NCBI GenBank assembly: GCA_017508385.1
Contig: JAFVZB010000085.1
Location: forward strand, 1-64,000
Reading direction: 5' to 3'
Source of the DNA: Lentisphaeria bacterium
GTDB taxonomy: Bacteria > Verrucomicrobiota > Lentisphaeria > Victivallales > Victivallaceae
Length of the DNA stretch: 64,000 bases
The notes under the pieces were generated by a model. The model had not been told where the DNA came from. It saw only the letters and a program-made list of their open reading frames with translations, and made no database searches. Position numbers and translations under genes: made by a program. Positions 1 to 64,000 of the stretch are shown here, one piece after another (the first letter of the stretch is position 1; each line of letters opens with the position of its first letter).

Positions 1-6
1 ACGGCT

Positions 7-222
7 TATTAGCATCGGTGGATGCAGTGTGAGTCAAGGAAAGTGTTTTGCGCCCGAGCAGCGCAGGGAGTGTACTTTTGTACACGACCAAAGCGGCGAG
101 GTAAGCAAAACGCCCCATTACCATCGGCAAATGCGGCGCAAGACAAGAAAGTAACTTTGCGCCCGAGCAGCGCAGGGAGTGTACGACTGTACATGACCGA
201 AGCAGCGCAGTAGCAAGGCACG
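7..222. repeat. Two tandem imperfect copies of a ~109-bp unit
   Basis: A 24-base core beginning GCGCCCGAGCAGCGC and running into GTGTAC occurs at about 50 and again at 159, giving a period of 109 bp. Each core is followed by a short palindrome: GTGTAC-tttt-GTACAC in the first copy and TGTAC-gact-GTACA in the second. Flanking sequence (CATCGG, AAG-rich stretch, then GACC.AAGC.GCG) is also partly conserved. No convincing reading frame crosses the region, so it looks like intergenic repeat DNA. It may continue beyond the left edge. Confidence 0.7.
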
Positions 223-281
223 AGATTGTCCGCAATGCGCCGACGCCGGAAATTTTTCTTCACAACAAATGGTACAATACT

Positions 282-308
282 TTACCTGCCCGTGTCGGGA
301 ACAGAGCC
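282..308. repeat. Partial copy (one end only) of the dispersed 155-bp element
   Basis: The segment TTACCTGCCCGTGTCGGG followed by AACAGAGCC matches the end of the full elements at 20613-20766 and 54521-54679. It contains the mini-hairpin CCCG-TGT-CGGG. It ends 3 bases from the stop codon of the minus-strand esterase gene. The rest of the element is absent. Confidence 0.65.
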
Positions 309-311
309 ATA

Positions 312-1091
312 CTAAAAAGCGCAGGTGGTTCTCAGGAACGTGGCTGCGAGAGTTATCCACTGGGATACGTCCTGCAGGGATGTGTTCAAGCCCAGACCGT
401 GCGGACCGTGAGGAAAGACGTGCAGTTCACAGTCACGTCCTGCGTTCCACATGTTTTGGGCGAATACTATCGGGTTTTCACGGTTCACTGCTCTGTCATC
501 GGCAGTTATCCAGCAGAACGCCGGAGGAGTTTCGCTGTCTATCTGTTTTTCGAGAGAGAGAAACTCCCGCAGTTCGGGGTCGTCGCTGCCGATAAGGTTG
601 TTGGCACTGCCGATATGAGAGTAGTTGCCGCTCATGGAAATCACTGGATAACTCAATATCATCGCATCGGGTCTCTGACTTGCCTCATCATAACGGTCGT
701 TGCAAATGCACTCAAACTTGTTCCAGAGAACGCCCATGGAACCTGCAAGATGACCTCCTGCAGAAAAACCGCAGACCGCTATTTTATTGGGGTCAACGTG
801 ATACTTTTCCGCATCTTTGCGCACCATTTTTATCGCCCTGAAGCCATCTTTCTGCTGGCAGGGGTAGTGAAGCGGAGCAACGCTGTATATTACCACAAAA
901 GCGTGAAATCCGAGCTCATTGAAGCGTTTGGCAACAAGGGTCTGTTCGGCTGAACCGTAGTGAGTGTAGCCTCCGCCGGGGAAGATGATGACCGCTCCCC
1001 GGGTCTCCTCATCGCAAAGATAGGCGGTCATGGTCGGAGTGAATCCGTTTTCATAAGGCTTGTTGTAGAGTCTTACTGTCTGACTTTCCAT
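312..1091 (-). CDS. Alpha/beta hydrolase, acetyl-esterase (BD-FAE/Aes-like) type
   Basis: This 259-residue protein is a probable cytoplasmic carboxylesterase; no signal peptide is visible. The oxyanion-hole motif FPGGGY lies at residues 37-42. The nucleophile elbow GFSAGG has its serine near residue 110. The acid is in the ITADD segment near residue 198, and the histidine is in the PHGPHG segment near residue 231. Such enzymes often remove acetyl groups from plant polysaccharides or sugars, but the substrate cannot be read from sequence. It is the last gene of a minus-strand run, 11 bp after the UPF0210 gene, with GAGG 9 bases before the ATG. Confidence 0.82.
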   Translation of the reverse strand: MESQTVRLYNKPYENGFTPTMTAYLCDEETRGAVIIFPGGGYTHYGSAEQTLVAKRFNELGFHAFVVIYSVAPLHYPCQQKDGFRAIKMVRKDAEKYHVDPNKIAVCGFSAGGHLAGSMGVLWNKFECICNDRYDEASQRPDAMILSYPVISMSGNYSHIGSANNLIGSDDPELREFLSLEKQIDSETPPAFCWITADDRAVNRENPIVFAQNMWNAGRDCELHVFPHGPHGLGLNTSLQDVSQWITLAATFLRTTCAF

Positions 1092-1102
1092 ACCTTAATA
1101 CC

Positions 1103-2461
1103 TCAATTTTTCAGGCTGTGGATGGGCGCAGGAATACGTCCGCCGCGCCTGATGAACTTTGCCGGACTCGCTGTTCTCACCGGCATGACGGGAGCCTCAC
1201 CGAGCAAGCCTCCGAAGCTCACGCTGTCGCCGACTTTACAGCCGTAAGCGGGGATGAGGCGCACGGCGGTGGTCTTGGTATTGGCGACTCCGATGGCGAT
1301 CTCATCGGCGATGATGCCTGAAATCACCTCGGCAGTGGTGTCTCCGGGAACGGCTATCATATCGAGTCCGACCGAGCAGACGGCGGTCATCGCTTCGAGT
1401 TTTTCAATGCAGAGAACTCCGCTCTGAGCGGCGGCAATCATTCCGGCATCTTCTGAAACCGGAATAAACGCTCCCGAGAGTCCGCCGACCTGACTTGACG
1501 CCATGACACCGCCCTTTTTCACGGCATCGTTGAGCATCATCAAAGCGGCGGTGGTTCCGGCGCAGCCGCACTGCTCGAGTCCCATGGATTCGAGAATGTA
1601 CGCCACCGAGTCTCCGATAGCCGGAGTCGGAGCAAGTGAGAGGTCAACGATACCGAAAGGAACTCCGAGTTTGGCAGATGCCTCACGGGCTACCAGCTGA
1701 CCGACACGGGTGATTTTGAAAGCTGTCCGTTTGATGACTTCGGCGATTTCGGCAAGGTCGCAGTCTCCGGCTCTTCTGATGGCAGAAGCCACAACTCCCG
1801 GTCCTGAAACGCCGACATTGATGACGGTCTCAGGCTCTCCGATACCGTGGAAAGCACCAGCCATGAACGGGTTGTCGTCAGGAGCATTGGCGAACACCAC
1901 GAGTTTTGCGCATCCTATCGAGCCGCGGTCACGGGTGATGTAGGCGGTATCTTTGATTATTCTGCCCATGCGGGCAACGGCATCCATGTTGATTCCGGCT
2001 TTGGTCGAGCCGACGTTGACCGAGCTGCACACCCGTTCAGTGACGTTGAGTGCCTCGGGAATGGAATCTATCAGCACATCAGCTCCGCGGCAGCTGCCCT
2101 TTTGTACCAGTGCGCTGTATCCGCCGATGAAGTTGATTCCGAGTTCGTGTGCCGCTTTATCAAGAGTCTGAGCGATTTTGACGGCTCCTGCGGTATCGAG
2201 CTGACCGCAGAGAAGTGATACCGGCGTCACCGAGACACGTTTGTTGATGATGGGTATTCCATACCGTTTTTCGATCTCTTCACCGGTGCGCACCAGATTG
2301 GCGGCACTTCTCATGACTTTGTCGTAGATTTTCTCAGCCAGTCTGCCCGGACTGTCGCTCTGGCAGTCGTAGAGTGAGATACCCATGGTGATGGTGCGGA
2401 TATCGAGACACTCCTCTTTGATCATGTTGATCGTTTCAAGAATATCGTTGCGTGAAAACAT
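1103..2461 (-). CDS. UPF0210 / PFL family protein (DUF711)
   Basis: The 452-residue product has the full length and the typical opening of the UPF0210 family (DILETINMI, then a MGISL segment), with many Gly/Ala-rich stretches such as the [13 protein letters not shown] region. The family has a pyruvate-formate-lyase-like fold, but I know of no established reaction for it. The gene lies 23 bp downstream of an ACT-domain (UPF0237) gene. That pairing is widely conserved in other bacteria and suggests the ACT protein senses a ligand, perhaps an amino acid, for this protein. No signal peptide is seen. Confidence 0.85.
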
Positions 2462-2484
2462 TTCTATTACACTCCGGTACAGCT

Positions 2485-2754
2485 TCAGATGTTGTGCATG
2501 GCGTTGAAAATATCCTCGTGCATGGCGTGGATCTCGAGATTGTTCTCTTTGCCCAGTGCCGCCATGCGGTCAACGAACTCCGAAAACGGAACGCTTATGC
2601 TGTCGATATCGGAAATCATGATCATGGTGAAGTAACCGTCGAGCACACTCTGGCTGATATCAAGGATATTGACTCCGCAATCGGCGCACTCTTTGCTCAC
2701 TTTGGCGATGATTCCGACCGCATCACGACCTACAACAGATATTACTGATTTCAT
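2485..2754 (-). CDS. ACT domain-containing protein (UPF0237)
   Basis: This 89-residue protein is a single ACT domain: it begins [15 protein letters not shown], includes the NILDISQ turn and ends with an EDIF segment. Stand-alone ACT domains bind small ligands, usually amino acids, and regulate partners. The neighbouring UPF0210 gene is the expected partner. GAGGGG lies 6 bases before the ATG. The gene is first in its minus-strand operon, with a promoter and a palindrome just upstream at 2791-2825. Confidence 0.85.
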
Positions 2755-2790
2755 ATTTTACCCCTCTTTTTTGATTTTGTAAATGTATTT

Positions 2791-2825
2791 GCTGATAATA
2801 TATCAGCTCATGACGATAAATACAA
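2791..2825 (-). promoter_or_regulatory. Minus-strand promoter with overlapping palindrome for the ACT/UPF0210/esterase operon
   Basis: Read on the minus strand, TTGTAT (2825-2820) and TATATT (2802-2797) are separated by 17 bp. A perfect inverted repeat, GCTGATA-ata-TATCAGC (2791-2807), covers the -10 element. That position suits a repressor operator. The regulator is unknown. Confidence 0.5.
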
Positions 2826-2845
2826 GAAAAATTCTGTGCTGCAAC

Positions 2846-2874
2846 TTGACTTTTATAACTATCGGAGTTATAGT
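2846..2874 (+). promoter_or_regulatory. Promoter with internal palindrome for the GH105-like gene
   Basis: TTGACT and TATAGT are separated by exactly 17 bp. The inverted repeat TATAACT-atcgg-AGTTATA (2854-2872) fills the spacer and runs into the -10 box, so a bound protein would block polymerase. It differs in sequence from the palindrome on the divergent side. Confidence 0.6.
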
Positions 2875-2927
2875 ATTTCCATTACCGCTAAAATAAAAAA
2901 CATCATTGATGAAAAAGGAGCAAAAAC

Positions 2928-4022
2928 ATGGATCCGCGTCTTATCAATCAGAGTTATCTCGACATCGTCAACAACGTCTGGACAACTTTCAAAGAGACCC
3001 ACGGCTGGAACAGCTATGCCTCGATTCTCGCTCTGAGCGCATACGAGCGCATCGGAAAGTTTGAAAAAATCCAAAGCATCATCGACGAGAGTGTATCCAT
3101 TGCCCGCAAATACATCAATGGAGAGATTCCCAAGGTAGGCGGTCAGTACGATGAGTACATCTATCGCAGGGGAGGTTCTGCAACGGCGTGGCTCTTCGCC
3201 CGCGGATATCTGCCCGAGGCTGAGGAAATTCTGGTCGCAGGAGCAGAAAAACTCCTCAAAGAGTTTCCCCGCGGAGCCAACGGAGCTTTCAAATCACTCA
3301 GAACTGATCTTGATGAACTGGTCTGGATCGATACCCTTTTCGCCGTCTGCCCCTACCTCGTCTGGCTCGGAGAAACTATCGGACGCAAGGATTTTACCGA
3401 TGCCGCCATCGAACAGCTGCTCGCCCATCACGAGCTGCTCTTCGACAAGGCAACCAAGCTCTATTTCCAGGCGAAGCGTGACGGAGTCCTCTCCGCCCGC
3501 TGGGGCCGCGGAGTCGGCTGGGCGGTTTACGCTCTGGCTGAAATCACCTACGACCTGCGCAAACACGAGCGTTTTGAAGAGATCGCTTCCATCTATCGTG
3601 AACTCATCGACGGCTGTCTTGCCGTTCAGGATGAAAACGGACTCTTCCATCAGGTCGTAAACGACCACTCAAGTTATGTTGAAAGCTCCGCTTCAGGACT
3701 CATCCTTTACGGATTCGGACGTGCCATCAAAAACCGCATCATTCCCCGTGAAAAGGTGTACGAGCCTTTCCTCAAGGGAATCAAAGGTTTGACCCGCTAC
3801 ATCACCCTCGACGGCTCAGTCACCGACTGCTGCTGCGGCTGCCTCATGCCCGGAGACGGTTCAGAAGAAGCATACGCCAATCACCCCCGGAAGACCAACG
3901 ACTGGCACGCCGCAGGTGCCGTTATTTGCGCTTTCGGACAGGCTGAACAGCTTTACATCAACAACCTGATTCCCTCCTTCGCCGACCTTATGGCAGGCAA
4001 AGAGTACACTATGCCCCAATAA
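2928..4022 (+). CDS. Glycoside hydrolase family 88/105-like (unsaturated uronyl hydrolase type)
   Basis: This 364-residue protein has the alpha/alpha-barrel signature of GH105/GH88. The WIDTLF segment holds the likely catalytic Asp near residue 135, and RWGRGVGW lies at about 191-198. Members cleave unsaturated uronic acids left by polysaccharide lyases acting on pectin (rhamnogalacturonan) or similar glycans. No signal peptide is seen, so it probably acts on imported oligosaccharides. The start is supported by AAGGAG 7 bases upstream. The gene is preceded by its own promoter and palindrome and followed by a symporter gene. Exact substrate is unknown. Confidence 0.8.
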   Translation: MDPRLINQSYLDIVNNVWTTFKETHGWNSYASILALSAYERIGKFEKIQSIIDESVSIARKYINGEIPKVGGQYDEYIYRRGGSATAWLFARGYLPEAEEILVAGAEKLLKEFPRGANGAFKSLRTDLDELVWIDTLFAVCPYLVWLGETIGRKDFTDAAIEQLLAHHELLFDKATKLYFQAKRDGVLSARWGRGVGWAVYALAEITYDLRKHERFEEIASIYRELIDGCLAVQDENGLFHQVVNDHSSYVESSASGLILYGFGRAIKNRIIPREKVYEPFLKGIKGLTRYITLDGSVTDCCCGCLMPGDGSEEAYANHPRKTNDWHAAGAVICAFGQAEQLYINNLIPSFADLMAGKEYTMPQ

Positions 4023-4033
4023 TCCTGCAACGG

Positions 4034-4067
4034 GTATTGCGCACTCTTTACCTGAGCTGCGCAATAC
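4034..4067 (+). terminator. Hairpin after the GH105-like gene
   Basis: A 10-bp perfect stem GTATTGCGCA / TGCGCAATAC encloses a 14-base loop, 12 bases after the stop codon. There is no clear T-run, so it could be a weak terminator or an mRNA-stabilising 3' end. Confidence 0.4.
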
Positions 4068-4099
4068 TTGGAAAAGCAGATATTTATTGTCTTTTCTGT

Positions 4100-4128
4100 T
4101 TGTAAAGTGATTTTTGTGATATTATATT
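4100..4128 (+). promoter_or_regulatory. Possible promoter of the AGCS symporter gene
   Basis: TTGTAA and TATATT are 17 bp apart, about 35 bases before the start codon. The -35 box is only a moderate match. Confidence 0.4.
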
Positions 4129-4162
4129 AAGCGTAATTAACTTAATAACTGAAAGGTAATCC

Positions 4163-5563
4163 ATGAAATCACTTTACGATGCCCTTTTGTACCTGACCGG
4201 ATGGCCGCTTGCAGTGCTGCTTATCGCCGGAGGATTGTATTTCACCGTACGGACAAAGTTTATCCAGCTGCGCTTTTTTATCGAGTCACTGCGGGTCGTG
4301 CTTGAAAAACCCGCCGGAAAAAACAGTGTCTCATCATTCGGAGCATTGATGATATCCACAGCCTCAAGGGTCGGTACCGGCAACATCATCGGAGTATCTA
4401 CTGCAATCTGTTTTGGAGGAGCCGGAGCGGTTTTCTGGATGTGGGTGACTGCCATTATCGGCGGAGCATCCGCCTTTGTGGAATCCACTCTGGCACAAAT
4501 CTATAAACGCCGTAATCCCGACGGCAGCAGTTACGGCGGACCATCATTCTATATTGAAAGTGCCTGCCGCAATAAATTTCTCGCCGTGGTATTCGCTCTG
4601 GCTCTGATTTTCACCTACGGAGTCGGCTACAATATGCTTGCCTCCTACAATTTGCAGAGTTCATTCGCCGCATTCGGATTTTACAAGCCATCCCACTGCT
4701 GGATTTTCGGTGCGGTGACTGCTCTCGCCTTTCTCTTCACCATCCTCGGAGGCAGCCGCACTCTGGTGAAAACGACCGGAGTGCTCGTTCCCGTGATGGG
4801 AGTCGTTTATATTCTCTTTTCTCTGACGGCTCTCGTACTTAATGCCAACAATATTCTGCCGATGTTCAAAGTAATTTTTACCGATGCGTTCAACTTCAAA
4901 GCTGTTTTCGGAGGCTTTGCAGGTTCCTGCATCATGTGGGGTTTGAAGCGCGGACTTTACTCCAACGAAGCCGGAATAGGTTCAGCTCCCAACGCCGCAG
5001 CGGCGGCAGATGTGTCGCATCCCGCCAAGCAGGGATTGGTTCAGATGCTCTCGGTGTTCATCGACACCAACTTGATATGTATGGCAACAGCTCTCATGTG
5101 TCTGGTGTCAGGAGTTCCAGCCACCGCCGCAGATGCAGGAGCACCCTATGTGCAAAAAGCACTGAGCGGCAGTTTCGGCATGACCGGTCCTGTATTCATC
5201 GCTTGCGCCATGGTTCTCTTTGCCTACACCACACTGCTGGGCAACTTCTACTACGTTGAAAGCTGTTTTTCCTATATTTTCGGACACACACCGGGGAAAA
5301 AGAGTCTGCTGCTCATCCGCATCGCAGGAGCCTTGCTCATCTTTTTCGGAGCAGCTCTCAAAATGGAACACGCCTGGAACATCGCCGATATAGCCCAGTG
5401 CGTGCTTGCGTTCATCAATATTCCCGTATGTATCATCATCGGCAAAGCGGCATACACCGCTCTCGAAGATTACGCCCGCCAGAAAAAAGCGGGAAAAAAT
5501 CCGCAATACATCGCCGGTGATAACGGCATAAAAGAAGAAACAGATTTCTGGAAAAACTGTTGA
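4163..5563 (+). CDS. Sodium:alanine/glycine symporter, AGCS family
   Basis: This 466-residue inner-membrane protein has about ten hydrophobic segments and the family hallmarks: SRVGTGNIIGV near residue 70, the YGGPSFYIE segment, and the GLYSNEAGIGSAP motif in the second half. It should import a small neutral amino acid, such as alanine or glycine, with Na+. AAAGGT precedes the ATG. It has its own likely promoter and may or may not be co-regulated with the upstream hydrolase. Confidence 0.92.
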   Translation: MKSLYDALLYLTGWPLAVLLIAGGLYFTVRTKFIQLRFFIESLRVVLEKPAGKNSVSSFGALMISTASRVGTGNIIGVSTAICFGGAGAVFWMWVTAIIGGASAFVESTLAQIYKRRNPDGSSYGGPSFYIESACRNKFLAVVFALALIFTYGVGYNMLASYNLQSSFAAFGFYKPSHCWIFGAVTALAFLFTILGGSRTLVKTTGVLVPVMGVVYILFSLTALVLNANNILPMFKVIFTDAFNFKAVFGGFAGSCIMWGLKRGLYSNEAGIGSAPNAAAAADVSHPAKQGLVQMLSVFIDTNLICMATALMCLVSGVPATAADAGAPYVQKALSGSFGMTGPVFIACAMVLFAYTTLLGNFYYVESCFSYIFGHTPGKKSLLLIRIAGALLIFFGAALKMEHAWNIADIAQCVLAFINIPVCIIIGKAAYTALEDYARQKKAGKNPQYIAGDNGIKEETDFWKNC

Positions 5564-5604
5564 AGCACCCCGCTCCGCAATGGCGATGCGGCACACTTGA
5601 GAAA

Positions 5605-6450
5605 TCAGAATTCGACTTTCAATCCGTCGTAACCGGCGGTGATGAAAGTATCTTTGAAGTACTCTTCGAGCTCTTTTTGTGTTGTTTGGGGGACGTGGGA
5701 AACGTGGGTGGTCACGCAGATTGCATCCGGTTTTACGGAGTTTTGTGCTTTTAATTCGTTGATAAACTCCATGGCGGCTCGGGCTCCGAGGTGGTGTTCC
5801 TTTTTTATATCTTCTCCCGGATGGGTGCCGCAGCTTAATTCGACGACTACCGCATCTGCCATTTCTCCTTTGACCAGGTCGAAGGATTCCTGACACCACC
5901 AGCCGGTATCGGCTAAGATGAGCAGTTTGCGTCCTTGCGGAGTGGTGACAAGATAGTTGACCGCATCGTTTTCAAACTTCATGTGGCTTGCCCGCACGGC
6001 AAGTATCTTATATCCGCCGAGAATGAGAGTTTTTCCGGGAACAACATCGTGGAACACCGGTTTGTTTATTGCCTTTTCAGGCTTGTGACCGAACTCTTTT
6101 TGAAAAGTGGCATCATACATTTTCAGCACTTCGGCATTTCCCGCAAGGTCGAGAGCAGGAGCTCCGGTAAGAGCATTTCTCCACATCAGATCGAGCGGCT
6201 GAAAGTGGTCGGCGTGGCTGTGGGTTATGCAAATGTGCCTGATTTTTGTTTCGTCGATGTTGAATGTTCTCCATGAGTCGGCAGTATCTGGTCCGAAATC
6301 TATTTGCAGAGCCTCATCGACCAGCAGTGAGAAGCGGCGGCGGCGTTCTTTTGCTCCGGCAACTCTCGCATGGCTGCAGAGCTTGCAGGTACAGAACGGA
6401 GCGGGAATACCTTCGCATGAACCTGTTCCGAGAAGAGTGAATGTACTCAT
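5605..6450 (-). CDS. MBL-fold metallo-hydrolase, PhnP-like
   Basis: The 281-residue protein starts with the LLGTGSCEGIP segment and a nearby cysteine-rich motif (CTCKLC), as in PhnP-like hydrolases. It then has the metal-binding motif HSHADH. Further metal ligands are expected at ASH, at the Asp of ADTGW, and near the C-terminus (THVSH). PhnP-like enzymes hydrolyse cyclic phosphodiesters, but the substrate here is not known and no phosphonate genes are nearby. It is the last gene of the ftsA-ftsZ run, 3 bp after tatD. Confidence 0.8.
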   Translation of the reverse strand: MSTFTLLGTGSCEGIPAPFCTCKLCSHARVAGAKERRRRFSLLVDEALQIDFGPDTADSWRTFNIDETKIRHICITHSHADHFQPLDLMWRNALTGAPALDLAGNAEVLKMYDATFQKEFGHKPEKAINKPVFHDVVPGKTLILGGYKILAVRASHMKFENDAVNYLVTTPQGRKLLILADTGWWCQESFDLVKGEMADAVVVELSCGTHPGEDIKKEHHLGARAAMEFINELKAQNSVKPDAICVTTHVSHVPQTTQKELEEYFKDTFITAGYDGLKVEF

Positions 6451-6453
6451 AAA

Positions 6454-7266
6454 TCAAATTCCGAAAAATTCTTTGCCATTTCTGGTGGTTATCTCAGCGA
6501 GTTCTGAAGTCTCTATATTGTATTCACGGGCGGCAGCAGCGGCAACGTGAACGAGGTAGCCGGGATGATTTTCCTTACCACGGTGGGGAATCGGAGCAAG
6601 GTACGGACTGTCGGTCTCGATGAGCAGACGGTCTAGCGGAATAACTTTGAGGTTTTCTCTGATATTTTCCGCCTTTTTGAAAGTCACCATGCCGGTAACA
6701 CCGCAGAAAGCTCCGAGTTCGAGGAACTTTTCCGCCCAGCCGGGATCTCCGGCAAAACAGTGGACAACAAATCTGCCGTTTGAAGCCGAAAAATCTTTGA
6801 GTATGGCATAGGCATCTTCATACGCCTGCCATGAATTTTCCTGATCTCTGATGTGTACGATGGCGGGCAGTTCCCATTCAAGAGCGGTCCCGAGGAACTT
6901 TTCAAACACTCTTTTCTGCGCCTCACGGTCGCTGTAATCGTAAAAATAATCGACTCCGAGCTCGCCGATGGCGACCAGCTTTTCTTCACTCCTGAAGATG
7001 GAAAAGTCATCGTTTGCCGCAAGATGTTTTTCTGCGCTGTGCGGATGGACTCCGCATGAAAATACCGTGTCGTCAATGGTGTCGGCAAACTCTCTTGCTT
7101 TCAGACTTTCGTTGAAATCAGCTCCGACGGCGTTGAGAAAGAGCCTGCTTACTTTTCCTGCTTCCTGCTGGCGGGGCTCTGCGAGAGCGGCTTGTATATT
7201 GGAATAATATTCTGCAGGAGTGATATTTTCACCGTAGAAGTGAAAGTGGGTGTCAAAAATCTGCAT
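6454..7266 (-). CDS. TatD family metal-dependent deoxyribonuclease/hydrolase
   Basis: The 270-residue product has the family metal ligands: FDTHFH at the N-terminus (His7, His9), GELGVDY around residue 100, IVHIRD, VHCFAG, and ETDSPYLAP near the C-terminus. TatD enzymes are cytoplasmic 3'-5' DNases and quality-control hydrolases. The gene sits 6 bp after the LptF/LptG-like gene, so it is almost certainly in the same transcript. Confidence 0.88.
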   Translation of the reverse strand: MQIFDTHFHFYGENITPAEYYSNIQAALAEPRQQEAGKVSRLFLNAVGADFNESLKAREFADTIDDTVFSCGVHPHSAEKHLAANDDFSIFRSEEKLVAIGELGVDYFYDYSDREAQKRVFEKFLGTALEWELPAIVHIRDQENSWQAYEDAYAILKDFSASNGRFVVHCFAGDPGWAEKFLELGAFCGVTGMVTFKKAENIRENLKVIPLDRLLIETDSPYLAPIPHRGKENHPGYLVHVAAAAAREYNIETSELAEITTRNGKEFFGI

Positions 7267-7272
7267 GATGTA

Positions 7273-8658
7273 TCAGTTCCGGTCGGTGAGCAGTCGCCAT
7301 GCTCCGGCAGAGATGAACGCCACGGTCGGAGCGAGTCCGGCAATCACCGGGTTGATGAATCCGCCTTTGCCGAGGGTCAGGAATATCTGAGCTGTCACGA
7401 TGTAGAAAACGATGAGTCCGACCGCAGTGATGATCGCCATCAGACTGCCGGTGCGCTCATTTTTGGTGGCGAGCGGTATTCCGAGGAACACCGAGAGGAA
7501 ACACGCCCACGGAAACGCCAGACGGTAGAAAAAGACGGTCATGTATATCGCTTTGACCCGCTCGGGCATATTGGGATTTCTTCTGATGAGATCGGCGATG
7601 AACACGGTAGGCAGATCATCCTTCTCTCTTGCCGAGTTGAGGATATCCTGCTGGGATTCGGGCATGACATCTTTGCCGAAAGAGATGGTGTCGAACTTTA
7701 TCTCGCTGTGCATGAGAGAGGTTCCGCGACTTGCCTCGAAACGCAGCTCATCGGTGCGGTCGTAGCTGACGAATGAGCCGTTTCTCAAAGTCCAGAGATG
7801 GTTTTTGCTGTCATAAGAGACCTCTTTTGCGGTGATATCCATCTTGCGTCCGTCGAGATTTCTGAGGATGAGTTTTTGCATTTCAGACAGATTTTTAGCG
7901 AGCAGCATATCGGCTCTTGACTGGAACATGCTTTTTATATTGGAGTTGAATTTCTCAGTTCCCGGAGTTCCGACGAGGGTCGGGATCATCTCTTTTTTCC
8001 AGTAAGTCTTGATGGTGACATCCTTCTGGGTCTCTCCTGCGGTGAGGGTGTTGAAGAGCCAGTGGCGTTTGTTGTCACTGCTTCTGAATGCCCATAGGTG
8101 CTGGACACTCTTTCTGCGGTCGGCAGCCTCGTCGTAAATCTGAGCCGCCTTGTTCTGAGTGTAGGGTATGAGTGCCTCATTGAAGTAGATGTTGACGAAA
8201 GTGACGATCAATCCGACGGCAAAAATCGGACCTCCGCACCTGAAAAGCGAGACTCCGCTGGCACGCATGGCGGTGACTTCGAGGTTTTTGCCGAAGTCAG
8301 CCATAGTCCACATACAGCCGAGCAGCATGGAAATCGGCAGAATGAAGCGGATATTTCCCGGCAGACGGCAGAGCAGATAAAGCAGAACGGCTCTCCAACC
8401 TGCCTTTGCCTCGAGGAACTCCTGAATGTCGTTGAAAACATCACTCAGAATAAAGAGAATGATGAACACCAGCATCAGGATGCTGTACTTGATCAGAAAT
8501 TCACGCAGGATGTAGCGGTCCAGAATCCACAGCGGAAACCACTTGCGCTTCATCAGGACGAGATCTTCGTATTTAGGTTGTTTATTATCGTTTTGCATGC
8601 GCTTAATATACATCCTGAACGCCGGATATTCAAGACAGCTGGTCTTTTCCGGTGTCAA
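7273..8658 (-). CDS. LptF/LptG (YjgP/YjgQ) family permease
   Basis: This 461-residue inner-membrane protein has the LptF/LptG layout: an N-terminal transmembrane segment (about 46-70) after the motif LDRYILREF, a second near 100, a large periplasmic beta-jellyroll region, and three C-terminal helices. These proteins pull LPS from the inner membrane with LptB. Its partner genes are not in the window. The start is uncertain. The first ATG (8658) overlaps the end of ftsZ by 29 bp; ATG at 8598 gives the more usual N-terminus MQNDNK. The sequence alone does not separate LptF from LptG. Confidence 0.83.
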   Translation of the reverse strand: MTPEKTSCLEYPAFRMYIKRMQNDNKQPKYEDLVLMKRKWFPLWILDRYILREFLIKYSILMLVFIILFILSDVFNDIQEFLEAKAGWRAVLLYLLCRLPGNIRFILPISMLLGCMWTMADFGKNLEVTAMRASGVSLFRCGGPIFAVGLIVTFVNIYFNEALIPYTQNKAAQIYDEAADRRKSVQHLWAFRSSDNKRHWLFNTLTAGETQKDVTIKTYWKKEMIPTLVGTPGTEKFNSNIKSMFQSRADMLLAKNLSEMQKLILRNLDGRKMDITAKEVSYDSKNHLWTLRNGSFVSYDRTDELRFEASRGTSLMHSEIKFDTISFGKDVMPESQQDILNSAREKDDLPTVFIADLIRRNPNMPERVKAIYMTVFFYRLAFPWACFLSVFLGIPLATKNERTGSLMAIITAVGLIVFYIVTAQIFLTLGKGGFINPVIAGLAPTVAFISAGAWRLLTDRN

Positions 8659-9829
8659 TGACCTGATTTTTTCTTAAAAATGTCGGAATATCCAACTCTT
8701 CGCCGTTCCAGCGCACCGGAGTGGTTTTTTCCATGATTCCGCGGCTGAACTCATTTTCCGAGAGCGGCAGAGTCTGCTGTATCATATCTCCGTCAGAGAG
8801 TTCCAGGCGGCTCTGGCGTTTGCTCTTTTTGCGTTCAGTTCCCTGCGAACCTGCCGGGAGTGCCTCTTTTTCGTAGTTGACGGCAAGCGCAGTGTACTGG
8901 AATTTACCCCGCCACTTCTCATCGACCGCCGCACCGACCAGAACGCTGGTCTTTTTGCCGATGTGGCTGGTGGAAATAGCAAAAACACTCCGGGCATCAC
9001 TCAGGGAAAGTTCAGGACCACCGGTGAGCGTGAAGATGACCGCATCGGCATCGCAGAGAGTCGATGCTCCTCCGAGCAGCGGAGACTCCAACAGTTTTTC
9101 AAACGCCTTCTCAGCGGTGAAGCTGCCCTCATTTGCCGTGTCGATGACTCCGATTCCGAGAGCACAGTGCGATTTTTTGCGGCGGAGCAGGGCGGAAAAG
9201 TCGGAAAAGTCTGCGTTGAGCAGATTTCCGGCACAGAGGATGGTCGAGAGAGCCAGCACTGAGCGTGCCATTTCCCGGTCAGCCAGTTGAAAAGCCTCAG
9301 CGAGCGGAGTAGCCGGGTCGAGTCCGGCAAAGAGCAGGTCGTTCGGAATAAGTATCGCCGCATCGGCAATGCGGATGATCTCGTTGTTCATCGCCTGTTC
9401 GCTTATCCTCTGACGCTGAAGTCCCTCAACTGCGAACGGCTGAGAGAGTACAGTTACCGCCGGTATCTGCATATTTGAGGCGCATGAGAGCACGATGGGA
9501 ATACCTCCTGAGGCAGTTCCTCCGCCGAGACCGCCGCAGATGATGAGCATCTGACTGCCTTTTATCATCTCTTCAATGCGTCTGCGCTCAGGAGAAAATG
9601 CACTCTGACCGTCGATGACTCTTCCTCCGGTTCCCCTGCCGTTGCGCCATTTTTCTCCGGCGAGGATGGTGTGTTCTTCATCGAGTCCGCATTCGGCGAG
9701 ACCGTTTCTATCGGTATCGATAGCGATGAGCTTCAGATATTCCGCTCCGGGTTCTCTGACGAGATGAGAGATGATCCGGCAGCCGGCACCGCCGACACCG
9801 ATAACACAAAATTTACTGTTTTCTATCAT
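8630..9829 (-). CDS. ftsZ: Cell division protein FtsZ (divergent)
   Basis: The 399-residue protein is a tubulin/FtsZ GTPase downstream of ftsA. Visible features are the N-terminal loop GVGGAG (11-16), the tubulin signature GGLGGGTASGG (99-109), where the usual GGGTGTG is changed to GGGTASG, and a preserved T7 loop NADFSD (205-210) with both Asp residues. The C-terminal peptide LDIPTFLRKNQ is the classical tail that binds FtsA and other partners. FtsZ polymerises at mid-cell to form the division ring. The altered GTP-binding signature is unusual, but the intact T7 loop and tail argue for a working protein. Only 8 bp separate it from ftsA. Confidence 0.88.
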   Translation of the reverse strand: MIENSKFCVIGVGGAGCRIISHLVREPGAEYLKLIAIDTDRNGLAECGLDEEHTILAGEKWRNGRGTGGRVIDGQSAFSPERRRIEEMIKGSQMLIICGGLGGGTASGGIPIVLSCASNMQIPAVTVLSQPFAVEGLQRQRISEQAMNNEIIRIADAAILIPNDLLFAGLDPATPLAEAFQLADREMARSVLALSTILCAGNLLNADFSDFSALLRRKKSHCALGIGVIDTANEGSFTAEKAFEKLLESPLLGGASTLCDADAVIFTLTGGPELSLSDARSVFAISTSHIGKKTSVLVGAAVDEKWRGKFQYTALAVNYEKEALPAGSQGTERKKSKRQSRLELSDGDMIQQTLPLSENEFSRGIMEKTTPVRWNGEELDIPTFLRKNQVIDTGKDQLS

Positions 9830-9837
9830 GGATCACC

Positions 9838-11106
9838 TCAGAATTTCATTGATTTGCCGATATTCCGCCAACCGACTTTGCTGTTGTCGAAGAGACGGTT
9901 TATTCCGTTTACTATTCTGTCGAGGGCGTTGTCGGAGCCCGGACCGCTTCTTCTCAGGCAGTCAGCGGCGTATTTGAGAGCTCCCCACGAGGCACTGAAT
10001 TTCGGAGAGTTCAAGCCGGTGAAAGCTCCGCGGAGATCTGCCGGAACTCTGCACTGACAGTGGGCATTGAACACTTCGGCGATGATTTCGGTCGAGCGGT
10101 GATAGAGACTGCCGCCTCCTGTGGCGATGACTCCTGCTCCGAAAGTGAGCGGGACATTGGCGGCAATGAGCTTGGCTCTGATGATTTCGAAGGTTTCGCG
10201 CAGCCTCATATCGATGATGGTTTCAAAGCTCGCAAGCGGAATCCTTCTGCCTCCGTTGAGTCCTCCGGGAAGATCGATGGTTTCACGGTTCTCTTCACGG
10301 GCTTTGGCGAGCTCTCCTGATTCGAGGAGCCTGCGGCAGGTGTCGATGGGCAGTTCAAGACCGATGGCAAGATCATTTGCGATGTGGTCAAAGCCGATTT
10401 GCAGAACTCCTGAGCCGGTGGTGCCGTTGTTGAACTCCACGGCATACTCGGTGCACCCCATGCCGAAGTCGATCAGCAGGACTCCGTTTTCCCTTTCGGT
10501 GCGGGTGACAATTCCGTAGCTTGCCGCAAGCGGCGAGAAGATTATTTCCACCGGAGTGTTTTCAAATCCGCAGTTCTGCACCATGCGGATGAAGTTGCTT
10601 ATGCGTGAACTGATGCCGTGCACCAGATGCACATGAGCTTCAAGACGGCTGCCGGTCATGTTTTCGGGATTGCTCACTCTGCGGTTGTCGAGCAGATAAT
10701 AGCTGGTGCTCTTGTTGATGATTTCCCGCTCTGAGGCAAGATTGATGATCTCGGCGTTATCCTCGGATTCGATGATCTCGTTCATGGTGACGGTTCTCTG
10801 CGGATTTTTTATCACACTGTTGCCGACTCCGGATTGGGAGTCGATGGCACATCCGGTGACGAGAACGGTGACGAGTTTGCAGTTCATCAGTTCGCCGCAG
10901 GAGCTTTCAGCCTCTTCGAGAGCTTTGTTGAGTGCAGTTTCCGTACTCTTGGCATCGGTGATCTCACCCTTGATGATGCCCTGCGACTGAACGCATCCTC
11001 TGCCGACGATATCGACCGCATCATCGGGAGATACTTTGCCGATGAGTACCGATATTTTGGAAGTGCCCAGTTCAATGGCACAAACTATATCATTGCTGCT
11101 GAACAT
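9838..11106 (-). CDS. ftsA: Cell division protein FtsA
   Basis: The 422-residue protein has the actin-like fold of FtsA: ELGTSKISVLIG (phosphate 1) at the N-terminus, LLIDFGMGCTEYAV (phosphate 2) mid-protein, and GAGVIATGGGS (adenosine) in the last third. The C-terminus (KVGWRNIGKSMKF) resembles the amphipathic membrane-targeting helix. FtsA anchors FtsZ polymers to the inner membrane. It is followed directly by ftsZ and preceded, with 23 bp spacing, by a ROK kinase gene. Confidence 0.92.
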   Translation of the reverse strand: MFSSNDIVCAIELGTSKISVLIGKVSPDDAVDIVGRGCVQSQGIIKGEITDAKSTETALNKALEEAESSCGELMNCKLVTVLVTGCAIDSQSGVGNSVIKNPQRTVTMNEIIESEDNAEIINLASEREIINKSTSYYLLDNRRVSNPENMTGSRLEAHVHLVHGISSRISNFIRMVQNCGFENTPVEIIFSPLAASYGIVTRTERENGVLLIDFGMGCTEYAVEFNNGTTGSGVLQIGFDHIANDLAIGLELPIDTCRRLLESGELAKAREENRETIDLPGGLNGGRRIPLASFETIIDMRLRETFEIIRAKLIAANVPLTFGAGVIATGGGSLYHRSTEIIAEVFNAHCQCRVPADLRGAFTGLNSPKFSASWGALKYAADCLRRSGPGSDNALDRIVNGINRLFDNSKVGWRNIGKSMKF

Positions 11107-11129
11107 GTTGACCGGCGACCTTCCTGGAG

Positions 11130-12110
11130 TCAGGCGTTCTCTTTGAGATAGTTGAGAGCGGCTGCGATACCTGCGTAAGAGCCGATGTCACGGCGCAGTG
11201 CGCTGGGAACGATTTCGCATTTGGCAAGCGGCTCGGCCCAGCAGAACTTCGGCAGGTGTTTTTTGATGGGGTCGGTGTAGAGGTCGCCGACTGCCCAGGC
11301 GAGAGTTCCGAGGATTATCTTTTCGGGGTTGAAGATGTTGATGAACATGCCCATGGCTTGAGCGTTGCGCAGACTCATCTCTTCCCAGATGGCGCAGGCG
11401 TAAGCGTCACCGGCACGGACGGCTTTTTCAACTGCGACCATGTCGATTTTTTCGGGGTCGTTGTCGGCAAACTTCAAAATGGCGGTGTCGGGATGACAGG
11501 CGAGCTCCTCACGGATGCGGTTGGCGATGGCACGGCCTCCGGCGTAAGCCTCGTAGCATCCTTTCATGCCGCAGTTGCACTGCCTGCCGTCGAGTTCGAC
11601 ACAAATGTGTCCGCACTCACCTGCGCTGAGAGCACCTCCTCCGCGCACAAGATTGCCTGCGGCGATGATGCCGCCGCCGATTCCGGTGCTCTGGGTGAGG
11701 AAGATGAAGTTCTGACAACCCTTGCCTGCTCCGAAGAACCATTCGGCAAGAGCTGCGCAGTTGGCATCGTTTTCAAAGCATCCGGGAATGCCGAGCTGCT
11801 CTTTGAGGTAACTCAAAATAGGAACGTTGCGCCACTTTTTGTTGTTGGTGGGAGCCGTCATGATTCCGTTGACCGCATCAGCGGGGAAGGGTACAGATAT
11901 ACCGAAAGCTGAAACCTGAGAGATATCCATTCCGGCTTCGGCGACCAGACGTTTTGACTCAGAGACCATCTTCGGCAGAATATCTTCCGGATATGTATCG
12001 ACATTTGGAATACGGGCACTGCCGATGATTTTTCCCGACTCTGTTCCGAGACCGATCCCGATCTTTGTACCACCGACATCGAAGCCTAATAACACGCGTT
12101 CCTGACTCAT
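11130..12110 (-). CDS. ROK family sugar kinase (glucokinase-like)
   Basis: Starting at the ATG preceded by GGAG (10 bases), the protein has about 326 residues. It shows the ATP-binding motif FDVGGTK, the catalytic FENDAN Asp, the CGH ligand and a complete zinc motif CNCGMKGCYE. These features fit a cytoplasmic kinase for glucose or another hexose/aminosugar. There is no helix-turn-helix domain, so it is an enzyme rather than a NagC-type repressor. It appears to be the first gene of the ftsA-ftsZ transcript, which is an unusual partner. Confidence 0.87.
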   Translation of the reverse strand: MSQERVLLGFDVGGTKIGIGLGTESGKIIGSARIPNVDTYPEDILPKMVSESKRLVAEAGMDISQVSAFGISVPFPADAVNGIMTAPTNNKKWRNVPILSYLKEQLGIPGCFENDANCAALAEWFFGAGKGCQNFIFLTQSTGIGGGIIAAGNLVRGGGALSAGECGHICVELDGRQCNCGMKGCYEAYAGGRAIANRIREELACHPDTAILKFADNDPEKIDMVAVEKAVRAGDAYACAIWEEMSLRNAQAMGMFINIFNPEKIILGTLAWAVGDLYTDPIKKHLPKFCWAEPLAKCEIVPSALRRDIGSYAGIAAALNYLKENA

Positions 12111-12132
12111 AATTAAAATTCTCCATGATTTT

Positions 12133-12160
12133 TTGTGATTTGTCACTTGTAGAATATAAT
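12133..12160 (+). promoter_or_regulatory. Promoter for the exbB-exbD-tonB run
   Basis: TTGTGA and a perfect TATAAT are 16 bp apart, about 60 bases before the exbB-like ATG. It overlaps the divergent promoter for the ROK-ftsA-ftsZ run. Confidence 0.55.
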
Positions 12161-12182
12161 ACCTGAACTATATTTTATGCAA
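12153..12182 (-). promoter_or_regulatory. Promoter for the ROK-ftsA-ftsZ run
   Basis: On the minus strand TTGCAT (12182-12177) and TATATT (12158-12153) are 18 bp apart. The -10 boxes of the two divergent promoters share bases, so the two operons may compete for polymerase. Confidence 0.5.
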
Positions 12183-12220
12183 GGAGTTTTTTTCAATAAA
12201 TCAGAAAAGGAGCAAATTAA

Positions 12221-12985
12221 ATGAAATTTCTTTTGATTTTGTCGGTTCCGGGCGTCTATTATGCCTATCAAAACAGTGACAGTGTCGGCAAAGCGATCGT
12301 GCTGATGCTGCTTCTCGGCTCTGTCGCAACATGGACTACCATGCTGGATAAAGCCATATCACTTCACCGGGCAAACAAGGCTTCAAAAAGATTTCTTGCC
12401 ATGTTCAAATCAAATACCCGCAGTCTGGTGACACAGTCGCTTGTCCGCGAGGGCACCGGTGACTCAGGACCGCTCGGAGCGATCTACTCAGAGGGTGTCG
12501 ATAAACTGCTCGAGTTTTACGAAGAGGGCAGCGGCAGCTACGGTATGGGTATGGGCAGGGGAGCTGTAACTCCGGTAAAACTCTCTGCCGCCCAGTTTGA
12601 TGCCATCGAGGCGGTGCTCGAGCGTGCCGTGTCGCATCAGATACAGGAGCTTGAAAAGCGTATCGGATTTCTCGGTACTCTGGTGAGTCTGAGTCCGTTC
12701 TGCGGACTCTTCGGAACCGTCTGGGGCGTTATGCTCGCATTCTGCGGTATCGCCGCCGCAGGAAAGGCTGACTTTACCGCCCTCGCTCCCGGAGTCGCCG
12801 GAGCTCTGCTCACCACGGTCGCAGGTCTGGTGGTGGCAATCCCGAGTCTGGTCGGATACAACGCCCTCAACGCAACGATCCGCAACATGACCGTCGCCAT
12901 GGATAACTTTACCGAGGAGTTCATGGTAAGACTCAAACTCGAACAGCTTTCCATCGACTCGAAAGGCGGTAATCACGATGCGTAG
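12221..12985 (+). CDS. MotA/TolQ/ExbB proton channel family protein
   Basis: The 254-residue protein has an N-terminal hydrophobic segment, a cytoplasmic region with a Gly/Met-rich patch (about 105-115), and two C-terminal membrane segments. The LGTVWGVMLAF and PGVAGALLTTVAGL stretches are typical of ExbB/TolQ. It forms the proton channel that energises an outer-membrane partner through the ExbD- and TonB-like proteins that follow. AAAAGGAG lies 8 bases before the ATG, and the gene overlaps exbD by 8 bp. Confidence 0.9.
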   Translation: MKFLLILSVPGVYYAYQNSDSVGKAIVLMLLLGSVATWTTMLDKAISLHRANKASKRFLAMFKSNTRSLVTQSLVREGTGDSGPLGAIYSEGVDKLLEFYEEGSGSYGMGMGRGAVTPVKLSAAQFDAIEAVLERAVSHQIQELEKRIGFLGTLVSLSPFCGLFGTVWGVMLAFCGIAAAGKADFTALAPGVAGALLTTVAGLVVAIPSLVGYNALNATIRNMTVAMDNFTEEFMVRLKLEQLSIDSKGGNHDA

Positions 12986-13391
12986 AAAACGCCGCCGCTT
13001 TCAGGCTGAGAGTTTCGACCGCATCGACGTCACTCCTCTGCTCGACCTGACTTTTCTTCTGCTGATAGCTTTTATGATAACCATGCCGCTCATGGAGTAC
13101 GGTACAAATATCAAAGCTCCGAAGATGAACAGCAACAAGCTGCCTGAAAACAACTTCAAAAGCGTCACCATCACTGCCAAAGGAACCATTACTTTTGACA
13201 ACGAGGCGGTGACTAAGGAGCAGCTTGCCGAAAAACTTGCCGAACTCAAGGCAACAGGAGCAAAAAAAGATTTGCTTCTGCGTGCCGACGGCAGCCGTGC
13301 ATACAAAGATGTTATCGAACTGATGGCACTCATCAGAAACTGCGGTTTCGACGATGTGATACTGGTGACCCAGCCGGAGGATAAGAATTGA
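12978..13391 (+). CDS. ExbD/TolR family biopolymer transport protein
   Basis: The 137-residue protein has the ExbD plan. A short basic N-terminus is followed by one membrane helix starting at DVTPLLDLTFLLL, which includes the conserved proton-carrying Asp, and then a periplasmic domain with an RADGSRAYKDV segment. It overlaps both neighbours (8 bp with exbB, 4 bp with the TonB-like gene), which indicates translational coupling. Confidence 0.92.
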   Translation: MRRKRRRFQAESFDRIDVTPLLDLTFLLLIAFMITMPLMEYGTNIKAPKMNSNKLPENNFKSVTITAKGTITFDNEAVTKEQLAEKLAELKATGAKKDLLLRADGSRAYKDVIELMALIRNCGFDDVILVTQPEDKN

Positions 13392-14296
13392 TGGAGTCCG
13401 TAAGCAACAGCAAAACTTTCAGAACAGTACTCTTTGTGCTGGTAGTGCTGTGCCACGCATTTGCTCTGTTGATACCCGGCTGCACACTCTTTGATAAGAG
13501 TGAGAAAAAAGAGAACGCTTTCAGGGTGAAACTGGGAGAGGTCGAACTCAATTCCGGTCCGGTGGTCGGCCCTCCTGAGAGATTGCCTGACGAACCGGGA
13601 TTGCCTCCGCCTCCTCCGCCGGAGAAGCCGGAAACTCCTGTTGTGCCGAAAGAGCCTGATACTCCGGTGATACCTCCGAGAGAGCCGGTGATACCACCGA
13701 AAGAGCCGACTGTTCCGGCAAAGAAGCCTGTCGTCAAGCCCAAACCGAAACCACGGAAAAAGCCGAAGGTAAAACCGAAAGCCAAGCCCAAGACTAAACC
13801 CAAAACAAAAAACAAACAGACCAGGCGGACGAAACCGGTCAAACGCAAGACCGGAACCAAGCCGAAGGATGACGGAGTTTACCGTCCCGACAACCAATCA
13901 ACTCAGATCGGCAGGGGGTATCGCGGACAGAATAATGCCCGTATTCCGACAGGCAGCCGCAACGCCGCCCAGACATACGGCGAGAAGTTCGACAACCGTG
14001 CTCCCGGGGGCGGAGCCAGCGAGTCGATGGAAAGATACGGCAAAAATCTTGTCCGTTATCTCAAGAGCCGCTGGACTTATCCGCCTAAAAGTCTGCTCGG
14101 CGGAAAAACTCCGGCGGTGCTGATAGAACTTGATATCGCTGCCGACGGCAGAGTTACCGCTTCAAGAATAGTCAACCGCTCGGGCATCAAAGCCATGGAT
14201 GAATCCATCGAGCGTATGCTTGAACAGCTCGAACGGGTTCCGTCACCTCCGGATAAAAAGGTGAAACTTGAAATCATCATGCAGATGAAAGACTGA
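13388..14296 (+). CDS. TonB/TolA-like energy transducer
   Basis: The 302-residue protein has one N-terminal membrane helix (about 11-30). A long Pro/Glu- then Pro/Lys-rich linker (about 60-160) can span the periplasm. The C-terminal domain (about 215-302) contains YPPKSLLGG and VNRSGIKAMD, typical of TonB C-terminal folds. With ExbB and ExbD it would pass proton motive force to outer-membrane receptors or stabilise the envelope. The sequence does not settle whether this is a Ton or a Tol system; no pal, tolB or receptor gene is in the window. Confidence 0.85.
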   Translation: MMESVSNSKTFRTVLFVLVVLCHAFALLIPGCTLFDKSEKKENAFRVKLGEVELNSGPVVGPPERLPDEPGLPPPPPPEKPETPVVPKEPDTPVIPPREPVIPPKEPTVPAKKPVVKPKPKPRKKPKVKPKAKPKTKPKTKNKQTRRTKPVKRKTGTKPKDDGVYRPDNQSTQIGRGYRGQNNARIPTGSRNAAQTYGEKFDNRAPGGGASESMERYGKNLVRYLKSRWTYPPKSLLGGKTPAVLIELDIAADGRVTASRIVNRSGIKAMDESIERMLEQLERVPSPPDKKVKLEIIMQMKD

Positions 14297-14326
14297 CGGA
14301 TTTTATGGGGAGATTTTGAATATATC

Positions 14327-15142
14327 ATGGTGAAAATAGGAATACTCGGCGGCGGCAGCGCAGGCAATTCGATGGTGATATCCACCCGGAACTGCACTTT
14401 CGCCATAGATGCAGGATTTTCCGGCAGAGAGCTGCGCAAACGCATGGCGGCTGTCGGAATAGCTCCTGATGAACTTGAGGCGGTGCTGCTCACTCACGAA
14501 CATACCGACCACTCAAAGGGGTGCCGGGTGTTCTGCAACAGTTTTGCTCTGCCGCTTTACGCCAGCAGCGGTACAGCGACCTATCTGCGCAATCACGACA
14601 ATCTGCCCGAACGGGTCGTGGTGTTCGAGCGGGATAACACCTTTGAACTCAACGAGTTGATGATACACCCGTTTGCGGTGCGTCACGATGCAGTTGACCC
14701 GGTGGGATTTTCCATACTCACTCCCGACGGAGTGAAAATAGGTGTCGCCACCGACCTCGGAATCCTCGACGGCAACGTTGAGCGTTCAGTGTACGACAGT
14801 GATGTGCTGGTGCTCGAGTGCAACTACTGCCCGGAAAAACTGCGCAACAGCAACCGTCCTGAATTGACCAAACGGCGGATAGCCGGACGCAACGGACACC
14901 TCGAAAATGCCGATGCGGTCAACGCTCTGGAAAAACTGGTGACGCCCCGCACCAAACTCGTGCTCTTCGGTCACGTCAGCCGTGAGTGCAACGATTACGA
15001 TTTTGTCCGCTCCATCGGCAGGGAAAAACTCGATATGATGGGCAGACAGGATGTGGTTTTTGATGTGATACTGCAGGATACTCCGCTGGGCAGATTTGAA
15101 CTTGCCGGTGAGAGCTGCACCTTTTGCGGAGCTGATATCTGA
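14327..15142 (+). CDS. MBL-fold metallo-hydrolase, YycJ/WalJ-like
   Basis: The 271-residue protein begins VKIGILGGGSAGNSMVI and has the metal motif HEHTDHSKG, followed by ATDLG and a C-terminal GHVSREC. This matches the YycJ/WalJ group, which are cytoplasmic exonuclease-like or phosphodiesterase hydrolases linked in Firmicutes to cell-wall and DNA-repair control. Its last base is shared with the kinase start (TGATG), so the two are translationally coupled. Confidence 0.83.
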   Translation: MVKIGILGGGSAGNSMVISTRNCTFAIDAGFSGRELRKRMAAVGIAPDELEAVLLTHEHTDHSKGCRVFCNSFALPLYASSGTATYLRNHDNLPERVVVFERDNTFELNELMIHPFAVRHDAVDPVGFSILTPDGVKIGVATDLGILDGNVERSVYDSDVLVLECNYCPEKLRNSNRPELTKRRIAGRNGHLENADAVNALEKLVTPRTKLVLFGHVSRECNDYDFVRSIGREKLDMMGRQDVVFDVILQDTPLGRFELAGESCTFCGADI

Positions 15143-16074
15143 TGAGTCAAACCGATATGCCGTTGAAAATAAACTGCCGCGAATGTTTCTCACGTTACGA
15201 CGTGAGCGACCTCGAGGCTTTTTCAACCTTTCCCTGTCCCCGTTGCGGAGCAAAGCTGCGGGTGCCCAAGAGATTCGGGCACTTCCTGCTTGAAAAACTC
15301 TGCGGCAGAGGCGGTATGTCGCATATCTACCGGGCGAAGAACACTGAAAGTTCCGAGCGGGTGGCATTGAAAATACTCAACAGCGATTGCGATGACCCGG
15401 ATTTGAAAAACGGCTACTCCAAAATTTTCGATATGGTGAGCAAACTCTCAGGACGTCCCGGAGTGGTGCCGGTTTACGAAGCAGGTGAAATCGAGGGCAC
15501 TCACTATCTGAGCATGCAGTATCTTTCAGGCGGCGACGTCGAACACCGTATGCGTGCCGGTAAACTGCCTGAATTGCGCATCGTAGCGAACTGGCTCGCC
15601 GACGTTGGCGAGGGACTTGAGGCGGCTCACTCTCTTGGAATAGTTCACCACGATATCAAGCCGTCAAACATCTTTATCAACAGTTCAGGACGTGCCCTGC
15701 TCGGAGATTTTGACCTCGCTGATTACCGTTCTGACGGAGATATCTCAACTCCGTGCCACGGCTGGGCGAGTCCTGCGTATGTGAGTCCGGAGCGGCTCTA
15801 CGGCGGCGGTGAGGATTTCAAAGGCGATATATTCAGTCTCGGAGTAACTGCCTATGAGCTTCTGGGCGGCAAACTGCCTTTCAGCATCAACGGTGAAGCG
15901 TTCGACCTTTACGAAGAACGGCGCAAGATGGAGTTTTCAGAGCTCTACGATTTAGCTCCTGAGTTGGGGCGTGAAACCTCTGATCTGGTGCGAAGTATGC
16001 TCGATTTTGATCCCAACATGCGCCCTGATTATCCCGAAGCAGTGGCGGTGTTCAGAATGTTGGAGTGGGTGTGA
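15142..16074 (+). CDS. Zinc-ribbon serine/threonine protein kinase
   Basis: The 310-residue cytoplasmic protein begins with a four-Cys zinc ribbon (Cys12, 15, 32, 35) and continues into a Hanks-type kinase domain from about residue 46. Motifs seen are the Gly-rich loop GRGGMS (55-60), the lysine of VALKIL (77), HHDIKPSN with catalytic Asp171, DFD at 189-191 in place of DFG, and SPERL. HRD has become HHD, which still leaves the catalytic Asp, Lys and Asn. Activity is therefore plausible but not certain. No membrane or PASTA segments are present. Confidence 0.85.
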   Translation: MSQTDMPLKINCRECFSRYDVSDLEAFSTFPCPRCGAKLRVPKRFGHFLLEKLCGRGGMSHIYRAKNTESSERVALKILNSDCDDPDLKNGYSKIFDMVSKLSGRPGVVPVYEAGEIEGTHYLSMQYLSGGDVEHRMRAGKLPELRIVANWLADVGEGLEAAHSLGIVHHDIKPSNIFINSSGRALLGDFDLADYRSDGDISTPCHGWASPAYVSPERLYGGGEDFKGDIFSLGVTAYELLGGKLPFSINGEAFDLYEERRKMEFSELYDLAPELGRETSDLVRSMLDFDPNMRPDYPEAVAVFRMLEWV

Positions 16075-17069
16075 TGAGAAAAAATTCAGGTATTTATGCA
16101 GCTTACGATATCGGAGGAACCAAGTGTGCCTCAATTATCGGCTTTATGGATGAAAAAGAGTTCAAATTGCTCGCCAGAAAACAGTTTGCCACCGATGAGT
16201 GCGGCTCAGCCCGTGAGGTGATATCCCGTCTGGGAGCAGATTTGCTTGCTATGAAAAAAGAGCTCGGCGCAGAGCCGCTTGCGCTGGGAATTTCCTGTGG
16301 AGGTCCGCTTGATGCCGTCAGGGGAATAGTTCAATCACCCCCCAATCTTCCCGGCTGGGATGATATCCCAGTGACCGGCTGGGCGAATGAGGATACCGGA
16401 CTCGTTTCTTATCTCGAAAACGATGCCAATGCCGGAGCCGTTGCCGAATGGCGTTACGGAGCGGGCAGGGGCGTTGACAACATGATATTCCTCACCTTCG
16501 GAACCGGGCTCGGTGCCGGAGTCATCATCGACGGTCATCTGCTGCACGGTGCCGGAGGCAACGCAGGTGAGCTCGGACACATCCGTCTGGCAGATAACGG
16601 ACCGGTGGGGTACGGCAAAGCAGGCTCATTCGAGGGTTTCTGTTCCGGCAGCGGACTTGCCCGTCAGATGCAGAGTTTCGCCTCGAAGCGTCTTGGTACA
16701 GGCAATCCGGTAAAGTGGGGCAGGAGTCTCTCTGAAATAGAAAAACTCGATGCAAAAAAGCTCGGAGAACTCGCCGCAGATGGCGACTCCGATGCTCTTG
16801 AAATATTTGAAAACTGCGGAGCCATGCTCGGCAGGGGGTTGGCAGTTGCGGTCGATCTCTTCAATCCGCAGAAGATAGTTATTGGCAGTATATTTGTGCG
16901 GAGTGAAAAATTTCTCCGTCCTGCCATGTCGAAAACACTTGAACAGGAATCACTCTCTGTCAGTTACGCCGATGTCGAAGTCGTTCCGGCGCAGCTGGGA
17001 GAGAATGCCGGAGATGTGGCCGCACTCTGTGTCGCCCGTGAAAATTATATGAAAGGCTGTGAAAAATGA
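16074..17069 (+). CDS. ROK family protein lacking the zinc motif
   Basis: The start ATG overlaps the kinase stop (TGATG), with GGAG 9 bases upstream. The 331-residue protein has YDIGGTK, the catalytic ENDAN, FGTGLGAG and GHIRL. However, the usual CxCGxxGCxE zinc motif is replaced by a cysteine-free GYGKAGSFEG. It is probably a sugar kinase with altered structure, or an inactive sensor; no helix-turn-helix domain is present. Its stop overlaps the next start by 4 bp. Confidence 0.82.
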   Translation: MRKNSGIYAAYDIGGTKCASIIGFMDEKEFKLLARKQFATDECGSAREVISRLGADLLAMKKELGAEPLALGISCGGPLDAVRGIVQSPPNLPGWDDIPVTGWANEDTGLVSYLENDANAGAVAEWRYGAGRGVDNMIFLTFGTGLGAGVIIDGHLLHGAGGNAGELGHIRLADNGPVGYGKAGSFEGFCSGSGLARQMQSFASKRLGTGNPVKWGRSLSEIEKLDAKKLGELAADGDSDALEIFENCGAMLGRGLAVAVDLFNPQKIVIGSIFVRSEKFLRPAMSKTLEQESLSVSYADVEVVPAQLGENAGDVAALCVARENYMKGCEK

Positions 17070-17959
17070 ATACTCCGAAACCACTTTTCCCGAAACTTGA
17101 CCGTCCTGCCCGGGTAATCGTTCTGATGAGCGGTTCCGGCAGTAACGCCGAGGTGCTTATCAGGGCATCACGCATGGAAAACTCATCATTCACCATCTGT
17201 GCACTGGTGACCGACCGTCCTGAACGCTGCCGGGCGAGAGAGATCGCCTCGATGTACCATCTGCCGCTGGTGGAGTGCGATATTTTTGATTTCTACAAGC
17301 GTAACGGAGAAAACAGTATCCGTCTTGATACTCCGCACCGCAGAGAGCTGAGAAACGAGTGGAACGCCCTGCTTGAAAAGGCAATAGAGCCCTTTGCTCC
17401 CGACTTCGGAGCTCTGGCAGGTTTTGTTCCGCTCACCAACCTTGCGGCGAAACTGCCGCTGCTCAATGTCCACCCGGGAGACCTCACCGCCACCGATGAA
17501 ACGGGAAGACGTCTCTACACCGGACTCCACCATCTGCCTGTTGAGCTTGCCATTCTTGACGGAGTTTCCGGTCTGCGCAGCAGCGTGATTCTGGCACAGC
17601 CATACTCAGGTGACGGTAACAGCGATATGGATTCAGGTCCGGTGCTCGGCGTTTCAGGTCCCGTTGCACCGAAACTTGACGGAGCTATTCTTTCACGCCT
17701 GAAAAAACTCTATGAGATACGTATTCCCGGAGTGACTCCCTCAGACCGTCTGCGTGAAGTCGCCGATGCCAGCCTTGAGGAGCTCAAGTACCACGGAGAC
17801 CATGTGATTTTCCCCCGTGTAGTCTCAGATTTCGCCCTCGGAAAATACGCTGTCGATGCCAATGAGCAACTCTATTACGAGATAGACGGCTCTTTCGTTC
17901 CCGTGGAAACAATAGAGTATCCCGAAGGAGCGGCTCCCAATCCCAGAGTGATAAAATAA
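17066..17959 (+). CDS. PurN-like formyltransferase
   Basis: The 297-residue protein has the PurN opening VIVLMSGSGSNAEVL and the LNVHPGDL segment, which supplies the Asn-x-His pair. A later MDSGPVL segment probably gives the catalytic Asp. These suggest a 10-formyl-tetrahydrofolate-dependent transferase. The canonical glycinamide ribonucleotide enzyme has about 200 residues and an HPSLLP motif. This one is about 100 residues longer and reads HPGDLT, so the acceptor may differ. It is the last gene of the overlapping run from exbB. Confidence 0.7.
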   Translation: MNTPKPLFPKLDRPARVIVLMSGSGSNAEVLIRASRMENSSFTICALVTDRPERCRAREIASMYHLPLVECDIFDFYKRNGENSIRLDTPHRRELRNEWNALLEKAIEPFAPDFGALAGFVPLTNLAAKLPLLNVHPGDLTATDETGRRLYTGLHHLPVELAILDGVSGLRSSVILAQPYSGDGNSDMDSGPVLGVSGPVAPKLDGAILSRLKKLYEIRIPGVTPSDRLREVADASLEELKYHGDHVIFPRVVSDFALGKYAVDANEQLYYEIDGSFVPVETIEYPEGAAPNPRVIK

Positions 17960-17976
17960 TTCTCACATACCATCTT

Positions 17977-18021
17977 CAGCGGCAGTTGTCAGGAGTGTTC
18001 ATCCGGTGACTGCCGCTTTTT
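17977..18021 (+). terminator. Terminator after the PurN-like gene
   Basis: A 9-bp perfect stem AGCGGCAGT / ACTGCCGCT with a 22-base loop is followed by six Ts on the plus strand. It overlaps the 3' end of the convergent AraC-family gene. Confidence 0.65.
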
Positions 18022-18867
18022 TCTGTATTCGCCCGGAGTTGTTCCAAATTTTGCTTTGAACAGTGTTCCGAAGTAAACCGGCGAGTGAAATCCGCAGGCT
18101 ATTGCTATCTCTTTGATTGCCTGGTCGGTGGTGCGCAATAACATTTCCGCTTGTTCGAGACGCAGGGTGTTGACCAGCTCCAAAGGTGAGCATCCGTAGT
18201 GTTTCTGAACCTGACGGCGCAGAGTTGACTCACTTATTCCGGCAAAACCTGAGAGCTTTTCGGCACTGAGATTGCCGTTGAGGTTTTCGATAATATACTT
18301 TTTGAGCTGCTGCATACCCGGAGTCGTCATCTTCTGTTTTGAGTTGTATGTAAAACTCAGAGTGAGCAGCAGGTCATAAAACAGCAACGCCGCTTCACGG
18401 TGGTCTCTTTTGTTTTTGATGATTTCTCCGATTTGGCGCATCCGTTTTTCGATATCCTGAGGGTCATCGGGCTGTATGAGTTTATCTCCGTCGAAACCGA
18501 GGATGTTGCACATCATTCCCGGAGCACTGCCGTTACCGATGATAACCAACTTTCTTCTTGAGGTTCCCGGATTGGCATTGATCATTTTTACATTGCTGTG
18601 CGGCACGATAAGGAACACCGAACCGGTGACCGCCCGATGAGTTGTCTCTCCATCGATATAGAGAGCCTCACCCTCAAGGATAAGTTCGACGGCGATATTG
18701 GGGTAGTTGATGTGGCGCAGGTACTTGCCATCGACCCGTTTGGCATCGGTGAAACGGGTGGGGAAAACCGGAAAACGCATATCCCATGCCCAGTGCCAGT
18801 TGTCGTTGGAAACAAATGTTCCCTTGCCGTTGGAAATATCAAAATAATCTCTTTTACTCTTTTTCAT
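17989..18867 (-). CDS. AraC family transcriptional regulator
   Basis: The chosen ATG has AGAGG 5 bases upstream and gives about 292 residues. The N-terminal half is a cupin-like sensor domain. The last 100 residues hold two helix-turn-helix units: the SAEKLSGFAGISESTLRR region and the IKEIAIACGFHSPVYFGTLFK region. Such regulators usually sense a sugar or glycan product. The divergent neighbour is a DUF4832-type protein whose promoter is preceded by two 12-bp direct repeats 21 bp apart, a likely site for this protein. Confidence 0.88.
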   Translation of the reverse strand: MKKSKRDYFDISNGKGTFVSNDNWHWAWDMRFPVFPTRFTDAKRVDGKYLRHINYPNIAVELILEGEALYIDGETTHRAVTGSVFLIVPHSNVKMINANPGTSRRKLVIIGNGSAPGMMCNILGFDGDKLIQPDDPQDIEKRMRQIGEIIKNKRDHREAALLFYDLLLTLSFTYNSKQKMTTPGMQQLKKYIIENLNGNLSAEKLSGFAGISESTLRRQVQKHYGCSPLELVNTLRLEQAEMLLRTTDQAIKEIAIACGFHSPVYFGTLFKAKFGTTPGEYRKKRQSPDEHS

Positions 18868-18931
18868 GGATACCTCTCGATCATAATATATACATTGAGA
18901 GCGTTTTTGCAAGCGTAAAACGAAAAAGAAA

Positions 18932-18964
18932 TGACTGTTTTTTCAGTATCATTGACTGTTTTTT
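18932..18964. promoter_or_regulatory. AraC-type operator: direct repeats 21 bp apart
   Basis: The identical 12-mer TGACTGTTTTTT occurs at 18932-18943 and 18953-18964. The 21-bp period is two helical turns, the spacing expected of paired half-sites for an AraC-family dimer. The second copy ends 14 bp before the -35 box at 18979, as for a class II-like activator site. Confidence 0.65.
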
Positions 18965-18978
18965 GATATTGTTGCCGC

Positions 18979-19007
18979 TTGAATGCTCCGAAAGTGTCTT
19001 GTATAGT
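18979..19007 (+). promoter_or_regulatory. Promoter of the DUF4832-type gene
   Basis: TTGAAT and TATAGT are separated by 17 bp, 41 bases before the ATG. Direct repeats lie directly upstream. Confidence 0.6.
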
Positions 19008-19047
19008 ATGACAGAACCCAAAATTCTAACAATTAAGGAGAGTTATC

Positions 19048-20613
19048 ATGATTACCAGAAAATATCGTGGAATACGCCCCGATGACCTGCACGGACGCAT
19101 GGGACTGCGCAATCCTGAGCGCGGATTCCGCACCGAGATGTATTTCAGTACCATTCCGGGTGAGATCGCAGGAATGTGCTCCTGCCACTTCAAGCAAAAT
19201 AAACTTGACGGACGTCCGACTGTTCCTGTCTACCAGAACGTGGATATTCCCGGCGTGCCGCACCTGATAAGAGGCAACCGCCTCGATGCGGTCGAATTTG
19301 CCCACTGCCAGTGGCAGGATGAGCTTGATTATCTCGCCTATGACGGCGTGACCATCATGCAGAGTTACTGTTTCCTCATGGCTTACAGTGACGGTCAGGA
19401 TCTGCCGCAGAGAAAACTTGATGATATCGAAAAGTTTTTCCTGAAACTGCGTGAGAGCAAGGTGAAAACCCTTCTGCGTTTCGCTTACGAGCTCTCTCCG
19501 ACACTTAACGGCCCCACGGCAGAGACGATTTTGAAGCACCTGCATCAGGTTGCTCCGCTGCTCAACAAATATATCGATGTCATCTACTGTCTGCAGTGCG
19601 GATTTATCGGTAAGTTCGGTGAGTGGCACAACAGCTACCACCATTTGCAGTATGACTTTGAATTCCACAAGACTCTGATGCACGAGGTGGTCAATGTTCT
19701 GCCCGAGTGCCGCAGAACGATGATGCGCTACCCTGTGTATAAACAGCGCATCTTCGGAACTGCTCCCATCACTGAAAAAGAGGCCCACACCATGCTGCCG
19801 CAGGCACGCATCGGTCACTTCAACGATGGATTTCTCGCCAATCCTCCGATACACGGAGGAACTTTCGGAAGAACCTGGGGCGGTCCGGGACAAAGTCTCC
19901 AAACCTGGGAAGAAGAGTACGAGTATGTCGCTCAGGAGTCAAAATATCTGCCGCAGGATGGCGAACTCTTCTGGCGTGACGTGGGCGGAGCCGCCCTGCC
20001 GACCGAATCGGTCAAACTCTTCAACAGGTGGCACTATGATACATTCGGAATGGTGCACGGCAATATCCTCTTTGAAGGGGTTGACAACTACTCAATAGAT
20101 GTCTGGAAAAAAGTTCCCTGCGACCCGCTCTTCCTGACAGACAACAATTTGCCGATGTCCGACGGCTACTTTGAGGATGAGAACGGCAAACATGTCTGGC
20201 GCAGTTACTACGAGTATATCCGTGACCACATGGGCTACCGTCTGGAACTCAATGAGGTGAGCGTGGATGCGGCAGAAAAAATATCTGTTGAAGTCAAACT
20301 CACCAACAGAGGATTTTCCGCTCCGGTGAACCCCCGTCCGGTGCTTTTCGTGCTCGAAAAGGATGGTAAACGCTTCAGCTTCAAGTTCGATGCCGATGTG
20401 AGAAAGCTCTACGGCAACAACACAGCGCACACGCTCAAACTCGAAGCGGCTATCCCTGCTGATATGGCAATCGGAACATACAAGGCGGGAATTGCTCTGC
20501 CTGACGGATGCGATATTCTGGCGGATGTTCCCGAATACGCCGTCAGACTTGCCAATCCTCTGCACTTTGCCAATGGAATAAACTATATCGATATTGATGT
20601 CAATATAAAATAG
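19048..20613 (+). CDS. DUF4832/DUF4874-type protein
   Basis: The 521-residue protein starts with the NPERGF segment and contains KTLLRFAYE and a QCGFIGKFGEWH segment, as in DUF4874/DUF4832 proteins, which look like a TIM-barrel glycosidase relative. The last 130 residues form a beta-sandwich-like tail (VEVKLTNRGFSAP). No signal peptide is visible. A role in glycan use is inferred from the divergent AraC regulator. AAGGAG lies 9 bases before the ATG. A dispersed repeat element begins at the stop codon. Confidence 0.7.
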   Translation: MITRKYRGIRPDDLHGRMGLRNPERGFRTEMYFSTIPGEIAGMCSCHFKQNKLDGRPTVPVYQNVDIPGVPHLIRGNRLDAVEFAHCQWQDELDYLAYDGVTIMQSYCFLMAYSDGQDLPQRKLDDIEKFFLKLRESKVKTLLRFAYELSPTLNGPTAETILKHLHQVAPLLNKYIDVIYCLQCGFIGKFGEWHNSYHHLQYDFEFHKTLMHEVVNVLPECRRTMMRYPVYKQRIFGTAPITEKEAHTMLPQARIGHFNDGFLANPPIHGGTFGRTWGGPGQSLQTWEEEYEYVAQESKYLPQDGELFWRDVGGAALPTESVKLFNRWHYDTFGMVHGNILFEGVDNYSIDVWKKVPCDPLFLTDNNLPMSDGYFEDENGKHVWRSYYEYIRDHMGYRLELNEVSVDAAEKISVEVKLTNRGFSAPVNPRPVLFVLEKDGKRFSFKFDADVRKLYGNNTAHTLKLEAAIPADMAIGTYKAGIALPDGCDILADVPEYAVRLANPLHFANGINYIDIDVNIK

Positions 20614-20766
20614 GCTCTGTTTCAGACACAGGTAGGTAAAGGTGAATAAAAAAGTTCCCCGCTTTTCTTGAAAGGGAGAGAGGGGCGCGGGGAGAGAGGG
20701 AAAACTTCTTTTCTCGTGAAAAGAAGTTTTCCCTCTTTCCCCGCATCATCTCCCCATATCAGGAAC
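20613..20766. repeat. Full copy of a ~155-bp dispersed element (MITE-like)
   Basis: The sequence starts GGCTCTGTTTCAGACACAGG and ends CCCCATATCAGGAACA. It contains a long internal hairpin (GGGAAAACTTCTTTTC on the left arm, its complement on the right). Its reverse complement matches 54521-54679 over almost the whole length. It fills the gap between a stop codon at 20611-20613 and the next gene, so it can also act as a transcription terminator for the DUF4832-type gene. Confidence 0.8.
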
Positions 20767-20792
20767 AAATCAATAAAATAAAGGAAGTAAAA

Positions 20793-22472
20793 ATGAGCGA
20801 AACATCACGCAAGGCGGCATTCGATTTTATGGAAAATGAAAAACAGTTCCATCTCGGATTTCTGCCGACCGAACAATCAAACCCGATGACCAAACACCTC
20901 GACGCCGAGTTTGCCGCCGCCACCACCCGCGGAGTGAGCAATCTCCAGAGTGTTGACCGCAAGGTGCTCGAAATGGCACAGAAAGTCTTTGCCTCAAAAG
21001 AGTTTGCCAAGCTGGTCGATGATGCGCTTGCCACCATCAAAAACGGCGGCAAAATCGTCTTTTCAGGCTGCGGAGCCACCGGAAGACTGAGCATTCTTCT
21101 CGAGTGTATGTGGCGCAACGCCTGCGTTTCAAATGCGGCTCTTGCCAAGTATGCCAACTGCGTTTTCAGCATTATGACCGGAGGCGACTACGCCCTCGTG
21201 CGCAGTGTCGAATTTTTTGAGGACTATCAGTCTTTCGGACGCCGTCAGGCAACTGAGCTTGATATCAACTCCAATGATATGATCGTCGCCATCACCGAAG
21301 GCGGCGAGACCAGTTCGGTTCTGGGTACTCTCTTCGAGGCACTCGACCGCGGAGCCAAGGCGTTCCTGATGTTCAACAACCCCGCCGACTTGCTGGCGGA
21401 GCACCTTGAGCGTTCCCGCAAAGCCATCCGTGATGAGCGGGTCTGCGTGCTCGACCTCTTCTGCGGACCGATGGCACTGGCAGGTTCCACCCGTATGCAG
21501 GCGACCACCTCAGAGCAGCTGGTTGCAGGAGCCGCCATCGAGTGCGTGCTTCACACCCTTGCCGGACTTCCCCGTCTGGACTACGCCAAAGAGTTTGAAT
21601 TCCTGCTCGACCAGCTCGAGAGCAGCCAGAGTGTTTCCGCCATCGCCGGATACATCGACTTCGAGGCGGCGGTTTACCGTGACAAAGGATACATCACCTA
21701 CCTTGCCAACGACTATCTGCTGGATATCTTCACCGATACCACCGAGAGATCACCGACTTTCATGCTTCCTCCGTTCAGAAAGTGCGATGACAGTGTTTCA
21801 CCCCGTCCGTGGGCGTTTGTCAAGAATCCGACCCTGAGCACCACTGCCGTGTGGGAAAAGGGCATGAACAGACCCCTGCGCTGTCTTGAGTGGAGTATTG
21901 AGGATTATCAGGCAATGGGAGCTCCTGAAAGCGTCAAAAACAATCCTCCTGCCATCAAAGCAACTGAACTGCTCAAGTTTGAGGTCGGTTTTGAAAACAT
22001 TGCCGACCGCACTCCGAGCGGAAAAGATGCCGCCGTGCTGGTCACTCTCGGCAGTGCCGACAACGCCTCTGTCAACGGCAAGTACAACGAGCTGAAAGCA
22101 GGCTTTGCCAAGTCCTGCCATATCGCTGTGGGCGGAAACGACGGCGATTACAATGTGCAGTGCACCTTCCCCGCCGGACTCCTGCATCTCATGGAACACA
22201 TGGCGGTGAAACTGGTGCTCAACACCGTTTCCACCGGAGTCATGGCTGTTCTCGGCAGAATTACCGGCAACTGGATGAGCTACGTCGATGTTTCCAACAA
22301 GAAACTCATCGACCGTGCCACCAGACTTATTTCCGAAATCGGAGAGATGAGCTACGAGGATGCCTGCTGCAAACTCTTTGAGGCAGTCGAAAACATGCAG
22401 AAAAACGCCGATGCTTCTCAGGAGCGTCAGTCGGCGGTGCAGTATGTCCTCAACGAGCTCAAAGGCAAATAA
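20793..22472 (+). CDS. MurQ/GckR-like double-SIS-domain protein
   Basis: The protein has 559 residues, nearly twice the length of the MurQ etherase. It opens with the MurQ-like PTEQSNPMTKHLD and has a phosphosugar-binding loop SGCGATGRLS (91-100). Glu104 and Glu143 are near the positions of the two MurQ catalytic acids. A second SIS-like half follows (after about residue 330). MurQ cleaves the lactyl ether of MurNAc-6-phosphate; GckR is a double-SIS sugar-phosphate sensor. Either an enlarged etherase or a sugar-phosphate-binding regulator is possible. The following GNAT gene starts 2 bases after the stop. Confidence 0.75.
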   Translation: MSETSRKAAFDFMENEKQFHLGFLPTEQSNPMTKHLDAEFAAATTRGVSNLQSVDRKVLEMAQKVFASKEFAKLVDDALATIKNGGKIVFSGCGATGRLSILLECMWRNACVSNAALAKYANCVFSIMTGGDYALVRSVEFFEDYQSFGRRQATELDINSNDMIVAITEGGETSSVLGTLFEALDRGAKAFLMFNNPADLLAEHLERSRKAIRDERVCVLDLFCGPMALAGSTRMQATTSEQLVAGAAIECVLHTLAGLPRLDYAKEFEFLLDQLESSQSVSAIAGYIDFEAAVYRDKGYITYLANDYLLDIFTDTTERSPTFMLPPFRKCDDSVSPRPWAFVKNPTLSTTAVWEKGMNRPLRCLEWSIEDYQAMGAPESVKNNPPAIKATELLKFEVGFENIADRTPSGKDAAVLVTLGSADNASVNGKYNELKAGFAKSCHIAVGGNDGDYNVQCTFPAGLLHLMEHMAVKLVLNTVSTGVMAVLGRITGNWMSYVDVSNKKLIDRATRLISEIGEMSYEDACCKLFEAVENMQKNADASQERQSAVQYVLNELKGK

Positions 22473-22473
22473 T

Positions 22474-23346
22474 ATGTCCGATTCAGCTCTCGAATTGCTG
22501 GAAACAACGGTGTTGTCAACCGGAGAAAACTGCAAGGTTTACCGGTTGATAACTCCGACTGAAAAAGTCGTACCCAAGCGGGTGATACAGTATGTGATAT
22601 CATCTCTCGGGTACGATAACTACCGCAAGTATGTCAACGACCAGAACTACTGGCGGCTTTACTACCGCACTGCGTTTTCCAATCAGGGAGCTGTCGATCA
22701 CCTCTATCTTGCCGAAGTCAACGGCGAGTTCGCCGCCCGGGTCTGGTTCGCCTATTCACGGCGTTCCGGATTCGGCAATTTCGGCAACGTTTACACCGAA
22801 ACGGAGCACCGCCAAAAGGGGCTGATGAGTATTCTTATGAGGCATTGCGTTGCAGGTTTTGAAGCGAGCGATGCCAAGATGCTCTGTTGCTCCACCGGAA
22901 GCAAAATTGCGGCGGCAAGCTATGTCAAAAGCGGTTTTCACCTTATTTACGGCGGAGAAACAGGCCCGCTGTGCCTGCTCAAAAAGGAGCTCGGCGACCA
23001 CTTTTCAGATGTGGCTGAAAAGTATTATAAAGATAATAAAATCGTCAAAGTCCGTCCCGGAACCATTGACGACCAGTATGATTGCGACAAGATACTCGAT
23101 AAACTTGCCGCAATGAGAGCAAATTGCCCCGAGCCTCCTCCTGAGGCGGGATGTTTTGTCACCGAGTACCGTATCGCCTTTCAGGAGTCACTCAACGGCA
23201 ACGGCAAAGTGCTGGTAGCAGAGAACTCCATGGGGGCTGCCGTCGGTTACAGCTGGCAGTTGAATTTGTACGGCAGAAAAGTGACACACGTCGTGCTTCA
23301 CCCGGACTGCCGTGACCAGAGAGAACTAATGCTCAATTTTGACTGA
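22474..23346 (+). CDS. GNAT-type N-acetyltransferase
   Basis: The 290-residue protein starts one base after the MurQ/GckR-like stop codon. Its first half has a GNAT core: NVYTETEHRQKGLMSILM fits the acetyl-CoA-binding pattern (R/Q-x-x-G-x-G/A), followed by an AASYVKSGF strand. The second half may be a second, degenerate GNAT domain. The acceptor is unknown. Coupling to the SIS protein suggests an aminosugar or cell-wall related substrate. Confidence 0.7.
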   Translation: MSDSALELLETTVLSTGENCKVYRLITPTEKVVPKRVIQYVISSLGYDNYRKYVNDQNYWRLYYRTAFSNQGAVDHLYLAEVNGEFAARVWFAYSRRSGFGNFGNVYTETEHRQKGLMSILMRHCVAGFEASDAKMLCCSTGSKIAAASYVKSGFHLIYGGETGPLCLLKKELGDHFSDVAEKYYKDNKIVKVRPGTIDDQYDCDKILDKLAAMRANCPEPPPEAGCFVTEYRIAFQESLNGNGKVLVAENSMGAAVGYSWQLNLYGRKVTHVVLHPDCRDQRELMLNFD

Positions 23347-23352
23347 GCTTTT

Positions 23353-24453
23353 TTACACTGAAAATCTCACATGGATGACATCGCCATCCTGAACTTCGTA
23401 CTCTTTGCCCTCGATACGGAGTTTTCCTGCGGTCTGAGCCGCACTCCAGCTGCCGCATGCCACGAGGTCTTCGTAAGAGACAGTTTCCATGCGGATAAAT
23501 CCGCGGCACATATCGGTGTGGATTTTTCCTGCCGCTTCGGGAGCGAGGGCTCCTTTGGTGACAGTCCACGCTTTTGACTCCATCGGACCTGCGGTAAAGA
23601 AGGTGATGTAGTTGAGCAGACGGTAGCCGGTTTTGATCACGTTGTCGAGACCTGAACTCTTGACTCCGAGCTCTTCCATAAACATCGCCGCCTCTTCGGG
23701 GTCGAGTCTGCCGAGCTCATCTTCGAGCTTGGCGCACACCGGAATAACTTCAAGAGAACGCTCAGCCGCAAAATCCAGCAGCTTTCTGGCGTTGTCGTCC
23801 GAGGCAAAATCCGCCAGCTGTTCCTCACCGATATTGGCGCAGATAAAGGCGGGTTTCACCGAAAGCATTCCGAGATTCTGAACGATCGCTTTGGCTTTCG
23901 GGTCGTTTTCGTCGTATTCCGGACGGCGTCCTTCGGCAAGCTGACTGCACATATCTTTGAGCAGTTCAAACTCAAGTTTAGCATCCGGGTCGTTGGAACG
24001 GGCAAGTTTGCTTGCACGGTCACGTTTCTTTTCGAGCTGCTCCAAATCGGCGAGCATGAGTTCGGTTTCGATAGTTGACAAATCCGAGACCGGGTCGCAT
24101 TTTCCGTCAACGTGCACCACGTCGCCGTCGGGGAAAAGTCTCACCACATGGGCGATGGCATCGACGTTGCGGATGTGTCCGAGAAACTGATTGCCGAGAC
24201 CCTGACCCTGACTTGCACCGCGCACCAGACCGGCGATGTCAATGAATTTGAGTCCTGAGGGAACGATCCTGCCTGATTTTTCCAGTTTGGCGAGCACCTC
24301 AAGACGCTCATCGGGAACAGGAACGATTCCGGTATTGGGTTCAATGGTGCAGAAAGGAAAGTTTGCCGCTTCCGCTCCACTTTTACTCAGAGCGTTGAAC
24401 AAAGTTGACTTGCCGACATTGGGCAGACCTACAAAACCGCATGAAAAACTCAT
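23353..24453 (-). CDS. ychF: Ribosome-binding ATPase YchF (Obg-like)
   Basis: The 366-residue protein matches YchF throughout: FVGLPNVGKSTLFNAL (P-loop), DIAGLVRGASQGQGLGN (switch II), a coiled-coil arm around residue 130-200, and a C-terminal TGS domain ending KEYEVQDGDVIHVRF. YchF binds ribosomes and hydrolyses ATP in preference to GTP. It converges on the GNAT gene with only 6 bp between stop codons. Confidence 0.95.
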   Translation of the reverse strand: MSFSCGFVGLPNVGKSTLFNALSKSGAEAANFPFCTIEPNTGIVPVPDERLEVLAKLEKSGRIVPSGLKFIDIAGLVRGASQGQGLGNQFLGHIRNVDAIAHVVRLFPDGDVVHVDGKCDPVSDLSTIETELMLADLEQLEKKRDRASKLARSNDPDAKLEFELLKDMCSQLAEGRRPEYDENDPKAKAIVQNLGMLSVKPAFICANIGEEQLADFASDDNARKLLDFAAERSLEVIPVCAKLEDELGRLDPEEAAMFMEELGVKSSGLDNVIKTGYRLLNYITFFTAGPMESKAWTVTKGALAPEAAGKIHTDMCRGFIRMETVSYEDLVACGSWSAAQTAGKLRIEGKEYEVQDGDVIHVRFSV

Positions 24454-24478
24454 AGTAATATATTCCGTAAATTAAAAT

Positions 24479-24509
24479 GCTGCTGTCCGCATCATCGCCG
24501 GACAGCAGC
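24479..24509 (-). terminator. Hairpin between the TIGR04073-like gene and ychF
   Basis: An 11-bp perfect stem, GCTGCTGTCCG / CGGACAGCAGC, has a 9-base loop. On the minus strand it is followed by a T-rich stretch (ATTTTAATTTA). It would end transcription of the small secreted-protein gene before ychF. Confidence 0.65.
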
Positions 24510-24539
24510 GTTGAAAATTCAAATCCTGTAATGTGCCCG

Positions 24540-24992
24540 TCAGTTGAGCGGAGTGACGACTGACTGACGGCTGAATACAAAGTTCTGCCAGTCGTGATTG
24601 ACGTCGATCACCCATGCCGGACGCATGATGGGACCATATCCCGGACCGTAGCCGTCGGGATTATCCGGGCAGTTGGGCAGCGGGAAGGGGAAAGTGATGA
24701 TATCGAGCACGCCGACACCGATTCTCACCAGAGTGAAGCAGACACCTTTGAGGGTTCCGTAGGTGATACCGGCGATTCCGCCCATCTCGTTCTGGACATC
24801 CCACCACTTCATCGGGATCTCGAGCGGCGAGAAAACGACATTGGCGATTCCGCGACCGAGTTTCTGCACCGGACGCATGACAATGTCTTCGCCTTTGAAC
24901 TGCTGCGGAGTTTCCGCATAAGCAGGAGCGGCAACGCCGGCAATAAGTGCAAACATCAGCACGAACATGATTGATTTTACAGTTTTCATCAT
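24540..24992 (-). CDS. Small secreted protein, TIGR04073-like
   Basis: This protein has about 150 residues. Its signal peptide ends PAYAE (cleavage near residue 27). The mature part has KLGRGIANVVFSPLEIP, then a hydrophobic Gly-rich segment and a conserved YGPIMRPAWVID. It resembles the TIGR04073 family reported in Verrucomicrobia and Lentisphaerae that carry exosortase. The function is unknown; a role in envelope or protein sorting is only inferred. The second Met, 7 bases after AGGA, may be the real start. Confidence 0.72.
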   Translation of the reverse strand: MMKTVKSIMFVLMFALIAGVAAPAYAETPQQFKGEDIVMRPVQKLGRGIANVVFSPLEIPMKWWDVQNEMGGIAGITYGTLKGVCFTLVRIGVGVLDIITFPFPLPNCPDNPDGYGPGYGPIMRPAWVIDVNHDWQNFVFSRQSVVTPLN

Positions 24993-25048
24993 CTTTTCCT
25001 TTGGGATTTTTTATATAATTTCAAGAAAAATACAAATACTTTGTTAAG

Positions 25049-25077
25049 AATATAATCTCACTATGTGCAATTTGCAA
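25049..25077 (-). promoter_or_regulatory. Promoter of the TIGR04073-like gene
   Basis: On the minus strand TTGCAA (25077-25072) and TATATT (25054-25049) are 17 bp apart, about 57 bases before the start codon. Confidence 0.5.
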
Positions 25078-25129
25078 GAAGATTTTGCGTATATTATGCT
25101 TTTTTTTTGTTTTAGCCGCCCGGAACGTC

Positions 25130-25158
25130 TTGCACGCTCTCTTTCTCAATGCTATATT
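25130..25158 (+). promoter_or_regulatory. Promoter of the aconitase gene, with 5' UTR hairpin
   Basis: TTGCAC and TATATT are 17 bp apart. The predicted leader contains a compact hairpin, CCGCC-GCAA-GGCGG (25177-25190), with a GNRA tetraloop. It may stabilise the mRNA or be a protein-binding site. Confidence 0.55.
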
Positions 25159-25225
25159 ATTAAAGATGCATACACCCCGCCGCAAGGCGGATAACAGATA
25201 AATCATAATCAGGAGCAGCTGTAAA

Positions 25226-27172
25226 ATGGCTAAAGGAACTCTCGTACAGAAAATAATCGATGCTCACTACGTTTCGGGTGAAAAAATACAAGGCAAACCG
25301 GTCGCTATACGCATAGATCAGACTCTGACTCAGGATGCTACGGGAACCATGGCGTACCTTGAACTTGAAGCCATGGGTGTAGATCAGGTCAAAACTGAGC
25401 TTTCAGTCTCTTATGTTGACCACAATATGATGCAGAACGGTCCGGAAAACCGTAACGACCACCTTTATTTGCAGACCGTCGCCGCCGACAAGGGTGTGAT
25501 CTTCTCACCTCCGGGAAACGGAATCTGCCACCAGCTCCACCTCGAGCGTTTCGGAGTTCCCGGCAAGACTCTCATCGGCAGTGACTCACACACTCCCACC
25601 GGCGGAGGTATCGGCATGATGGCTATCGGAGCAGGCGGCCTCGATGTCGCCCTTGCCATGGCAGGTCAGCCCTTCCGTATTCCCTATCCCAAGGTGGTCG
25701 GAGTCAAACTTACCGGCAAGCTCTCACCCTGGTGCGCCGCCAAAGATGTCATTTTGAAACTGCTCTCGATCATGACCACCAAAGGCAATGTGGGTTCGAT
25801 CGTCGAATACTTCGGTGACGGAGTCAAAACCCTCACTGTTCCCCAGCGTGCCACCATCACCAACATGGGTGCTGAACTTGGCGTGACCTGCAGTGTGTTC
25901 CCGAGCGATGAGATGACCGAAAAGTGGCTCATCCAGCAGAACCGTGCAGCCTCTTACGCTCCTTTTGCCGCCGATGACGATGCCGAGTACGACAGAGTTA
26001 TCGAAATTTCCCTCGACGAAATCGTGCCGATGGCAGCTTGTCCGTCAAGTCCTGACAACATCAGAACTGTTGCCGAACTCAGAGATATGAAAGTCGATCA
26101 GGTGCTCATCGGCAGCTGTACCAACGGCGGATACCGTGATCTAGCCATGGCGGCAAGCGCACTCAAAGGCAGACGGATATCTCCCGATGTGACTCTGGCA
26201 ATAGCTCCGGGAAGCCGTCCTGTTCTGGAAATGCTCTGCCGCAACGGTATGCTTGCCGATCTCGTGGCTGCCGGAGCGAGAATACTCGAAGTCGGCTGCG
26301 GTCCCTGTATCGGTCAGGGGCAGAGTCCTGCCAACGACACCGTGACCTGCCGTACCTTCAACCGCAACTTTGCCGGACGTACCGGAACCAAGGGCGACCA
26401 ATCCTATCTGGTGAGTCCTGAGACCGCAGTCGCCGTTGCTCTTACCGGCAAGTTCACCGACCCGAGGGAGCTTGGTATAGAGTATCCCGATTTCACCGAG
26501 CCTCAGGAGTTCTGGAGCGATGATGAACTCTTCCAGTCCCCCTGCAAAGGAACTGAAATCATCCGCAAACCCACCATCGGAGAGCCTCCGAAAAACGCTC
26601 CGCTTCCCGATGAGCTCGACGGATGCGTGGTGATAAAGGTCGGCGACAAAATCACCACCGACCACATCATGCCCGCCGGAGTGCACCTGAAACTGCGCAG
26701 TAATATTCCTGCGTACAGCAAGGTGGTGTTCGAGTGCTTCACCGAGGCGGGAAAACCCTCTTTCGCCGAACGTGCCTCAGCCATCCGTGATGCCGGACGC
26801 CACGGTGTCGTGGTCGGACGTGACAGTTACGGTCAGGGCTCAAGCCGTGAGCACGCCGCCATCTGCCCGATGTATCTCGGCATCAAAGCGGTCTGCGCCC
26901 TTGCCATCGAGCGTATCCACCGTGCCAATCTGGTCAATTTCGGAATAGTTCCGCTCATCTTTGCCGATCCCTCCGACTACGACCGTATTTCCGAGGGTGA
27001 CACCCTGAAGATATCAGGTTTGCGCTCTCAGCTTGCCGTAGGTCAGAACGTCAACGCCGAACTGCTTTCTGCCGATGGAAAATCCAAAGGCGGCATTGTG
27101 TTCAGCCATCCGCTTTCACAGGAGGATATCGATATCATCCTCTGCGGCGGCAGACTCAACTACCGGGGATGA
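25226..27172 (+). CDS. Aconitate hydratase
   Basis: The 648-residue protein has the aconitase Fe-S ligands LIGSCTNGG and GCGPCIGQG, the active-site segment GSDSHTPTGGG, and a C-terminal swivel domain containing GRDSYGQGSSREHAA. The length fits the shorter bacterial aconitase/isopropylmalate-isomerase-related enzymes rather than the 890-residue AcnA. It converts citrate to isocitrate via cis-aconitate in the cytoplasm. GGAG precedes the ATG. rimO follows after 3 bp. Confidence 0.92.
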   Translation: MAKGTLVQKIIDAHYVSGEKIQGKPVAIRIDQTLTQDATGTMAYLELEAMGVDQVKTELSVSYVDHNMMQNGPENRNDHLYLQTVAADKGVIFSPPGNGICHQLHLERFGVPGKTLIGSDSHTPTGGGIGMMAIGAGGLDVALAMAGQPFRIPYPKVVGVKLTGKLSPWCAAKDVILKLLSIMTTKGNVGSIVEYFGDGVKTLTVPQRATITNMGAELGVTCSVFPSDEMTEKWLIQQNRAASYAPFAADDDAEYDRVIEISLDEIVPMAACPSSPDNIRTVAELRDMKVDQVLIGSCTNGGYRDLAMAASALKGRRISPDVTLAIAPGSRPVLEMLCRNGMLADLVAAGARILEVGCGPCIGQGQSPANDTVTCRTFNRNFAGRTGTKGDQSYLVSPETAVAVALTGKFTDPRELGIEYPDFTEPQEFWSDDELFQSPCKGTEIIRKPTIGEPPKNAPLPDELDGCVVIKVGDKITTDHIMPAGVHLKLRSNIPAYSKVVFECFTEAGKPSFAERASAIRDAGRHGVVVGRDSYGQGSSREHAAICPMYLGIKAVCALAIERIHRANLVNFGIVPLIFADPSDYDRISEGDTLKISGLRSQLAVGQNVNAELLSADGKSKGGIVFSHPLSQEDIDIILCGGRLNYRG

Positions 27173-27175
27173 GGC

Positions 27176-28522
27176 ATGAATAAAAGCAAACAGCGGTCGC
27201 TCTATCTGGTGTCGCTCGGATGTCCGAAAAATCTGGTGGATTCCGAAGTGATAGCCGGAAATCTGCTTTCAAACGGAGCGGTATGGGCGTACACTCCCGA
27301 TGAGGCGACCGTGTATGTCATCAATACCTGCGCCTTTCTTCCCGAAGCCCGTGAAGAGGCGGCATGCGAGATAGAGCAGGCTGTCGAGTGGAAAAGTGCT
27401 GCTCCGCAGGAGCGCACCATCGTGGTCTGCGGCTGTCTGAGCCAGTATGATAAAGATGGAGCTTTTGCCGCACGTTTTCCCGAAGTCGATCTCTGGGCAG
27501 GCGTCGATGATTTGGAAAGATTGAACCTGATACTCGACGGTAAAGCAGAAGTCTCACGCAGTACCGGCTATCTTTACAGCTGCAATGCTCCGCTTCTGCC
27601 GCTTACGCTTGAACATATAGCTTATCTCAAAATAGCTGACGGCTGCAACAATATCTGCAGTTACTGCGCCATTCCGTCACTGCGCGGAGCACTGCGGTCA
27701 CGTCCGCTTGCGGATATCGTGCACGAGGCTGAAAACTGCATAGCCAACGGAGCAAAAGAGTTGATCATAGTGGCTCAGGATATCACCGCTTACGGAGCAG
27801 ACCGCCCCGAAGCAAAAGAGGATCTGCCTGCGTTGCTGACCGCGCTCGATGCTCTCGAGGGAGATTTCGGAATACGTCTGCTTTACACCCATCCTGCACA
27901 CTACACCGATGCCATGTTTGAAGTCATGAGCAGGATGAAGCACCTTATTCCCTATGTTGATATCCCGCTTCAGCATATCGACGATAAAATCCTCAAAGCG
28001 ATGAACCGCCATGTGGATTCGGCACGGATAAGAGAGGTGATATCCTCTCTGCGCAAGGCAGTGCCGGGAATAACGATCCGCACCACCTTCATCACCGGAC
28101 TTCCCGGCGAGGGAGAAGAGGAGTTTGCCCGGCTGGAAAAATTCATCCGTGAGATGAAGTTCGACCGTCTCGGAGTATTTCCCTATTCACCCGAACCCGG
28201 AACTCCTGCCGCAGTCATGCCCGGGCAAGTTCCGCTCGAAGTCGCAGAAGAGCGTGCCGCAAAATTGATGGCCCGGCAGCGCGGAGCCATGAAGCGTGCC
28301 AACAAAAAACTCATCGGCAGAACGATGAAAGTGCTCGTCGATGCAGTTGAGGAAAACTGGGCGACCGCCCGCGGCAGTGCCGATGCTCCCGATATAGACA
28401 ATGCGGTTTTTGTGGAAAACATCTCTTCAAGAGTCCGTCCCGGATCGGTTCTCGAAGTGGAAATAATTGATACCGACAGGTGTGATCTTGTCGCAACTGT
28501 AAAAAAAGGAAAAAGAAAATGA
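27176..28522 (+). CDS. rimO: Ribosomal protein S12 methylthiotransferase RimO
   Basis: The 448-residue radical-SAM enzyme has the three-domain plan: an N-terminal UPF0004 domain with VSLGCPKNLVDSE and two further cysteines (NTCAFL, VVCGCLSQY), a radical-SAM core with CNNICSYC, and a C-terminal TRAM domain. The opening LGCPKN marks RimO rather than MiaB. It adds a methylthio group to Asp88 of S12. It overlaps pgsA by 4 bp. Confidence 0.94.
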   Translation: MNKSKQRSLYLVSLGCPKNLVDSEVIAGNLLSNGAVWAYTPDEATVYVINTCAFLPEAREEAACEIEQAVEWKSAAPQERTIVVCGCLSQYDKDGAFAARFPEVDLWAGVDDLERLNLILDGKAEVSRSTGYLYSCNAPLLPLTLEHIAYLKIADGCNNICSYCAIPSLRGALRSRPLADIVHEAENCIANGAKELIIVAQDITAYGADRPEAKEDLPALLTALDALEGDFGIRLLYTHPAHYTDAMFEVMSRMKHLIPYVDIPLQHIDDKILKAMNRHVDSARIREVISSLRKAVPGITIRTTFITGLPGEGEEEFARLEKFIREMKFDRLGVFPYSPEPGTPAAVMPGQVPLEVAEERAAKLMARQRGAMKRANKKLIGRTMKVLVDAVEENWATARGSADAPDIDNAVFVENISSRVRPGSVLEVEIIDTDRCDLVATVKKGKRK

Positions 28523-29175
28523 GTATGAAAAACATCCCCAACATCCTGACCGTGAGCCGTATTGTCGCGGTGGTGGTGTTTGTGGTACTGGCAACTTTGG
28601 CTGATTATCCGTTTTTCCAGAATCGGGACTACATCTTTGCTATCCGTCTGACCGCTTACATTCTGGCGATCTTTGCCGGACTCACCGATCTGCTCGACGG
28701 ATATCTCGCCCGCAAGTACAATCAGGTCAGTGATTTCGGAGCACTCATGGATCCGCTTGCCGACAAGATTTTTGTCACCGGAGCCATGCTTATCGCCGTT
28801 GAGTACCGTCTGATGCCCGCAGTTGTGGCATTCGCCGTTCTCAGCCGTGAGTTCATGGTCACCGGCTTGCGCACCCTTGCCGCCAAAAAACAGGTGGTGA
28901 TATCCGCCGACCGCTGGGGAAAACTCAAGACCGCTTTGCAGATGACCATGCTCGGAATCGCCGGTATTCCGTGGTTCAACGGCAGTGACGGAATAAATTA
29001 TCTGCGTGATGCCGTGCTTACTATCGGAGTCGGTGACAGCAGTTTCGGCATCCGTCTGTGGTATGTGTGGCTGGCGTTCCTCTGCGGAATAGTTCTGGTC
29101 ACTGTTCTTTCAGGATTCGGATACTTCTGGCGTTTCCGCAGTCTGTTCCTCGACAGTTCTGAAAAGGGGAAATAA
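28519..29175 (+). CDS. pgsA: CDP-diacylglycerol--glycerol-3-phosphate 3-phosphatidyltransferase
   Basis: The 218-residue membrane protein begins KNIPNILTVSR and has the CDP-alcohol transferase motif DG-x2-AR-x8-G-x3-D-x3-D in the segment running from DGYLARKYNQ to MDPLADK. It makes phosphatidylglycerol phosphate. ATGA overlaps link it to rimO upstream and to the flippase-like gene downstream. Confidence 0.92.
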   Translation: MSMKNIPNILTVSRIVAVVVFVVLATLADYPFFQNRDYIFAIRLTAYILAIFAGLTDLLDGYLARKYNQVSDFGALMDPLADKIFVTGAMLIAVEYRLMPAVVAFAVLSREFMVTGLRTLAAKKQVVISADRWGKLKTALQMTMLGIAGIPWFNGSDGINYLRDAVLTIGVGDSSFGIRLWYVWLAFLCGIVLVTVLSGFGYFWRFRSLFLDSSEKGK

Positions 29176-30212
29176 TGAACTCCTCCAAGGTCAAAGATAT
29201 ACTTTTATTCATTCTGAAGCTGGGAATTGCAGGTGCGATAGTCTGGTATCTTCTTCTGCGTGAGCCCGAGCAGCTGCTGGCAAGCCTGCGCAATTTCGAT
29301 ATCCGCTATCTCGTTGCGGCAGCACTCTGCTACGGCTGTCACATCGTGATCTGTTCATGGCGGTGGCGTGAACTTGCCACCATGCTCGGTATCAGGCTCG
29401 GAAGAATGGAAAGTTTCACTTTGACCATGCAGGGAATATTTTTCTCTCTGGTTATCCCGGGCGGAGCCATCGGCGGTGATGTGGTGAAGATGGCGGTCAT
29501 TTCCAAGCGCAGCAGCGAGGGCAGCCGCATCGAAGGCGCTTTCACTGTGCTCATGGATAGGATCATCGGCATGATAGCACTCTTTCTGCTGGTGCTGGTC
29601 ATCATCTTCCCCGCATACGATTTGTTGATGAATTGCACGATACCGCAGTTCCGGCTGAGCGACGGAATAAAACAGCTGGGCATACTTGCCGTGGTGCTGC
29701 TTTCGCTTGCCGGAATAGGTGCAAGTTGTCTCTTTTTCATGCATCGTATCATCCACAAGGTGAAATTTTTTGATGCAGTCATCAAATTTTTCGACCGTCT
29801 GACCCACGGCATGATAAGCCGTATGGAGCAGGCGGCAGACGTTTACTCCGAGAGACCTGCAAAGCTGGCTGTTCTGGTGCTGGTCAGTGTTTTCGGAGTA
29901 CATCTGTTGACTGTCACTCCTGTACTTCTTCTGCTTTCCGGAATCGGAGTGGAATACTCCGTATTCACCGTGGTCACGGCAGTGACGCTCGGCAATGTTG
30001 CCGGATTGATTCCGATTTTTCCCGCAGGATTGGGCGGACGTGATCTGGTGACAGTTACCATCCTCGCCGCAGGCGGAGTTGCAGTGGCAGATGCCAAGAG
30101 TGCCCAGCTGCTCTGCACCGCATTGATAATTCTGTTCAATGTTTCCGGCGGATTGTTTTTCGTTTTCGATCCCGGCAGAAAAAAGAGCGTTTCAATTCAG
30201 GAGTCCAATTAA
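29175..30212 (+). CDS. Flippase-like membrane protein (UPF0104 / LPG-synthase TM domain)
   Basis: The 345-residue protein has about eight hydrophobic helices and family segments: SWRWRELATMLGI, then PGGAIGGDVVKMAV, and near the end IPIFPAGLGGRDLVTVTI. This is the membrane domain found in lysyl-phosphatidylglycerol synthases and related lipid flippases, without a synthase domain. It starts at the pgsA stop codon, so a phospholipid-related role is plausible. The substrate is unknown. Confidence 0.82.
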   Translation: MNSSKVKDILLFILKLGIAGAIVWYLLLREPEQLLASLRNFDIRYLVAAALCYGCHIVICSWRWRELATMLGIRLGRMESFTLTMQGIFFSLVIPGGAIGGDVVKMAVISKRSSEGSRIEGAFTVLMDRIIGMIALFLLVLVIIFPAYDLLMNCTIPQFRLSDGIKQLGILAVVLLSLAGIGASCLFFMHRIIHKVKFFDAVIKFFDRLTHGMISRMEQAADVYSERPAKLAVLVLVSVFGVHLLTVTPVLLLLSGIGVEYSVFTVVTAVTLGNVAGLIPIFPAGLGGRDLVTVTILAAGGVAVADAKSAQLLCTALIILFNVSGGLFFVFDPGRKKSVSIQESN

Positions 30213-30213
30213 G

Positions 30214-31650
30214 ATGTCAGACAGTTTGCAGCTTGATATGAATTTCGATAAAAAGGTCTCCAACCGGTTGCGTTCCGCACTGGATGCAGGTAAATTCACG
30301 GTTCTCGTAGAGTGTCCTCTGCCCGAAAGCGAGATCGATCAGCAGGGAGCTGCCCGGCGTCTTGACACACTTGAAAAAAGCGTGCTCGCATGCAGTAAAG
30401 ATGATTTCAATACCGGACTTGCCATCACCGACCACTCACTCTTTCCCCGCCGCTGGCGGGGAGCTGAGTACGCAACATTTCTCGACCGTGAAAACTGTGA
30501 CCGTCATGTGGTCTATATTTCCGGATACGATACCGACGAACAGCAGGCGGCTGAGCTTATCGGAATAGCAGGAAACGCAGGCTTCTGCAACATCGTTCCG
30601 GTTTCAGGAGCGACTCCGCTGCCCTGTTCAGTCAGGGAGTGCCGCAAGGTTAAATTCACCGAGAGCACCGGAATGCTGCGTATGTTGACGCCGGAACAGA
30701 ATTTCTTTTCAGGCTGTGTGGTCAATCCGTTTCAGTACATGGCTTATCCTCTGCTCGGAGAGTACTTCAAAGCGGTGAAAAAACTTGATCTCGGCGCAGG
30801 TTTTCTGGTCACTCAGGCAGGCTGGGATATGTTGAAAGTGCAGAGTTTCGCCTGGTTTATGATGAGCCGCAAACTCTATTATCCGATGCTGGCGAGGGTG
30901 ATAGTGCTGACGCCTGAGCGGGTCGAGGATATTCTTGCCGGAAAGGTTGCCGGAGTGAGGATATCCAATGATTTCCGCAAAATCCTCGAGCGTGAGTTCC
31001 ACTACTCCAACAATCAGTTCGAGAACGCCCAGTACCGCAGGATAGAGCTTCAGGCGGCGGGCTGCCGTCTGATGGGATTTTCAGGAATCCAGCTTTGCGG
31101 AACCGAGAATCCGACCAAACTCAAGATGATTCTCTCACGCATCGAGCGTGCTCTGCACGAGTACACCGACTTCAAAACCTGGCTCGAGGAGTACAACGCT
31201 TACATGGCAAGTGCCGAGATGGCTCCGTTTTCCAACAATTTTCAGCTTTACGACCCGATCCTCTGCCGGGATTATCCGCTTGATGAAGAGGTGTTGAGCA
31301 ACGACATCGGCGAGCCGGAGTGCGGCAGAATCGAATCCGCTCTTCTGAAAATGCGTGAAGTCATGTTCAAAAATTCCGCAGAACAGCGTGCCGGACATCT
31401 GCATTTTGCCAAAGTCCTGCTTGCCGGTTGTCACGGCTGTCAGGATTGCCGTCTCTCAGTAAGAGAATTCGTCTGTCCCGAAGGGTGTCCGAAACGCCTT
31501 GCCGACGGTCCGTGCGGAGGAGTCAAGCCCAATGGTTTTTGCGAGCATGGAAATTTTGAGTGTATCCACAGCAGAATAGTCCGCTTTGCGCACAAGCGCG
31601 GAACGCTCTCTCAGCTTGAAAGTACAATGGTCAAACAATCTTCAAAATAA
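30214..31650 (+). CDS. Methylenetetrahydrofolate reductase fused to a MetV-like Cys-rich domain
   Basis: The ATG at 30214 has CAGGAG 10 bases upstream and gives 478 residues. The first ~300 residues resemble the MetF barrel (VLVECPLPES, VYISGYD, FLVTQAGWD). The last ~100 contain many cysteines (GCHGCQDC, CPEGCPKRL, GPCGGVKPNGFCE). This matches the MTHFR C-terminal/MetV-type domain used in anaerobes to interact with electron-transfer partners. The predicted role is to make methyl-tetrahydrofolate for methionine synthesis. The fusion could take electrons from a partner other than NADH. Confidence 0.8.
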   Translation: MSDSLQLDMNFDKKVSNRLRSALDAGKFTVLVECPLPESEIDQQGAARRLDTLEKSVLACSKDDFNTGLAITDHSLFPRRWRGAEYATFLDRENCDRHVVYISGYDTDEQQAAELIGIAGNAGFCNIVPVSGATPLPCSVRECRKVKFTESTGMLRMLTPEQNFFSGCVVNPFQYMAYPLLGEYFKAVKKLDLGAGFLVTQAGWDMLKVQSFAWFMMSRKLYYPMLARVIVLTPERVEDILAGKVAGVRISNDFRKILEREFHYSNNQFENAQYRRIELQAAGCRLMGFSGIQLCGTENPTKLKMILSRIERALHEYTDFKTWLEEYNAYMASAEMAPFSNNFQLYDPILCRDYPLDEEVLSNDIGEPECGRIESALLKMREVMFKNSAEQRAGHLHFAKVLLAGCHGCQDCRLSVREFVCPEGCPKRLADGPCGGVKPNGFCEHGNFECIHSRIVRFAHKRGTLSQLESTMVKQSSK

Positions 31651-31664
31651 AAGGGGTATCAATT

Positions 31665-32438
31665 ATGTTCAAAAGGTCTGTCGTTTTTGCAGTGATTTCT
31701 GCTCTGTTTCTGATTTGCGGATGCGGAAAATCCTCAAAAGAGAAGAGTTTTACCGTCGGTTTCGATGCCGACTTCAAACCCTACGGCTATGTCGAAAACA
31801 ATCAGTACACCGGTTTCGATATCGACCTCGCCCGTGAAGTGGCAAAGCGCAACAACTGGAAACTCCGTCTCAAGGCCATCAACTGGGATGCCAAAGATAT
31901 GGAGCTCAATACCGGTGCCATCGACTGCATCTGGAACGGTTTTACTATCAACGGCAGAGAGGATGCCTACACCTGGAGCAGTCCTTATGTTGACAACAGT
32001 CAGGTGGTGATGGTGAGAAGCAATTCCGACATCAAAGTGCTCGCCGACCTTGCCGGAAAAGTCGTGGCAGTGCAGACCGATACTCCGGTGCTCAAGGCTC
32101 TGAAAGAGGGCGGCAAGCGTGCCGGGCTCGGCAAGACCTTCAAAAAGATGGTCGTTTCCCCCAACTACAACAACGCCGTTATGGAGCTCGAGGCGGCTTC
32201 GGTCGATGCCGTTGCGCTCGATATCGGAGTCGCTCAGGAAAAGGTCAAAGAGGGCAAGTTCCGTATTCTCGACGAGGTGGTCATCACCGAGAAGTACGGA
32301 ATCGGTTTCCGCAAGGGCAACACCGCTTTGCGTGATCAGGTCGAATCGACCCTCAAAGCGATGGTTGCCGACGGCACTGCCGCAAAAATTTCCGCAAAAT
32401 ACTTCAACGGCAGAGATTGTCTTATCATAGGTAAATAA
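31665..32438 (+). CDS. Amino acid ABC transporter substrate-binding lipoprotein
   Basis: The 257-residue protein has a lipoprotein signal (basic start, hydrophobic core, ICGC lipobox with Cys20). It is a type II periplasmic-binding fold of the polar amino acid family (FTVGFDADFKPYGYVE, GFDIDLAREVAKR, DCIWNGFTI). It captures an amino acid for the permease and ATPase encoded next. The ligand is not determined by sequence. Confidence 0.93.
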   Translation: MFKRSVVFAVISALFLICGCGKSSKEKSFTVGFDADFKPYGYVENNQYTGFDIDLAREVAKRNNWKLRLKAINWDAKDMELNTGAIDCIWNGFTINGREDAYTWSSPYVDNSQVVMVRSNSDIKVLADLAGKVVAVQTDTPVLKALKEGGKRAGLGKTFKKMVVSPNYNNAVMELEAASVDAVALDIGVAQEKVKEGKFRILDEVVITEKYGIGFRKGNTALRDQVESTLKAMVADGTAAKISAKYFNGRDCLIIGK

Positions 32439-32439
32439 T

Positions 32440-33144
32440 ATGTGTTTTCTGCCGCTTGCCGCAGTAAATGCGGATAAATTTCTGCCGATGGTAAAGCAGC
32501 TGCTTTCCGGCTTGGGAGTGAGTGCGGTGATATTTTTCCTCACTCTGCTTTTTGCGCTTCCGCTGGGATTGCTCATCGCTTCGGGCAGACGCTCGAAGTG
32601 GGCGGCAGTCAGATGGTTTTTCCAGCTGTTCATCTCGGTGATGAGGGGAACTCCGCTGATGCTGCAGCTTTTCATCTGGTATTTCTGTCCGTTTTACCTC
32701 TTTGATATTCCGCTTTCTGATTTGGCATTTTGCGGAATAGAGTACCGTTACAGTGCGGTGATAATCGGTTTTTCCCTCAACTATGCGGCGTATTTTTCCG
32801 AAATTTACCGTGCCGGCATCGAGGCGATTCCCCGCGGACAGTATGAAGCGGCATTTGTGCTGGGGTACTCGAAAAGTCAGACCTTTTTCAGAATAATCCT
32901 GCCGCAGGTGATAAAGCGGATAATTCCTCCGGTGACCAACGAGGTGATAACTCTGGTAAAAGATACCAGTCTTGCCTTCTCTCTTTCGGTGCTCGAGATG
33001 TTCACCGTCGCCCGTCAGATAGCCAGTGCCGAGACCACCATGATGCCGTTCATCATCGCAGGGGTATTCTACTACATATTCAATTTTCTCGTTGCAGGCT
33101 TCATGGCGTTCATCGAAAAACGCCTTGCCTACTATAAAGGATAA
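32440..33144 (+). CDS. Amino acid ABC transporter permease
   Basis: The 234-residue membrane protein has the HisM/GlnP pattern. The LPLGLLIASGR segment, FISVMRGTPLMLQLF and the EAA loop (YEAAFVLGYSKSQTF) are present, with five or so helices. It begins one base after the binding-protein stop. Confidence 0.93.
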   Translation: MCFLPLAAVNADKFLPMVKQLLSGLGVSAVIFFLTLLFALPLGLLIASGRRSKWAAVRWFFQLFISVMRGTPLMLQLFIWYFCPFYLFDIPLSDLAFCGIEYRYSAVIIGFSLNYAAYFSEIYRAGIEAIPRGQYEAAFVLGYSKSQTFFRIILPQVIKRIIPPVTNEVITLVKDTSLAFSLSVLEMFTVARQIASAETTMMPFIIAGVFYYIFNFLVAGFMAFIEKRLAYYKG

Positions 33145-33149
33145 GTGCC

Positions 33150-33896
33150 ATGAAGTTGTTTACCGCATCAAATATAAAAAAGAGTTTCGGAAAAAACTGC
33201 GTTCTCAGGGATATCTCTCTTGAAATTGAAAAAGGAGAGGTCGTTTCCATAATCGGACCCTCGGGAAGCGGAAAAACCACCTTTCTGCGCTGTGCCGCCA
33301 TGCTGGAAACTCCCGATTCAGGCGTGCTTGAGTACGATGGTGTCACCGGTTTTGACAACGGTTATAAAATAGACAAAAAAAGTTTCATCGAAGCCCGAAG
33401 CAAGTTCGGAATGGTGTTCCAGAACTTCAATTTGTTTCCCCATTTTTCAGTGATGCGCAACCTGACCGATGCTCCGGCGTGCGTAAGAAAGATACCTGCC
33501 AAAGAGTTGGAGCTTCAGGCGAAAGGTTTATTGGAAAAGATGGGACTCGGCGGCAGAGAAAACGCCTATCCGTGTGAACTCTCAGGAGGTCAGCAGCAGC
33601 GGGTCGCCATCGCAAGGGCATTGATGAATCAGCCTGAAATACTCTTTTTTGACGAGCCGACAAGTGCGCTTGACCCTGAGTTGACACTTGAGATACTCAA
33701 AGTCATCCGTGCGCTTGCGGCGGAAAACATGACTATGGTGATCGTGACCCACGAGCTTGAGTTTGCCAAAGAGGTCTCCGACCGCATCATTTTCATGGCA
33801 GACGGAGTCATCGTCGAAGAGGGAAGAGCCGATGAGCTTATCGACGATCCGAAGAATGAGCGCACCCGGGCGTTCATTTCAGGATTCAAGAAATAG
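33150..33896 (+). CDS. Amino acid ABC transporter ATP-binding protein
   Basis: The 248-residue ATPase has Walker A (GPSGSGKTT), a Q-loop (VFQNFNLFPHF), signature LSGGQQQR, Walker B (ILFFDEPTSALDPE) and the H-loop His (VTHELEF). It completes the importer of the two preceding genes, and its stop is 9 bases before the PHP-domain gene. Confidence 0.95.
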   Translation: MKLFTASNIKKSFGKNCVLRDISLEIEKGEVVSIIGPSGSGKTTFLRCAAMLETPDSGVLEYDGVTGFDNGYKIDKKSFIEARSKFGMVFQNFNLFPHFSVMRNLTDAPACVRKIPAKELELQAKGLLEKMGLGGRENAYPCELSGGQQQRVAIARALMNQPEILFFDEPTSALDPELTLEILKVIRALAAENMTMVIVTHELEFAKEVSDRIIFMADGVIVEEGRADELIDDPKNERTRAFISGFKK

Positions 33897-33905
33897 AGGA
33901 GTGTC

Positions 33906-35630
33906 ATGGAAAAAGCAGGGAATTTGTGGTATCTCAAGGGAGATATGCATATCCACTCGCACTATTCTGATGGCGGACGCCTTGAAGAGGTCATTGCCCG
34001 GGTTGTCAACTGCGGCTTTGATTTTTGCGCCATAAGTGACCACGATACTTTTGCAGGAAGCCGTGCCGCACTGGAAACAGTTGAGAGCTGCCGAAGCAAT
34101 ACTCCCATCATAATCCGCAGTCAGGAGTCAACCTGTGCGGGATGCCATATCCTCTCATACGGTACTTGGAATAAATACGACCGTGCTCTGCCGCTCGATG
34201 AGGTTTGCCGCAGTATCAGAGCCGCAGGAGGTTATGCGGTTGCCGCCCATCCCGATTGGCAGCCGACCCGCAAAAATTTCCGTGAAAGCGGAGTTTTTGC
34301 CGCTCTGGTCGAAAACGGCTTGCTCGATGGAGTTGAGCTGATGAATTTCCCCGAACCGTCAAGCGAAGCCGATATTGCCGACGAGTGGACGAACCGTTAC
34401 TATTTTGAACGCAGTGCGGCAGGAGAACCGTTTTGTGTGACCTGCGGTTCAGATGCTCACACCTCCGCAGATATCACTCCTGAGCGTTTTCTGGCAGTTT
34501 TTGCCGAGACTCCGGATGAAAAAGGAATACTTGATGCGATATTCCGCTACCGCCGTTCCGCTGCGGTTTGGGGAAATTGCGTTATCGGCACTCCCGAAGC
34601 GTGTGAATTGTACCGTTCGGTCTGCGGAAAGAGGCACCGTGATGAAGAAATCACAGTGCAGCGTGAAATTTGCTCCGACGGCATAAAATTCAAAGTTTCA
34701 GGAGCAGAAAAAACATTTTTTTATGGTGATATCAAACAGCTTGCCGATGATACCTTTTTCAAGCCCGGATTCGACCGCGGAAACGCTTTGCTGATAAGCA
34801 AAAAAGGTCAGGCGGCGCAGGCGGAATATATCGGCATTGCCGACCGGGTTGAGGTAAAGTGTATTCCGGTCATGGAAAACGGCACAATAAGAGCACATTT
34901 TTCAACTTCATGCTGCGATGAGCTCGTTTTCAAGTGCCGGGTGAATGGAAAAGAGTTTGTTTTTGACCGCTCTCCTTATATTTGCGGAACTCTTCTTGAG
35001 GAGCAAAATGATATTTCCATCGAGGTGTTCAACCGTGACGGAGTGATCGTCGGGAAAAAGCATTGGGATTTCCCCGTTTGTGTGCCTGACAAATGGTATT
35101 GGTTGTCAAAGTTGACTGCCGACCTGCCTGCTCCTGACGGTATTGAGCCGTCGGCGAAGTTCAAATTCAGCAGGCAAAACGATGATATCATCCTCGATAT
35201 GGAAGTGACCGACCATCTCTTTTGTCAGCCGTACGGCGGAACAGGTATGTATATGGGCGACTCCGTGCAGTTCGGATTTGATTTCGAATGTGCCGCAAGC
35301 GAAAATGATTTGGTCGAACGCAAGGTGTGGGAGTTCGGTATTTGTGTCACCGAAAGGAACACCGGGGATTTTGTTGTGTATAATACTCCCTCCGCCGCCG
35401 CTCCCGGAGTTCCGGCTAAGCTGAAACATTCGGCGCAAAGAAAAAACGACACGACATCTTATCGGGTCGTGGCGGATAAAAATTTTTCCGGAGCAGGAGC
35501 CGTTTTCGGTTTCAACATGATTTTCAACATCAACGACGGAAACGGCAGGCGTGGATATCTTGCGTGGCGCAACGGTATCGGAGACCGAAAAAAGTCCGCT
35601 GATTGGGGCTTTGTGGTGGTCGAAGGATAA
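33906..35630 (+). CDS. PHP-domain hydrolase with C-terminal CBM9-like domain
   Basis: The 574-residue protein has a PHP metal-dependent phosphoesterase domain over about residues 8-240: HIHSHYSDG, ISDHDTF, AAHPDW and CGSDAHT supply the metal ligands. A middle beta-rich region follows. The last ~180 residues resemble a family-9 carbohydrate-binding module (MGDSVQFGFDFE ... WGFVVVEG). No signal peptide is seen, which is odd for a CBM. GAGGAG precedes the ATG. It follows the amino acid importer closely, but a shared role is not evident. Confidence 0.75.
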   Translation: MEKAGNLWYLKGDMHIHSHYSDGGRLEEVIARVVNCGFDFCAISDHDTFAGSRAALETVESCRSNTPIIIRSQESTCAGCHILSYGTWNKYDRALPLDEVCRSIRAAGGYAVAAHPDWQPTRKNFRESGVFAALVENGLLDGVELMNFPEPSSEADIADEWTNRYYFERSAAGEPFCVTCGSDAHTSADITPERFLAVFAETPDEKGILDAIFRYRRSAAVWGNCVIGTPEACELYRSVCGKRHRDEEITVQREICSDGIKFKVSGAEKTFFYGDIKQLADDTFFKPGFDRGNALLISKKGQAAQAEYIGIADRVEVKCIPVMENGTIRAHFSTSCCDELVFKCRVNGKEFVFDRSPYICGTLLEEQNDISIEVFNRDGVIVGKKHWDFPVCVPDKWYWLSKLTADLPAPDGIEPSAKFKFSRQNDDIILDMEVTDHLFCQPYGGTGMYMGDSVQFGFDFECAASENDLVERKVWEFGICVTERNTGDFVVYNTPSAAAPGVPAKLKHSAQRKNDTTSYRVVADKNFSGAGAVFGFNMIFNINDGNGRRGYLAWRNGIGDRKKSADWGFVVVEG

Positions 35631-35647
35631 AATAAATTTCAAACCGT

Positions 35648-35676
35648 TTGAAAAAAGAGTCCGGCGGTATTACAGT
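35648..35676 (+). promoter_or_regulatory. Promoter of the hisB run
   Basis: TTGAAA and TACAGT are 17 bp apart, about 27 bases before the hisB ATG, with AAGGAG preceding the ATG. Confidence 0.55.
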
Positions 35677-35702
35677 ATATAAAAAACAAGGAGATTTTAC
35701 TT

Positions 35703-36293
35703 ATGAAAAGATATGCAGAAATTGAACGCAATACCAGAGAGACTCAGATAAAACTTGCCATCGACCTTGACGGAAGCGGCAAAAGTTCCATTTCCACCGG
35801 AGTCGCTTTTCTTGACCACATGCTCACCCTTTTTGCCCGTCACGGACTCTTTGATTTGACCATTCAGGCAACCGGAGATCTCGATGTTGATGCCCACCAC
35901 CTCTTTGAAGACCTCGGACTTGTGATGGGTGAGGCACTTTCCCAAGCCGTCGGCGACAAGGCGGGAATAAAACGCTACGGCAACTTTCTTCTGCCCATGG
36001 ATGAGACTCTCGTTATGATCGCTCTTGACCTCTCTGGCCGTCCCGGACTCTATTATACCGTCAACCCTCCGGCATCTGTGGTCGGAAGCGTTGACCCGAG
36101 ACTCTTCCACGAGTTCTTTCAGGCTCTCTGCGTCAAGGGCGGAATAAATATGCACATCCGCCAGATAGCCTCTGAGGAGATCCACCACCTCTACGAGGGT
36201 ATCTTCAAGGGATTTGCCAAGGCTCTCGATATGGCGGTGAGTTTCGACAACAGAATCGAGGGAGTCCTTTCAACCAAGGGGTGTCTCGACTGA
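35703..36293 (+). CDS. hisB: Imidazoleglycerol-phosphate dehydratase
   Basis: The 196-residue monofunctional enzyme shows the paired manganese-binding motifs DAHHLFEDLGL and EEIHHLYEG and the opening RNTRETQI. It catalyses the sixth step of histidine synthesis. No other his gene is nearby. It leads a run whose next genes are an SDR and glycan-related enzymes. Confidence 0.95.
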   Translation: MKRYAEIERNTRETQIKLAIDLDGSGKSSISTGVAFLDHMLTLFARHGLFDLTIQATGDLDVDAHHLFEDLGLVMGEALSQAVGDKAGIKRYGNFLLPMDETLVMIALDLSGRPGLYYTVNPPASVVGSVDPRLFHEFFQALCVKGGINMHIRQIASEEIHHLYEGIFKGFAKALDMAVSFDNRIEGVLSTKGCLD

Positions 36294-36295
36294 AA

Positions 36296-37015
36296 ATGGC
36301 ACTGCCACGCAGAATTTTTGTCACCGGTTCAGCCCTGCGCACCGGAAGAGCGGTAAGTTTGCATCTGGCATCTCAGGGAGCACAGCTTGTGCTCCACGCC
36401 AACCGCAGTTTTGACGAAGCCGGAAGTTTATGCAGACTCCTGCCGGGAGACGGGCACATCGCCGTTTCCGGAGATTTTGCCAGTGACGGCGATGTGGAAA
36501 AACTCTGTTCTTATGTTGCTGCTTGCGACGGAGTCGTGCTCAACGCCTCATGTTACCGCCACGGTTATTCCGGCGGAGACCCCGACTTTGACCGTCTGCT
36601 CGAAAAGGTCAATCACACTTCTCAAATGCGGCTGCTCACAGCTTTTGTTCAAGCTGAACATCCTGACGGCGGAGCAGTCGTTGCCATGCTCGATCAGGCG
36701 GTCTCAGGCTGCGAAGACAACCCCTATCTTGCCAGCCGCAGAGCTTTGTGGAAAGATATGAAATCTCTCGCCGGAGAATATGGCAGATCCGATTTGCGCT
36801 TCAACGCCATAGCTCCCGGACCGATACTGCCTCCGCCCGAACTTGGAGAGACAGGCATGGTCAAAACTCTGCCGACACTTCCATTGCGCCGCAGTGTTGC
36901 GCTCGAAGATATGGCAAAGAGTGTGGAGTTTCTGCTTTCCTGCCGCTCAGTTACCGGAGCCTTGCTTTTCGTTGACTGCGGGCAGTCACTTGCGAACCGA
37001 ACTGAAAAACTTTGA
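36296..37015 (+). CDS. Short-chain dehydrogenase, pteridine-reductase-like
   Basis: Starting at ATG 36296 (GTG 36281 is an alternative) the protein has 239 residues. The nucleotide loop TGSALRTGRAV has the TGxxxRxG form seen in pteridine reductases (PTR1/FolM) rather than the usual TGxxxGIG. The active-site Tyr is followed by Arg in place of the usual Lys (YLASR). FNAIAPGPI marks the C-terminal third. The substrate is unknown; dihydropterin/folate reduction is possible. Confidence 0.72.
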   Translation: MALPRRIFVTGSALRTGRAVSLHLASQGAQLVLHANRSFDEAGSLCRLLPGDGHIAVSGDFASDGDVEKLCSYVAACDGVVLNASCYRHGYSGGDPDFDRLLEKVNHTSQMRLLTAFVQAEHPDGGAVVAMLDQAVSGCEDNPYLASRRALWKDMKSLAGEYGRSDLRFNAIAPGPILPPPELGETGMVKTLPTLPLRRSVALEDMAKSVEFLLSCRSVTGALLFVDCGQSLANRTEKL

Positions 37016-37032
37016 TACAGGAGTTTATTTTT

Positions 37033-38802
37033 ATGGAAAAGAAATTACAGCTTTGCGGACTTGACGTTTCGCTTGAATGTGCAGCTCCCGGCAACTGGCA
37101 GTTCGCCTGCACCAGAGGCGGAGATGATAAAGTGGGGTATCTTTTTGTCACCCTCAATAATGAGAACGAGGAGAACTTTCCCGAGTTCACGATGAGGGTG
37201 CGTTTTCCGCAGAAAGAGGTGGTGTCGCGCTGGCAGGCTGACTCTTTCTTTGATAAAAACCTTGCTCCTGAGTGGAACAGTCCGTTCAGAAGTGAACTTG
37301 CCGTAGGTGCTCCCGTCATCGCCTACTGTTCACAGGATAACCGCAACCGTCTTGTCTGCTCCGCCTCAGAGGCTCTGCGCAAAATCGAGTGGGCGGGCGG
37401 ACCTCACGAGCATGACTTTTTCATCGAAAGCCGCATGAAGTTTTTCACCCAGCCCGAGGCTCCGGCAAAGGAGTACAGTGTGGTACTGCGTTTCGATACC
37501 CGTGACATGCTTTTCAACGATGCTGTTGCAGAGGCTTTCAAGTGGTTCGAGCAGTTCTATGAGCCGATTCCGGTTCCCGAAAGCGGACTTGAAGCGTGGT
37601 ACTCCACATGGTACAGCTATCACAAAGAGCTCAAGGATTCCGAAATCGAAGAGGAGTGCCGCAGGGCAAAAGCTCTCGGCATGGGTGGAGTCATCGTCGA
37701 TGACGGCTGGCAGACCGATAAACATGACGGAATTTACGACTACACCGGCGATTGGGAAGTTGCTCCGTCACGCATAGCCGATATGAAAAAACACGTCGAT
37801 ACCGTTCACCGCATCGGACTCAAATATATGCTCTGGTACTCAGTTCCCTTTATCGGCGGCAAGAGCAAAAATTTTGAGCGGTTCAAGGGCAAGTATCTCT
37901 ATTCAGTTGAACGCATAAATGCCCATATCCTCGACCCCCGTTTTCCCGAAGTGCGTGAGTTCCTCACCGGAATATACCGCAATGCACTGATAAACTACGG
38001 ACTCGACGGCTTGAAGCTCGACTTCATCGACCGCTTTACCATCGCTCCGGGAATGGTTGACCCCGCCATCGCTGAAAATTATGCGGGCAGGGATATCAAA
38101 AATGTTCCCGAGGCTGTCGATGTGCTCCTGACCGGAATAACCCGTGAGCTGCGCAGTATCAGAAGTGATGTGCTCATCGAGTTCAGGCAGCACTATATGG
38201 GCCCCGCCATACGTCAGTACGGAAATCTTATTCGTGCCACCGACTGTCCGGGGGATATCGTCGCCAACAGAGTCCGCACCATCGACTTGCGCCACAGTTC
38301 ATGTTCAAGTGCAGTCCACGGCGATATGCTGCGCTGGCACGCCGGGGACTCAGTTGAAAGCTCCGCCCGTCAGATGCTTTCGGTGCTCTTTTCAGTGCCG
38401 CAGGTGTCGGCTCGACTTGCAGAGATCCCGCAGGAACATCTTGAAATGGTCCGCCACCGCATTGCCTTTTATCTTGAGCACAAAGAGACTCTTGTTTTCG
38501 GCAGAATAGTTGCTCCGCACGCCGACCAGAACTACCCCGTTGTGCGCAGTGAGGGAAAAAATGAGGCGATAACTGCACTTTACAACGAAAACAGCTTTGT
38601 CAAATTGAGTTTTGACGGAGTTGATACTGAGATACTGGTAAACGCCACGGCGGCAGATAAAGTTGCGGTCGAGCTGGATAAGGCGTGCGATGCAGTGTTC
38701 TATGATGTCTGCGGCAAAGAGTGCGGAACAGCACAACTCGCTCCCGGTCTGCAGATGCTCGCAATTCCGGTATCAGGTGAGTGCATTCTGAAAAGAGCTT
38801 GA
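37033..38802 (+). CDS. Glycoside hydrolase, GH36-like alpha-galactosidase family
   Basis: The ATG at 37033 follows CAGGAG and gives 589 residues. The N-terminal third is a beta-sandwich. The catalytic barrel contains WYSTWYSYHKEL, VIVDDGWQ and GLKLDFIDRF (probable nucleophile Asp in KLDF). RATDCPGD probably contains the acid/base Asp. A C-terminal beta domain follows. No signal peptide is seen, so it would act in the cytoplasm on imported glycosides. Family 36 acts mainly on alpha-galactosides, but the specific substrate is uncertain. Confidence 0.78.
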   Translation: MEKKLQLCGLDVSLECAAPGNWQFACTRGGDDKVGYLFVTLNNENEENFPEFTMRVRFPQKEVVSRWQADSFFDKNLAPEWNSPFRSELAVGAPVIAYCSQDNRNRLVCSASEALRKIEWAGGPHEHDFFIESRMKFFTQPEAPAKEYSVVLRFDTRDMLFNDAVAEAFKWFEQFYEPIPVPESGLEAWYSTWYSYHKELKDSEIEEECRRAKALGMGGVIVDDGWQTDKHDGIYDYTGDWEVAPSRIADMKKHVDTVHRIGLKYMLWYSVPFIGGKSKNFERFKGKYLYSVERINAHILDPRFPEVREFLTGIYRNALINYGLDGLKLDFIDRFTIAPGMVDPAIAENYAGRDIKNVPEAVDVLLTGITRELRSIRSDVLIEFRQHYMGPAIRQYGNLIRATDCPGDIVANRVRTIDLRHSSCSSAVHGDMLRWHAGDSVESSARQMLSVLFSVPQVSARLAEIPQEHLEMVRHRIAFYLEHKETLVFGRIVAPHADQNYPVVRSEGKNEAITALYNENSFVKLSFDGVDTEILVNATAADKVAVELDKACDAVFYDVCGKECGTAQLAPGLQMLAIPVSGECILKRA

Positions 38803-38816
38803 AAGGGGAATCCGTC

Positions 38817-39977
38817 ATGCGCCTCATCGCCGACGAAAAGATATTTTACCGCTCACCCGACCCTCAAAATCTCTACTGCTACACTCCGTGGCTGGAAAAC
38901 GGTTTTGACGGCAGATTGCTTGCCTCATTCGATATCGCAGGTGATGGTTTGAAAAATGAGCCGGGACCACGCTCGGAAAAGGGCGATTACGGCGGAAACC
39001 AAATGCGTATATATGTCTCTGACGACAAGGGCGTTTCATGGCGTGAAACCGGCAGACTCCCGATGCTGCACGCACGGGTGTTTGCCGCCGGAAACTCGCT
39101 CTACGCTCTCGGACACGGCGGAAAACTTCTCATCAGCCGCAGTGACGACAATGGTGAGACGTGGAGCACCCCGGCATGCCTCGATGAAGAGATGGTCTGG
39201 CATCAGGGAGCCTGCGGTTACGAGAGGCATGACGGCAAAATCTGGCTCACCATGGAAAAAGTTCCATACCTTGACCACTGGCAGGGCGGCGACCCGGTTT
39301 TGATGTGCGCCGATGAAAAGAGCGACCTCACCAGACGGGAATCATGGAAATTTTCCAATTTGCTCAAGTTTGAAGATATTGCTCCCCGTTATGCCGCCTC
39401 AGCTCCGGGAGGAGCTTTGGGTTACGCTTACCTTGAATCGAATGTGGTGCTGCAACGGGATGTCACCAATGAGTTTTACGGTAAATTTCTTGTCTTTCTG
39501 CGTTCTAACCGCTGCCTCTTTCCCGATACCGCCCACATCATCACCGGCGGAGAGCGTGCCGATGGCAAACTTTATCTTGAACCGCTCTCGGATAAACTCT
39601 TTTACCTGCCGTTCCCCGGAGGCGGGATGAAGTTTCAGGTCATCTACGATGAACCGAGCCGTCTCTATTGGCTGATAGCCAGCCACAGCACTTACACCAC
39701 GTTCACCCGTGATGATGCACTGCATCCTGAGGTGAAACGTTTTTCCGAGCGCAACCGCCTTGAACTCTTCTGCTCGCAAAACTGCTTCGATTGGAGCAGT
39801 GCCGGAGTCGTAGCGTGCGGAAAAAATCACCTTGAATCCCGCCACTATGCTTCGCTTCTGCCAGTCGGAGATGATTTGCTGGTGTTGAGCCGCTCAGGTG
39901 ACTGCAATGCAAAAAATTGTCATGACACCAATCTGATAACGCTTCATAAAGTGCCTGACTTCCGCAGTCTGGCATAA
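38817..39977 (+). CDS. Sialidase-superfamily beta-propeller protein
   Basis: The ATG has AAGGGG 9 bases upstream and gives 386 residues. Two Asp-boxes, SDDKGVSW and SDDNGETW, point to a six-bladed sialidase-type propeller. The full Arg triad of true sialidases is not obvious. No signal peptide is seen. It may be an exo-glycosidase or glycan-binding protein acting with the GH36-like enzyme, which ends 14 bases upstream. Confidence 0.7.
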   Translation: MRLIADEKIFYRSPDPQNLYCYTPWLENGFDGRLLASFDIAGDGLKNEPGPRSEKGDYGGNQMRIYVSDDKGVSWRETGRLPMLHARVFAAGNSLYALGHGGKLLISRSDDNGETWSTPACLDEEMVWHQGACGYERHDGKIWLTMEKVPYLDHWQGGDPVLMCADEKSDLTRRESWKFSNLLKFEDIAPRYAASAPGGALGYAYLESNVVLQRDVTNEFYGKFLVFLRSNRCLFPDTAHIITGGERADGKLYLEPLSDKLFYLPFPGGGMKFQVIYDEPSRLYWLIASHSTYTTFTRDDALHPEVKRFSERNRLELFCSQNCFDWSSAGVVACGKNHLESRHYASLLPVGDDLLVLSRSGDCNAKNCHDTNLITLHKVPDFRSLA

Positions 39978-40004
39978 ACAAATCTAAGAGAAAGGAATTT
40001 ATTT

Positions 40005-40862
40005 ATGGACGACCACTTTATTGATTATGCGCTGCTGAGGTACGCAGGAACCGAAAAATATTTTTTTGAAAGCAATTACAAGATAGATTATCCCGAAGGC
40101 GAAGTGGTCGATTGGTACGGTTACCGCCGTCACAATTTTGAGCTTGAAAATTGCAAAGGTTTCATCGTTGAGCCTCCGTATCCGGCAAAAGGTCTGCCGT
40201 GGCACTGGTGCACTCAGTGGGCTGAGGCGTTTGTTCCCCGCACTCCGGCACTTCAACTGCTGGAAAGGGGATTCCATCACGTCCACTTCAATGTTTTTGA
40301 GACTATGTTCAACGATGAGGGAATTAAAAAGGTCGAAAAGTTTTATGCTCTTTTGCAGTCACTCGGATTTCACAAAAAGGCAGCCCTGACCGGAATGAGT
40401 TACGGCGGATTGTTCGCTCTGCGCTGGGCGGCAGAGCATCCCGAGACGGTCGGAGCGATTTATCTTGATGCGCCTGTGTGCAGTTTAGCTTTTTCAGCCG
40501 AGCGCAACGGGAGCAATGCTACTCCGGCACAGGTCGAAAGAAGCATCGGTGAGGCAAAGAAACACTATGCCGCCTATAATGTCAGTGATTGCGAAGGATT
40601 GTTGAAGCATCCGAAAAATCCGCTCAACAACTACCTGCCCATTGCCAAAGCGCAGATACCGATACTTGCGCTCAGAGCAGGGCAGGATCAGTCAGTTCTT
40701 CCGGCGAGCAATATCGATGCATTTGCTTCACGCATGATCGAGGCGGGCGGAAATATAAAAATCATCAACCGCAATATGTACGGACACCATCCGCACGGTA
40801 TGGATGACCCGACTCCGCTCACCGGATTTATTCTGCAAAATTATCCTGATATCACAGAGTAA
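40005..40862 (+). CDS. Alpha/beta hydrolase
   Basis: The 285-residue protein has the nucleophile elbow GMSYGG near residue 130 and probable acid and histidine in the segments AGQDQ and YGHHPHG. It ends the plus-strand run, and its last 11 bases overlap the convergent thiE gene. The substrate is unknown; its neighbours suggest deacylation of a sugar. Confidence 0.75.
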   Translation: MDDHFIDYALLRYAGTEKYFFESNYKIDYPEGEVVDWYGYRRHNFELENCKGFIVEPPYPAKGLPWHWCTQWAEAFVPRTPALQLLERGFHHVHFNVFETMFNDEGIKKVEKFYALLQSLGFHKKAALTGMSYGGLFALRWAAEHPETVGAIYLDAPVCSLAFSAERNGSNATPAQVERSIGEAKKHYAAYNVSDCEGLLKHPKNPLNNYLPIAKAQIPILALRAGQDQSVLPASNIDAFASRMIEAGGNIKIINRNMYGHHPHGMDDPTPLTGFILQNYPDITE

Positions 40863-41508
40863 AAGCGTTTTTCCACTTTTCCACTTCACGCTGCGGATCT
40901 TCTGCGGCGGTGAAAGCGGTAACAGCGGCAACGTGTTTAGCTCCTGCGCTTCTGAGTAGAGAGAGGTGTTCCAATTTTATTCCGCCCATGACGGAAAAGG
41001 GACACCTTACCTGCGGAGCAAGCTCTTTCAGGAGTTCGATCCCCAGCGGAGACATCGCAAGACTCTTGGTGCCGGTGGGAAATATCGGACCGATATTAAG
41101 ATAACCGCATCCGCCGGCCTGAGCGGCTTCGAGCTCTTCGAGGTTGTGAGTGGATATGCCGATAAGCAGTTGAGGAGCGATTTTTTTCGCTTCAATAAGC
41201 GGCATATCATCCTGCCCGAGGTGAACTCCGTCAGCGCCCGAGGCAAGAGCAAGGTCGATGCGGTCATCGACTATCATCAGTGCCTTGAATTTATCGGTCA
41301 ATACTCTTGCTTGCTTCAAAAGTTTCAAGTGAGAGTTGTCATCCATATTTTTCTCTCTTATCTGGACGACTTTCGCTCCGCCTGCAAGTATCTTTTCAAG
41401 GATGAAGAGCGGTTCTCTTCTGGCGCAAAACTCCGATGATATCACCGGATAAACATCGGAGTTTTCAAAAGCCTTCACCCGCTCAGAAAGAGTGGTGAAC
41501 GTGCTCAT
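40852..41508 (-). CDS. thiE: Thiamine phosphate synthase
   Basis: The 218-residue protein shows the ThiE pattern: [10 protein letters not shown], the [13 protein letters not shown] pyrophosphate-binding segment, [20 protein letters not shown] and VMGGIK. It joins the thiazole and pyrimidine moieties into thiamine phosphate. It overlaps thi4 by 4 bp and converges on the preceding hydrolase gene with an 11-bp overlap of coding ends. Confidence 0.93.
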
Positions 41509-42293
41509 TTTTTCAACTTTTCGATGATGAGATCTGCGGCTTTTTTACCTGACATGAGCATACCGCCGAAGATGGGACCCATGCGGTAACCTCCCATCAC
41601 GTTGTTGGCACTCATGCCGCAGGCGAAGAGTCCGGGATAGTACTCTTTGGTGTTTTCGACAGTCGAAGCCTCGCCCTTATCGACCCACATGGGTCTCTCT
41701 CCGAGGATGTTTCCGGTCGGAGTGTCGAGCTGTACTTTGGCTTTGTCAACCGCAAGACGGATGATTTCGCTCGGGTGACCGGTGCCGTCGAGCACGCACT
41801 TTGAGAGCACGGTGAGCGGGTCAACGTGCATGCCCAACCGTTCAACAGGAGTCCAGTTGATCACCAATCCCCCCACCTTTTCGTCTCTGAAAACGATGTC
41901 CTCAACGCTAACGGAGTTGAATATTTTTGCTCCGGCATGAACCGCTCCGTAGATAAGGGCGCTTGCCATCTCGACAGAGTCAAGGGTGTGGTAGCCGGGA
42001 GCGTTATCAAGTTCACGGTGTTTGATGCCGAACTCGTCAAGAATGTAAATGGCATCATCCTGCACTACTACTTCATTGAAGAGCATACCTCCGCCCCAGG
42101 TGCCGCCGCCGGGAGCAAGTTTGCGCTCAAAAATTGCGACTTTCACTCCGGCATCAGCCAGAGTTTTTGCGGCGACCAGAGCGGAGGGACCGCCTCCGAC
42201 AATGGCGACATCGAGCGTAAGATTGGTTCTGAATTTTTCCGCAAAATTGCGGATGATGGCGTCCGAAATGGTGTTTTCGACAACTTGTGACAT
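41505..42293 (-). CDS. thi4: Sulfide-dependent ADP-thiazole synthase, Thi4 type
   Basis: Starting at ATG 42293 (GAGGAA 5-8 bases upstream) the protein has 262 residues. It has [15 protein letters not shown] (FAD/NAD-type fold), an [11 protein letters not shown] segment, and DGTGHPSEI. The yeast suicide enzyme donates sulfur from an internal Cys after this TGH motif; here there is no Cys there. That agrees with the catalytic, sulfide-using version of anaerobes. The gene is under a TPP riboswitch together with thiE. Confidence 0.9.
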
Positions 42294-42296
42294 AAT

Positions 42297-42319
42297 GTTT
42301 TCCTCATTTTCAGGAAACC
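42297..42319 (-). promoter_or_regulatory. Hairpin masking the thi4 ribosome binding site
   Basis: In the mRNA, TTTCCT (minus-strand 42317-42312) can pair with AGGAAA (42304-42299) across a 7-base loop. That second arm is the ribosome binding site, 5 bases from the thi4 ATG. This gives a likely translational expression platform for the TPP riboswitch upstream. Confidence 0.55.
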
Positions 42320-42354
42320 TCATATGCCGGACGGGGTCAATCTGAAACATATGT

Positions 42355-42436
42355 GATTTCCTACGCCGGCATTATCCGGTTCAGGTTCCATGGGTGTGAT
42401 CTCAGCCGTGCCCGCCTTTCGGGAACGGCACCCCAA
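42355..42436 (-). promoter_or_regulatory. TPP (THI-box) riboswitch
   Basis: Read on the minus strand, the sequence contains GGGGTGCCG, a P3 extension CCCGAAAGGCGGG, GGCTGAGATCACACCC, GAACCTGAACCGGATAAT and GCCGGCGTAGG. These are the diagnostic conserved elements of the TPP aptamer. It lies in the leader of thi4-thiE and should repress the operon when thiamine pyrophosphate is abundant. Confidence 0.95.
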
Positions 42437-42447
42437 ACACATTGTTT

Positions 42448-42478
42448 ATAATATGCCACAAGTTTATGAAAAATGCAA
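42448..42478 (-). promoter_or_regulatory. Possible promoter of the thi4-thiE operon
   Basis: On the minus strand TTGCAT (42478-42473) and TATTAT (42453-42448) lie 19 bp apart, just before the riboswitch. The spacing is slightly long, so the assignment is tentative. Confidence 0.4.
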
Positions 42479-42502
42479 GTCTTTTTATTTTAGCTTTTTT
42501 CC

Positions 42503-42575
42503 TGATGAGATGATGCGAAAGAAAGCGTGAAAACTTTTTTATTTACCTTTACCTCCCCGTGTCGGGAACAGAGCC
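42503..42575. repeat. Truncated copy of the ~155-bp dispersed element
   Basis: GAGATGATGCG near the left and AAAACTTTTTTATTTACC through GTGTCGGGAACAGAGCC on the right match the two arms of the full elements at 20613 and 54521. The internal hairpin is largely deleted. It abuts the 3' end of the dehydrogenase gene at 42577. Confidence 0.65.
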
Positions 42576-42576
42576 T

Positions 42577-43551
42577 TTATTTCTTGCTGGTGAGCAGCAT
42601 ATCTTCGCTTACCTGATAGCGGTAGGCTTCTCCTGCAAGGTGGCGTTCAAACTCTTCTGCCATGTATGTCGCCATGCGGTGCCACTCATCCTGTTCGCTT
42701 CCTGCGATGTGGGCTGAGAGGAAAACGTTGGGCAGGGTGTAGAGCTCTGAGCCCTCTTCCGGAGGCTCGGGGAACGTGACATCGAGCAGGGCGGTCAGGT
42801 CTTTGCGCTGTTTGAGGACTTCGATCATTTCTTTCTCATTGACCTGAGCTCCGCGGCCGGTGTTGATGAAAGTAGCTCCCTCACGCATTGAGGCAAAGAG
42901 TTTTCCGTTGAGAACTCCGATGTTGTCCTCACGGTTGGGCAGGTGGTTGCTGACGATGTACGCCTTGCTGAACGCCTCTTCCAGAGAGATGGTTCTGCGC
43001 TCGGCTCTTGACGGAATTACGATGACGTTGACATCGTAGCTCTTCAAAAGCTCCTGTACTTTTGAGGAAATGGCTCCGGCACCGATGAGGGCGATGGTTT
43101 CTCCGTAAGCGCCTTTGCCGATGCACTTGCGGGCGGCTGCTCTGCCTTCGGGAGATTTGAACTCGTTGAGTCCTCTGAAATATCCCTTGAGCGAGAGGAT
43201 TATCTGCGCTACGGTGAACTCGGCAACCGGAATGGCGTTAGCCTGCCACGCACTCAGCACCGGAACATTGCAGGCGAAGAACGGACGGGCAAAGTAATCA
43301 GTGGCTCCGGCAGCGTAATAGACGGCTTTGAGTTTTGGGAGCTTGGTTCTGATCTCTTCTTCGGTGAGAGCGGGCATTCCCCAGGTGGAAAAGATGTATT
43401 CCACATCGCCGGTATCCTGAGCGAGAAAGTCATCATAGGTGAGGACTTTTTCAGGGATATCTGCATTTTTCCGGATACGCTCAATGATGGCGTTTCCGTA
43501 AACCTGTTCGATTTTCAGGCTGTTGTTGCACAAAAATATGGCCTTGTTCAT
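42577..43551 (-). CDS. D-isomer-specific 2-hydroxyacid dehydrogenase family protein
   Basis: The 324-residue protein has the NAD-binding loop ALIGAGAISS (third Gly replaced by Ser). The catalytic Arg is in NTGRGAQV, the Glu in FPEPPEEGS and the His in LSAHIAGSE. It is a cytoplasmic oxidoreductase for a 2-hydroxyacid or a phosphoglycerate-like substrate. The exact substrate is unknown. A truncated repeat element abuts its 3' end. Confidence 0.85.
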   Translation of the reverse strand: MNKAIFLCNNSLKIEQVYGNAIIERIRKNADIPEKVLTYDDFLAQDTGDVEYIFSTWGMPALTEEEIRTKLPKLKAVYYAAGATDYFARPFFACNVPVLSAWQANAIPVAEFTVAQIILSLKGYFRGLNEFKSPEGRAAARKCIGKGAYGETIALIGAGAISSKVQELLKSYDVNVIVIPSRAERRTISLEEAFSKAYIVSNHLPNREDNIGVLNGKLFASMREGATFINTGRGAQVNEKEMIEVLKQRKDLTALLDVTFPEPPEEGSELYTLPNVFLSAHIAGSEQDEWHRMATYMAEEFERHLAGEAYRYQVSEDMLLTSKK

Positions 43552-43570
43552 TTTTTTTCTCCTCGTATGT

Positions 43571-44887
43571 TTATATGTTATCAGGATTGTTTTTCTCTTT
43601 CAATTCATCACGCAATTTCTGCCAGTAGGCGAGACGGCGTGATATCTCACGCTCAAAGCCCCGCTCGACCGGTTTGTAAAACTGTTTTCTGCCCATCTTT
43701 TCAGGAAAGTAGTCCTGACCCGAAAAGCCATCAGCGGTATCGTGGTCGTACATATACCCTTTGTTGTAACCGAGCTCTTTCATCAGCCGGGTCGGAGCGT
43801 TGAGAATGTGTGCCGGCGGAGTGAGCGAGCTGAATTCCATCGCCGCCTTTGCTGCTGCCGAGTGCGCCTTGTATGCTCCGTTTGATTTCGGGCAGGTCGC
43901 AAGGAATATCACCAGATTGGTGATGGCAAGATCTCCCTCAGGACTTCCCAGCCTTTCGTACGCATCCCAGGCGGCGATAGCCATTTGCAGAGCCATGGGG
44001 TCGGCGAGACCGACATCCTCGACGGCGAAGCGGGTGAGACGGCGCAGAATGTAGAGCGGGTCTTCACCTCCGGCAATCATTCTCGCCATCCAGTAGAGAG
44101 CGGCATCGCAGTCGCTTCCCCGCAGACTCTTGTGGAGAGCGCTGATAAGATTGTAGTGCCCCTCACGGTCTTTGTCGTAGATCGGACTGCGCTGTTGAAC
44201 GACATTGAGCATGGCTTCGACATCGAGTGTCTCCCCCGGACGGGCGAGTTGATATATCGTTTCCATGAGATTTATAAAGTACCTGCCGTCACCGTCGGCG
44301 AGTCCTGAGAGCTTCTCTTTTGCCTCGGGAGTAAGCGGAAGAGCCTTGCCCATGATTTTCTCAGCTCTGGCGGCAAGCTGTTCGAGTGCATCGGCTGAAA
44401 GCGGTTTCAAGACAAATACTTTGCAGCGTGAGAGCAGAGCTGAATTAAGTTCAAAAGATGGGTTTTCAGTGGTGGCTCCGACCAGAGTGACCGTGCCGTT
44501 TTCGACGTACGGAAGAAAGCCATCCTGCTGGGCACGGTTGAAGCGGTGTATCTCATCGACAAAGAGAAGAGTTCCCTGCCCGTACTGCCGCCGCTGTTCA
44601 GCTTCGGCAAAGGCTTTGCGCAGATCAGCCACTCCGGAAAACACTGCAGAGAGGGCGGTGAAGTGGAGTTTGCCGTTGTTTGCAAGGATTTTGGCAAGAG
44701 TGGTTTTACCGCAACCCGGGGGACCCCATAAGATGAAACTTGAGATGTTTCCGGTATCGACCATTCTTCTCAGCGGAGCATCAGCTCCGAGCAGGTGATT
44801 CTGACCGACGACATCATCGAGCTTTTCGGGTCTCATCCGGTCGGCGAGCGGACGGCTGACATTGGTGACAAAGAGGGAATCCTGCAT
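43571..44887 (-). CDS. rarA: Replication-associated recombination protein A
   Basis: The 438-residue AAA+ protein has an N-terminal DDVVGQNHLLG segment, Walker A (GPPGCGKTT), Walker B (LLFVDEIHRF), sensor 1 (GATTENPSF) and the MgsA/RarA C-terminal domain (LTRFAVEDVGLADP). It acts at stalled replication forks. The CYTH gene stop is immediately adjacent upstream. Confidence 0.94.
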   Translation of the reverse strand: MQDSLFVTNVSRPLADRMRPEKLDDVVGQNHLLGADAPLRRMVDTGNISSFILWGPPGCGKTTLAKILANNGKLHFTALSAVFSGVADLRKAFAEAEQRRQYGQGTLLFVDEIHRFNRAQQDGFLPYVENGTVTLVGATTENPSFELNSALLSRCKVFVLKPLSADALEQLAARAEKIMGKALPLTPEAKEKLSGLADGDGRYFINLMETIYQLARPGETLDVEAMLNVVQQRSPIYDKDREGHYNLISALHKSLRGSDCDAALYWMARMIAGGEDPLYILRRLTRFAVEDVGLADPMALQMAIAAWDAYERLGSPEGDLAITNLVIFLATCPKSNGAYKAHSAAAKAAMEFSSLTPPAHILNAPTRLMKELGYNKGYMYDHDTADGFSGQDYFPEKMGRKQFYKPVERGFEREISRRLAYWQKLRDELKEKNNPDNI

Positions 44888-45367
44888 TTACAAAACCCTC
44901 CATAAAGAGTAAGGTCTCTTGCTCAGTGAGCCGTTGGAATACTCAGGCTTATCGCTGACGTCCTCGCCGACCCAGTCAGGCACGGAGTAAACGGTATCGA
45001 CTGACGGAAGTTCGATTTCGGCGGTGAAAAGTCCCTCATTCAAGCCGAGATACTCATCGATTTCCCAGACAAGATTGCCTCCTGCGGGAACGTAGTGGCG
45101 TATTTTGTCAACGATGCGGGAAGCGCAGAATTCGTCGAGCATGCGTCTGGCATCCTCTTTCGGAATGGAGTATTCAAACTCACTGCGGGCAAAGAATTCA
45201 TCGCTTTTGCCTTTGATGGTGAGAAAGCCGTCATCTCCGGCAATGCGTACTCTTACGGTGACTCCAGCAGAGGGGAAATACCCCTGAGTCATGCGCACTG
45301 AGCGGACGACCTGAGTTTTCCACTGCATGTTTTTCAACAGATATTTGCGTTCGATTTCAAGAGCCAT
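44888..45367 (-). CDS. CYTH domain protein
   Basis: The 159-residue protein begins ALEIERKYLL, giving the ExExK triphosphate/metal motif, and has several charged beta strands of a triphosphate tunnel fold (VRVRIAG, LTIKGKS). It could be an inorganic triphosphatase or thiamine-triphosphatase-like enzyme. It sits between rnhC and rarA in a minus-strand run. Confidence 0.88.
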   Translation of the reverse strand: MALEIERKYLLKNMQWKTQVVRSVRMTQGYFPSAGVTVRVRIAGDDGFLTIKGKSDEFFARSEFEYSIPKEDARRMLDEFCASRIVDKIRHYVPAGGNLVWEIDEYLGLNEGLFTAEIELPSVDTVYSVPDWVGEDVSDKPEYSNGSLSKRPYSLWRVL

Positions 45368-45376
45368 GATGGAGTT

Positions 45377-46291
45377 TTACCTGCTTTGTTCCAAGAGTTC
45401 ACCGTAAGTTTTGAAGTGCAGTTTTGCACACTTTTCGAAAATTTGTGCCCCCTGTTCCGCCATCAGCTTTCTGCCTGCGGCACGGACATTTGCTCCGCCT
45501 CCTTTGGGCAGTTCCATGCCGACTTCTTCGCTCAATTTTTTCATGGCGAAGAGAAATCCGTCCCGGGCGAGAATACTTGCCGCCGCCACAGCGACATCAC
45601 TTTCGGCTCTCACCTGCTGGTCAAGTTTGATGGTTCTGCCTCTGGTCATCAGGGCACGGCGGATGAGTGATTCGTTGCCGAACTTATCCGAGAGCATACG
45701 GGGGCAATCGGGAACGGCGGCGAGCAGATTTTCTATCACTCTTGCGTGTCCCCACGCCAGCAGACGGTTGAGATTGCCGATTTCGCTGTAAAGACGGTTG
45801 TAGGTTTCAGGTTTGAGCATCACAACGGAGTGGGCTGAACCTACTATTCTGCGTATTCCGGCAGCAAGTTCGGTGATTTTCTTTGCCGATGATATCTGTT
45901 TGGAGTCACAAACACCGAGTTCTCTGAGCAGAGCTGCGGTATCCTGATTGACACAGCATCCGGCGATGACCAGCGGACCGAAAAAGTCGCCTTTGCCGCT
46001 TTCGTCAATACCTCCGTGCGGAGTGAACTCTTCGGAAGAAGCGGCGTCCTGCGTTCCAATTCCTCCGAAAGTTTTAAGCACTTGCGGCTCAAGGAAAAAT
46101 GAGATGAAATCATCGGCGTTTTTTCCCTGTACCACCAGTTTGCCGCTCTTGTACGATACGATGGTGAGATGGTCGCCTGAAATGCGGTAAAAAGTGTACG
46201 GAGCTTCTCCGATATCCCAACCTCTGTCGAGGGCGTATTCCCTGATGATTTCCGATTGCTCGACTGTGATTTTGAAAACGTTTCCAGCCAT
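45377..46291 (-). CDS. rnhC: Ribonuclease HIII
   Basis: The ATG follows AAGGA, giving 304 residues. An N-terminal TBP-like substrate-binding domain is followed by the type 2 RNase H core beginning GIDESGKGDFFGPLVIAG, with further acidic catalytic residues in the CDSKQ segment and downstream. It removes RNA from RNA/DNA hybrids. Confidence 0.92.
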   Translation of the reverse strand: MAGNVFKITVEQSEIIREYALDRGWDIGEAPYTFYRISGDHLTIVSYKSGKLVVQGKNADDFISFFLEPQVLKTFGGIGTQDAASSEEFTPHGGIDESGKGDFFGPLVIAGCCVNQDTAALLRELGVCDSKQISSAKKITELAAGIRRIVGSAHSVVMLKPETYNRLYSEIGNLNRLLAWGHARVIENLLAAVPDCPRMLSDKFGNESLIRRALMTRGRTIKLDQQVRAESDVAVAAASILARDGFLFAMKKLSEEVGMELPKGGGANVRAAGRKLMAEQGAQIFEKCAKLHFKTYGELLEQSR

Positions 46292-46394
46292 TGTCTCTTT
46301 CCTTGAATTAACCGTCATAAAGATAATATACACCGCAGAGCGTCAATACTGCAAGTCTTTTACGTTATTTCGTGCAAAAAAAGCGTTTTTATAC

Positions 46395-46423
46395 TTGCGA
46401 AAAGGGAAAAATAAGGCTATATT
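46395..46423 (+). promoter_or_regulatory. Promoter of gyrA
   Basis: TTGCGA and TATATT are 17 bp apart. The leader carries a short hairpin GCCC-GAA-GGGC (46461-46471). AAGAAG lies 7 bases before the ATG. Confidence 0.5.
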
Positions 46424-46493
46424 ATTTATGATATAATAGTATAATGAACGTATAAACACAGCCCGAAGGGCAAACAACGAAAGAAGAATATAG

Positions 46494-49136
46494 ATGAGCG
46501 ACCTTAATCTGAAGGATATTCCGCTGGATATTGAAGAGATCATGCATACCGCATATCTCCAGTATTCTCTCAGCGTAAACGTGGGACGTGCCGTTCCCGA
46601 TGTCCGTGACGGTCTCAAACCGGTGAACCGCCGTATCCTCTATGCCATGCGCAAGAACGGATGGGGCAAAAGTCACAAAACCATCAAGAGTGCCAAGGTG
46701 GTAGGAGAGGTGATGGGTAACTATCACCCGCATGGAGACTCCTCGATTTACGACGCTCTCGTGCGTCTGGCACAGCCGTTCTCAATGCGCCACTGTCTCA
46801 TCGAGGGTCAGGGCAACTTCGGAACAGAAGACGGTGACCCCGCTGCCGCCAGCCGCTACACCGAGTGCCGTATGGAGCGTCTCGGTGAAGAGCTGCTCGC
46901 CGATATCGAAAAAGATACCGTGGATATGATGCCCACCTTCGACGAATCTGATGTCGAGCCCACCGTGCTCCCGGCAAAATATCCTCAGCTGCTGGTCAAC
47001 GGAACCACCGGTATCGGTGTGGGTATGGCGACCAACATCCCTCCGCACAACCTCGGTGAGGTCATCGATGCCACCATCAGACTGCTGGATAATCCCGAAG
47101 CAACTGTTGATGAGCTTATGGAGTGTCTCCCCGGTCCTGACTTCCCGACCGGAGCGATCATCCGCGGCCGCTGGAGTCTGCGCCAGTTCTACCAGACCGG
47201 CAGAGGCAGTGTCAAAGTCCGTGCCAAAGCCGATATCATCGAGAAAGACGGTCACGAGCAAATCATCATCAGCGAGATACCCTACGCCATCAACAAAGCC
47301 CAGCAGGTCGCCCGTATCGGCGAGCTGGTGAGAGATAAGATCATCACCGGAATTTCCGGTCTGCGTGACGAATCAAGCGGCCGTGACGGAATCCGCATCG
47401 TCGTGGATATCAAGCGAGGCTCGATGGGGCAGGTCGTGCTCAATCAGATTTTCAGCCACACTCTGCTCGAAACCACCATCGGATGCACCATGCTGGTGGT
47501 CGATCACAACCGTCCGCGCATCATGAATCTGGTCGAGGTGCTGCAAGCCTACATCGACCACCGTCTTGAAGTTATTGTAAGACGTACCAATTTCGATCTC
47601 AAAAAGGCGCACGCCAGAGCTCACATCGTTTCAGGATTGCTCAAAGCTCTTGCCAGCATCGACGAGATCGTCAAAGTTATTCGCGGAGCAGAGAACCGTC
47701 AGGATGCCAACGATCAACTCATCGCCCGCTGGGGATTCAGCCAGATCCAGACCAATGAGATCCTCAATATGCGTCTGCATCAGCTCACCCACCTTTCCGG
47801 AGTCGAGCTCGAAAACGAGATGGCTGAGCTCAACGCTCAAATCGAATACTTCAACAGTATTCTCGCCAGCAGAGAAAAGCGCATCGAGATCATCAAGGAG
47901 GAGCTGACCGACATCCGTGCCCGTTACGCCAATCCGAGATTGACCGAGATAACCATTGATGACTCAGATCTCAATATTGCGGATATGATCCCCCGCCACA
48001 GCTGCGTGATTACCGTTTCCAACACCGGATACATCAAACGTGTTCCGGCTGACACCTATCAGACCCAGCATCGCGGCGGAAAAGGCATCATCGGTATGAA
48101 GACCAAAGAGGAAGATTATGTTGAGCACCTCTTCAATGCCAACAGCCACGATCTCATCTTCTTCTTCACCGACCGGGGATTTATGCACTGGCTCAACGTC
48201 TATGAGATTCCCGAGGGCTCACGCACCGGCAACGGCAAGGCTATCGTCAACCTCATCAAAATCGAGCCGGGTGAAAAGATTTGCGCCATGCTCACCGTTT
48301 CCCGTGAAGAGCTTGAAGACCCCGAGAAATACATCATTATGGCATCCAAACGAGGTTACATCAAGAAGAGTGAACTTGCTCTCTTCAAAAATCTCCGCCG
48401 CACCGGATTGCGTGCTCTGGTCATCGAAGAGGATGATGACCTTATCGGAGCCGCCGTCGGCTCAAACGGCAACGAAGTCCTGCTTTCGACCAAGCTCGGA
48501 ATGGCTTGCCGCTTCGACCTCTCTGATGAACAGATTCGTCCGATGGGACGTACCGCCCGAGGAGTCACCGGTATGCGCTTCAAACTCGAGGGTGACGAGG
48601 TGGTAAGTCTCGAAGTTATCCGTGAAAGACTCTATGATGAAGTCGAAGCCGATGAGGATGAAGAGAACGTCGATGTTCCCGAAACCGATGAGGAGGGAGT
48701 CGAGGAAATCTACGGAGTCGGTCCTGAGGTTCTGGTGGTCACCGACGGCGGAATGGGTAAACGCTCATTCGTCGCCAACTACCGCAAGACCAACCGAGGA
48801 GCCAAGGGTGTGGTCAGCATCAGGATGCGTGAAAACGAGAGCGTTATCAGCGTGCTGCAGATAACCGACAGTGACGAGGTGCTGCTGAGCACCGAGCGCG
48901 GTCAGCTTTCCCGCATCCCCGCCGGAGAGATCCGCCGTATCGGACGTGTCGGACGCGGCGTGAAGATCATGAATCTCAACGACGGCGACCGCATCACCGG
49001 AGTCGCCAAGCTCATCGAAGTGGCATCTGCAAAGAGTGACGCAGCTGTTGTGGAAATGACTCCTGCTGAGGAAACTCCGGCAGTCGAAACCGGTGAGAAC
49101 AATACATCTCCGGAGTCCGGAAACGCCGATGAATAA
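46494..49136 (+). CDS. gyrA: DNA gyrase subunit A
   Basis: The 880-residue protein matches GyrA throughout. The quinolone region [10 protein letters not shown] places Ser83 and Asp87 at the same numbers as in Escherichia coli, with the wild-type residues. The active-site Tyr122 is in SRYTECR. The C-terminal beta-pinwheel contains the GyrA-box QHRGGKG, which marks gyrase rather than topoisomerase IV. The C-terminal tail is acidic. gyrB is not in the window. The gene overlaps folP by 8 bp. Confidence 0.96.
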
Positions 49137-49938
49137 AACTCCTCTGTTGATGGGAATCGTCAACGCAAGTGGAAATTCGTTCAGTGAGGGTGCGGCAAGT
49201 GCTCCTGACAGTGCACTTGACCGGGCTCTCAGGCTGCTCGATGACGGAGCAGATATAATCGACATCGGGGCGGAATCGACCCGTCCCGGTGCCGCAGAGG
49301 TTCCGGAAGCGGAGGAAATTGAAGTTGTTGAGAGGTTTTTGAAACAATTTTTTGCCATCCGTCCCGGAACTCCGGTATCAGTGGATACCAGACACGCCGC
49401 AACTGCGGCAAGAGCGTTGGAGCTCGGAGCAGTGTACATAAACGATGTGTCAATGCTCCGGCACGACACAAAGATGGCTGATTGTGCGGCAAAGTACGGA
49501 GCACAGCTCATACTCTGCCACTCAAGAGGAACTCCGCAGACCATGAAGGAAAAGGAGCTTTGCACCTATCTTTCAGATGTGGTCGGAGAGGTTAAAAGTG
49601 AACTCCTCGCCGCCGCAGAAAAGGCGCAGCAGGCAGGAGTGAAAAGAGAGAACATCATCTTTGACCCCGGTTTCGGGTTCGCCAAAGATGTTGAACAGCA
49701 GTTGACCATGCTCCGCAGAGTCAATGAGTTTTGCGGACTTGGCAGAACGCTTGCGGGATTATCACGCAAGTCGTTTCTCGGAGCGTTGACTGATGAGCCT
49801 GAGCCGCAGAGAAGAGTGGGCTCGACCCTTGCGGCTGAGCTCCATCTTGCGAGCTCCGGAATAGAGATAATACGCACTCACAATGCGGGTTATCTCAGGG
49901 ATGCGCTTGAAATTGCAGAATATTTGAAACAGAAATAA
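49129..49938 (+). CDS. folP: Dihydropteroate synthase
   Basis: Starting inside the gyrA end, the 269-residue TIM-barrel protein has DIGAESTRPGA, SVDTRHA, SRKSFLG and the C-terminal IIRTHN. It joins p-aminobenzoate to the pterin in folate synthesis. The first motif, usually NVTPDSFSDGG, reads NASGNSFSEG, a noticeable change at the Pro-Asp pair. Confidence 0.88.
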   Translation: MNKTPLLMGIVNASGNSFSEGAASAPDSALDRALRLLDDGADIIDIGAESTRPGAAEVPEAEEIEVVERFLKQFFAIRPGTPVSVDTRHAATAARALELGAVYINDVSMLRHDTKMADCAAKYGAQLILCHSRGTPQTMKEKELCTYLSDVVGEVKSELLAAAEKAQQAGVKRENIIFDPGFGFAKDVEQQLTMLRRVNEFCGLGRTLAGLSRKSFLGALTDEPEPQRRVGSTLAAELHLASSGIEIIRTHNAGYLRDALEIAEYLKQK

Positions 49939-49944
49939 AGCAGT

Positions 49945-50793
49945 ATGAATGGTTTGATAAATATACAGTGGCTCACTCTGTTGACGGCGGTCATACAGAT
50001 AGCTGTGCTCTTCTTTGCCATCTACTGGGTGCTCTACTTTTTGCGCAGTACCCGTGGAGCGCAGGTCTTTGCCGGTATATTGGTCGCCGCAGTGGCTCTC
50101 GGACTTGTTTTACGCATCGAAGCATTGCATTTTGATGTGTTGAACAGTCTGATAGAGATGATTGCCGACTCTCTGTTTATCGCGCTTTTGATAATTTTCC
50201 AGCCGGAGTTGCGCCGGGCGTTGGCGCAGCTCGGAAGTCTGACCGAATGGCAGGGTAAACGCAAGCGGGAAATCATCGATGAAATCGTCACCGCAGCCGG
50301 AAACATGGCGCGCCGCAAGTGCGGAGCGATCATCGTTATTGAGCGCAACATAAAGCTCCAAAGTTATATAGACGATGCTGTTACCATGGATGCCAAGGTG
50401 CATTATCTGCTTTTGGAGTCGATTTTCTACCACAACTCTCCTCTTCACGACGGAGCAGTTATCATCCGCAATGACAGGATACTTGCGGCACGGGCGATTT
50501 TGCCGCTGACCCGCAGTGAAAATATTTCCAGCCACCTGGGTACCCGCCACCGTGCGGCACTGGGAATATCAGAAGACAGTGACGCCGTTACCGTAGTGGT
50601 GTCAGAAGAGACCGGCACCATCAGTATCACCTACCGTGGAGTCATTCATCGGGATTTGACCACCGGAGACCTTGAAAATCTGCTCGAAAAAATGCTTATC
50701 CTCAAGGACGACCTTGAACTGTCGGAAGCGGTCAAAATGCTCGATGAAAACAGCGAAAGCAGTTCGTCTGCAAACATGGAGGACGGACAATGA
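49945..50793 (+). CDS. cdaA: Diadenylate cyclase CdaA
   Basis: The 282-residue protein has three N-terminal membrane helices followed by a DAC domain with the catalytic HDGAVIIRND and GTRHRAALGISE motifs. It makes c-di-AMP at the membrane. It overlaps the YbbR/CdaR-like gene by 4 bp, the partner found in many bacteria. The ribosome binding site is weak. Confidence 0.94.
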   Translation: MNGLINIQWLTLLTAVIQIAVLFFAIYWVLYFLRSTRGAQVFAGILVAAVALGLVLRIEALHFDVLNSLIEMIADSLFIALLIIFQPELRRALAQLGSLTEWQGKRKREIIDEIVTAAGNMARRKCGAIIVIERNIKLQSYIDDAVTMDAKVHYLLLESIFYHNSPLHDGAVIIRNDRILAARAILPLTRSENISSHLGTRHRAALGISEDSDAVTVVVSEETGTISITYRGVIHRDLTTGDLENLLEKMLILKDDLELSEAVKMLDENSESSSSANMEDGQ

Positions 50794-51725
50794 ACAGACT
50801 TTATCACCTGATAATCCATGACGGATTACGCAAAATCATCGCTCTGGTGCTGGCGGTGATGCTTTATTTCGGAATATCATTACGCATCACTCAGGAGCGC
50901 ACCATCAGCAATGTGCCTGTAAAAGTCACGCTGGCAAGCGGACTTGTCGGTGACGTGAGCGATGTTACCACCAATGTTACCGTCAAGGGCTTTGATAAAA
51001 ACATAGATATTGCTCCCGGTGATCTTACTGCCGAGGTGACGGTGGATCATAATAATCTGGTTTCAGGAAGAACTTACATTGCCGAGCCGTCGGTGATTTC
51101 TTCCAAAAGCGGAGTGGTTGTCAAAAAATGCGACAAAGTAACTCTGCATCTGCAAAAAGTGGTCAGCCGCCAGCTGCCGGTCGAGGTGAAATATGACGGA
51201 AAACCCAACGCAAATTTCACCGTTACCGGTACAGCTGTGATTCCTGAGGAGGTAACTGTTATCGGCGCCGAAGATGTAGTCAACTCCATGCGGGTGGTCG
51301 TGACTTCAAAAGTTCCGCTCGAAGATGCCGCTGCCTCTTTTGAATACAAAAGTGCGGTATCGGTGATGGATGATATAAAAGTGGAACCGGCGTCCGTGCT
51401 TGTTCAAACTCAGATGTCCAGAAAGTTTGAGCCAAGAGCGGTAAAGGGTGTTCCGGTCATGCTGCTTTCAGGAGCCGCAGGAAACGGTTACTCAGTTGAG
51501 CTTGCCAATGGAAAAGTTGCCGTTGATATCGTCGTCAGCGGCTCGCCATCGGCAATAGCAGCAATAAAAAATGACAGCATCAAGGCTTTTGTTGATGCCT
51601 CAAAGGTGAGGTCGGAAAGTACAAGAGTTCTTCCCGTGGAGTGTTCATCCTCAGTTGAGGGAGTAGTTGTCAGATCAGTCACTCCCGGAACTGTGGCTGT
51701 GAAAGTCACCAGATTGAAAAAATAA
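50790..51725 (+). CDS. YbbR/CdaR-like regulator of diadenylate cyclase
   Basis: The 311-residue protein has one N-terminal membrane helix and several YbbR repeats outside the membrane (repeated PVKV, VPVEV and GV-type beta segments). In Firmicutes CdaR adjusts CdaA activity; the same job is inferred here from the overlapping start. Confidence 0.87.
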   Translation: MNRLYHLIIHDGLRKIIALVLAVMLYFGISLRITQERTISNVPVKVTLASGLVGDVSDVTTNVTVKGFDKNIDIAPGDLTAEVTVDHNNLVSGRTYIAEPSVISSKSGVVVKKCDKVTLHLQKVVSRQLPVEVKYDGKPNANFTVTGTAVIPEEVTVIGAEDVVNSMRVVVTSKVPLEDAAASFEYKSAVSVMDDIKVEPASVLVQTQMSRKFEPRAVKGVPVMLLSGAAGNGYSVELANGKVAVDIVVSGSPSAIAAIKNDSIKAFVDASKVRSESTRVLPVECSSSVEGVVVRSVTPGTVAVKVTRLKK

Positions 51726-51764
51726 TTGTAATTATACAATATAAAATAAAAGAAAGGTAAAAAA

Positions 51765-53387
51765 ATGATCATCAAAAAACTCAATGCGGTATTTCACCGT
51801 CACAGCCGCTGGCTCTTCGGAGCTTTCACCATCGTCATCATCGTTTCGTTCCTCGGATTTCTCACTCCGGGTACATTCGGTCTTGAGTCGGTCGCCGGAG
51901 GTACTGCGGTCGGAACTGCCTACGGAAAAACCGTGACCTACAATGATTTGAGAAGCACCAGCCAGAAGATGGCGGTGTTCGTTGAGCTGGTGTACGGCGG
52001 TCAGATGCGCAATCTCAGCAATGCGGAAATTTTCAATCAGTTCTGTCTGCTTGAAAAGGCAAAACGCATGGGACTTGATGCCGGTAACAAAGAGATCGCC
52101 GATCTCATCCGCAAGACTCCTGCTTTCCAGACCAACGGTGAGTTCGATGCTGCCAAACGTCTTGATATCCTCAAGAGACTGCGTGCCAACGGAATTACCG
52201 AAGAGCTGGTCAACGAGAGCTTCAAAGATCAGGTCATTATTTCCAAACTTCAGCGGGAGCTCGCAAGCGGAATCACCGTTTCCGATAACGAAGTCGAGAC
52301 TCTCTACCGTTCACTCAATGCGGTAAATCTGGTCAAATACGCCGAGTTCAAAGCTGTTGCTCCGGCAGTGAATACCCTCAAGGATGACGAGGTCAAAAAC
52401 TACTTCGTCGCCAACCGTGCCAACTATGTCATTCCCGGACGTGTCGGAGCTCTTATCGTTGAGTTTCCGTACAGCAAATACACCAAAGAGGCACAGGTCG
52501 CCGCCAAAGATAACAAAATCCTTCAGCAGTTTTTCCTCGGAAACATAGCTCTCTTCTCGACTGAGAAGAAGCCTGCTCCCAAATTCGCCGATGTCAAGGC
52601 TGAAGTTGCGAAAAAGTTTGTCGAAGAGCACAGCAAGTTCCTCGCCCGCAAGGCAGGATACGAATTTGCTTCTGCCGTTTACGATGAGAGCAACGGCAAG
52701 GATGAGGCCACTCAGCTTAAAACTTTTCTCCAGAAGGCGTCAGGACTGAAATACAAGGTTATTTCTGCGCCTCCTGTCAAGTTTGACAGCGACACTATCG
52801 GCAAAATCAAGAATGCCGAGCTGGTCAATCAGCTGGTCAATACCACCGGAAACAGTCTCGTGACCAACGCCGTCAATGGAGACAAAGCGGTTTACGTTGC
52901 CATCGCCGCCAACCGCAAGGCTCCCCGCAAGGCCGAGTTCAAAGAGGTCGCCGCTCAGGTCAAAAAGGATTGCGCTCAGGCTATCGGCAGAAAGAACGCT
53001 CAGATCGCCGCTCAGAAGGCTTTCAGCGAAGTCATGAAAATGAAAGATGCCTCCAAGCGTGAAGCAGCTCTCGCCAAGGCGGCAGGCGGAAAGCTCAAGA
53101 GTGTCTCTTACAGCATGATCAATATTCCCAGTGAGCAGATCGCCTATCTTGCCGCTCAGGTGACTTCAAATATCAAGGTCGGAGAACTCGCTCCGCCGAT
53201 GCCCTCAACAGATGGCGTTATCGTCGCCATGCCGGTCAAACGTACTGCGGCTGATATGAAAAATTTCTCAGCCGACAAAGATAAGTTTGCCGCCATCTGC
53301 CGCAATCGCAAGATACAGCTTGCCATCCTCGCCATTCAGGAGGATCTCAACAGCAACTGTGTCTTTTCCGAACCCAACGCTCAGTAA
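51765..53387 (+). CDS. PpiD/SurA-like periplasmic folding factor
   Basis: The 540-residue protein has an N-terminal membrane anchor (about 15-37), then a SurA-N-like helical chaperone region (about 60-180). A large Lys-rich helical part and a C-terminal domain similar to PpiD follow. No clear catalytic parvulin core can be read, so isomerase activity is uncertain. It probably helps fold secreted or outer-membrane proteins. An inverted repeat ATTGTA-atta-TACAAT lies at about 51725 before it. Confidence 0.75.
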   Translation: MIIKKLNAVFHRHSRWLFGAFTIVIIVSFLGFLTPGTFGLESVAGGTAVGTAYGKTVTYNDLRSTSQKMAVFVELVYGGQMRNLSNAEIFNQFCLLEKAKRMGLDAGNKEIADLIRKTPAFQTNGEFDAAKRLDILKRLRANGITEELVNESFKDQVIISKLQRELASGITVSDNEVETLYRSLNAVNLVKYAEFKAVAPAVNTLKDDEVKNYFVANRANYVIPGRVGALIVEFPYSKYTKEAQVAAKDNKILQQFFLGNIALFSTEKKPAPKFADVKAEVAKKFVEEHSKFLARKAGYEFASAVYDESNGKDEATQLKTFLQKASGLKYKVISAPPVKFDSDTIGKIKNAELVNQLVNTTGNSLVTNAVNGDKAVYVAIAANRKAPRKAEFKEVAAQVKKDCAQAIGRKNAQIAAQKAFSEVMKMKDASKREAALAKAAGGKLKSVSYSMINIPSEQIAYLAAQVTSNIKVGELAPPMPSTDGVIVAMPVKRTAADMKNFSADKDKFAAICRNRKIQLAILAIQEDLNSNCVFSEPNAQ

Positions 53388-53403
53388 GTGAGAGATTGTT
53401 GTA

Positions 53404-54216
53404 ATGCCTTTGAACCACACGGCAAATGAGGAGCCGCACTTCGCCCTCGGCAGACAGATGACCGTCGAGTACTATGAGTGCGACTCCGGTATCATAACCG
53501 ATGCTCCGTTGATGGAAAAGATTTTCGTCAACGCCGCCAAAGCAACCGGAGCCACCGTCATATCTTCGGACTTCCACCGATTCGATCCTCAGGGGGTGAG
53601 CGGAGTCGTTGTGATATCAGAATCACACTTCGCCGTCCACGCCTGGCCGGAGTACGGATATGCCGCAGTTGACCTTTTTACCTGCGGTGAGTGCATTGAT
53701 TTCGATACTGCCGTTGAAGAGATCAAAAAAGGCATGAAAAGCGGAAACTGCATCGTTTCCAGTCTGGTATGCCGCGGGATCCTCAACGGCTCAGGAGTCG
53801 AGCGTATCCGTCCGATAGTCGAAGATAACGACAGCCACGCTTTCCAGCTCTCATGGCAGACCCGCTTCAACGAGACCAGGGCAAGAGCATTTTCCAATTC
53901 TATCGACCTCTACGGATGCCGTTTCGAGTCGGGTGATGAGATGCGTTCCGCAGCAGAAAAATACTGTGCTGAACTTGCCGGAGTCATCGGCAAACCCTGC
54001 CTCGATTCGTGTGCAGTTGCCGACAACTCTGATGGAGTTGATTTTATCCAGAGATATGCCGGAGCTATCCTGATGGGCAATGTGAAAAACGATGGCTCGA
54101 TAGCCTGTATAGATTTGCGCACGGATGGATTTTTCAATCCCCATGCCGCAGCCGAACTTGCCATGAGGTGCTTCAACAGTCAGTATTACCGTATGCAACC
54201 AAACGTCCGCCAGTAG
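53404..54216 (+). CDS. speD: S-adenosylmethionine decarboxylase SpeD with a second degenerate domain
   Basis: The 270-residue protein starts with a complete SpeD domain (about 20-125). ISESHFAVHAWPEYG contains the self-cleavage site Glu73-Ser74, and FTCGEC holds catalytic Cys94. After a short linker a second segment (167-264) matches the same pattern: LYGCRFESGDEM, AILMGN and ACIDLRTDGFF. It lacks the processing Ser and the catalytic Cys (Asp in its place). Ordinary bacterial SpeD has 120-150 residues. The enzyme makes decarboxylated AdoMet for spermidine; speE is not nearby. Confidence 0.85.
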   Translation: MPLNHTANEEPHFALGRQMTVEYYECDSGIITDAPLMEKIFVNAAKATGATVISSDFHRFDPQGVSGVVVISESHFAVHAWPEYGYAAVDLFTCGECIDFDTAVEEIKKGMKSGNCIVSSLVCRGILNGSGVERIRPIVEDNDSHAFQLSWQTRFNETRARAFSNSIDLYGCRFESGDEMRSAAEKYCAELAGVIGKPCLDSCAVADNSDGVDFIQRYAGAILMGNVKNDGSIACIDLRTDGFFNPHAAAELAMRCFNSQYYRMQPNVRQ

Positions 54217-54245
54217 TGCGGAGTATAAGAACAGGAGAATTTATT

Positions 54246-54476
54246 ATGTCAGAATTAGAACAGAAAATCATTTCACGCCTCGAAGAACTCAGAGTCCATT
54301 TGCAGGCAGATGGAGGAGACCTCGAAGTTGTCGCAATCAAAGATAAAGTCGTCGAACTCAAGCTCCGCGGAGCCTGCGGCGGCTGCCCCCACGCCACCGC
54401 CACCATCAAGGGCGGACTCGAGCGTATTCTCCGTGAAGAGATTGATCCCGAAATCACCATCGAAAGAGTTATGTGA
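54246..54476 (+). CDS. NifU-like Fe-S scaffold protein
   Basis: The ATG follows CAGGAG and gives 76 residues. The protein is a single NifU C-terminal domain: LQADGGDLEVV, then LRGACGGCPHA with the CxxC cluster ligands. It carries or transfers an Fe-S cluster. Confidence 0.92.
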   Translation: MSELEQKIISRLEELRVHLQADGGDLEVVAIKDKVVELKLRGACGGCPHATATIKGGLERILREEIDPEITIERVM

Positions 54477-54520
54477 TAAGGTGAACGGAGCCTGACGGCT
54501 TACACTCACTTTTTTCAAAA

Positions 54521-54679
54521 GGCTCTGTTCCCGATATGGGGAGATGATGCGGGGAGAGAGGGAAAACTTCTTTTCACGAGAAAAGAGAGTTTTCCCTCTC
54601 TCCCCAAACCCCTCTCTTCCTTTCAAGAAAAGCGGGGAAACTTTTTTATTTACCTTTACCTACCCGTGTCGGGAACAAT
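54521..54679. repeat. Full copy of the ~155-bp dispersed element, inverted relative to 20613
   Basis: It begins GGCTCTGTTCCCGATATGGG and ends CCCGTGTCGGGAACAATG, so the two ends are inverted repeats (consensus CTGTTCCCGAYAYGGG). Each end also forms a mini-hairpin. The interior is a long hairpin of GGGAAAACTTCTTTTC type. With the terminator after it, it fills most of the 385-base gap between the NifU-like gene and recJ. Confidence 0.8.
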
Positions 54680-54707
54680 GCTTTTCAAAAACAGAGTGAT
54701 TTTTCAA

Positions 54708-54749
54708 CTCCCGCTGATCGCAGTTTTTTGCGGATGCGGGAGTTTTTTT
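54708..54749 (+). terminator. Intrinsic terminator downstream of the NifU-like gene
   Basis: CTCCCGC (54708-54714) pairs with GCGGGAG (54736-54742), an inner ATCGCA/TGCGGAT stem extends it, and seven Ts follow. Confidence 0.75.
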
Positions 54750-54861
54750 GTTTTTAGCTCCTTGTTATTGTCATTAAAACGCACTTTTTTTCATTTGGCA
54801 CTTGAATGAGTTGCTTTGAAGGGTTATCTTATAGAATGACAAATAACAAGAAAGTGATAAA

Positions 54862-56574
54862 ATGGGTGTTAAGAATTGGAAACTGACGGGGGAAATAAAC
54901 GAAACTAAGGTAAACGAGATAAGAAGTAAACATGGACTTCCCAAACCCGTGGCCTTGTACTTTGTTTCCCGTGGTATTGAGAGTAAAGACATTCCGGGAT
55001 TTCTGAATCCGAAACTGGGCAATCTGAGTGACCCCTACCGTTTCCCCGGTATCAAGGAGGCTTGTGCCAGACTCTGGCAGGCGATATCCAACCGTGAATC
55101 TATTTTGATCCACGGAGACTATGATACCGACGGAATTACTGCAAGTGCTTTGCTTGCGCTGGTTTTGCGCCAGAACGGAGCGGTGGTGCACTCCTTTATT
55201 CCCCACCGTTTTGATGACGGTTACGGATTTACTCCGGAGTCGCTCGACAAGGCTCTTGAAGCATTCGGTCCCTGCGGAGTGCTGGTGACGGTTGACTGCG
55301 GAATCACCAGTTGCGAGGCGGTCGATGAGGCTGTGAAACGTGGAATCGACGTCATCGTGACCGACCACCACGAAGCCGGAAATGAACTGCCCAAAGCGTT
55401 GGCGGTCATCAACGCAAAAGTCTATCCTGAACTTGAAGACCTGCAGCTGCTTTCAGGAGCAGGGGCGGCGTTCAAGCTCTCACACGCATTCATCAAGTAC
55501 GGCAGAGAGAATAATCTCGGCGGATTTCACACCAGACTCGAAGAGGTGCTCGATTATGTCGCCCTCGGAACTGTTGCTGATATCGTTCCCCTGCTGGGAG
55601 AGAACCGTATCATGGTGAATTTCGGTATTGAGATTTTGAGAAAACAGCTGCGTCCGGGAGTGCGGGCTCTGATCGAGAGTTCCAGATTGCGCAACGAGCT
55701 TTCGCCCTCGGATATCACATTCAGAATGGCTCCGCGCATCAATGCGGCGGGCAGAGTGGGAGATGCCAATGTGGCACTCCAGCTGCTTGAGTCAACTCAA
55801 ATCGTCGAAGCGTACGACTGCGCAAGCCAGCTCGAGAGTTTCAACCGTGTCCGTCAGGAAAAGGAGCAGGAAATCTATCAGGAAGCCTGCGAACAAATCG
55901 AGCGTAATCTGGCGTGGCAGAGTCCGTATTCCCTGCTGGTTGCAGGACGTGACTGGCATCAGGGAGTTATCGGAATCGTGGCTTCACGCCTTGCCCGTGA
56001 CTACAACAGACCGACCATCGTGCTTACCATTCAGGGAGAGAATGCCTACGGTTCAGGCAGAAGCGTTCCCAGCTTGAATCTGGTCGAGGTCTTGAGCACA
56101 ACTTCACACCTGCTCGAGCGTTACGGCGGTCATCCGATGGCGGTCGGAGTCGGTTTGAAAGCTGAAAAAATCGCTGATTTCTTCGAGGCGATGGATCAGG
56201 AAATACGCAAACAGCTCGATACATCAGACCTTGAAAGCTATATCTCCTACGACGGAGAGGTGCAGCTGCGTGATCTTTCGAGTGAGTTTTTCGGATACCT
56301 CGGCAAGCTCGGTCCGTTCGGACACAGCAATCCGAAGCCGGTCTATCGTTTCAACGAACTGCATGTTGCCCGCTGCAATGCGGTTGGCGGCGGAGCTCAT
56401 ACAAGAGGCACGCTTATCAGCAGAGACGGAGAAATCGACTTTATCGCGTTCAATAAATCTCCGAACAGTTTCCATAATAAGGTGATCGACGTGCTGGCGA
56501 CTCCGCAGTTGAATAAACACCTTGATCAGGAAATACCGCAGCTTTGCATCGTTGACTTTCAGGAGTCCTACTGA
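54862..56574 (+). CDS. recJ: Single-stranded-DNA-specific exonuclease RecJ
   Basis: The 570-residue protein has the DHH phosphoesterase motifs HGDYDTDG and VTDHHEAG, an NAAGRVGDA segment and the DHHA1 motif GGHPMAVG. A C-terminal OB-type domain follows. It degrades single-stranded DNA 5'-3' in repair and recombination. A clear promoter could not be assigned. Confidence 0.93.
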   Translation: MGVKNWKLTGEINETKVNEIRSKHGLPKPVALYFVSRGIESKDIPGFLNPKLGNLSDPYRFPGIKEACARLWQAISNRESILIHGDYDTDGITASALLALVLRQNGAVVHSFIPHRFDDGYGFTPESLDKALEAFGPCGVLVTVDCGITSCEAVDEAVKRGIDVIVTDHHEAGNELPKALAVINAKVYPELEDLQLLSGAGAAFKLSHAFIKYGRENNLGGFHTRLEEVLDYVALGTVADIVPLLGENRIMVNFGIEILRKQLRPGVRALIESSRLRNELSPSDITFRMAPRINAAGRVGDANVALQLLESTQIVEAYDCASQLESFNRVRQEKEQEIYQEACEQIERNLAWQSPYSLLVAGRDWHQGVIGIVASRLARDYNRPTIVLTIQGENAYGSGRSVPSLNLVEVLSTTSHLLERYGGHPMAVGVGLKAEKIADFFEAMDQEIRKQLDTSDLESYISYDGEVQLRDLSSEFFGYLGKLGPFGHSNPKPVYRFNELHVARCNAVGGGAHTRGTLISRDGEIDFIAFNKSPNSFHNKVIDVLATPQLNKHLDQEIPQLCIVDFQESY

Positions 56575-56649
56575 AAAAACTGCGCCATAAAATCACACCT
56601 GATGTGACATAAGGACACAGAGGGTGCGACAAAAAATAACAGAGTAAAA

Positions 56650-56684
56650 AATTCCGTTCCTCAAAAGGGAGCGGAATTTTTTTT
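56650..56684 (+). terminator. Intrinsic terminator of recJ
   Basis: AATTCCG with a TTCC extension pairs with GGGAGCGGAATT across a 6-base loop, and eight Ts follow. The T-run directly abuts the sigma-54-type promoter. Confidence 0.78.
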
Positions 56685-56699
56685 GGCACGTTTTCTGCT
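56684..56699 (+). promoter_or_regulatory. Sigma-54-type promoter before the hsp20 pair
   Basis: TTGGCACGTTTTCTGCT carries the invariant GG (56685-56686) and GC (56697-56698) exactly 10 bp apart. It fits TGGCACG-N4-TTGCW except CTGC for TTGC. A sigma-70 reading (TTGGCA, TGTAAT) would have a spacer of only 10 bp. It sits 43 bases before the first hsp20 ATG. A sigma-54 gene and an activator must exist elsewhere for this to work. Confidence 0.6.
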
Positions 56700-56741
56700 G
56701 TAATGCAAGTGGGCATGAAGCCCGGAGAAGGAGAAAGAAAA

Positions 56742-57224
56742 ATGAATATGCTTGCAAGAAACAGAAATCATGATCTGATGAGGTTTCATCAGGGCTCACA
56801 ACCATTCGAGGAGCTGGTCAAATCGGTGTTCAGCCATTTCCCGGGGTTCCGCAGTGAGATGCTGTTCGGCAGTGCTATCGACTCCAAACTTGAGGTCGAG
56901 GTAAAAGATGACGAAGTAAAACTCCATCTGCCGTCACCGGGATGCAAAGCTGACGACTTCGAGATCGAGGCGGTGGGCGACTTTGTGACGATCAAAGTGA
57001 AAAAGCGTGATGAAAAGAGCGAACATTGCCACGGGGATGAAAAGTGCAGCTGCCACTACATCTGTAAAGAGCGGGTCTTTTCGGAGTACGAAGAGAGCAT
57101 CAAACTTCCGGTGAGTGTGGATGGCAGTAAAGCTCAGGCAAAATATACTGACGGCATATTGACAGTTGCGATTCCGCGATTGAAACCTGAGAACAGAAAA
57201 GTGCGTCAAATCGAAATCAAATGA
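56742..57224 (+). CDS. Hsp20/alpha-crystallin small heat-shock protein
   Basis: The ATG after GAAGGAG gives 160 residues. The alpha-crystallin domain (about 45-160) begins near KLEVEVKDDEVKLHLP and ends with DGILTVAIPRL. A Cys/His-rich loop (EHCHGDEKCSCHYIC, about 91-105) is unusual for the family and might bind metal. It is a holdase chaperone. Confidence 0.9.
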   Translation: MNMLARNRNHDLMRFHQGSQPFEELVKSVFSHFPGFRSEMLFGSAIDSKLEVEVKDDEVKLHLPSPGCKADDFEIEAVGDFVTIKVKKRDEKSEHCHGDEKCSCHYICKERVFSEYEESIKLPVSVDGSKAQAKYTDGILTVAIPRLKPENRKVRQIEIK

Positions 57225-57236
57225 AAGGGATAAAAA

Positions 57237-57593
57237 ATGAGTGCTGAAAACAATACCAAAAACGAGGGGAATAAAACTATGAACGAACATGAAATGATCG
57301 AAGTGCGTCCGGTGGTGGATATACTTGAGAGCGGAGACGGATTGAAAATCGTCTTTGAGGTTCCCGGAGCGAACTCCAAAACAGTGGATGTGGAGGTGGA
57401 TAACGGAATACTCTCAGTGAAAGCAGACAGTGTGCTGACAAAGGGAGGCTATCCGGTGAGATTTGCCAGAGCGTTCCAGCTGTCGGATGCGGTGGATGTG
57501 GAGGGTATTACGGCGAAAACGTGCGATGGGCTGCTGACGCTGCACCTGCCGAAGTCGGTGAGAGCGACGGTGCATAAGATCGCCGTACAGTAA
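57237..57593 (+). CDS. Second Hsp20/alpha-crystallin protein
   Basis: The 118-residue protein has a short N-terminus and an alpha-crystallin domain (KIVFEVPGANSKTVDVEVDNG, DGLLTLHLPKS). AAGGG precedes the ATG. It is 12 bases after the first hsp20 gene and likely co-transcribed. It lacks the Cys/His loop of its neighbour. Confidence 0.9.
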   Translation: MSAENNTKNEGNKTMNEHEMIEVRPVVDILESGDGLKIVFEVPGANSKTVDVEVDNGILSVKADSVLTKGGYPVRFARAFQLSDAVDVEGITAKTCDGLLTLHLPKSVRATVHKIAVQ

Positions 57594-57619
57594 CATAAAG
57601 TTCTTTGGAAAGGGGGCAC

Positions 57620-57697
57620 GGGGGAAGAACCTTTGTTTCAACAAAGGTTTTCCCCCGCCATGAGCGAAGCTCATAACCCGAGTTTTGCAAAGCAAAA
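57620..57697. repeat. Three successive hairpins between convergent genes
   Basis: The first is a near-perfect 17-bp stem (GGGGGAAgAACCTTTGTT with its complement, 57620-57656). It is followed by ATGAGC-GAA-GCTCAT (57660-57674) and TTTTGC-AAA-GCAAAA (57683-57697). With the terminator at 57785 the 242-base gap holds four hairpins. No coding frame is supported. Confidence 0.6.
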
Positions 57698-57784
57698 CAA
57701 GGAAAATAAAAAAAGAAAATAAAAACTCCAAGCACCCCAAAACAAAACAACAAAAACCGACCAAGTGCCTGTTTCCCAAAAAAG

Positions 57785-57819
57785 AAAACTGCTCAGAGCA
57801 AAAGCCTGAGCAGTTTTTT
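57785..57819. terminator. Bidirectional intrinsic terminator
   Basis: CTGCTCAG (57789-57796) pairs with CTGAGCAG (57806-57813), with A-rich sequence before and six Ts after. It can serve the hsp20 pair and the convergent beta-helix gene. Confidence 0.8.
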
Positions 57820-57835
57820 GTTGCATAAAAACAAA

Positions 57836-59530
57836 TCAAAAATCCAAATCGCTTGCAGAAAGTTCGGATTTTTTGCGGAAGGTTTTGAACATCGGACTGC
57901 CGAAAGAGACAGCTCCGGCATCACGGCTTTTGAATTCTTCGCATCCCGGAAGATTGTACTTGCTCAAATCGATTCCGGCATTGATTGCGGGAGAACCTGA
58001 AAGCAAAGAGACGTCACCTGCGGCAAAGTTTTTGATTCCGGGAGCCTGCTTTTCAACAAATTTACTGGTTGATTTGAAACCGTGTTTCTTCGCTTCGTTT
58101 ATACTTTTCTGCCAATTTTTCGGATTGCGGCAGACATAGACGTTTCCGGCATCGTGCCAGTTGAGTGCGTTGGTGCCTGCGTAAATGACGTCGCAGAAGA
58201 AAAGATTGTTGAAGTAGTGAAAGTTCTTCACTCCGGGAGGCATCTTCACACCGTGGCTTTTGACTCCGGCGTAGGCATCACCTGTGTTGTGATAGAGAAA
58301 AGCAACAGCGTCGGGATATTGATGACTCTTGAAGTTGCGGCAATCCTCTTTGTTGTTGTGGAAGACATTGGCGTAGGCGTACATCGGACCGGTTTGGATG
58401 CACTTGATCCTGATAGCGCAACGGCTGTCGGTAACGTGGTTGTGGTGCCAGCGGCAGTTGCGTTCGGTGCCGTTGGGTTCGAGCGCATCATCTTCAATTT
58501 TGTCGATGCGGTTGTGGTGTATATCGAGATCAGGATTGTCTCCGTAATCCTGAATACCGCCCCAGTGGTTGTGCAGATAGTTGTCGTGGATCTTGTGTCC
58601 GCCTTTTGAGTTTGCGATATTGACAGCTATTCTATCCCAGAAGCCGCCTAATTTGTGCCCTTTCCACGCATCCCAGCTGCCCCTTTGCCAGGGGTCACAG
58701 CCGAAGATGGTATCCATCGAGATGTCGCAGAAGCGGATAACGCATTTTTCACTGCCCTCATTGAGTGCAATGCCGTGCTCTGAGCGCATGATGCGGCACT
58801 CTTCGATCAGAGTTTTTGCTGAGTTTTTTATCAGGATACCCTGACGTGAGTGCCTGATGGTGATGCCTGAAACGGTGCATCTGTCTGCTCCGTCGATGAC
58901 CACGGTGGGCAGCGGAGTGGAAAATTCGAGATTTGCTTTTGAAATATCCCTGCCGTCGCCGAAAGATACGATAACGTCGCTGTGTTTGGCACGGTACATG
59001 GCGAGGGCTTTGATGAATTTCATTTTGCTCCTGCCGATGCCTTTGGTCATCAGGTGCGGAGCGTACCAGATGTTGTTTTTCTCTTTTGCGGCTTTTTTAA
59101 GATTTCCGACCCGCTGTTCGTAAAGCTGAATTATCAATCCGTCAGGAGCGATAACAAGTCCGCTGCCGCGATGCGGGATCTCTTTGGGGAAGAACACTGC
59201 CGGAACTTTGGTATGCCATGCATTGGGACCGTATTCCGGAATTTTCTTCCATTTCTGTTCAAACCTGACTGCTCCGTCAATAACTGCGGTACGCGGACCA
59301 TTGAGGCGCACGTTTGAACGGGGAAACTTTATTCTCTCATAGTAAATGCCGGAAGCGAGCTCCACGGTGTCACCCGGCATCGCAATGTCGAGACCCTGCT
59401 GTATTTTGGCAAACGGTTTTGCTTTTGAACCGTCTCCATCGCTTCCGGCTGCGGCGGAAACATAAATCGTTCGGGCTGCAAGCGGCAGAAACGCAACCAG
59501 AGTTGTTACAGCAAGCAGGAAGAGCTTCAT
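57836..59530 (-). CDS. Secreted right-handed beta-helix protein
   Basis: The 564-residue protein has a signal peptide (about 1-19, ending LPLAA). The mature start IYVSAAAGSDGDGSKAKPF leads into short beta-helix coils, with repeated I-x-x-N/H-type turns between about 200 and 420. The fold is shared by polysaccharide lyases, epimerases and glycan-binding proteins. No catalytic residues are clear. It is the second gene after a pseudopilin, whose stop is 12 bases upstream. Confidence 0.78.
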   Translation of the reverse strand: MKLFLLAVTTLVAFLPLAARTIYVSAAAGSDGDGSKAKPFAKIQQGLDIAMPGDTVELASGIYYERIKFPRSNVRLNGPRTAVIDGAVRFEQKWKKIPEYGPNAWHTKVPAVFFPKEIPHRGSGLVIAPDGLIIQLYEQRVGNLKKAAKEKNNIWYAPHLMTKGIGRSKMKFIKALAMYRAKHSDVIVSFGDGRDISKANLEFSTPLPTVVIDGADRCTVSGITIRHSRQGILIKNSAKTLIEECRIMRSEHGIALNEGSEKCVIRFCDISMDTIFGCDPWQRGSWDAWKGHKLGGFWDRIAVNIANSKGGHKIHDNYLHNHWGGIQDYGDNPDLDIHHNRIDKIEDDALEPNGTERNCRWHHNHVTDSRCAIRIKCIQTGPMYAYANVFHNNKEDCRNFKSHQYPDAVAFLYHNTGDAYAGVKSHGVKMPPGVKNFHYFNNLFFCDVIYAGTNALNWHDAGNVYVCRNPKNWQKSINEAKKHGFKSTSKFVEKQAPGIKNFAAGDVSLLSGSPAINAGIDLSKYNLPGCEEFKSRDAGAVSFGSPMFKTFRKKSELSASDLDF

Positions 59531-59542
59531 GGTAAATACTCC

Positions 59543-60385
59543 TCAGTTGAGCTCGGATCTGTCAGGTTTGTTCGGATAGAGCCAGTTGAGGGCGTTATCG
59601 TTGGTGTGGCTGTTGGCAATCGGAGTCGGGATAAGTTTGCAGTGACCGTCGGCAAAGAGAGTTGAAACCTGACCGTTGTGTCTTGCACTGACATAACCGA
59701 TACTGTTGGTGGTGTCAGCCCATGAGTCAAGTTCTCCGGGGCCGAGCAGAACGTTGAGCTTGGGGCTGATGTAGGGGTATTTATCACCATCGCTGTCTCT
59801 GCCGTCGTCATGGTCGGTGGTCATAGGAGTCTGTGACGGAGTTTTAACGATGAGGTGGTGTCCCCAGTTGGCGGCGTTCATCCAGAGACCGTTCCAGTTT
59901 TTGGAGCCTTTCGATTTCGGATTGCCGCTGACGAAGTTGTTCATTCCGTATGAGAAGTAACGGATGTTGGGGTATTTCATGCTTTTGTTGTTGCCGGCAG
60001 GGTTGTTGTCTGACGGGCAGACCAGAACGTTGTTCGGCTTAGTGATATCAGAAGAGATGTACTTCCAGCATTTTGAGTGGCCGGTTGTAGTGATGAACAT
60101 TGCCCAGGAGTAGCCATCGTTTGCTGCAGTACGCGGACAGGCGTTTTTGAGAATGGCATCGTATCCTGAATCACCCTGAGGATAGTATTGCGGAATGTAC
60201 CAGCCTTTGAAGTCCTGCATATAACCCATATTGGCAAGACCGATTTGTTTGAGATTGTTGAGGCAGGTGGCAGATTTTCCCCGCTCACGGGCACTTGAAA
60301 GAGCAGGCATCAGAATTGATGCCAGAATAGCGATTATCGCTATAACTACGAGCAGTTCAATAAGTGTGAAGAGTTGTTTTTTCAT
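59543..60385 (-). CDS. Pseudopilin-like H-X9-DG protein
   Basis: The ATG after AAGGAG (9 bases) gives 280 residues. The N-terminus [20 protein letters not shown] is a type IV pilin/type II secretion signal, but the residue before FTLIE is Leu rather than Gly. CLNNLKQIG and the C-terminal RHN..FADGH give the H-X9-DG family pattern. Proteins of this group are very numerous in Lentisphaerota and Planctomycetota and often lie beside glycan genes. Whether it assembles into a pseudopilus is unknown. Confidence 0.85.
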
Positions 60386-60431
60386 AGTGTTGTACTCCTT
60401 AGTTTTGACGTTGTTGTTTTGTCTCTGGTTT

Positions 60432-60461
60432 ATTATACTTTGTAACCAGTGGTTTTTGCAA
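60432..60461 (-). promoter_or_regulatory. Promoter of the pseudopilin/beta-helix operon
   Basis: On the minus strand TTGCAA (60461-60456) and a perfect TATAAT (60437-60432) are 18 bp apart. The direct repeats of the putative AraC operator lie directly upstream. Confidence 0.6.
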
Positions 60462-60469
60462 TACATTTG

Positions 60470-60504
60470 ATATTTGATTTTTTATCATCTATATTTGATA
60501 TTTT
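60470..60504. promoter_or_regulatory. AraC-type operator: direct repeats 21 bp apart
   Basis: ATATTTGATTTTTT (60470-60483) and ATATTTGATATTTT (60491-60504) differ at one base and have a period of exactly 21 bp. They start 8 bp from the pseudopilin -35 box, where an AraC-family activator would sit. Confidence 0.6.
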
Positions 60505-60558
60505 GTCGTTTGTGATTTTGAGGCATGGTTTCAGCTCAAATTCTGCGGTTGAAGGCAT

Positions 60559-60587
60559 TTGAAAAATTTTTGTTGCCGGGATATATT
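60559..60587 (+). promoter_or_regulatory. Promoter of the second AraC-family gene
   Basis: TTGAAA and TATATT are 17 bp apart, 40 bases before the start codon. Confidence 0.55.
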
Positions 60588-60627
60588 AAAATGTGATAAA
60601 AAACGAATGGAGTTTTGAAATGTTCAG

Positions 60628-61566
60628 GTGGATATGATAAAACCTATCGAAGGCAGCAGGGCAAGCGATACAGTATTCAGTGACAGATACAATGAAAATT
60701 GCTTTGCACTGGCAAATGCCGAGTGGTACGATGTGCGTCCGTTTTCAACAACGATTTGGGTAAATGGTATAGCCGAAGTGGAACTCAACGGCTACTGGCA
60801 TTGTATCAGAGAATGCCACTTGAGTATGATAATCGAGTACTGGCCCGAGGGAAGATGTGAATATGAGGTCAACGGCAAAACTCACGTCATCGAACCCGGA
60901 ACGCTTTGTATCACCTGGCAGAGAAATCCCCGTTTGGTCCTGCGCAGTCACAATAACGAGCGTGCCCGCAAGATCAGGGTGACGCTCGGAGGAGGAGCTC
61001 TTTTAAGTATCGTTGAGTTGCTCAATCCGAAAAGAGAAAACATCTTTCATTTGACTGCTGAACAGCAAGCGGAATTTGTGCGGAAAGTCAACAGCCTGAT
61101 GTACACAATGAAGCATAAAGCTCCGGAAACAGCGGCACAACACTCTCTTGCAAGTTACGATTTCCTGCTTTTCATCTTCTCTGTCTGCAATAGAGTACAG
61201 GGCAGTGAACGTGAGGAAATCAGCCGCGCCATAAGGTTTATGGTCAACTGCCGCGAGCAGGTCAGGTCGGTATCGCACCTCGCCGACATTTGCGGAATAA
61301 GTGTGACGACCCTGAACCGCTTGTTCCGTGACAGGTTCGGGAAATCTCCCAAACAGTACTGGGATAAGATACGCTTCGGGCACGCGGCAAAGGCTCTTGC
61401 GACTTCGGATTTGCCGGTAAAAGAGGTCGGCTTTGACAACGGCTTCGGCAATCCGCTCTATTTTTCGACGGCGTTCAAAAAACATTTCGGCGTCTCTCCA
61501 TCGGAATTCCGCCGCCTGGCGAGGGAGGGTAAAATCAAACCGGCAGAAATCGACATGGATTTATGA
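60628..61566 (+). CDS. AraC family transcriptional regulator
   Basis: The protein has about 312 residues from a GTG start (60628) or 310 from ATG 60634; both ribosome binding sites are poor. The N-terminal half is a cupin-type sensor (CEYEVNGKTHVIEPGTLC). The C-terminal 100 residues hold two helix-turn-helix motifs (VSHLADICGISVTTLNR and VKEVGFDNGFGNPLYF). It is divergent from the pseudopilin/beta-helix operon, whose promoter has 21-bp-spaced repeats, so it is their likely activator. Confidence 0.88.
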   Translation: MDMIKPIEGSRASDTVFSDRYNENCFALANAEWYDVRPFSTTIWVNGIAEVELNGYWHCIRECHLSMIIEYWPEGRCEYEVNGKTHVIEPGTLCITWQRNPRLVLRSHNNERARKIRVTLGGGALLSIVELLNPKRENIFHLTAEQQAEFVRKVNSLMYTMKHKAPETAAQHSLASYDFLLFIFSVCNRVQGSEREEISRAIRFMVNCREQVRSVSHLADICGISVTTLNRLFRDRFGKSPKQYWDKIRFGHAAKALATSDLPVKEVGFDNGFGNPLYFSTAFKKHFGVSPSEFRRLAREGKIKPAEIDMDL

Positions 61567-61674
61567 GCATGGTGCCGCCGGAATTTTCCGGGCGATTTTG
61601 ATGCCGGAAACATCCGTTTTTATACGTTGTGAGAGAAAAAGTGTCATTTTTCGTTAAAATAAATGCAAAATGAC

Positions 61675-61704
61675 TTGATAATATTGCAAAAGGACTTATA
61701 TTAT
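61675..61704 (+). promoter_or_regulatory. Promoter of the nusA leader RNA
   Basis: TTGATA (61675-61680) is followed by overlapping -10 candidates TATATT (16-bp spacer) and TATTAT (18-bp spacer). Two copies of GCAAAA[T/G]GACTT (61665-61676, 61686-61697), 21 bp apart, overlap the core promoter. No other promoter is visible before nusA. Confidence 0.55.
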
Positions 61705-61710
61705 CTTTTG

Positions 61711-61874
61711 TGATTGAAAGATCTGCACGGCAAAGATTGCCGGATGGTCTCCCCGCCGGAGTGAGGAACTCCGGTCCTTGAAGTCGGATGTGCGAAAGTG
61801 CGTCTCCGGGGAAATGTGAGAAATAGAGGGTTATTACCCGGTCAGGAGAAGTGGGAACCGTTCCCGCTTTTTTT
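61711..61874 (+). ncRNA. Structured leader RNA upstream of nusA (candidate)
   Basis: The transcript would fold into a hairpin CGGCAA-AGA-UUGCCG inside a GAUC/GGUC stem (61720-61749). A closing stem UCCCCG/CGGGGA (61750-61755 with 61807-61812) encloses CCGGAGU-GAGGA-ACUCCGG and GUGC-GAAA-GUGC. Then come GGGU-UAUU-ACCC and a terminator. It has no match I recognise among RNase P, tmRNA, 6S, SRP or common riboswitches. It could be a small RNA or an attenuation leader. Confidence 0.6.
61851..61874 (+). terminator. Terminator between the leader RNA and nusA
   Basis: GTGGGAA pairs with TTCCCGC across a 3-base loop, with seven Ts directly after. The nusA start is 77 bases downstream with no visible promoter between, so read-through must supply nusA mRNA. 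Confidence 0.75.
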
Positions 61875-61950
61875 GTTTTTTGCGTGCAGAAGATAAAATC
61901 TGAAGAAGAACGGAAAAGCAGAAAGTAAAAAAAAGAAAGAGAGGTAGATT

Positions 61951-63186
61951 ATGGCAAATGAACTGCTCACAATTTTGGAATACATCGAACGCGAGCGCGG
62001 TATCAGTCGTGAGAGCATCACCGGAGCTCTTGAGAAAGCCATCAAAAATGCTTCCCACAAAAGTATCCATCCCGCAAGCAATCTCGATGTGGTGATCGAC
62101 CCCGCCACCGGTTCTATCAAGGCTTATGTTACGCTTGAAGTTGTGGAAGAGAATCCCAACAACGACCAGCTGGTCATCGACCGTGCCCGTGAGCGTTATC
62201 CCGAGGTACAGCTCGGCGATGTCGTCAAGTGGGAGGTCACTCCCCGCAACTTCGGACGCATCGCCGCTCAGACCGCCCGTCAGGCGATCATAAATGAGCT
62301 GCGCAAAGCCGAGAAAGCCACGGTCAACGACGAGTTCGCCGAGCGTGTGGGGCAAATCATTACAGGAACAGTCCGCAGAGTCGATAACGGCAACATCATC
62401 ATCGACTTCCAGAAAGCCGAAGGAATCATGGCGGGCCGTGACCGCATCCACGATGAGGAGTATTATCCCGGTGACCACATCAACGCTCTGCTGGTCAAGG
62501 TTGACAGCAATACTTCCGGACCCAGTTTGATCGTTTCCCGCAGCAATCCGGAGTTCGTGGCGAAACTTTTTGAGCGTGAGGTGAGCGAGATCCGTGACGG
62601 ACTGGTCAAAATCATGGGCATCGCCCGTGAGCCCGGCAGACGCACCAAGATCGCTGTGATGTCAACTGACAGCCGTGTCGATCCCGTCGGAGCCTGTGTC
62701 GGAGTCCGCGGCAGCAGAGTCCGCCGTATCACCGATGAGCTTGAGAATGAGCGTATCGACATCATTCCCTACGATGCCGATATCAAAAAGTATGCCGCCA
62801 ACGCCCTGCTGCCCGCCAAGGTGAAAGAGGTGCTGGTCAACGAAGAGAAACACGAGCTCACCGTTATCGTTACCGACGAGCAGTCGAGAGTTGCGTTCGG
62901 CCGCAAGGCTCAGAACATCCGCCTGACCGCAAAACTCATCAACTGGAACATCACTATCCGCAACGAGGAAAGTGAGCCGCAGATCACTCTCGAAGAGAAG
63001 ATGGCGCAGGCGGCTGAAAAACTTGCAGCCGACTTCAATGTTTCAGTGGAAACCGCCAGAGTTCTGGTTTCCAACGGCTACGTCACCATCGACGGCATCA
63101 AGGCAGCCGACGAAAGCGCACTGCTCGAGCTTGACGGTGTCGATGCCGAAGAGATTTCAGAGGCTCTCCGGGAGCTGGAAAAATAA
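61951..63186 (+). CDS. nusA: Transcription termination/antitermination protein NusA
   Basis: The 411-residue protein has the N-terminal RNAP-binding domain, an S1 domain (GQIITGTVRRVDNGNIII, about 137-200) and two KH domains including the GVRGSRVRRI loop. A short C-terminal helix-hairpin segment ends the protein. Its length lies between short Gram-positive and long E. coli forms. It controls pausing, termination and antitermination. GAGAGG precedes the ATG. It is followed by infB after 12 bases, and rimP is absent upstream. Confidence 0.95.
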   Translation: MANELLTILEYIERERGISRESITGALEKAIKNASHKSIHPASNLDVVIDPATGSIKAYVTLEVVEENPNNDQLVIDRARERYPEVQLGDVVKWEVTPRNFGRIAAQTARQAIINELRKAEKATVNDEFAERVGQIITGTVRRVDNGNIIIDFQKAEGIMAGRDRIHDEEYYPGDHINALLVKVDSNTSGPSLIVSRSNPEFVAKLFEREVSEIRDGLVKIMGIAREPGRRTKIAVMSTDSRVDPVGACVGVRGSRVRRITDELENERIDIIPYDADIKKYAANALLPAKVKEVLVNEEKHELTVIVTDEQSRVAFGRKAQNIRLTAKLINWNITIRNEESEPQITLEEKMAQAAEKLAADFNVSVETARVLVSNGYVTIDGIKAADESALLELDGVDAEEISEALRELEK

Positions 63187-63198
63187 GGAGATACTCTC

Positions 63199-64000
63199 AT
63201 GGCTAAACTTACAGTAAAAGATCTTTCCAAGAAATACGGAGTTTCCAGTCAGGAAATCATCCGCGAGCTCTCAGGTCAGGGTCTCGACCTCGACAAGGGC
63301 GATAAGAGTGTTATTCCTGAAGATATGGCTGAATTGGTGGATGCCTTTCTCGATGATGTTTACAACTCAGAAGACAACCACATGGTGAACAACAAGCGCA
63401 ACAGCTCCGGAAACGGTAAGAAAGGTGCGCCCAAACGTGGCAGCGAGAACCAGAAGGGAGCCGACCGCAACAACAATTTCCGCAAAAGCGGCAGCAAAAA
63501 CAGTGACTCTGCCAAGAGTGTCGCCGCCGGAAGCGAGATAACTCTTCAGACTCCCATCGTGGTGAAAAATCTCGCCGAGGCTCTCGGACGCAAGCCCAAT
63601 GAGGTCATCACCGACCTCATCAAACTGGGTGAGCTCGCCGGTATCAATCAGGCGATCAGCGAAGAGCTTGCCCGCAAAGTTTGCGAAAAATACGAGATAA
63701 CTCTGGTCATCGGAGCGGCTGAAAGCAAAAACACCTCCCGCCCGGTCAAGGTCGAGGAGGAGGAAGTTGATGACCCGGCTTCTCTCGTTGAGCGTCCTCC
63801 CGTAGTGACCTTCATGGGACACGTTGACCACGGCAAGACCAGCTTGCAGGATGCCATCCGTCACACCAATGTCACCGCCAAAGAGGCAGGTGCGATCACT
63901 CAGCATATCGGAGCGTCAACCGTCGTCTTCAACGGCAAAGGCATAACCTTCATCGACACTCCCGGACACGCCGCTTTCTCAAATATGCGTGCCCGCGGAG
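63199..64000 (+). CDS. infB: Translation initiation factor IF-2 (5' part, cut by window edge)
   Basis: The ATG has AAGGAG 8 bases upstream and the frame stays open to the end (267 codons seen). The N-terminal domain ([12 protein letters not shown]) and a Lys/Asn/Ser-rich linker precede a second IF2-N domain. The GTPase domain begins near residue 206 with [11 protein letters not shown] and continues to IDTPGHAAF. It brings initiator tRNA to the 30S subunit. The nusA-infB order is the usual one. Confidence 0.95.

What the first reader, a model, noticed from the sequence alone, without database searches (positions are those of the whole stretch)
61665..61950. Multi-hairpin RNA with a terminator in front of nusA
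A good promoter starts a transcript of about 165 nt that folds into at least five stems, including a closed multi-branch domain with a GNRA loop (GAAA), and ends in a strong intrinsic terminator. The nusA gene has no other visible promoter, so its expression should depend on read-through. That would suit feedback by NusA, which itself acts on termination. It could also be an independent small RNA or an unrecognised riboswitch. I could not match it to a known class.
Basis: partly seen in the sequence, partly recalled or inferred. Interest (0 to 1): 0.62.

Follow-up and report, generated by a model that had tools for sequence, protein, structure and literature searches.

The report
NusA-leader terminator, lineage-specific upstream hairpins
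The RNA in front of the nusA gene is a short leader ending in a built-in stop signal that this whole bacterial phylum keeps before nusA, probably so that NusA can limit its own production; the eye-catching extra hairpins occur in only two species, and the principle is already known from Bacillus.

Summary
The promoter, the roughly 170-nt leader with several stems and the intrinsic terminator are really there. Comparison with relatives changes the emphasis. The conserved unit is a promoter plus a terminator hairpin (AAGUGGG-n-CCCGC-U6), mostly 34-190 nt before nusA. A terminator occurs there in 73 of 87 nusA upstream regions of the same order (1.7% of shuffles) and 43 of 59 further sequences, 54 of them from other orders or classes, with covariation in the stem. 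In the window's own genome the hairpin pattern occurs once, before nusA. The multi-branch domain with the GAAA loop is not widespread: DNA and covariance-model searches find it in the window and one sister species only. The terminator closely resembles the published rimP-leader attenuator, and B. subtilis NusA is known to regulate itself by NusA-stimulated termination in its own leader. The RimP_N domain was found in none of 115 genomes of this phylum, so here the attenuator stands directly before nusA, which favours nusA rather than rimP as the controlled gene. I judge it a rimP-less variant of a known attenuator; NusA feedback is likely but untested in this phylum. Riboswitch, antiterminator and independent sRNA readings have little support.

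The parts
61675..61704 (+). Promoter of the nusA leader: -35 TTGATA (61675-61680), -10 TATATT (61697-61702) or TATTAT (61699-61704); predicted start about 61709
   Evidence: Consensus scan 10/12; TTGATA/TTGACA with TATATT at the same place before nusA in most genomes of the family
61708..61842 (+). Multi-hairpin leader domain (P1 61720-23/61746-49; hairpin 61728-33/61737-42; closing helix 61750-55/61807-12; P3 61756-62/61768-74; P4 61786-93/61798-805 with GAAA loop; P5 61828-31/61836-39); lineage-specific
   Evidence: Fold z -2.2 without the terminator; homologue only in G015; two-sequence consensus fold z -3.1 or -2.0 depending on alignment
61843..61881 (+). Intrinsic terminator / attenuator hairpin, core GUGGG (61851-55) and CCCGC (61863-67), followed by the U tract
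   Evidence: conserved before nusA in 73/87 same-order and 43/59 further sequences; covariation; single occurrence of the pattern in the genome
61882..61950 (+). A-rich, weakly structured 5' UTR between terminator and nusA, with Shine-Dalgarno-like AGAGAGG at about 61938-61944
   Evidence: Sequence; fold z -1.1 for the 75 nt after the terminator
61951..63186 (+). nusA (NusA_N and KH_5 over the Pfam cut-off; S1 and KH_2 matches just below it), the presumed controlled gene and effector
   Evidence: TIGR01953 368.5 bits, Pfam
63199..64000 (+). infB (IF-2), next gene of the presumed operon, cut by the window end
   Evidence: TIGR00487, IF2_N

Best explanation
This is the transcription attenuator of the nusA-infB operon. 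RNA polymerase starts at about 61709, transcribes the leader and meets the intrinsic terminator at 61843-61881. Part of the transcripts stop there as a roughly 170-nt RNA; the rest read through into nusA-infB. NusA stimulates termination at this hairpin, so high NusA lowers its own supply, as in B. subtilis. The promoter-like and terminator sequences, gene order and conservation are shown here; that termination occurs, is partial and depends on NusA is inferred. The multi-hairpin domain upstream is a lineage-specific enlargement that may tune folding, pausing or RNA stability and is not needed for the basic mechanism.
For: A terminator lies before nusA (within 220 nt) in 73/87 same-order genomes against 1.7% of dinucleotide shuffles and in 43/59 further sequences. 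The stem covaries: the second core pair is U.G, U-A or C-G and never C.A in 86 cases; the outer A-U pair is replaced by G-C in 10 of 46 sequences. GTGGG-n-CCCGCTTTTT occurs once in the window's genome, at nusA, and 20 of 29 occurrences in 60 genomes are at nusA (compared with nusA places). A matching promoter precedes it in most relatives. RimP_N is found in 0 of 115 genomes of the phylum, so nusA is the first gene. The B. subtilis mechanism is reported in PMC12288461, the conserved leader terminator in PMC2965389.
Against: No transcript data. Several relatives show no such terminator (for example the genus of G108-G115). The window's U tract is long and its hairpin can extend to 15 pairs, so termination might be strong rather than marginal. 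Read-through from the upstream araC-type gene is not excluded. NusA binding or dependence was not tested.
Confidence: 0.7

Rival explanations
1. The terminator works constitutively: it sets a fixed low read-through, or insulates nusA from transcription entering from upstream, with no feedback by NusA.
For: No antiterminator or sensing domain is conserved; the extended hairpin and long U tract look strong.
Against: A promoter directly upstream of the terminator in most relatives makes pure insulation odd. The sequence conservation and specificity of the core go beyond what a generic terminator needs, and NusA feedback is established in B. subtilis (PMC12288461).
Confidence: 0.17
2. The upstream multi-hairpin domain is a sensor (riboswitch-like or protein-binding) that switches the terminator through an antiterminator formed by GGUCUCCCC (61746-61754) and the terminator's 5' arm GUGGGAACC (61851-61859).
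For: Before the 3' arm is made, the predicted fold pairs these two stretches with probability mostly above 0.9; both are identical in the sister species; the same CUCCCC also forms the closing helix of the domain.
Against: The pairing is no better than with shuffled leaders (-8.9 against a mean of -8.3 kcal/mol, z -0.4), the complete terminator fold is far more stable, and the domain exists in only two species.
Confidence: 0.08
3. The short terminated RNA is an independent small RNA acting in trans.
For: A promoter and a terminator delimit a discrete RNA of about 170 nt.
Against: Relatives keep the terminator before nusA but not the RNA body, which differs in length and sequence between species, and no Rfam RNA matches.
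Confidence: 0.05

Closest known systems
rimP-leader, general form (Naville and Gautheret 2010, PMC2965389, Figure 2b)
   Same: Intrinsic terminator with a G-rich 5' arm and C-rich 3' arm followed by a U tract, shortly before the operon that holds nusA and infB; sequence-conserved stem; no conserved larger element and no statistically supported antiterminator
   Different: rimP is missing and nusA is the first gene; the loop-closing pair is variable here (C-G in 4 of 86) where the paper reports GGGc...gCCC; the second core pair is often a U.G wobble; the main text of the paper does not mention Verrucomicrobia or Lentisphaerae
B. subtilis nusA autoregulation by NusA-stimulated termination in the 5' leader (reviewed in PMC12288461, whose reference 34 is cited for it)
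   Same: Terminator in the leader of the nusA operon; negative feedback by NusA through termination
   Different: NusA dependence is reported there and only inferred here
Rfam RF01770 rimP
   Same: Same genomic neighbourhood (nusA operon leader)
   Different: 102-position model with gathering score 47; none of 100 genomes reaches it and no listed match lies at nusA

Membership tests
rimP-leader (general form) | Conserved G-rich/C-rich terminator stem followed by a U tract before the operon | tested here: met
rimP-leader (general form) | GGGc...gCCC motif with C-G loop-closing pair | tested here: not met
   Window GGGa...uCCC; C-G in only 4 of 86 relatives; the GGG/CCC part is met
rimP-leader (general form) | Lies before rimP, first gene of rimP-nusA-infB | tested here: not met
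   Lies before nusA; RimP_N in 0 of 40 relatives and 0 of 115 phylum genomes, control genomes positive in 10 of 14
rimP-leader (general form) | Distance from terminator to gene start 4-130 nt | tested here: met
   About 83 nt from the end of the core stem to the ATG in the window; the 5' arm lies at a median of 78.5 nt before the gene in 86 relatives, with a few beyond 130
rimP-leader (general form) | No visible antiterminator | tested here: inconclusive
   No pairing beyond chance, but a candidate pairing exists in the window
Rfam RF01770 | Covariance-model score at or above 47 bits | tested here: not met
   0 of 100 genomes
NusA-autoregulated attenuator | Termination in the leader stimulated by NusA | not testable with these tools
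   Needs in vitro transcription or a depletion strain
Housekeeping RNAs (6S, SRP, RNase P, tmRNA) | Match to the Rfam family or ARAGORN | tested here: not met
   No match in the window; no 6S found anywhere in the genome

The most novel reading that the evidence does not exclude
In two sister species the nusA attenuator has acquired a structured sensor domain that competes with the terminator through the GGUCUCCCC/GUGGGAACC pairing, turning simple NusA feedback into a switch that answers a further signal.
Probability: 0.07. Interest if true: 0.65.

Novelty: new variant of a known kind. Interest (0 to 1): 0.36.

Why it matters
The paper that described the rimP-leader left open whether RimP or NusA is the sensing protein. 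A phylum in which RimP is not detectable but the leader terminator persists directly before nusA is natural evidence that the element serves nusA, and it extends NusA-linked attenuation to Verrucomicrobiota and Lentisphaerota. Victivallis vadensis DSM 14823, a named strain, carries the short form and could be used to test it.

Tried and rejected
Rfam at gathering and permissive thresholds: only a distant TPP riboswitch in the window. A second copy in the genome (C87, 80% over 41 nt): lies inside a 255-aa membrane-protein coding sequence, chance. 6S RNA: none found in the genome, and the leader does not match it. Leader peptide: the GTG at the predicted start opens a frame that an indel breaks in the sister species, rejected. 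Antiterminator: no better than shuffled leaders. Covariance model of the domain: only the two training sequences recovered. Second nusA promoter: not conserved.

Full report
Observation. The region was read directly. A sigma-70-like promoter (TTGATA, TATATT/TATTAT) scores 10 of 12. Rfam release 15 has no match here, even permissively. The gene downstream is NusA and is followed by infB; the gene upstream is an AraC-type regulator on the same strand.

Relatives. Close relatives in the named collection are Lentisphaerae/Lentisphaeria metagenome assemblies, several from ruminant guts, and Victivallis vadensis. A DNA search with the leader finds one full homologue in 34 genus genomes, 72% identical and also directly before nusA. 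I therefore collected the upstream regions of nusA: 87 from genus, family and order and 59 others, 5 of them from the window's family and 54 from other orders or classes.

The conserved element. In 73 of 87 regions a hairpin followed by a U tract lies within 220 nt before nusA; the same test passes in 1.7% of shuffled regions. In the 59 further regions 43 have one within 300 nt (no shuffle control was run there, and a few of these hairpins are of other types). Eighty-six of 146 carry the exact core G[U/C]GGG...CCC[G/A]C; pair two is U.G in 50, C-G in 18 and U-A in 18, and the non-pair C.A never occurs (Fisher p 0.018, which ignores relatedness). On an alignment of 46 hairpins, 98.3% of cells are paired, the outer A-U pair changes on both sides in 11 sequences, and the covariation score exceeds all 500 shuffles and all slid versions. 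I chose these 46 because they hold the motif, so the percentage paired is inflated; the double changes lie in the outer pair, which the motif did not fix. In the window's genome GTGGG-n-CCCGCTTTTT occurs once, at nusA; in 60 genomes 20 of 29 matches are at nusA, and one more sits near a contig end where nusA may be missing. The version with C-G in place of U.G is commoner elsewhere in the genomes.

The leader body. Promoters of the form TTGATA/TTGACA with TATATT precede the terminator in most of the family. The distance from the predicted start to the 5' arm is mostly about 20-70 nt there; the window (about 140 nt), its sister G015 (178) and G006 (147) are long. These start sites are consensus predictions, and some in distant genomes are doubtful. 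A covariance model from the two homologous domains finds only those two in 68 nusA-region loci and in 78 whole genomes of the family. The two-sequence consensus fold has z -3.1 or -2.0 depending on the alignment: some sign of a kept structure, but changes are mostly on one side of a pair and P4 has gained 35 nt at its tip in G015, losing the GAAA loop.

Mechanism. Naville and Gautheret (PMC2965389) described the rimP-leader: a short sequence-conserved terminator before rimP-nusA-infB, no antiterminator in its general form, no larger conserved element, with NusA named as the best candidate effector. A 2025 review (PMC12288461) states that B. subtilis NusA is autoregulated by NusA-stimulated termination in its leader. 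I could not read the primary paper. The arrangement here has the same logic. RimP_N is not detected in 40 relatives or in 115 genomes of the phylum, while 10 of 14 control genomes are positive; a very divergent RimP cannot be excluded. The terminator without rimP argues that the element serves nusA.

Antitermination. With the 3' arm not yet made, the 5' arm GUGGGAACC is predicted to pair with GGUCUCCCC upstream. The pairing is not better than with shuffled leaders in the window or, as a class, in the other leaders tested, so I treat it as a possibility only.

Verdict. The value lies in the phylum-wide conservation of a rimP-less nusA attenuator.

Noticed in passing
window 42341-42445 (-): TPP riboswitch, 74.1 bits, well over the gathering score.
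   Followed up: no
whole phylum (115 genomes): The RimP_N domain is not detected in any genome tested, although control genomes are positive; rimP seems lost or very divergent in this phylum.
   Followed up: partly
L093-L097 (G108, G110, G112, G111, G115): One genus of the order has no recognisable terminator before nusA and a different, internally conserved upstream sequence (around CAGGGGCCTGTGGGGT).
   Followed up: no
window 59543-60466 (-): Protein with a prepilin-like N-terminal stretch ([28 protein letters not shown]); judged by eye only.
   Followed up: no
L032, L033, L036, L038, L047 (leaders of G012, G027, G010, G013, G024): A subgroup shares another leader of about 70 nt with its own hairpins before the GTGGGACGGCAAC terminator; in G012 the pairing of leader and terminator arm (-12.6) is stronger than the short terminator stem estimate (-11.0), though not significant against shuffles.
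   Followed up: partly
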